Positions 1-20,568 of a stretch of DNA of 20,568 nt are shown here, in pieces. How positions within the stretch are numbered: position 1 is the stretch's first letter; every line of letters begins with the position of its first letter. The notes below the pieces were generated by a model, which worked only from the letters and a program-made list of their open reading frames with translations, was not told where the DNA came from and ran no database searches. The stretch is from a virus. The stretch is from IMG/VR virus record IMGVR_UViG_3300010354_000871, positions 1 to 20,568 of that record. The stretch is one strand, 5' to 3'. Made by a program: the position numbers and the translations under genes.

Positions 1-2900
1 TATTCGGCACTTGGATTAGCATTGCAAAAATTATACCAGCTGGCTATAGTAGGCCAATCTATTTCGCTGTCATTAACACTATAACTATTAGCAGTATGCT
101 GTAGTACATGCACAAATAAACTTGCTGGATTGTTTGTTGCACCATACGTATAAGTACCGTTACTAGCAATATTTATTTTTGCTATAGTTTGTACCATAGC
201 ATTTATGCCTTGCAGTGTACCATTTACTTTGTTAGTACTTTGCACCTTAATAGCAGTTCTAGCTAAATTACGTGGTTCTTCTGCAATTACTGTGCCGCTA
301 TTATTTCGCAGCTTTCGTTTAGGCAGTGGCTTAAGTGGTGGATTATCTATACTGTCATAGGCACTAACTACCTGCAGTGATACTCTAGAAGCTACACGCC
401 AGTCCACTATTTGTTCTGGGTCATCATTGGTAATACGCTTAACACGTACAGCATAAGTATTTCTAGGTATATTTTCTAGTTTATATACATAATTAAATGC
501 ATCTTTGTAATTTCTGCTAATTGTAATTATTTTATAACCGCGTGTTGGTAGTACATTTTGTACACCATCATAAACAAATCTAATTACACAAGCTATACCT
601 GCTGATGATTGAGCAGTGCTTCCAACCGCCTGAGCACTAGTAGCAGTAACTCTAATAGTATGCGTACCGGCACTTAAATAGACTTCTTTGGTAATAAAGC
701 TTCTAAAATTTTTGCTTACACTAACTACTGGTGTACTAGTACCAACTGTAACATTATCAATATATACCTGGCCATAATCATCAGCTGAAAAATCTAATAG
801 GTAGGTACCATCATATGGCGCAGTAAATGTTGTTTGCTGATCAAAGTTAACGCTAGTAGATATATCTGCAGTGCCCCAAACACCATACTGCTTTAAAAAG
901 TTGTGCCAAATATCATCAGTTCTAGTAACATTTGTTATGTTGGCAAAATTAGTTCTACTATTAAATACAGTTAGTTGTGTTACAACATTAGCACTACTAA
1001 GTGTTGTGCTAGTTAAACTACCTGCGCTAATGGTAACATTAAATGCTGGTAAGAAAAGTGTTTCTGCACCACCACTGCTGTAGTCTTGCTTAGTAGACTG
1101 TGTTAGTGAAAGGTTAAAACCACTTTTTACCAGTGTGGTATAAGCACTAGTATGATCAGTTTGATTAGATATATTATTGCCACTGTCCAGTGTAAAGCTG
1201 TATAGTCGTAGATACCCGCTGGGAATTTGTGGTTCAAAAATAAAGTCACGCTGTGTGCCCAATAGTTGGGTATATGCGGTGCTATTTAAATAGGACTTAT
1301 AAATTGCACTAGGATTACTATTATTAGTATCACTAGCGGCTCCAGCAAATATAGTTAAACTGTCAGCATTTGGTCGCAAACAAGCAGTAAATCGTTGATA
1401 AGTAGTAGCTGTAGTATTTTCATTGATAACCCATAGCTGTGGTACATCTACCTGCTCAGTTTTACTGCTACTTAAATTATAGTAATCAATATTACTACTA
1501 GCAGTACTATCTAGATTAGGATTAGTTTGTACTTGATTAGCCGGTACAATTTCAATTCCTAGGCTAACGTTAAACTTATCTGTTTTTCCGTCTTTGGTAT
1601 AAATAGCACGTAAGCCTTCGGGAAAGTTGAAGGCAACATCAATGCTAGTAGCTGGTTGTGTAAATGTTACTAGTGTCCAAGGATTTCCATCATTGTTATT
1701 ATTTACAAGTTCAACTGGGCTAGCTGGTAGTTGTTGTACATCACTAGGATAATAGCTGTTAAATGTATCTGCTTGTGCTTGAGTTTCAGTAGTTAGTCCA
1801 CCTAGTGTATAAGCTACTTCTGTAGCATTATATAACAGTTTGTCGCTGTGCAATTCGCTAAGCGGTGTAGCACCAACACTAATAGTATTTTCATCAACTT
1901 GCAGTGGGCCAAATCCCCAGATGATTAATAAGTGTAGTAGGTTGGTATTGGTTAGTGTTTCTATATACGGTGTTGCACCTAGTACACCAGTAACACGATT
2001 GCGTCCAAGTACTACTGGAATTGCACCAAATGGATTGGCTTGATTTTGACTGCCAGTAAATAGGCTAGCACCAATTGTTTGTCCTGGATCTTTTACCTCA
2101 GGTGGTCTAATAGGAAATGCTGCGTTGATAAGCACAGTACCAGCAATTTGTATGATTGCGCTGCCAACTGCGGCAGTACCGCCAACTGCAGCACCTACTT
2201 TTGCAGCTATTACTGGATCTTGAGAGATTACAAATACTGCAATCATTAATACTAGGCGCAAGCCTTGACGTCCTTCAGCAACTACTCTATAGTTGATATT
2301 TTGTCCAGCATTAATAGTTGTGGTATTCCACTGCTCTTGTGGTACTATTACACCGTCTATAGTTAATAGCAATCTACTAGCTAATCGTTTGCCTAGTTTA
2401 TACTTATCAATAATATAGCTAGCAAATTCGCTGCATGTAGTGCCTGCACGCACACCTTCTAGTACAGTATTAGACCACTGTAGTGGGTGCGGTTTGCCAG
2501 TAGCTATAATGCTAGTAGGTTTATACCTGTAAAATCCTAGTAGTCTGCGTTTCCAGCTAAAGTTGTCTAGGCGTTCTATTACACTATCTAAACCATCTCT
2601 GCTGTGTATAAATCGTTGATCGCCTATGTATACGCCAATATGGGCTGGTTCGCCTAGAATATTGAACAAACATAGGTCGCCTGGATGTGGATTAGCAACT
2701 GGCTCCCAGCCATCCTTATAATAGTCAATAGCAGCTACAACCTTAGGGTCATAGCTGCCGGCGTATAATTCTGTATAGCTAGGCAATTCTATGCCTAGCT
2801 CGTGCTTGTAAAATAGTCGGGCTAATCCCCAGCAGTCTACACCTTCTGTGCTTCTACCATTTTCTTTATATGGTAAGCCAATATATTTATTATAATTCAT
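1..2900 (-). CDS. NlpC/P60 peptidase fused to TipJ-like host-specificity protein (3' end off window)
   Basis: One uninterrupted frame of at least 966 codons; no stop occurs before the left edge, so the C-terminus is missing. Residues 1-128 form an NlpC/P60 domain (lambda K-like tail peptidase) with Cys23 in GVDCWG, His87 in PAHIGVYIG and His99 in RFIHS; this family cleaves peptidoglycan peptides during DNA entry. Residues about 129-210 resemble the beta-grasp start of J proteins (DGVIVPQEQW). A hydrophobic Ala/Gly stretch follows at about 214-255, then the J signature GAIPVVLGRNRVTGVLGATPY near 285-310. Later Thr/Ser/Asn-rich beta structure includes a PA14-like stretch near 675-770. K and J functions are normally separate genes, so this is an in-frame fusion. 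The start overlaps the upstream stop as TAATG. The peptidase and J assignments are firm; the sub-domain edges are approximate. Confidence 0.88.
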   Translation of the reverse strand, partial: MNYNKYIGLPYKENGRSTEGVDCWGLARLFYKHELGIELPSYTELYAGSYDPKVVAAIDYYKDGWEPVANPHPGDLCLFNILGEPAHIGVYIGDQRFIHSRDGLDSVIERLDNFSWKRRLLGFYRYKPTSIIATGKPHPLQWSNTVLEGVRAGTTCSEFASYIIDKYKLGKRLASRLLLTIDGVIVPQEQWNTTTINAGQNINYRVVAEGRQGLRLVLMIAVFVISQDPVIAAKVGAAVGGTAAVGSAIIQIAGTVLINAAFPIRPPEVKDPGQTIGASLFTGSQNQANPFGAIPVVLGRNRVTGVLGATPYIETLTNTNLLHLLIIWGFGPLQVDENTISVGATPLSELHSDKLLYNATEVAYTLGGLTTETQAQADTFNSYYPSDVQQLPASPVELVNNNNDGNPWTLVTFTQPATSIDVAFNFPEGLRAIYTKDGKTDKFNVSLGIEIVPANQVQTNPNLDSTASSNIDYYNLSSSKTEQVDVPQLWVINENTTATTYQRFTACLRPNADSLTIFAGAASDTNNSNPSAIYKSYLNSTAYTQLLGTQRDFIFEPQIPSGYLRLYSFTLDSGNNISNQTDHTSAYTTLVKSGFNLSLTQSTKQDYSSGGAETLFLPAFNVTISAGSLTSTTLSSANVVTQLTVFNSRTNFANITNVTRTDDIWHNFLKQYGVWGTADISTSVNFDQQTTFTAPYDGTYLLDFSADDYGQVYIDNVTVGTSTPVVSVSKNFRSFITKEVYLSAGTHTIRVTATSAQAVGSTAQSSAGIACVIRFVYDGVQNVLPTRGYKIITISRNYKDAFNYVYKLENIPRNTYAVRVKRITNDDPEQIVDWRVASRVSLQVVSAYDSIDNPPLKPLPKRKLRNNSGTVIAEEPRNLARTAIKVQSTNKVNGTLQGINAMVQTIAKINIASNGTYTYGATNNPASLFVHVLQHTANSYSVNDSEIDWPTIASWYNFCNANPSAE

Positions 2901-3457
2901 TAGAACAATCCTGGAAAATATAATGGTGTAAAATTAAAGTTAGGAAAGGGCTCACGACTAAAGCTGATCATTTCTAGCTGTAGCTGTATACTCTCAGCAT
3001 TATAAGTAGCATTGGTAATATAAAATTTAGGAAAACTAGCTTCTATGTAGTTAGGATCGCTAGCTAGTATTAATTGTATATTTACTTCAGCTGGTTTTGT
3101 TAAGTGTTGTCTAATTAAATAAATTGCTTCTTGCGTAACATAGTTAAATACAATTGAGCAATTTCCTACCCCAGTTTCTTGCTCTGTGGGTAGGGTAATT
3201 TGCATTGGTAAAAATACATATCTAAGGCTGTTACTTACGACGCCATAGATTACTTCACTATCAGTAGTATCGCCTGTAATAGTGTTTGTTGTAGCTGTAG
3301 CTCCAGTAAGTCGTTGAGTAAATCCATCTGCTAAACGTATAGGATTTGCTAGATCTTCTGGATCTGTAATAGTTACAAGCATAATTAATTGCTCGTCTGT
3401 TTCAGACGAAAACATAGCGCGTATAGCGTCTGCGGATAGTGTACTCAGTCTACTCAT
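2900..3457 (-). CDS. DUF1833-family minor tail protein
   Basis: A 185-residue protein starting MSRLSTLSADAIRAMFSSET, a beginning typical of the DUF1833 phage family, with conserved-looking SRLS, ADG and EMISF stretches. It has no signal peptide or membrane segment. Family members sit between the M/L-like and NlpC/P60 genes of siphovirus tail modules and are thought to be structural parts of the tail tip, though the biochemical role is not established. The position here fits exactly: its ATG overlaps the previous stop by four bases (ATGA), and its TAA overlaps the start of the peptidase-TipJ gene by one base. Both overlaps suggest translational coupling and near-stoichiometric production. Family placement is by recognition of pattern and context, not by a search. 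Confidence 0.75.
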   Translation of the reverse strand: MSRLSTLSADAIRAMFSSETDEQLIMLVTITDPEDLANPIRLADGFTQRLTGATATTNTITGDTTDSEVIYGVVSNSLRYVFLPMQITLPTEQETGVGNCSIVFNYVTQEAIYLIRQHLTKPAEVNIQLILASDPNYIEASFPKFYITNATYNAESIQLQLEMISFSREPFPNFNFTPLYFPGLF

Positions 3458-3816
3458 GGTAATACTTCAAATTGTAGGTTAGTTTGCCAGTACCCTGGCG
3501 CACGATATTGAAGCGTAAAAAATTGTCCATCACCTTGCGGTACTAGCCTACACTCAACGCTAGCACCAGTTCTAGGATGTGTAAATGTAAATCGCTTTAC
3601 GCCTAGCAAGTCGGTGTTTACAAAAGTTTCTAGTGTTTGTGTTTGGCTGGTAGTCATTATAAAACTTAAGTTTAGCATACTAGGCTTACGGCCACGCAAC
3701 CGCTGCTTGGCCGGACCTGCATCCATACTAGAACGAACAATATTTATGCCAATAGTTTCTTGAAAGTCTTTTTGCGGACTTTGTGGCAATGTTACTGGCC
3801 ATACAGGAATAGGCAT
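3454..3816 (-). CDS. Minor tail protein, lambda gpM-like
   Basis: A 120-residue protein of the short gpM-like type that follows the tape measure gene in siphoviruses. It opens with an IPVWPVTLPQSPQ segment, has an R-SSMDAGPAKQR-R block near residues 28-41, the motif FTFTHPRTGA near 76-85, and ends in a beta strand with LQFEVLP. These features recur in small tail-tip proteins that cap the tape measure and help start the tube. The start is supported by an AAGGAG ribosome site lying in the last codons of the tape measure gene; only one base separates the stop and the ATG (TAA T ATG). It overlaps the DUF1833 gene by four bases. An alternative reading is a distal tail hub component. Confidence 0.7.
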   Translation of the reverse strand: MPIPVWPVTLPQSPQKDFQETIGINIVRSSMDAGPAKQRLRGRKPSMLNLSFIMTTSQTQTLETFVNTDLLGVKRFTFTHPRTGASVECRLVPQGDGQFFTLQYRAPGYWQTNLQFEVLP

Positions 3817-3817
3817 A

Positions 3818-6800
3818 TTATCTCCTTGCTACCATTGGTCTAGCACCAAAATTATTTGTTAGTGACTGCTGTACAGCGCTGTTTGATCTAGACATTTCGC
3901 CAGCTACCATTTCACCAACGATTACCTCAATACGACGGTTACCACGACTGTCGGTAGTTTCACGAGTTTCTGCACTAGCATTGCTGTAGTTATTTACAAC
4001 AACTTCAACATTACCTTGACTGTTATTACGCATAGGATACACAGTTGCCGGACCTGTTACGATTTCGGGTCCTGCTTCTCCTGCAATACCCCATTCTCCA
4101 CTTGATAGTGATCCGCCTTTAGCAAATACACCAGCAAATAGTCCTGGATTTAGTAGTGCATCATATGCCGACCCATAACCTCCTCCACCACCAAGTAAAC
4201 TCCTAAATAAACCACCAAGCAAACTTCCGCCAGTCTGCAGTGCGGTTCTTTGCACTATACTAGCTAAGCCTTGAAAGCCGCCTTGAAAGCCGTTGATCAT
4301 ACTAGTACTAAGAGATTGACTATCTATAGTAAAGCTCTCTTTAAGATGCTCGCTAACTCTGTCTATACTTTGTTCGGTTGTTTTTACCCATTCATAGACT
4401 GGAACTTCTGCTGTATAATACCCTATTCCTTTACCAGTAACAGTAACTGCCCCTGGTTTAGTTTCGCCGTATAGCATTTGCGTATTAGCTCGCCAAAATG
4501 CTTCTTCTTGGGGAGTACTAAAACTAGTAGGATTTTGTGTTTCACGCGGTTCAAAAATTGTACCTGTTCGCTCTAAATTATATCTTTCTATTGGTGCTGG
4601 AGGTGTAGATGGGATTACTGTATCTCTACTAAATATAGGTGCAGGCTTTCCTGGTTCTCTACCTAAGCCAGTATAGCTTGATATGCTTGGTCCAACTATT
4701 GTAACATATAGTGGATCGCCTTCAGTGCCCTTAGGTTGTAGCATAGTTTCTGGTGTTTGCTTGCCGCTGGCTAGGCCAACACGACCTAGTACGGTTTTGG
4801 CTAGACCCATTCCGCCACCTAAACTACTAAGAGTTTGCTGCATAGCAGTTTTAACCTCAAAGCGTAATAAGTCCTCTAAGAAACTATTTATTAGGTTTTT
4901 AAAGTTAAGTTTGCCTGTTTTTGTAAACTCTACTACGGCATCAGTCATGCGATCAAAACTACGAACAAATGCATCTGCATATGCTTCTTCGCGCAGTGTA
5001 AATTGATTTTGCGCTTCTAGTAGCTGTCGTTGGCCTTCGGCTGTTAGTTTATACTGCTTTTCTAGTGCGCTTAGTCTGTCTAGTTCTAGGGTATACGCTT
5101 CAATGGCTTTTTGTTCTTGTGGTGTTAGTCCTACCTCTCCCTCGGAAGGCATACCTGCTGATTTAGCAAGATCTTGTTTTGCTAGTTGCCGAGCCCGCTC
5201 TGACTCAAATAATTTATCTTGCAGTTCTCGTTCAATTCGCTGTTCTTGAATTCGTTTACGTTGACCACGTATTTGATCATCTGTTAGGGTTCTAAATCTC
5301 TCTGATTGACCTAATAGTTCTTCTTCTAATTTTAGCCTATTTTCAAGTCTTGTAGTTTCTAGTGCACGTAATTCACGTTGAAGATTGTATTCGCGCTCTA
5401 TTTTTGCATATTTTAAGTCTAATAGCTTTACATAGTCATCATTAGCTTGATTAATAACTCTAATTGATTCAGCTTGTTCAAATAGTATTCTATTAGTCTC
5501 TGCTTCTGCCCGACTCTTTTCTTCGGCTTCTTTTTTGAGTTTTTCAGCAGCAGCTTTATCTTCTTTTGACTTAGATTTTTGTATTAGTTCATCACCAGCT
5601 TTTAATACTATGTCTAGTTGTTTTTTAGCTTCTTCAGCAAGTTTTTTACGCTGCATTTCTGCTAATTGTAGCAACATAGCAGATTTAATGCCTATATTAT
5701 ACTCGTTATCACCAACAACTAAATTAAGATTATTTTCAATGCCTTTTATAAAAGTGTTTAATACTTTTATTCTGTCGTCAGCTGCTAGTGCAATACTTGC
5801 TAGTGTTGTATTAAAATCTTCTGTAGACTGTTTAATATCTTTTTGTTGTTGAGCTAATGCTAGCTTCTGTCTGCGCTCTACTAACGCATAAAGTGCTGGA
5901 TTATAAACAGCTGCTGATCTTAGCTCTGCTAATGTTCCACCAGAAAATAGCTCTTCTGCTCTGCCAGCTTCACCAATTCTGCTTGCTAATTTTACTGCAC
6001 GCGGTATATTTTCTGCGGTTTTGGGTAGATTTTTTAGTTCTTCAATATCTGCTAGACGCTGGATTTGTATACGTAGTAAATCTTGAGAAGCACTAAGCAT
6101 TTCTTGACTGTTTATTAATTTAAAGTCTAGATCAATTTGTTCTTTAGCTAATTTATTACTTAGCTGAATACCTGCTTCCGTACTAACTGGAAATTTACTT
6201 AATATGTATTTTTGTTGTTCTACAACTGCTTGTCTTAGTTTTATGCTAAACGCATCTAAGCTTCTGGTAATAGTAGCTCCAACACTCTTTTCTATTAGTA
6301 GCTGTGTTTCATTCGCTATTTGTTTTGTTTTTTCTTTTAATTCATCGGCGGCTTTTTTGGCTGTATCTATAACTCCCTGAACACGAATTATTTTATCCTG
6401 CAGTTGTGGGTCAACAGTAATCAACCCATCTTCGGGAGAAATTTGCTGTGAATCAATAACCATTTGATTTAGCTTATCTAAGCGTTTTTGTGCATCGCTA
6501 GCAATACTTGTCAATTCTTTGTATCTAGGTGCAGCATCTTTATAAGCATTTACTTGTTTAGCAATTTCTAGGGCTATACTAGGATCAAAAATTGCTAAAT
6601 CTATTTTTGATAGTTCATCGAGTGCCCCTAGCTGTGCATTAAAATCTACGGCTTTTAAACCTTTAGATAATTCATCTGCATATTTTATACTAGTGCCAAA
6701 AAATTGCGCTACAGGACTAGTATCTTTTAAACTATTGCTAAAAGCCTGTAGGGCCTTAGTAGCATTGTCGCCACTACCTTTTAATCCTTTAAGATATATT

Positions 6801-9010
6801 GTGCTTTCTTTAAATTTTTCGTTAACACCGGCCTGATCAACACCAAGCTGTTGTATAACTTTGCCATATGTTTCTGCATCTAAACCTTTTAGTGCATTTG
6901 TAAATGTTTCTGTATTAACTAGTGCAGTATCACCTAGCTTTAGTGTTTTAAAGAACTTTTGACTAAGCTCGTCTCGCATAGGGCCTTCAGGCACACTTTT
7001 TATAGCTGCTACTAAACTTTTGCCAATGCTTTTTGAGGTTGATTCTTGCAAACTGTCAACAAATGGTGTTACGTCTTTTATACGATCCCAGATAAAATCC
7101 CAGTATCCTGCAGCTTCTTGTGCTTCTACAAATCCTTTGCTAACGTTTTTTAGTGATTGTGTTAACTCGTCTAGGCTATTACTAAAAGCTATTATAGCAT
7201 CGCTACTAATACTATCTTTATACTTATCAGCAGTATCTTTGGCTGTTTGGGTAGTATCGTTGAGTATACCAAGGCTTTTATTTAGTGCTTGTGTTTGCTC
7301 GCTGTTTTTACTAAATATACTATCAAGCACTTCAAATACTGCAACTGCTGCACCAATTACAAAAAAGAATCTGCTAAATGCGCTGGCAGCTATTTCTATA
7401 CCACGAGTTACAGCGGCTAATGTACCTAGTGTAACTGTTTTAAACTTAGCCATTTTACTAAGATCTTTGTTAGCTGTGGTTTCTTTGTACAATTCCTGCA
7501 CAGCACCGCGTACGCCCATTGTATCAACATTTTCAGCTACACGGCTACGTATTTCTAGTTCAGCATAGCGTTGACGTGCAGCTCTGGTCAGCTGTTCGCG
7601 CTGCCAAATAGCAGTACCAAACTTAGCTTGTTTATCCATTTGATCAATGGTTTTATCATAGGCAGCATTAAGTTGATTTCTAATATTTTTAATTTCAGTA
7701 TCAATTCGCAGCATTTCTTTAGCAGCTGCAACTTGATCTTGGCGACTTTTTACTGCACTAGTTTCGTATTTTTCAATATCTTTAGCCAGCTTAGCACGGT
7801 CTTTATCACCTAACTCTTTAGCAGTAGTTACTTGTTTAAAACTGCTACTTTCTAGTGTGCGCTTATCTGTTACAGATTTGGTAAGGCTTTGCTGTGCGGC
7901 CTTTAGCTGTTTTTCTAATTCTGGTATGCCTGCTGCTGTGGCTGCTCTGGTATAGAATACTCCTTGAAAAGCCTCATTTACCTCGCCCATGCGATCTTTG
8001 GCAGCTTTTGCAGCGTCCTTTAAACCAGCTTGCCAGCTAGTTAGTGCTGGTATAGCTTGCTTAGTAATCTTTATCGCGGCTAGTGCAATGGCTGCACCTA
8101 TTAGTCCAGTATTGTCTGCTAGTAATTTAGCTATAGGCGTAATAATACTATTAACTGTGCTTAATATACTTTGCGCAACATCTTTTAATTGTGCTAGTAG
8201 TTTGTCGTATGGATTACCTGCTTGCGCTATTTCACCAAACTTTTGACGACCTTCTTCTAGTACAGCATTAGCAAAAGCTTGACGGCGTTCAAAATCTGTT
8301 AGTTGTGCTTCAGTTTTGCCTACCTTGCGAGCATACTCTTCTGCAGCTTTACCTGTTTTAGTAAATAATCCAAGTTCGTCTAATAGTTCTGGTTCTAGCT
8401 TTGTAATACCGCGAGTAAGTCTACTAACAGCATCACTCATATCTAAGCCTAATGCCTGACTTGCACCTTTAGCTACTTTTCCTAATTCAATAAACTGTGA
8501 GCTAGATAATCCGCTACTTACTGCCTTAGCAGTTGCTTGCATAGACTCGCGAAAACTAATTGCTCCGTCTGTTACATCACTAAATTGTTTGGCTAAGCTG
8601 CCCATAGAGGTGCCACTAGCAGCACTTAATTGTTGTAAGCCCTTAACCATAATGTCTGTTTGCATTGCTTCGCGCAGTGCACTAAAGGCAGCGCTAACAG
8701 CAAATATATTAGCGGCATAGGTAGCGTATAGGCGAACTAATCCGCCAAGGCCACGAGCTTGGTCTGCAAAGTCACGTGCACTAGCACCACCTGATTCAGC
8801 TGCTCCACGTGCAACGTTATACTGTGCAACATCTCCGCCCGCCATACCACCATAGGTAGCGCGAGCAGCTTTGTTACCAGCTTTTGTTCCTGTAAGCAGC
8901 TGTTGTGTTCTTTCTACTTGTTTATTTAGCTCTTTGGCATCATTAATACGCTGCTTAAACGTACCATTATCCTGAGCATTAAGCTCTATATTTACTTTAT
9001 TACCTGCCAT
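3818..9010 (-). CDS. Tail tape measure protein
   Basis: A 1730-residue protein, the largest complete gene here. Such proteins set tail length, act as scaffold for tube polymerisation, and are ejected into the host envelope with the DNA. Long charged helical and coiled-coil stretches dominate residues about 330-530 and 880-1370. Hydrophobic segments likely to insert in membranes lie near 89-111, 298-318 and 543-564. A SFLEDLLRFEVKTAM segment matches the lambda gpH-type family, and a Gly-rich tail with GIAGEAGPEIV near residue 1640 is the usual tape measure C-terminal signature. Ribosome site GGAG precedes the ATG by five bases. The gene has its own consensus promoter just upstream and lies behind a terminator, so its dose is probably set separately from the tube protein. 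No peptidase or lysozyme domain was seen. Confidence 0.95.
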   Translation of the reverse strand: MAGNKVNIELNAQDNGTFKQRINDAKELNKQVERTQQLLTGTKAGNKAARATYGGMAGGDVAQYNVARGAAESGGASARDFADQARGLGGLVRLYATYAANIFAVSAAFSALREAMQTDIMVKGLQQLSAASGTSMGSLAKQFSDVTDGAISFRESMQATAKAVSSGLSSSQFIELGKVAKGASQALGLDMSDAVSRLTRGITKLEPELLDELGLFTKTGKAAEEYARKVGKTEAQLTDFERRQAFANAVLEEGRQKFGEIAQAGNPYDKLLAQLKDVAQSILSTVNSIITPIAKLLADNTGLIGAAIALAAIKITKQAIPALTSWQAGLKDAAKAAKDRMGEVNEAFQGVFYTRAATAAGIPELEKQLKAAQQSLTKSVTDKRTLESSSFKQVTTAKELGDKDRAKLAKDIEKYETSAVKSRQDQVAAAKEMLRIDTEIKNIRNQLNAAYDKTIDQMDKQAKFGTAIWQREQLTRAARQRYAELEIRSRVAENVDTMGVRGAVQELYKETTANKDLSKMAKFKTVTLGTLAAVTRGIEIAASAFSRFFFVIGAAVAVFEVLDSIFSKNSEQTQALNKSLGILNDTTQTAKDTADKYKDSISSDAIIAFSNSLDELTQSLKNVSKGFVEAQEAAGYWDFIWDRIKDVTPFVDSLQESTSKSIGKSLVAAIKSVPEGPMRDELSQKFFKTLKLGDTALVNTETFTNALKGLDAETYGKVIQQLGVDQAGVNEKFKESTIYLKGLKGSGDNATKALQAFSNSLKDTSPVAQFFGTSIKYADELSKGLKAVDFNAQLGALDELSKIDLAIFDPSIALEIAKQVNAYKDAAPRYKELTSIASDAQKRLDKLNQMVIDSQQISPEDGLITVDPQLQDKIIRVQGVIDTAKKAADELKEKTKQIANETQLLIEKSVGATITRSLDAFSIKLRQAVVEQQKYILSKFPVSTEAGIQLSNKLAKEQIDLDFKLINSQEMLSASQDLLRIQIQRLADIEELKNLPKTAENIPRAVKLASRIGEAGRAEELFSGGTLAELRSAAVYNPALYALVERRQKLALAQQQKDIKQSTEDFNTTLASIALAADDRIKVLNTFIKGIENNLNLVVGDNEYNIGIKSAMLLQLAEMQRKKLAEEAKKQLDIVLKAGDELIQKSKSKEDKAAAEKLKKEAEEKSRAEAETNRILFEQAESIRVINQANDDYVKLLDLKYAKIEREYNLQRELRALETTRLENRLKLEEELLGQSERFRTLTDDQIRGQRKRIQEQRIERELQDKLFESERARQLAKQDLAKSAGMPSEGEVGLTPQEQKAIEAYTLELDRLSALEKQYKLTAEGQRQLLEAQNQFTLREEAYADAFVRSFDRMTDAVVEFTKTGKLNFKNLINSFLEDLLRFEVKTAMQQTLSSLGGGMGLAKTVLGRVGLASGKQTPETMLQPKGTEGDPLYVTIVGPSISSYTGLGREPGKPAPIFSRDTVIPSTPPAPIERYNLERTGTIFEPRETQNPTSFSTPQEEAFWRANTQMLYGETKPGAVTVTGKGIGYYTAEVPVYEWVKTTEQSIDRVSEHLKESFTIDSQSLSTSMINGFQGGFQGLASIVQRTALQTGGSLLGGLFRSLLGGGGGYGSAYDALLNPGLFAGVFAKGGSLSSGEWGIAGEAGPEIVTGPATVYPMRNNSQGNVEVVVNNYSNASAETRETTDSRGNRRIEVIVGEMVAGEMSRSNSAVQQSLTNNFGARPMVARR

Positions 9011-9051
9011 ATTTGCTCCAGGCTTAATAAGATTTGCAGAGAATTACACCA

Positions 9052-9080
9052 ATTATACCACAAGGGTAGCTAAATGTCAA
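9052..9080 (-). promoter_or_regulatory. Perfect sigma-70 promoter for the tape measure unit
   Basis: On the minus strand, -35 TTGACA (9075-9080) and -10 TATAAT (9052-9057) are separated by 17 bases. TGG just before the -10 makes it an extended -10 as well. All twelve consensus bases match. The predicted start of transcription is about 9045, some 35 bases before the tape measure ATG. It lies directly downstream of the terminator at 9101-9135. Confidence 0.9.
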
Positions 9081-9100
9081 ACACAAAAATTTTGAGTAAT

Positions 9101-9135
9101 AAAAAAGCCTGCTAAACTAACTAGCAGGCTTTTTT
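9101..9135 (-). terminator. Rho-independent terminator after the tail chaperones
   Basis: A perfect 14-bp inverted repeat (9101-9114 with 9122-9135) with a 7-base loop, GC-rich core GCCTGCTA, and A/T runs on both sides, so it could work in either direction. On the minus strand the T run follows the stem before the tape measure promoter. The stop codon of the frameshifted chaperone (TAG, 9117-9119) sits in the loop, so a ribosome finishing that protein would cover part of the hairpin. Confidence 0.88.
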
Positions 9136-9898
9136 TGTTCTCTGTGTTTACTGATTTGTTGGCTGCGTATGCTATCAATAGTTTTTATTAGCATAACTAT
9201 TAGTTTATGATCACTAGGCTCTATTTCTGTATACTGTAATATTTCTGTAAGTCCAATATAGCTTTTGCCTAAATAAGCGCCACTAAACCCTTCCCACTCA
9301 TCACGTAACATGCGATAAACTAACATAGCTTGTTGCACTTCTAGTGCCATATCTTCAAGCTCTACAGGCATTTCACTATCGTCTGGTTCTGTTCCCATCA
9401 TAGCACACATATCTAAATACATGTCTTTGGTGACGCCACCAGCTACTTGATTTTCAAAGTAATTAGTTAATTGCTGCTGTACTATTTCAAGCTGTTCTTG
9501 GAAAAGTTTCCCAGGTCTGTAACCTGCTCGCTAATAAAGCTGTCAAAATCTCCGCTGTTCTTCATTAAGTAAAGAGCGTTTTCACTAGTAAATGCCAGCT
9601 CATCTGCTGGATCTAAGTGACTTATATCAACTGGTGCCAATTGTTCAAGATAACTAAACTTTAAACCGTTCCAGCCTTTTACAGCATTTTCTACATATAG
9701 TTGTAGGAAAAGGTCGTCGTTTAATTCCTCTTGGGCTTGACGATTTTTAAAGGTTGTTTTAGTAGCACGCTTACGAATATTGATTAAGGTTTCTCTACTT
9801 AAAAATGCTACACTAACTACAAAGCCTGGCATACCAGGATACTCTACTTCAATAGATTTAGAGGGAACTAATAAACTTTTAAGATTAATTTCAGCCAT
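9117..9898 (-). CDS. Tail assembly chaperone long form (gpG-T like), by -1 frameshift
   Basis: Predicted 260-residue product: 131 codons of the upstream chaperone frame (9898 to 9506), a -1 slip on GGGAAAC, then 129 codons in the new frame from base 9506 to the stop at 9117-9119. The -1 frame is open from the slip site, reads first LFQEQLEIVQQQL, and runs into a 101-codon frame containing MYLDMCAMMG. In lambda and relatives the long GT product binds the tape measure protein through its G part and recruits tube subunits through T; it is absent from the virion. The acidic N-terminal half of T and the basic KKPAS end are visible. The T part also has an internal ATG (9422), but no ribosome site argues for a separate gene. 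Confidence 0.82.
9482..9898 (-). CDS. Tail assembly chaperone short form (gpG-like)
   Basis: A 138-residue protein read without frameshifting, in the position between major tail protein and tape measure where siphoviruses encode the G chaperone. It starts MAEINLKSLLVPSKSIEVEYPG, contains a helical NIRKRATKTTF segment, and ends a few codons after the slippery site, as expected for the G product. The short form is normally made in large excess over the long form and coats the tape measure during assembly. There is no convincing ribosome site before the ATG. A hairpin at 9917-9938 separates it from the major tail gene, so translation may be weak or depend on reinitiation. Assignment rests on position, frameshift arrangement and size. 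Confidence 0.82.
   Translation of the reverse strand: MAEINLKSLLVPSKSIEVEYPGMPGFVVSVAFLSRETLINIRKRATKTTFKNRQAQEELNDDLFLQLYVENAVKGWNGLKFSYLEQLAPVDISHLDPADELAFTSENALYLMKNSGDFDSFISEQVTDLGNFSKNSLK
9506..9512 (-). other. Programmed -1 ribosomal frameshift site GGGAAAC
   Basis: In the chaperone frame the bases read G GGA AAC, the canonical X XXY YYZ pattern and one base different from lambda's GGGAAAG. Codon phase was checked: the G frame uses codon starts at positions congruent to 1 modulo 3, and the downstream frame uses 2, which is a -1 shift on the minus strand. No strong stimulatory stem is obvious just downstream. Confidence 0.85.
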
Positions 9899-9916
9899 GT
9901 GTTGTCAAGGGTTTGT

Positions 9917-9938
9917 GGAGCTAGCGCTAGCTAGCTCC
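9917..9938 (-). other. Intergenic hairpin between major tail and chaperone genes
   Basis: An 8-bp perfect stem (GGAGCTAG with CTAGCTCC) and 6-base loop, nested inside a larger run of CTAG/GCTAGC palindromes. It lacks a T run, so it is more likely an mRNA stability, processing or pausing element than a terminator. It occupies the place where a ribosome site for the chaperone would be expected. Confidence 0.55.
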
Positions 9939-9950
9939 GGTTAGTAAAAC

Positions 9951-11198
9951 TTAAGCGTAGTACTTAATATTAATTTCGTTAGCTTCTTCAAGATCAAAGT
10001 TGCGAACGCCACCAATTGTATCAGTACCTTGAGCTGTAAAGTTAATAGTTGTACTAATAACTTGCTCGGTAGCAACTGTTGGAATAGTAAGCACTACACC
10101 AGGCATTTCGATTTCTACACGATCATTAGCAGTAGAACCACCAATTACAAGTTTCATGTAAAATCTAGGATCTACTGTGGTGCTACTACCTGCTAGCAGA
10201 TCTTGTAACAACTGTATAGTTTGTTTACGTCCGGTGGTTGCATCACTAGTATTATTAGCACCAGTAGCACTACCACTACGTAGATATGCTGTAACACTGC
10301 CACTAATTGCACGTGTGCCAGCAAAATATGTAACTGGATTGTTAACAATACCTAGGTTAGCTGGTGTTAAGTAGCTAACGTTGTTGCTGATTGTTAAGTT
10401 ACCTCCAGTAATTGGCAGGTTATAGTAAGTAGTTGTAGCAGGAGGTGTTCCTGGACTGCCTAAGCCTGCTTGTAGTGTAAATGTGCTAAGCTTGTTAGCA
10501 ATAAACGCAGCTGTAGTAATCTTTTGTGTAAATGTACTAGCATTAAATATACCGCTACCAGTAAATGTGCCACTACCAATTGCTGTTGGGCCTGTAACTG
10601 GTCTAATTGCTTTAGCTTGTCCTGCCCAAGCAATGCTGGCAATAGCGTCAATGCCGAAATCAATAGTTGCTGTGTTTAACACGCAATCATCAATTAAAAA
10701 GCACGCAGTATCCATAATAACAATTAAACCAAAGCGTTGTAGCTGGTGTTTGTTACTATTTGTAGCTACTACAGTAGCAGGAGTTTCTGGAGCGGCTGTA
10801 CTATCACCGTTTGTCCAAGCTGGATTAGCTCCACCAATTGGATCAACAGCAAACATTGCGTTCCACAGCACACTTTCCTCAGCTGTAAGAATAGTGTTGT
10901 CGTCATATGGACGAATATAGGTAGTCATGTTAAAATCAACAGGATCTAGCTGTGTGTTAAATGTACGCTGTCCACGTACAGGTACAGCACCTGTTTCATT
11001 TAGTGTAACTGTTTCCGATGTAGTATTTTGACTAAATCCAAACCCATCTAACACTTGAATTTCGCGGGTATTGGTATTACTAATTACGGCATTACCGCCA
11101 GCAGCTAGTGCTCCGCCAATAACTCCTAGGGCCGATCCTGTGTCTCCTACAGCAGTAGTAAAGAAAACTCTACTATTACGAAGTAAATTAAAACTCAT
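9951..11198 (-). CDS. Major tail (tube) protein
   Basis: A 415-residue protein with the composition of tail tube subunits: mostly beta, rich in Thr, Ala, Gly, Asn and Val, with little Cys. It starts MSFNLLRNSRVFFTT, a first block common in marine and freshwater siphovirus tube proteins. A QVLDGFGFSQ segment near 50 is followed by a TSETVTLNETGAVP strand near 60-75. The core around 90-200 includes FNMTTYIRPY and FGIDAIASIAWAGQA. The Thr/Gly-rich half after about residue 210 may hold an added surface domain, since tube proteins without additions are near 150-250 residues. It lies between the tail terminator and the chaperones, the standard order. An AAGGA ribosome site precedes the ATG. The 79-base gap upstream has weak inverted repeats but no clear promoter. 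Confidence 0.85.
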   Translation of the reverse strand: MSFNLLRNSRVFFTTAVGDTGSALGVIGGALAAGGNAVISNTNTREIQVLDGFGFSQNTTSETVTLNETGAVPVRGQRTFNTQLDPVDFNMTTYIRPYDDNTILTAEESVLWNAMFAVDPIGGANPAWTNGDSTAAPETPATVVATNSNKHQLQRFGLIVIMDTACFLIDDCVLNTATIDFGIDAIASIAWAGQAKAIRPVTGPTAIGSGTFTGSGIFNASTFTQKITTAAFIANKLSTFTLQAGLGSPGTPPATTTYYNLPITGGNLTISNNVSYLTPANLGIVNNPVTYFAGTRAISGSVTAYLRSGSATGANNTSDATTGRKQTIQLLQDLLAGSSTTVDPRFYMKLVIGGSTANDRVEIEMPGVVLTIPTVATEQVISTTINFTAQGTDTIGGVRNFDLEEANEINIKYYA

Positions 11199-11277
11199 AA
11201 TCTATTTCCTTTTGTGGGTGTTCCTGCAACCACGACTAGACTTTTATCTGTGCTAGGTTTTTTGTGAACACGGTTGC

Positions 11278-11718
11278 TTACATAATCTGGTATCTGACCT
11301 GTAAGTTAATCTCGCCAACTGCATAGGGAGCTAGTAGGCCCTCGTCCGTAGTTATCGAGTCTATTAATATTTCTGTTGTTGTGTAACCATTTGTTGCGTC
11401 ATAAACAAGTTGACGATTTGCATCTGTGCATGTTTCTAGGTCAGCCAATAGTTGCTCTAGCTGTTCTTGTGCACCGTCTTCGCTTTTGCAGTATACCTTT
11501 ACACATACGCCTAGCATGCCCCAGGCAAAATCTGCTGGATGGTATTCGCGCAATTCCGTGCCAGGTGTTATATACACGCTGGGAAAATCATTTATTTCGT
11601 CCCAGAATTTTAGCTTGGCAAAACACTGGTTTTTTAAATCTGTTATATACGGTGCAGTACCATCTATAATTTTATATCGCTCAGCTAGGGCTTGTACTAT
11701 TTTAGTTCGTTTTGTCAT
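11278..11718 (-). CDS. Tail terminator protein (gpU-like position)
   Basis: A 146-residue protein with an N-terminal helix, a FPSVYITPGTE strand near residue 45, WGMLGVCVKVYCKSED near 66-81, a helical EQLEQLLADLET stretch, and a C-terminal beta pair ending EINLQVRYQIM. This alpha/beta arrangement and size match tail terminators, which cap the tube after it reaches tape-measure length and provide the surface for head joining. The context agrees, as it comes directly before the major tail protein. Its ATG overlaps the end of the upstream 527-residue gene by four bases (ATGA). Sequence identity to named members is not obvious by eye, so the call leans on position and pattern. Confidence 0.68.
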   Translation of the reverse strand: MTKRTKIVQALAERYKIIDGTAPYITDLKNQCFAKLKFWDEINDFPSVYITPGTELREYHPADFAWGMLGVCVKVYCKSEDGAQEQLEQLLADLETCTDANRQLVYDATNGYTTTEILIDSITTDEGLLAPYAVGEINLQVRYQIM

Positions 11719-13298
11719 ACTAGTATGGCCCTTAATCTTGTTACTTTAGCCTGTATGGCCAGCTCTCTAATTGATCGTGAGATTAGCAGTTTAGGGTCTC
11801 TGCTACGAGGATACTGCTGTTTGCCACCACCGCTAAAAGTTGCATAAGGATTTTGCATATAACTGTAGTAGGCTGTAATCATACCTTCGCGACCTTGTGT
11901 TAGTCGCTGTAGCTTAACGCTTTCAGCAAATCTGCCGCTGCGCAGGTTAAGTATATCACGTCTACTGCCAGTACCCATGTTTTGTTTTACAGTTTGTACT
12001 AAGTTGCCATTTAGTAAGTTTTCTAATGCTAGCAACTGCTTTCTGCCTTCGACTTTTATTACAGGCTTTGCTACTTGGCGTTTAGCTGGTCGCTTAAATT
12101 TTACTGCACCAGTAGTAATACCAACTATAGTAGGAACTTTAACTTTTGTAGTTGTGCGATTAGTTTTACTAACACGTTGTGTGAATTTTTCAATGGTTTC
12201 GCCGCGTATAGCACTTATTATAGAGTTAACCATGTAATCTAGTACATTAGGACTGCCACGTCCAAGTACCATTTTACGCTTGATCTCTGTGGCTAAGGTG
12301 CCGCCTAGTTGACCAATTAGTTCACCTAACTTTTTAATAGTTGCACCAGCTGACTGTCTGTTAACATTACGCTCTAGTACACTACCACGTAGTTGGTTAA
12401 CAGCACTGTTTTCAAATCTAACTATATTGCCACCAATACTAACAAATACTTTAATAAAGCCTTCGCTAAATTCTTTTGTTACTGTTACATATTCTTCTAC
12501 TTGCTTGGTTTGCGTTAAAAAATTAACGCTGGCTTGTTCTGCTGCTTGAACTCCTTGCTGACCGCCAGTAGTTTGATTGATTACATCAAATATAACATTT
12601 ATAACTTTAGGACTGTTAAACTGTACTTTAGTAGTTTCACCTTCTATGTAACCTACAGCAGTATGTCCATAATCTAAAAAGTCGCCTAGGGATTCTACAC
12701 CAGGTACTGGCACTAGGTTAAATGCTTTGTCTAAGCCGCTGGTAAATGTTTGTGTAAGATCAGCAAAGTTTTTAAATAAAAATACTGCACGGTTATCATT
12801 GCTAATATCAGTTAAGTATATATGCTTGTCAAATAGCAACTTTAATCTGCGCAGTATATTAGCCTGTTCACCACCATAAGTTACTATTCTGTTTAGTTCT
12901 TCGTAAATAAAGTCTTGGGTATACTTTAGTGAGCTGGCACTAGTAGCGGCTACAGCGGCACGAACAAGATCAACAATTAAGTCTACCTCTTTGTCACTAA
13001 ACTTAAACTGCTTGTAGCGTTGCTCAAATTTAGGGTCTACTTCTTTACCTAGCGCTTCTTTTAGTGAAAAACTAATATCTCTATATTTTTTTAATTCTTG
13101 TCGTATGTTATTATAGTCGATAATCAACATACTAGGAAACATATTATCTACAATTGTTCTAAACTCTAAGGTCTTTCGTTGATACAATCGTATATCGTCT
13201 TGCTCTATATCATGCTTGATATATGTGCCAACGGAGTTTAACAACTCTTGTGGTAGGTTTTTTATAAAACTAACGTTAGCTGTTTGGGTAGCGCGCAT
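11715..13298 (-). CDS. Large neck-region protein of unknown function with gp10-like C-terminus
   Basis: A 527-residue protein between the head-tail adaptor and the tail terminator, where HK97-type phages usually have two small proteins (head closure and a gp10-like neck protein). Residues 1 to about 190 are charged and helical (NIRQELKKYRD, DKEVDLIVDLVRAAVAA). Residues about 190-400 are mixed, with many Val/Gly/Thr. Residues 395-430 are strongly basic. The last 80 residues carry a distinctive block, LRSGRFAESVKLQR, then YYSYMQNPYATF, then SRDPKLLISRSIRELA, that looks like a neck protein of the HK97 gp10 type. I infer a fusion or expansion of a neck protein. A minor capsid protein is an alternative. 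It overlaps its neighbours by one base (TAATG) upstream and four (ATGA) downstream. Confidence 0.6.
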   Translation of the reverse strand: MRATQTANVSFIKNLPQELLNSVGTYIKHDIEQDDIRLYQRKTLEFRTIVDNMFPSMLIIDYNNIRQELKKYRDISFSLKEALGKEVDPKFEQRYKQFKFSDKEVDLIVDLVRAAVAATSASSLKYTQDFIYEELNRIVTYGGEQANILRRLKLLFDKHIYLTDISNDNRAVFLFKNFADLTQTFTSGLDKAFNLVPVPGVESLGDFLDYGHTAVGYIEGETTKVQFNSPKVINVIFDVINQTTGGQQGVQAAEQASVNFLTQTKQVEEYVTVTKEFSEGFIKVFVSIGGNIVRFENSAVNQLRGSVLERNVNRQSAGATIKKLGELIGQLGGTLATEIKRKMVLGRGSPNVLDYMVNSIISAIRGETIEKFTQRVSKTNRTTTKVKVPTIVGITTGAVKFKRPAKRQVAKPVIKVEGRKQLLALENLLNGNLVQTVKQNMGTGSRRDILNLRSGRFAESVKLQRLTQGREGMITAYYSYMQNPYATFSGGGKQQYPRSRDPKLLISRSIRELAIQAKVTRLRAILV

Positions 13299-13861
13299 TA
13301 TGTATAGTCCGCTACATATTGATCTAGTACGCGTTTAATATGTGCTGGAAAATTTGTGGTAGCTACATACTGAATTTGTGTAACGTTAGGAGTTACATCG
13401 CGATTAACGTGCACAGCACTGTTATTTTTCATGTAGTACTCTAGTAGGTCAAATGCAGCTAATTTTAAGTCCTCTGGTGTAGTTTCGTATCCAGCAAAGT
13501 AAGTTACTTGATAGCCGCGAATATACTCGCGAAATCCATAGGCATTTAATGAAACTAACTTATCACCGTCTAGTACATAATCTGTAAACTCTACTAGTGC
13601 GGTATAGGTTTGTCCATAATCAGTGCTTAAACTAAACTCATCAATACTTACTACAGGCGTTTCCTGCAATATAATAGTACTAAAGCCGCCGTTATAAACT
13701 TCAGTTTTTAACTCGTCATAGTAATCTATAAATGTTCTGCGGCAATAAGTTTTAATTAGCTGACTAATCTTAGGTATTAGCAGATCAATTTCAACGTCTC
13801 TGTTATTTGTGGTAATGCCTAAGTATTTTTTAAAATCCGTTCTTGTAATTAGATCAGCCAT
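13298..13861 (-). CDS. Head-tail adaptor (gp6-like connector)
   Basis: A 187-residue protein opening MADLITRTDFKKYLGITTNNRDVEIDLLIPKISQLIKTYC, where a helix precedes the repeated pattern of a DNA-packaging/connector protein of the HK97 gp6 family. A cysteine-arginine block (CRRTF, near 40) is followed by beta strands with IILQETPVVSIDEFSL. GYQVTYFAGY near 120 and the helical PEDLKLAAFDLLEYYMKN near 130-147 are typical: in this family, the TY.AGY..TPEDL motif is widespread. Such proteins bind the portal ring and begin the neck. AAGGA lies upstream of the ATG. The gene sits behind the capsid terminator and has no visible promoter of its own, so it must depend on read-through. Confidence 0.82.
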   Translation of the reverse strand: MADLITRTDFKKYLGITTNNRDVEIDLLIPKISQLIKTYCRRTFIDYYDELKTEVYNGGFSTIILQETPVVSIDEFSLSTDYGQTYTALVEFTDYVLDGDKLVSLNAYGFREYIRGYQVTYFAGYETTPEDLKLAAFDLLEYYMKNNSAVHVNRDVTPNVTQIQYVATTNFPAHIKRVLDQYVADYT

Positions 13862-13880
13862 TGTTTATCCTTGATAACAA

Positions 13881-13926
13881 GTTCTGCTTTTAAAAGATTA
13901 ATTTACTAAGCCTTTAAAAGCAGAAC
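13881..13926 (-). other. Alternative hairpin (antiterminator-like partner of the capsid terminator)
   Basis: Bases 13881-13894 pair perfectly over 14 bp with 13913-13926, with an 18-base loop. Segment 13913-13926 is also the inner arm of the terminator stem at 13913-13947, so the two hairpins cannot form together. The segments at 13881 and 13936 are near copies of the same GTTCTGCTTT sequence. The arrangement is that of an attenuator or retimed switch; function is inferred. Confidence 0.55.
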
Positions 13927-13944
13927 TCTTGCGAGTTCTGCTTT
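13917..13944 (-). terminator. Terminator-like hairpin after the capsid gene
   Basis: A 12-bp perfect stem (13917-13928 with 13933-13944) with a 4-base loop that reads GCAA, a GNRA tetraloop, on the minus-strand transcript. It can extend by three A/T pairs with one bulged base. The stem is followed on the minus strand by TTTTAAAGG, a short T run. It starts seven bases after the capsid stop codon. It would limit transcription from the highly expressed capsid gene into the neck and tail genes. Confidence 0.7.
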
Positions 13945-13951
13945 AAATTAA

Positions 13952-15355
13952 TTAAACGTAGCGAACTGAAACTACGCCAGCACCTTCATTACTTGTAAGC
14001 TGGCTCATAGCAACACGCATACTTGCAACTAGAACACGACGCTGATTGATAACTTCATCGTCTGTATCCATACGCATTGCACGATGGTTACCAACTACAA
14101 AGTTACGTGGGTTAACTAACACAGCTAGTGCATCATTAGCTGCTAGACCAGTCATTTGGCCGGTAACAACTACTGGAGTTTGTGTGATTAATCCAACTTG
14201 ACCAGTGATTAGTGTATTACGTGACTCACTGACTTTATCTGTACTTTGGAAAGTAGCATCGTCTAGTAGATCGTAGTAGGCTGCTTGGCTAACAAATAGT
14301 ACTAGTTCGCTTGGCTCTAGACCCCAAACACCTAGCGCACGACGTGCGTCCATAAATTTAGCCATAGTAAACTTACCACCAACTGCTACTGTTGGGCTGC
14401 TAGTAGCGCTAGCATCGTAATATGCTAGACCATTGATACCAGCTGCATAAGTTGTAGCACCAACGTCATTGCCAATTAGCATTGACTTGTCTAGTGTTTT
14501 AGCCATACGACGTACGATTGCATCGCGGATAATAGGCACTAGGGCAATAAGTCCATCTTCCTCTTCTTCAAAGGCAATGTACTCTTTGGTAGCTAATTTA
14601 GCGCTGCTAATTGTAATCTCTTTAAGAGCATGTGTACGAGCTGTACCACTGCTGCTTGATCCACCAAAATCGCTGTTTGCTACCCAGGTTGCATCTGCAC
14701 CAGCATCTGGATTAATAGGCAGCTTCATAAATGGCTGTGGCATTGTAATTTGACGAATTGCACCAGCAACTACTAGTTGACGGCGAATTTCATTTTCAAT
14801 GTTAGTGCTGATTTCTGTTTCCCAGTTGCCGCTTGGTAGACGAACTGCACCGCCTGCACCACCGCCCGATCCAGCAGCACCAGCTGTGCCACCACTAGCA
14901 TACTTTTGCACTAGGCTTTTAGCATACTTGGTTTCTTCAATAGGCTTTTTGGTGATTTTGCTAATAAATACTGCAGCTTCTTTTTCTGCATATGTAGCAC
15001 CGCCATCAGTACTACGTGTATCATTAAACTGCATACGGCTCTTTTGAATTGCTTCTAGCTCAGCAGCTTTTTCTTTTAGTGCGCTTTCTAGACCTTCTAG
15101 TGCGCTCTTGTGGCTTTCAGCTTGCTCATTAAGACGCTTTTCAACGTCGGCTAGTAGGCGCTCTGCACCAGTGTCAACTGTTTGCACTGAGGCAACAGCT
15201 GCTTTGATTTTGGCTTGTAGCTCTAGTTCTGCTTTATCAGCAGCTTCTTTTTCTGCTAGTGCTTTGGCTTGTGCTTCTACAACAGCTTTGGCAGCTTGCT
15301 CAGCAGCTTGTGCTGTAGCTTTGGCTAACATAAGTTCTAACTCTTTTGGATCCAT
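13952..15355 (-). CDS. Possible capsid-only product from an internal start
   Basis: ATG at 15355 begins MDPKELELMLAKA, the usual opening style of free-standing HK97-type capsid proteins. It is preceded by AAAGGG (15364-15369), eight bases from the ATG, inside the protease-capsid frame. Translation from here would give a 467-residue scaffold-capsid protein without the protease. This would solve the dose problem of a protease fused to a subunit needed in hundreds of copies. The alternative is that only the fusion is made and the protease cuts itself free. It is supported by the start context only. Confidence 0.5.
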   Translation of the reverse strand: MDPKELELMLAKATAQAAEQAAKAVVEAQAKALAEKEAADKAELELQAKIKAAVASVQTVDTGAERLLADVEKRLNEQAESHKSALEGLESALKEKAAELEAIQKSRMQFNDTRSTDGGATYAEKEAAVFISKITKKPIEETKYAKSLVQKYASGGTAGAAGSGGGAGGAVRLPSGNWETEISTNIENEIRRQLVVAGAIRQITMPQPFMKLPINPDAGADATWVANSDFGGSSSSGTARTHALKEITISSAKLATKEYIAFEEEEDGLIALVPIIRDAIVRRMAKTLDKSMLIGNDVGATTYAAGINGLAYYDASATSSPTVAVGGKFTMAKFMDARRALGVWGLEPSELVLFVSQAAYYDLLDDATFQSTDKVSESRNTLITGQVGLITQTPVVVTGQMTGLAANDALAVLVNPRNFVVGNHRAMRMDTDDEVINQRRVLVASMRVAMSQLTSNEGAGVVSVRYV

Positions 15356-15943
15356 GTTCCATTCCCTTTTATTTGCGCTATTTGCTACCGCGTGATCGTC
15401 AAGCCCTTTAGCTGATCCATCACTAACTGCAAATTGCTGTTTAAATAACTCAAATTCCTCTGCACTATCAAATGCTTTGGATAGACTAAAAAGCGTGTTT
15501 TGATTAGCAGGAATACTAACTACGCTAATCTCGTGTAATTCTAGGTCTTTGATTAAAAATACTTCTGCGGCACTATTATACTCGGCATCCTTGACCCTAA
15601 ACCCGATACTAAAGGCACTTAGGATACCCTTTTTAATTAGTTTGTACACATTGTCGGCAGCATCGGAAATTGTAGCTTTGATCCACAACCCCCGCTCATC
15701 AACACGGTGTTCAACCATTTTACCTACAGGCATTTGATGATTGTGGTAAGCTAGAATAATAGGATTTTTAAGGTAGTTGGTTAAACCTTTTTCCCATACG
15801 CTAGTAGGTACTACGTCACCTACTCTGTCCACATCATTGGTAGATGCATAACCTTCAATGGTTACACTATCTTCACCGTCCTGATCGGCCGCTTTAGCAG
15901 TAAACCTGGAATTAAAATATATAACTTTATTTTTAATATCCAT
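13952..15943 (-). CDS. Prohead protease-scaffold-major capsid fusion (HK97 fold)
   Basis: A 663-residue polypeptide joining three normally separable head functions. Residues 1 to about 165 are an HK97-family prohead protease (peptidase U35): IEGYASTNDVDRVGD, His67 or His69 in AYHNHQMPVG, nucleophile candidate Ser112 in SAFSIGF, and ELHEISVVSIPANQ near 135-148. Residues about 197-345 are an Ala/Glu/Lys-rich coiled coil, acting as delta/scaffold domain. A Gly/Ala linker lies near 347-368, and mature capsid follows, with SGNWETEI, a long helix near 470-500 and VINQRRVLVASMRVA near the C-terminus. The start was chosen at ATG 15943, which follows AAGGAG at the portal end (TAG T ATG). The longer frame from a TTG at 15976 lacks a good ribosome site. 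An internal start at 15355 may also give capsid alone. Confidence 0.92.
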   Translation of the reverse strand: MDIKNKVIYFNSRFTAKAADQDGEDSVTIEGYASTNDVDRVGDVVPTSVWEKGLTNYLKNPIILAYHNHQMPVGKMVEHRVDERGLWIKATISDAADNVYKLIKKGILSAFSIGFRVKDAEYNSAAEVFLIKDLELHEISVVSIPANQNTLFSLSKAFDSAEEFELFKQQFAVSDGSAKGLDDHAVANSANKREWNMDPKELELMLAKATAQAAEQAAKAVVEAQAKALAEKEAADKAELELQAKIKAAVASVQTVDTGAERLLADVEKRLNEQAESHKSALEGLESALKEKAAELEAIQKSRMQFNDTRSTDGGATYAEKEAAVFISKITKKPIEETKYAKSLVQKYASGGTAGAAGSGGGAGGAVRLPSGNWETEISTNIENEIRRQLVVAGAIRQITMPQPFMKLPINPDAGADATWVANSDFGGSSSSGTARTHALKEITISSAKLATKEYIAFEEEEDGLIALVPIIRDAIVRRMAKTLDKSMLIGNDVGATTYAAGINGLAYYDASATSSPTVAVGGKFTMAKFMDARRALGVWGLEPSELVLFVSQAAYYDLLDDATFQSTDKVSESRNTLITGQVGLITQTPVVVTGQMTGLAANDALAVLVNPRNFVVGNHRAMRMDTDDEVINQRRVLVASMRVAMSQLTSNEGAGVVSVRYV
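15353..15370 (-). promoter_or_regulatory. Internal ribosome binding site within the protease-capsid gene
   Basis: On the minus strand AAAAGGG, eight bases, then ATG GAT CCA. It falls exactly at the junction between the protease tail and the scaffold domain, after a run of residues (SANKREWN) with no domain character. The protease-to-scaffold border would be the natural place for a gene start if the two had once been separate genes. Confidence 0.5.
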
Positions 15944-15944
15944 A

Positions 15945-17129
15945 CTACTCCTTAGCTCCTTGTGGCCTACCGCCAATTGACGGATTGGCTGCTGAACCTG
16001 CTATATTAGCAGGGATTCTAATTGTATCGCCACCAGCAATTGTGGGATACCGTAATTCTATTCTAGCTTCATTGGGCGTTATAATACCGCCATTTACTAG
16101 TGTTTGATGATAGCTGGCTATGTCTTTTAATTCTGGCTGTAGTGCACTAACGCTGCTGGTTATAGCTTCTACATCATAGCCAAAATATCGCTCTATAGCA
16201 CTTATATATAATCTGGCTAGCGGCAGCACACTTTCTAGGTAAAATAATCTAAGATTAGGGCTAATATTAGCATTATTACCGCCCATTAATAGTATTGGCG
16301 GCACTCCTATAGTAGTCATTATGCGTTCGCTGTGTGTTTTTATAGCTTGATCAAAATCTAGGTCGCTGAACTTTTGATCGGTTAGTTTTATTGGCTTTAG
16401 TCCGCTGTCTAGAATAATTGGTCGCTTACCACCACTTTTAGTATTATATCGCTGCTGCCAGTATTGCAGTGTTTTTTCTTTTGCCTGCTGCGATAGTGTG
16501 TTTTCGCTAGTAAGTACTAGTCCAAATACAGTGCCATTGTCAAAGAATTTTTGCTGAAACTCTTGCATGCTATAGAGTATGTTTATATTCTCCTGGCAGG
16601 CACTAAGGCGGCTAGCACCTCGATAAATACTTTCACTGTTTAAGTCTTTAAAGTAAAATACTTCAGTATCCTTAAACTCTACTGTACCACTGTAACGATA
16701 GCCACGTATATACAGTTTAGGGTCTGTGAGAATATCTACATTGTGTGCTGGTAGGTGGTACATAAAGGTACCATCATAGTGTATAAAGGCATTGCCCTCC
16801 AACAACAAGTCTTTGAAAATCTCACGACGAAAATCTTGTGCACTTTGATAGGGATTAGGTCTAAAATTTAACAGTGTGTTTAATGTTTTTTGACGAACAC
16901 CTATAACAACCCCATCATGTACTTTATCTTTAATATCATAGTCTAAGCTAGCGCAAGCACTAACTAGCATATTTACACTTCTGCTTACACTATCAATATA
17001 TTTAAAGGCATTTTGATTTGTTAGTATTTGTGTATTAGTACTAACATCACCGCCTTCATCATAGTGTATTTGTTGCTGTGCTGGATTTAACTTTGTAGTA
17101 ATCCAATTACGTATCTTTTCTAACGCCAT
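15945..17129 (-). CDS. Portal protein (HK97 family)
   Basis: A 394-residue portal, the usual length of the HK97 family. It forms the dodecameric ring at the head vertex through which DNA enters and leaves and to which terminase and adaptor dock. Visible family features: an N-terminal region with YIDSVSRSVNMLVSACA near 45-60, FRREIFKDLLLEGNAFIHYDG near 101-121, AHNVDILTDP and YRYSGTVEFKDTEVFYFKDLN near 128-165, EFQQKFFDNGT near 191-201, and TIGVPPILLMGGNN near 275-288. The tail is Gly/Pro-rich. The ATG follows an AGGGGG site and overlaps the HNH gene by 23 bases. Its last two codons provide the AAGGAG site of the capsid gene. Confidence 0.93.
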   Translation of the reverse strand: MALEKIRNWITTKLNPAQQQIHYDEGGDVSTNTQILTNQNAFKYIDSVSRSVNMLVSACASLDYDIKDKVHDGVVIGVRQKTLNTLLNFRPNPYQSAQDFRREIFKDLLLEGNAFIHYDGTFMYHLPAHNVDILTDPKLYIRGYRYSGTVEFKDTEVFYFKDLNSESIYRGASRLSACQENINILYSMQEFQQKFFDNGTVFGLVLTSENTLSQQAKEKTLQYWQQRYNTKSGGKRPIILDSGLKPIKLTDQKFSDLDFDQAIKTHSERIMTTIGVPPILLMGGNNANISPNLRLFYLESVLPLARLYISAIERYFGYDVEAITSSVSALQPELKDIASYHQTLVNGGIITPNEARIELRYPTIAGGDTIRIPANIAGSAANPSIGGRPQGAKE

Positions 17130-17568
17130 TTAAGCCCCCTGTAAACTCTGCAAAATAGGAGCCATAGCTACTGCCACGAAATACACTCTCACCGGACAAA
17201 TGTTTGCTGTGCTGCAATTCAATCCAATGTTGCTGTTTAGGTACAGAGCTAGGTATTGGCGATTTGCCATAAATGCCGTGTAGTTGTACATGATGTCTAT
17301 TACAGAGCGTATAAACAAGATCATATATTTCTACTCGGTGCTCTGCTATAAACTCATCACGAATTGCCAGAACCTTTTCATCAGTGCTAATATCATAACC
17401 TTTGCGCTTAACCCAAATCTCTAGTAAGTGTGTTAGGCTGTGCAGGTGATGTAGCTCTAGGTCGTTTTGCGAACCGCAAATATAGCAGTGAGACTTTTTT
17501 TCATAGGCACTTTTAGCTTTGTCTCTAATATGCTTGATTGGAATGCGTTTATTTGTGTTTACTGCCAT
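17107..17568 (-). CDS. HNH endonuclease
   Basis: A 153-residue protein with a zinc-supported HNH motif: Cys28-x2-Cys31 (CYICG), catalytic pair His40-His41 (LELHHLHS), and Cys89-Asn-Arg-His92-His93. The N-terminus is basic. There are two possibilities. One is a free-standing homing-type nuclease. The other is the HNH packaging cofactor that in many cos-type phages sits beside the terminase and stimulates its cleavage. Its place as first gene of the portal-capsid unit, on the same strand and overlapping portal, fits the second better. It has a consensus promoter upstream (17594-17623) and no strong ribosome site (GTGGA, about 10 bases away). The motif is secure; the role is inferred. Confidence 0.85.
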   Translation of the reverse strand: MAVNTNKRIPIKHIRDKAKSAYEKKSHCYICGSQNDLELHHLHSLTHLLEIWVKRKGYDISTDEKVLAIRDEFIAEHRVEIYDLVYTLCNRHHVQLHGIYGKSPIPSSVPKQQHWIELQHSKHLSGESVFRGSSYGSYFAEFTGGLNGVRKDT

Positions 17569-17593
17569 AAAATATTATTCCACAATTTTGATA

Positions 17594-17623
17594 ATTATAG
17601 CCTAAAAGGTATACAATTGTCAA
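17594..17623 (-). promoter_or_regulatory. Sigma-70 promoter for the HNH-portal-capsid unit
   Basis: Minus strand TTGACA (17618-17623) and TATAAT (17594-17599), both perfect, with an 18-base spacer. The predicted transcription start is near 17587, about 20 bases before the HNH ATG. The spacer contains CCTAAAAGGT, and the -35 is immediately preceded by a 17-bp dyad, so this promoter looks regulated. Confidence 0.85.
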
Positions 17624-17657
17624 TAGGTAAATTTTACCTACCCTAAACCTAAAAGGT
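17601..17657. promoter_or_regulatory. Operator-like cluster: repeated CCTAAAAGGT and a 17-bp dyad
   Basis: CCTAAAAGGT occurs twice (17601-17610, in the promoter spacer, and 17648-17657). Between them lies a perfect odd-centred dyad TAGGTAAA-T-TTTACCTA (17624-17640), abutting the -35 of the minus promoter. All three sites share an AGGT half-site. Spacing between the two repeats is 47 bases. The arrangement suggests a repressor or activator controlling the leftward and possibly the rightward promoter; no protein is known to bind. Confidence 0.55.
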
Positions 17658-17686
17658 CATAGCCAACTAACAAACAAAAACCAGGG

Positions 17687-17715
17687 TTGAAACCACAACC
17701 AAAACAGTGTATAAT
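17687..17715 (+). promoter_or_regulatory. Sigma-70 promoter for the GIY-YIG gene
   Basis: Plus strand TTGAAA (17687-17692), 17-base spacer, TATAAT (17710-17715). The predicted start is near 17722, about 23 bases before the ATG. The leader has no evident Shine-Dalgarno. The promoter is divergent from the HNH-portal promoter; the two -35 elements are 63 bases apart. Confidence 0.78.
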
Positions 17716-17744
17716 AGTAGTTTTAGACTAAAAATACAACTATC

Positions 17745-18308
17745 ATGAACAGCGGAATATATCAACTAAACTTTTCAAGTGGACACTACTATATCGGCAA
17801 AAGCGAAAACATACCCAAGCGCTGGGAAACGCATAGACGTAACTTCCAACAAGGTAAACACACACGCAAGATGCAGTGGGCCTATGACAACTATGGTATG
17901 CCAGATTTCCAAATACTAATGATCGTACACCCAGACCACATAGACCTCTACGAAGATGCCCTAATACAAGTTAGCTGGGTTGACCACCTAATACTCAACG
18001 GTACTAAACCACCAACAATCACACAAGAACAACTAGATAAACTTGATCAAGCGGAACGTACTACCATTGACGACCATAAGATTATGCAATTGGGTACCCT
18101 AGAACATATTGAGTGGTTGTGGCGATTTAAGGAGTTGTGCGAACAGTATAAGCAAGAATTACAAGAGTTAGAAGACGAGAATGAACTAGTCAAACAGCTT
18201 AAAAATCTCGAGCACACCAACACAACACTCGCCAACACTAATAGAGCACTAAAAGATGAAATAAAACACTTTAAAGGATTAAGCTGGTGGCAACGTATTT
18301 GGTACTAG
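17745..18308 (+). CDS. GIY-YIG endonuclease (homing type)
   Basis: A 187-residue protein, the only complete plus-strand gene. Catalytic GIY-YIG domain spans residues 1-90: Gly4-Ile-Tyr6, Tyr16-Ile-Gly18, Arg26, His30, a Glu70 likely to bind the metal, and Asn85. The C-terminal half (about 95-187) has no recognised DNA-binding fold and instead a charged coiled-coil (LEDENELVKQLKNLEH) and a Trp-rich end, LSWWQRIWY. Its stop overlaps the terL stop by three bases of a shared CTAG, so it fits exactly between terL and the control region. A free-standing homing nuclease is the natural reading; a role in packaging or exclusion of related phages is possible. It has its own promoter and probably an expression time different from the late genes. 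Confidence 0.85.
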   Translation: MNSGIYQLNFSSGHYYIGKSENIPKRWETHRRNFQQGKHTRKMQWAYDNYGMPDFQILMIVHPDHIDLYEDALIQVSWVDHLILNGTKPPTITQEQLDKLDQAERTTIDDHKIMQLGTLEHIEWLWRFKELCEQYKQELQELEDENELVKQLKNLEHTNTTLANTNRALKDEIKHFKGLSWWQRIWY

Positions 18309-18333
18309 ACTACATAGCTGTATAGTGCGTACC
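18301..18333. other. Imperfect hairpin at the convergent gene ends
   Basis: Outer arms GGTAC and GTACC enclose a near-perfect inner stem ACTACATA/TGTATAGT with one mismatch and one G-U pair. The overlapping stop codons of the GIY-YIG gene (18306-18308) and terL (18305-18307) fall within it. It lacks a T run, so it is not a typical terminator, but it may protect 3' ends or reduce collision of converging polymerases. Confidence 0.4.
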
Positions 18334-19594
18334 TGAGGGCATCCGCCATGTGCGAATATTTATCATGCTTTGGCCGTTCCTTAACCAGCCCCTCGCGATC
18401 ATCCCAGCGATACTGATCTAGCATTTCTATAACATGTGTACAGTCTTTATGCACACGTAATCTGCCCTGCTGGACCAGTGTTTGCACATAGGCAATGCCT
18501 GGTAACACATCTTTTTTGGCACGAGTAGTAGCTATTTCATAGTTATAGGCTAGATCAGCAGCAAATTGTGCAGCAGCCGAATCAATAAATACTGTTTCAA
18601 TATTCCAGCGATCTATCATCCTGTGAAAATGCTCACTATGTTCACGTGTAGTACGCTCCGATTCACAATAATCTTCTACACAATAAAAACAGTCCGTATT
18701 ATAATCATAGATGATATTAACCCAAGCCGTTTCGTCACGGTAACCTGGATCTAGTCCACTAAAGGCTTCACCACGTAACTCTGGTAACTCGTCAATGATA
18801 TACTCAGCCCTAAACCCCTCATAGATTTGTCCCAAGTAGCTGGTAAAGCTGGCCATATACTCCTGCTCAAATTCTGACTTAGGCATTGATCGTCTGGCCT
18901 CCTCCACATCACTAGGAGCCATCCTAGTATTCTCCGAATAGTCAGCCTGCAGACTACACCACTCTGGAAAGTTAGGGTCAAAGCCGCGCTGATAAAATCG
19001 TGAAAACCAGTTTTGCTTGCCGCGTGGTGTGCTAATAAATATTGCCTTGCTATTAGGCTTGTCTAGTGTAGGACGTAGCTGCACATTAAATGCCTCCTCA
19101 CCGCGCTCCGATAGAGCAGCTTCATCAAAAATTATAAGATCATAGCTGCGACCTACAGTACTATCAACTGTGCTAATAGATCCCATCCTTATAGTACTGC
19201 CATTTGACAGCTCAATAATTTTATCTTTAAGATTATCACGCTCTACTTCCAGGTCAAAATGCTTGATCAATTTACGCTGCAGCTCAAACGAGATTGAACT
19301 CAAATTATAGTTAGGTGATATAATTAATACATTGCAGTTGGGTACTAGGGTTACCAGTTGACCAATAATATTGGCTATGTATGTTTTGCCTAATCTGCGT
19401 GCAAGTGCAGCGCAGATAAAGCGATACTGCGGGCTGTTGACTGCATTGATTAGTGCGATTTGGGGTCTGTTGATTGTGTCGTAGATGTTTAGTAATCTAA
19501 GATAGTTGTCTATAGGCAGTTTAATAAATCGACGGCCGGGATCAAAGTCGGTAATATAATCACAGTCTACATCTGGTCTACTTACTACTAGCAT
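18305..19594 (-). CDS. terL: Terminase large subunit
   Basis: A 429-residue packaging motor. ATPase half: Walker A-type ARRLGKT (residues 65-71), an adenine-motif-like region upstream, Walker B LIIFDE (153-158) and coupling motif FISTP (186-190). Nuclease half with an RNase H fold: Asp282 (GLDPG), Asp338 (VFIDSA) and Asp418 (SHMADALRYA) are the likely metal-binding triad. It hydrolyses ATP to push DNA through the portal and cuts the concatemer. The length is typical. The ATG at 19594 has GGAG eight bases upstream and overlaps the 30-codon small ORF. It is convergent with the GIY-YIG gene and has no visible terminator. Confidence 0.95.
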   Translation of the reverse strand: MLVVSRPDVDCDYITDFDPGRRFIKLPIDNYLRLLNIYDTINRPQIALINAVNSPQYRFICAALARRLGKTYIANIIGQLVTLVPNCNVLIISPNYNLSSISFELQRKLIKHFDLEVERDNLKDKIIELSNGSTIRMGSISTVDSTVGRSYDLIIFDEAALSERGEEAFNVQLRPTLDKPNSKAIFISTPRGKQNWFSRFYQRGFDPNFPEWCSLQADYSENTRMAPSDVEEARRSMPKSEFEQEYMASFTSYLGQIYEGFRAEYIIDELPELRGEAFSGLDPGYRDETAWVNIIYDYNTDCFYCVEDYCESERTTREHSEHFHRMIDRWNIETVFIDSAAAQFAADLAYNYEIATTRAKKDVLPGIAYVQTLVQQGRLRVHKDCTHVIEMLDQYRWDDREGLVKERPKHDKYSHMADALRYALYSYVV

Positions 19595-19670
19595 GTGCTA
19601 ACTCCACTAGTGCTATGGTTGCTATTACGCTTAATAGTATGCTAAAAATGGCGAATTCTAGTGCTGTCAT
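19578..19670 (-). CDS. 30-residue predicted membrane peptide between terS and terL
   Basis: ATG at 19670 overlaps the terS stop as ATGA, with GAAGG as ribosome site. The frame runs 30 codons to TAG at 19578 and overlaps the first 17 bases of terL. The peptide is MTALEF, then a hydrophobic helix of about 17 residues (AIFSILLSVIATIALV), then ELAHASSK. A single membrane span with a short polar tail is predicted. Codon use matches the neighbours, and the ribosome site plus coupling on both sides suggest translation. It could be a regulatory peptide, a small holin-like protein, or only a coupling device ensuring terL translation. Confidence 0.6.
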   Translation of the reverse strand: MTALEFAIFSILLSVIATIALVELAHASSK

Positions 19671-20143
19671 ACACCTTCACCACTAATTAATTTATGTATA
19701 AGCTGACCATACTTGCTGCCATCCCCTTCGTTGTTAATTTGCACGTTCACCTGTTTTTGCGGGCCAGCCTGACCCTGCTTGGCCTTTTCCAGTTGTATCT
19801 CGCGATCTAGTAAGTCCATACTCATTTTATGGCTAAGGGCTAGTAGTTCTGCAATGTCCTTGCTGCTGCCAACACCCGACTCCTCCATTTCCATGAACTT
19901 TTGTTTTATTAGTGCATCCATTGCTCTACGCATTAAGAAGCGGTTGTTATAGCCAGTATCAAAAAATACGTGGTCTATATAGTTGCGTACCTCACGGCGG
20001 GCTAGTGTGGTTGTTACCAGTTCAGGATCTAGGTCCAGCTCGTGGGCAACTTGTCTGGCGTCTTGTACCTGCAAGTAGCAGTTGGCTATTTCTAGTGCTT
20101 CGGGGCTTATTTTGAGGGTTTCTGCTGGTAGATGTGTTGACAT
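19667..20143 (-). CDS. terS: Terminase small subunit
   Basis: A 158-residue protein at the classical position upstream of terL. An N-terminal helix-turn-helix-like region (QDARQVAHELDLDPELVTTTLARREVRNYI cut into two helices, about residues 25-55) would recognise the packaging site. A central helical region with RRAMDALIKQKFMEMEES and AELLALSHKMSMDLLDREIQLEKAK is the usual oligomerisation core, and the tail is Gln/Gly-rich. The start at 20143 was chosen because GGAG lies seven bases upstream and because the extended -10 at 20164-20169 lies inside the longer reading (from 20173), which would make that start untranscribed from this promoter. Confidence 0.85.
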   Translation of the reverse strand: MSTHLPAETLKISPEALEIANCYLQVQDARQVAHELDLDPELVTTTLARREVRNYIDHVFFDTGYNNRFLMRRAMDALIKQKFMEMEESGVGSSKDIAELLALSHKMSMDLLDREIQLEKAKQGQAGPQKQVNVQINNEGDGSKYGQLIHKLISGEGV

Positions 20144-20243
20144 AAATTTCTCCATTTTGTGTGAGTATAGCACTAGTGGTGGCTCTTCTGCAAGTTGAAA
20201 ATTTTTGGGTAGATTGGGGTGATTTGGGCGTGGTGTTCACGGT
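20144..20243. other. Leader before terS, no gene seen
   Basis: This 100-base stretch holds the terS-proximal promoter and the terS ribosome site. It continues upstream into a tandem ACGGTTTACGGTTTAGGGT element (about 20229-20247) that overlaps the end of the 34-codon small ORF. A packaging recognition site (cos or pac) often lies near terS, but nothing decides its position here. Confidence 0.5.
20164..20193 (-). promoter_or_regulatory. Probable promoter for terS-terL
   Basis: Minus strand extended -10 TGCTATACT (hexamer TATACT at 20164-20169) with a weak -35 TTGCAG (20188-20193) and 18-base spacer. The predicted start, about 20157, gives a leader of about 14 bases, ending in the terS ribosome site GGAG. 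Confidence 0.6.
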
Positions 20244-20348
20244 TTACGGTTTAGGGTCAGATTTGGCACCTTGGGCTTTTCGAAAAATTTCCATAAGGTA
20301 CACGTGTGAGTGGGCCCCACGGCTATAAATAACATAATAGTCTAACAT
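20244..20348 (-). CDS. 34-residue small ORF, apparently leaderless
   Basis: ATG at 20348 to TAA at 20244-20246. The peptide begins MLDYYVIYSRGAHSHVYLM, continues with a helical EIFRKAQGAK and ends in a SDPKP turn; it looks protein-like, with aromatic, basic and His residues. The promoter at 20356-20384 predicts transcription start near 20348-20349, at the ATG itself, so the mRNA would be leaderless; GGGGGG lies directly before the ATG, too close to act as a ribosome site. It precedes terS on the same strand. No family was recognised. It could also be a non-coding leader whose reading frame is accidental. Confidence 0.5.
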   Translation of the reverse strand: MLDYYVIYSRGAHSHVYLMEIFRKAQGAKSDPKP

Positions 20349-20355
20349 CCCCCCT

Positions 20356-20384
20356 AGTATACCATATGCGTAGCAGTTTGTCAA
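20356..20384 (-). promoter_or_regulatory. Strong promoter upstream of the packaging unit
   Basis: Minus strand TTGACA (20379-20384), 17-base spacer, TATACT (20356-20361), with TGG before the -10 forming an extended -10 element. Eleven of twelve hexamer bases match consensus. It would transcribe the small ORF and run on into terS and terL. Confidence 0.85.
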
Positions 20385-20391
20385 CTACCAC

Positions 20392-20405
20392 TCGTCAGCC
20401 GACGA
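20392..20405. promoter_or_regulatory. Small dyad between divergent promoters
   Basis: TCGTC-AGCC-GACGA, a 5-bp perfect dyad with a 4-base spacer, overlapped by a second dyad GCCG-ACGAA-CGGC (20398-20410). It lies 7 bases from the -35 of the leftward promoter and 8 from the rightward one, so a bound protein could affect both. Confidence 0.4.
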
Positions 20406-20412
20406 ACGGCAC

Positions 20413-20440
20413 TTGCTAGTTGCTAGGATTGGCGTATAAT
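20413..20440 (+). promoter_or_regulatory. Probable rightward promoter
   Basis: Plus strand TATAAT (20435-20440) with TTGCTA (20413-20418) and a 16-base spacer. Its transcript would begin near 20447 and give a short leader with AGGAG before the ATG at 20474. Confidence 0.65.
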
Positions 20441-20473
20441 GAAGATTCTTTCAACGCAACAGGAGTAGCTAAA

Positions 20474-20568
20474 ATGGCAACAGCCAAAGCCCCTAACTAT
20501 AGCCCTGAGCAAACTGCTCAGATTGTGGCCGACTATCGGGCCGGTGTTACGGTTGAGCAAATTGCCCA
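20474..20568 (+). CDS. Start of a small putative DNA-binding protein (3' end off window)
   Basis: Thirty-one codons are visible, from an ATG with AGGAG eight bases upstream to the window edge. The product begins MATAKAPNYSPEQTAQIVADY and then RAGVTVEQIA. The pattern of two helices (SPEQTAQIVADY, then VTVEQIA after a Gly turn) is that of the first helices of a helix-turn-helix domain. Similar N-termini occur in small proteins of aquatic phages that may act as regulators. It is divergent from the packaging unit and is probably the first gene of an early or middle rightward unit. Confidence 0.7.
   Translation, partial: MATAKAPNYSPEQTAQIVADYRAGVTVEQIA

Follow-up and report, generated by a model that had tools for sequence, protein, structure and literature searches.

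A predicted native late promoter beside a mobile GIY-YIG gene in an uncultured T5-like phage, and a spacer element common to the late promoters of its group

Two near-consensus promoters facing away from each other, with a perfect dyad and a pair of repeated 10-mers beside them, occupy the junction between the terminase and HNH genes of a virus fragment of 20.6 kb (20,568 nucleotides; this whole stretch is hereafter called the window). The minus strand of the window carries the genes for small and large terminase, HNH, portal, a protease-capsid fusion, and tail proteins. What purpose does such a divergent layout serve inside a late gene block? The preliminary description saw in it an early-type switch with operators, possibly controlled by a dedicated phage repressor. 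The present analysis points to a different answer, namely a native T5-like late promoter with a mobile GIY-YIG insert and its own promoter alongside, and this whole reading is considered very probable on sequence grounds. The junction has the following features.

15945-17129, minus strand: portal protein (PF04860, 4.1e-53)
17107-17568, minus strand: HNH protein (PHROG_3497), counterpart of the T5_ev219 nicking endonuclease
17594-17623, minus strand: predicted late promoter TTGACA-18 nt-TATAAT, 12/12 consensus, -35 at 17623-17618 and -10 at 17599-17594; homologous promoters in relatives
17600-17617, minus strand: 18-nt spacer of this promoter with the late spacer element (TACCTTTTAGGC), including CCTAAAAGGT copy 1 (17601-17610 on the plus strand)
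17624-17640, no strand assigned: 17-bp perfect dyad TAGGTAAATTTTACCTA, touching the minus-strand -35
17641-17646, minus strand: TTAGGG, right-hand junction of the insert and remnant of the original TerL stop context
17647-18304, no strand assigned: inserted segment of about 658 bp (GIY-YIG gene, promoter, and leader), absent in empty relatives
17648-17657, no strand assigned: CCTAAAAGGT copy 2, in the insert and not part of a promoter; close relatives only
17687-17715, plus strand: GIY-YIG promoter TTGAAA-17 nt-TATAAT, 11/12, -35 at 17687-17692 and -10 at 17710-17715
17745-18308, plus strand: GIY-YIG endonuclease of 187 aa (Pfam PF01541, 8.6e-6, above cut-off; PHROG homing endonuclease)
18305-19594, minus strand: terminase large subunit (TerL), stop TAG

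Both promoters noticed earlier are indeed present, and they are taken as real signals because shuffles of the whole window lead one to expect 0.025 promoters per window at 12/12 and 0.85 at 11/12 or better. The targets first assigned to them hold as well, HNH-portal-capsid lying on one side and the GIY-YIG gene on the other. A promoter homologous to the minus-strand one was found at 79 of 90 relative loci (57 distinct), and the TerL-HNH junctions of Escherichia phage T5_ev219 and Vibrio phage Thalassa also contain one (TTTACA-N17-TATACT). It heads the late operon at a conserved position in relatives, T5-like phages included, and several portal promoters of relatives have poor -35 boxes (TTGCA, TTGAAC). 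Judging from this conservation, the minus-strand promoter belongs natively to the HNH-portal-capsid unit as its late promoter of sigma70 type, its activity and timing being predicted. Placed directly after the terminase stop, it would drive the nicking-type HNH, portal, and capsid genes.

The encoded proteins also show likeness to T5-like phages. TerL shares 49-50% identity with those of T5-like Vibrio and enterobacterial phages. Over 123 aa, the HNH protein has 41% identity to a T5_ev219 protein annotated as a nicking site-specific endonuclease, which has the same position before the portal gene. An HNH gene ahead of portal-capsid had been correctly described, but it is the counterpart of this nicking type, and a role as homing enzyme was rejected in favour of that match. 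Comparison at the DNA level returned no known phage relatives, and an Rfam search of the window gave no RNA element match. A short contig (L091) of a Methylococcaceae MAG, carrying a TerL relative of 64-66% identity and a D5-like relative, may hint at a host; a TerL relative was present in no other of the 201 genomes searched in the order of this MAG. Additionally, prohead protease and major capsid protein are fused in one open frame at 13952-15976.

The divergent layout can be traced to an insertion. Alignment with two empty relatives (L016 and L013) reveals that native DNA resumes at TTAGGG, which in both of them is continuous with the TerL stop, and spans the whole promoter, leaving 17647-18304 as extra sequence; compared with L016, the right flank of the window shows about nine mismatches over the full length of the promoter. 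At the other end of the insert, the TerL stop TAG and the GIY-YIG stop overlap in CTAG. The promoters thus diverge because a mobile GIY-YIG gene was inserted beside a promoter that relatives possess without the insert. This insertion is intergenic with intact flanks, empty-site relatives exist, and occurrence of the gene is patchy; from this distribution, its product is probably a free-standing homing endonuclease. GIY-YIG is the sole Pfam domain of the 187-aa window protein, in which no DNA-binding domain was recognised. Both hexamers of the GIY-YIG promoter are 100% conserved, distant GIY homologues included, and its spacer is missing the late element described below (score -14.5). The mobile gene would have been inserted between the terminase stop and the late promoter with its own constitutive or early-type promoter.

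The same slot varies widely in relatives. Among 80 relative loci found through TerL, most have the HNH start 60-110 nt after the TerL stop, with the promoter between and without a GIY-YIG gene. Of the slots beside 67 distinct TerLs, 47 are empty and 20 occupied, and the TerL tree requires at least 12 changes of state. The slot may contain nothing, another GIY-YIG gene, two GIY-YIG genes, a ferritin/Dps-like gene, or other genes. For instance, near-identical TerLs are accompanied by a GIY-YIG gene in L082, a ferritin/Dps-like gene in L075, and an empty slot in L078; likewise, the TerLs of L008 (another GIY-YIG) and L009 (empty) are near-identical. Two different GIY-YIG genes stand in tandem downstream of TerL in L007. 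Since near-identical TerLs differ in slot content and changes are this frequent, the terminase-HNH junction is regarded as a hot spot, at which a conserved promoter is surrounded by rapid turnover of mobile nucleases and cargo genes. Orientation follows the type of gene, GIY-YIG genes lying upstream of the promoter and reversed, and ferritin-like genes downstream of it in late direction. A ferritin/Dps-like gene between TerL and HNH was observed in L069-L071, L073, L075, L079, and L080 (the Pfam check covering L069), and also within the larger insert of L068, a 3.7-kb segment in which it accompanies several co-oriented genes with no assigned function.

The supposed switch itself is thus ordinary, consisting of a standard late promoter and the promoter of an inserted nuclease gene, and tracing it revealed a late spacer element shared across the phage group. 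Three further features of the window are relevant here.

9052-9080, minus strand: tape-measure promoter TTGACA-TTTAGCTACCCTTGTGG-TATAAT, 12/12, a sister late promoter whose spacer element is complete
20356-20384, minus strand: candidate promoter of the terminase operon, 11/12, late-type spacer score 4.1
20474-20568, plus strand: start of the D5-like HTH gene, cut by the window end, 93.5% identical over 31 aa to the protein of relatives

The element, approximately RCCCTTGTGN, adjoins the -10 and is common to three non-orthologous late promoters. As R-CCCTTGTG-N it stands beside TATAAT in the tape-measure promoter, which is conserved in 20 distinct relatives, and in a consensus late promoter that precedes a membrane protein of about 115 aa in relatives. 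In promoters chosen solely through protein homology, the information content is 1.8 bits at spacer positions 8-16 as against 1.1-1.25 at positions 1-7, and the element is conserved nearly like the hexamers. A weight matrix trained on the spacers of the tape-measure and membrane-protein promoters places portal spacers far above shuffled ones (0/1000 and 0/2000 shuffles), and this excess holds with 11 dissimilar representatives. The portal spacer of the window itself has a degenerate element with a modest match (score 4.5, background P 0.007). Moreover, the motif together with both hexamers occurs at 119 or more viral-contig loci versus 7 for a permuted control; the pattern in unrelated contigs (about 7) was discounted as chance, being equal in number to that control. 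Empty-slot relatives conserve the element too. Copy 1 of CCTAAAAGGT is, from these comparisons, a part of the portal promoter's form of the element at a functionally constrained position, and it would recur in other relatives because it belongs to the late-promoter element rather than to a private operator. The CCCTTGTG element was not seen in the T5_ev219 and Thalassa late promoters examined, and no report of it was found in the open-access literature, which is weak evidence of novelty. A family-wide late-promoter element has accordingly come to light inside the spacers of near-perfect sigma70 promoters of an uncultured T5-like phage group. As a separate observation, relative L102 (G007) has three 12/12 minus-strand promoters with a related spacer (about CGCNNGCAAAAATTATGN) at about 14440, 15651, and 17228, directed against the surrounding early genes.

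How the timing of these promoters is set has a parallel in T5, in which early and late genes alike have strong sigma70 promoters ahead of them, the RNAP-binding protein gpT5.026 affects the early/late switch, and late timing has no settled mechanism though late promoters look constitutive (PMC7472727). In the present phages, the timing of late promoters would be set by host polymerase that phage proteins modify or assist, rather than by a repressor on the dyad; the candidate helpers are the D5-like HTH protein or, as in T5, a protein that binds RNA polymerase. For the spacer element itself, it is quite conceivable that it represents a plain extended -10 (TGTGn) that host sigma70 polymerase recognises without any phage factor. 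The sequence TTGTGN beside TATAAT fits this explanation, as do the near-perfect hexamers of these promoters. However, conservation exceeds a plain extended -10 by reaching to CCC at -21 to -19, and TG is missing from the portal version. The explanation also bears only on the element and leaves timing unaccounted for.

More tentatively, the 3' half of the spacer (about RCCCTTGTG, -22 to -14; TACCTTTTAGG in the portal promoter) may be bound by a phage late factor that gives perfect sigma70 promoters their late timing, the D5-like HTH protein being the likeliest candidate. If true, this would bear on the T5-like late-gene switch, which is called unresolved in PMC7472727. The first 31 codons of the HTH gene lie inside the window just beyond the late block, and in nearly all relatives reaching that far a gene for an HTH protein of about 108 aa adjoins the terminase genes on the opposite strand. 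PHROG_323 (D5-like) is matched by 24 of 24 aligned relatives (best 2.7e-11). The structure model has an N-terminal three-helix HTH (pLDDT 83, pTM 0.48), and the fold matches the D5 protein of a Vibrio phage weakly (E 5e-3); no significant match emerged among solved structures, whether compared by sequence or by fold. The D5-like HTH protein is thereby a candidate early/late regulator and reader of the spacer element. Between 20356 and 20568, the terminase-operon promoter faces away from a promoter for the cut-off D5-like HTH gene, and this stretch is likely the early/late divide. Two D5-like HTH paralogues, 77% identical, were also noticed in a single phage (L102, 13919-14242 and 17423-17728).

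A dedicated phage repressor that binds the dyad and both CCTAAAAGGT sites and holds the two promoters off until late is very unlikely. Its attraction lies in the operator-like placement: the dyad and the two 10-mers are present as first described, the dyad against the -35, one copy in the -35/-10 spacer (17601-17610), and the other at 17648-17657. Furthermore, the close GIY clade (the window and L003-L006) retains all sites, the dyad and copy 2 almost perfectly, and the D5-like phage HTH protein is encoded next to the terminase genes. The idea of a phage regulator therefore survives in the HTH gene just beyond the late block (20474), but not as a repressor acting on the dyad and repeats, which occur at chance frequency. 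Perfect dyads of two 8-bp arms separated by a gap of 0-1 are expected 1.1 times per window, and one was found, at 17624-17640. The window has 7 distinct places where an exact 10-mer recurs within 60 bp (11 repeat rows seen versus 2.24 expected), so the CCTAAAAGGT pair is unremarkable in this genome. The full dyad is present in 2 of 57 distinct promoters, an outcome that the preliminary description had itself named as telling against its proposal. In two distant GIY-bearing relatives (L089 and L010), copy 2 has 55% identity, the same as its flank, which likewise counts against the proposal by the yardstick set in that description. The D5-like gene also occurs in relatives without the dyad and copy 2.

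Both the dyad and copy 2 were consequently rejected as conserved operators, and among the repeats only the spacer copy lies in a constrained promoter position. A search for CCTAAAAGGT elsewhere, as had been suggested, found none in the rest of the 20.6-kb record; an operator-pair regulon was rejected as the sites are confined to this locus. With one mismatch allowed, TTTTAGGNTATAAT is found in a relative usually once and never more than a few times, which speaks against a regulon. With the divergence stemming from the mobile GIY-YIG insertion and the dyad and copy 2 not conserved, the early-type switch with operators is not supported. The dyad is best explained as an AAATTT tract, possibly UP-element-like, that precedes the -35 and is framed by chance arms: this core is present in 46 of the 57 distinct promoters, and a dyad would easily arise from its self-complementary sequence. 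A similar AT tract precedes the Thalassa late promoter (AAAATTTTTGTG-TTGACT), and the tract upstream of the late -35 in the window would act as an UP-like element. A recent, clade-specific function of the dyad and copy 2 might exist in the close GIY clade.

Less probable still is I-TevI-like autorepression by the GIY-YIG protein, with copy 1 as part of the target in empty phages and copy 2 as an operator near the gene: the operator of I-TevI is similar to the homing site of this enzyme and overlaps with its late promoter (PMC2988022), and the insertion junction here is flanked by one CCTAAAAGGT 10-mer per side, but copy 2 sits 29 bp upstream of the GIY -35 and not over the promoter, is missing where the GIY homologue has 68-75% identity, and would have to be bound by a protein in which no DNA-binding module was recognised.

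The native late promoter with its mobile neighbour can finally be compared with known systems. Divergent promoters of the lysis/lysogeny type drive regulator genes and have several operators with one conserved dyad consensus, whereas those of the window drive HNH-portal and GIY-YIG, and the dyad and 10-mers differ from each other. Likewise, copy 2 is not a conserved operator overlapping the endonuclease promoter, as would characterise the I-TevI type. In T4, free-standing endonucleases occupy intergenic regions that also harbour promoters, and they can give rise to antisense transcripts (PMC2988022). The T4 seg genes, free-standing GIY-YIG homing endonucleases, resemble the window gene in their GIY-YIG domain, their location between conserved genes, and their patchy occurrence with empty sites (PMC2988022); the window gene differs in running antisense to the late operon from a promoter of its own and in having no recognised DNA-binding module. 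The D5-like regulators (PHROG_323; D5 of Vibrio phage vB_ValS_X1) share the HTH region, matched in all 24 relatives, along with the weak fold similarity, but vB_ValS_X1 D5 has 245 aa versus about 108 aa here, the common part being mainly the HTH. T5 (Demerecviridae) shares the order terminase, nickase-like HNH, portal, protease, capsid, the promoter directly after TerL, and the strong sigma70 late promoters (PMC7472727), whereas in T5_ev219 TerL and HNH are separated by another gene (675 bp), and the promoter fits the consensus less well (TTTACA/TATACT). With a specific sequence at hand, and an HTH protein as candidate, the T5-type question of late timing becomes testable.
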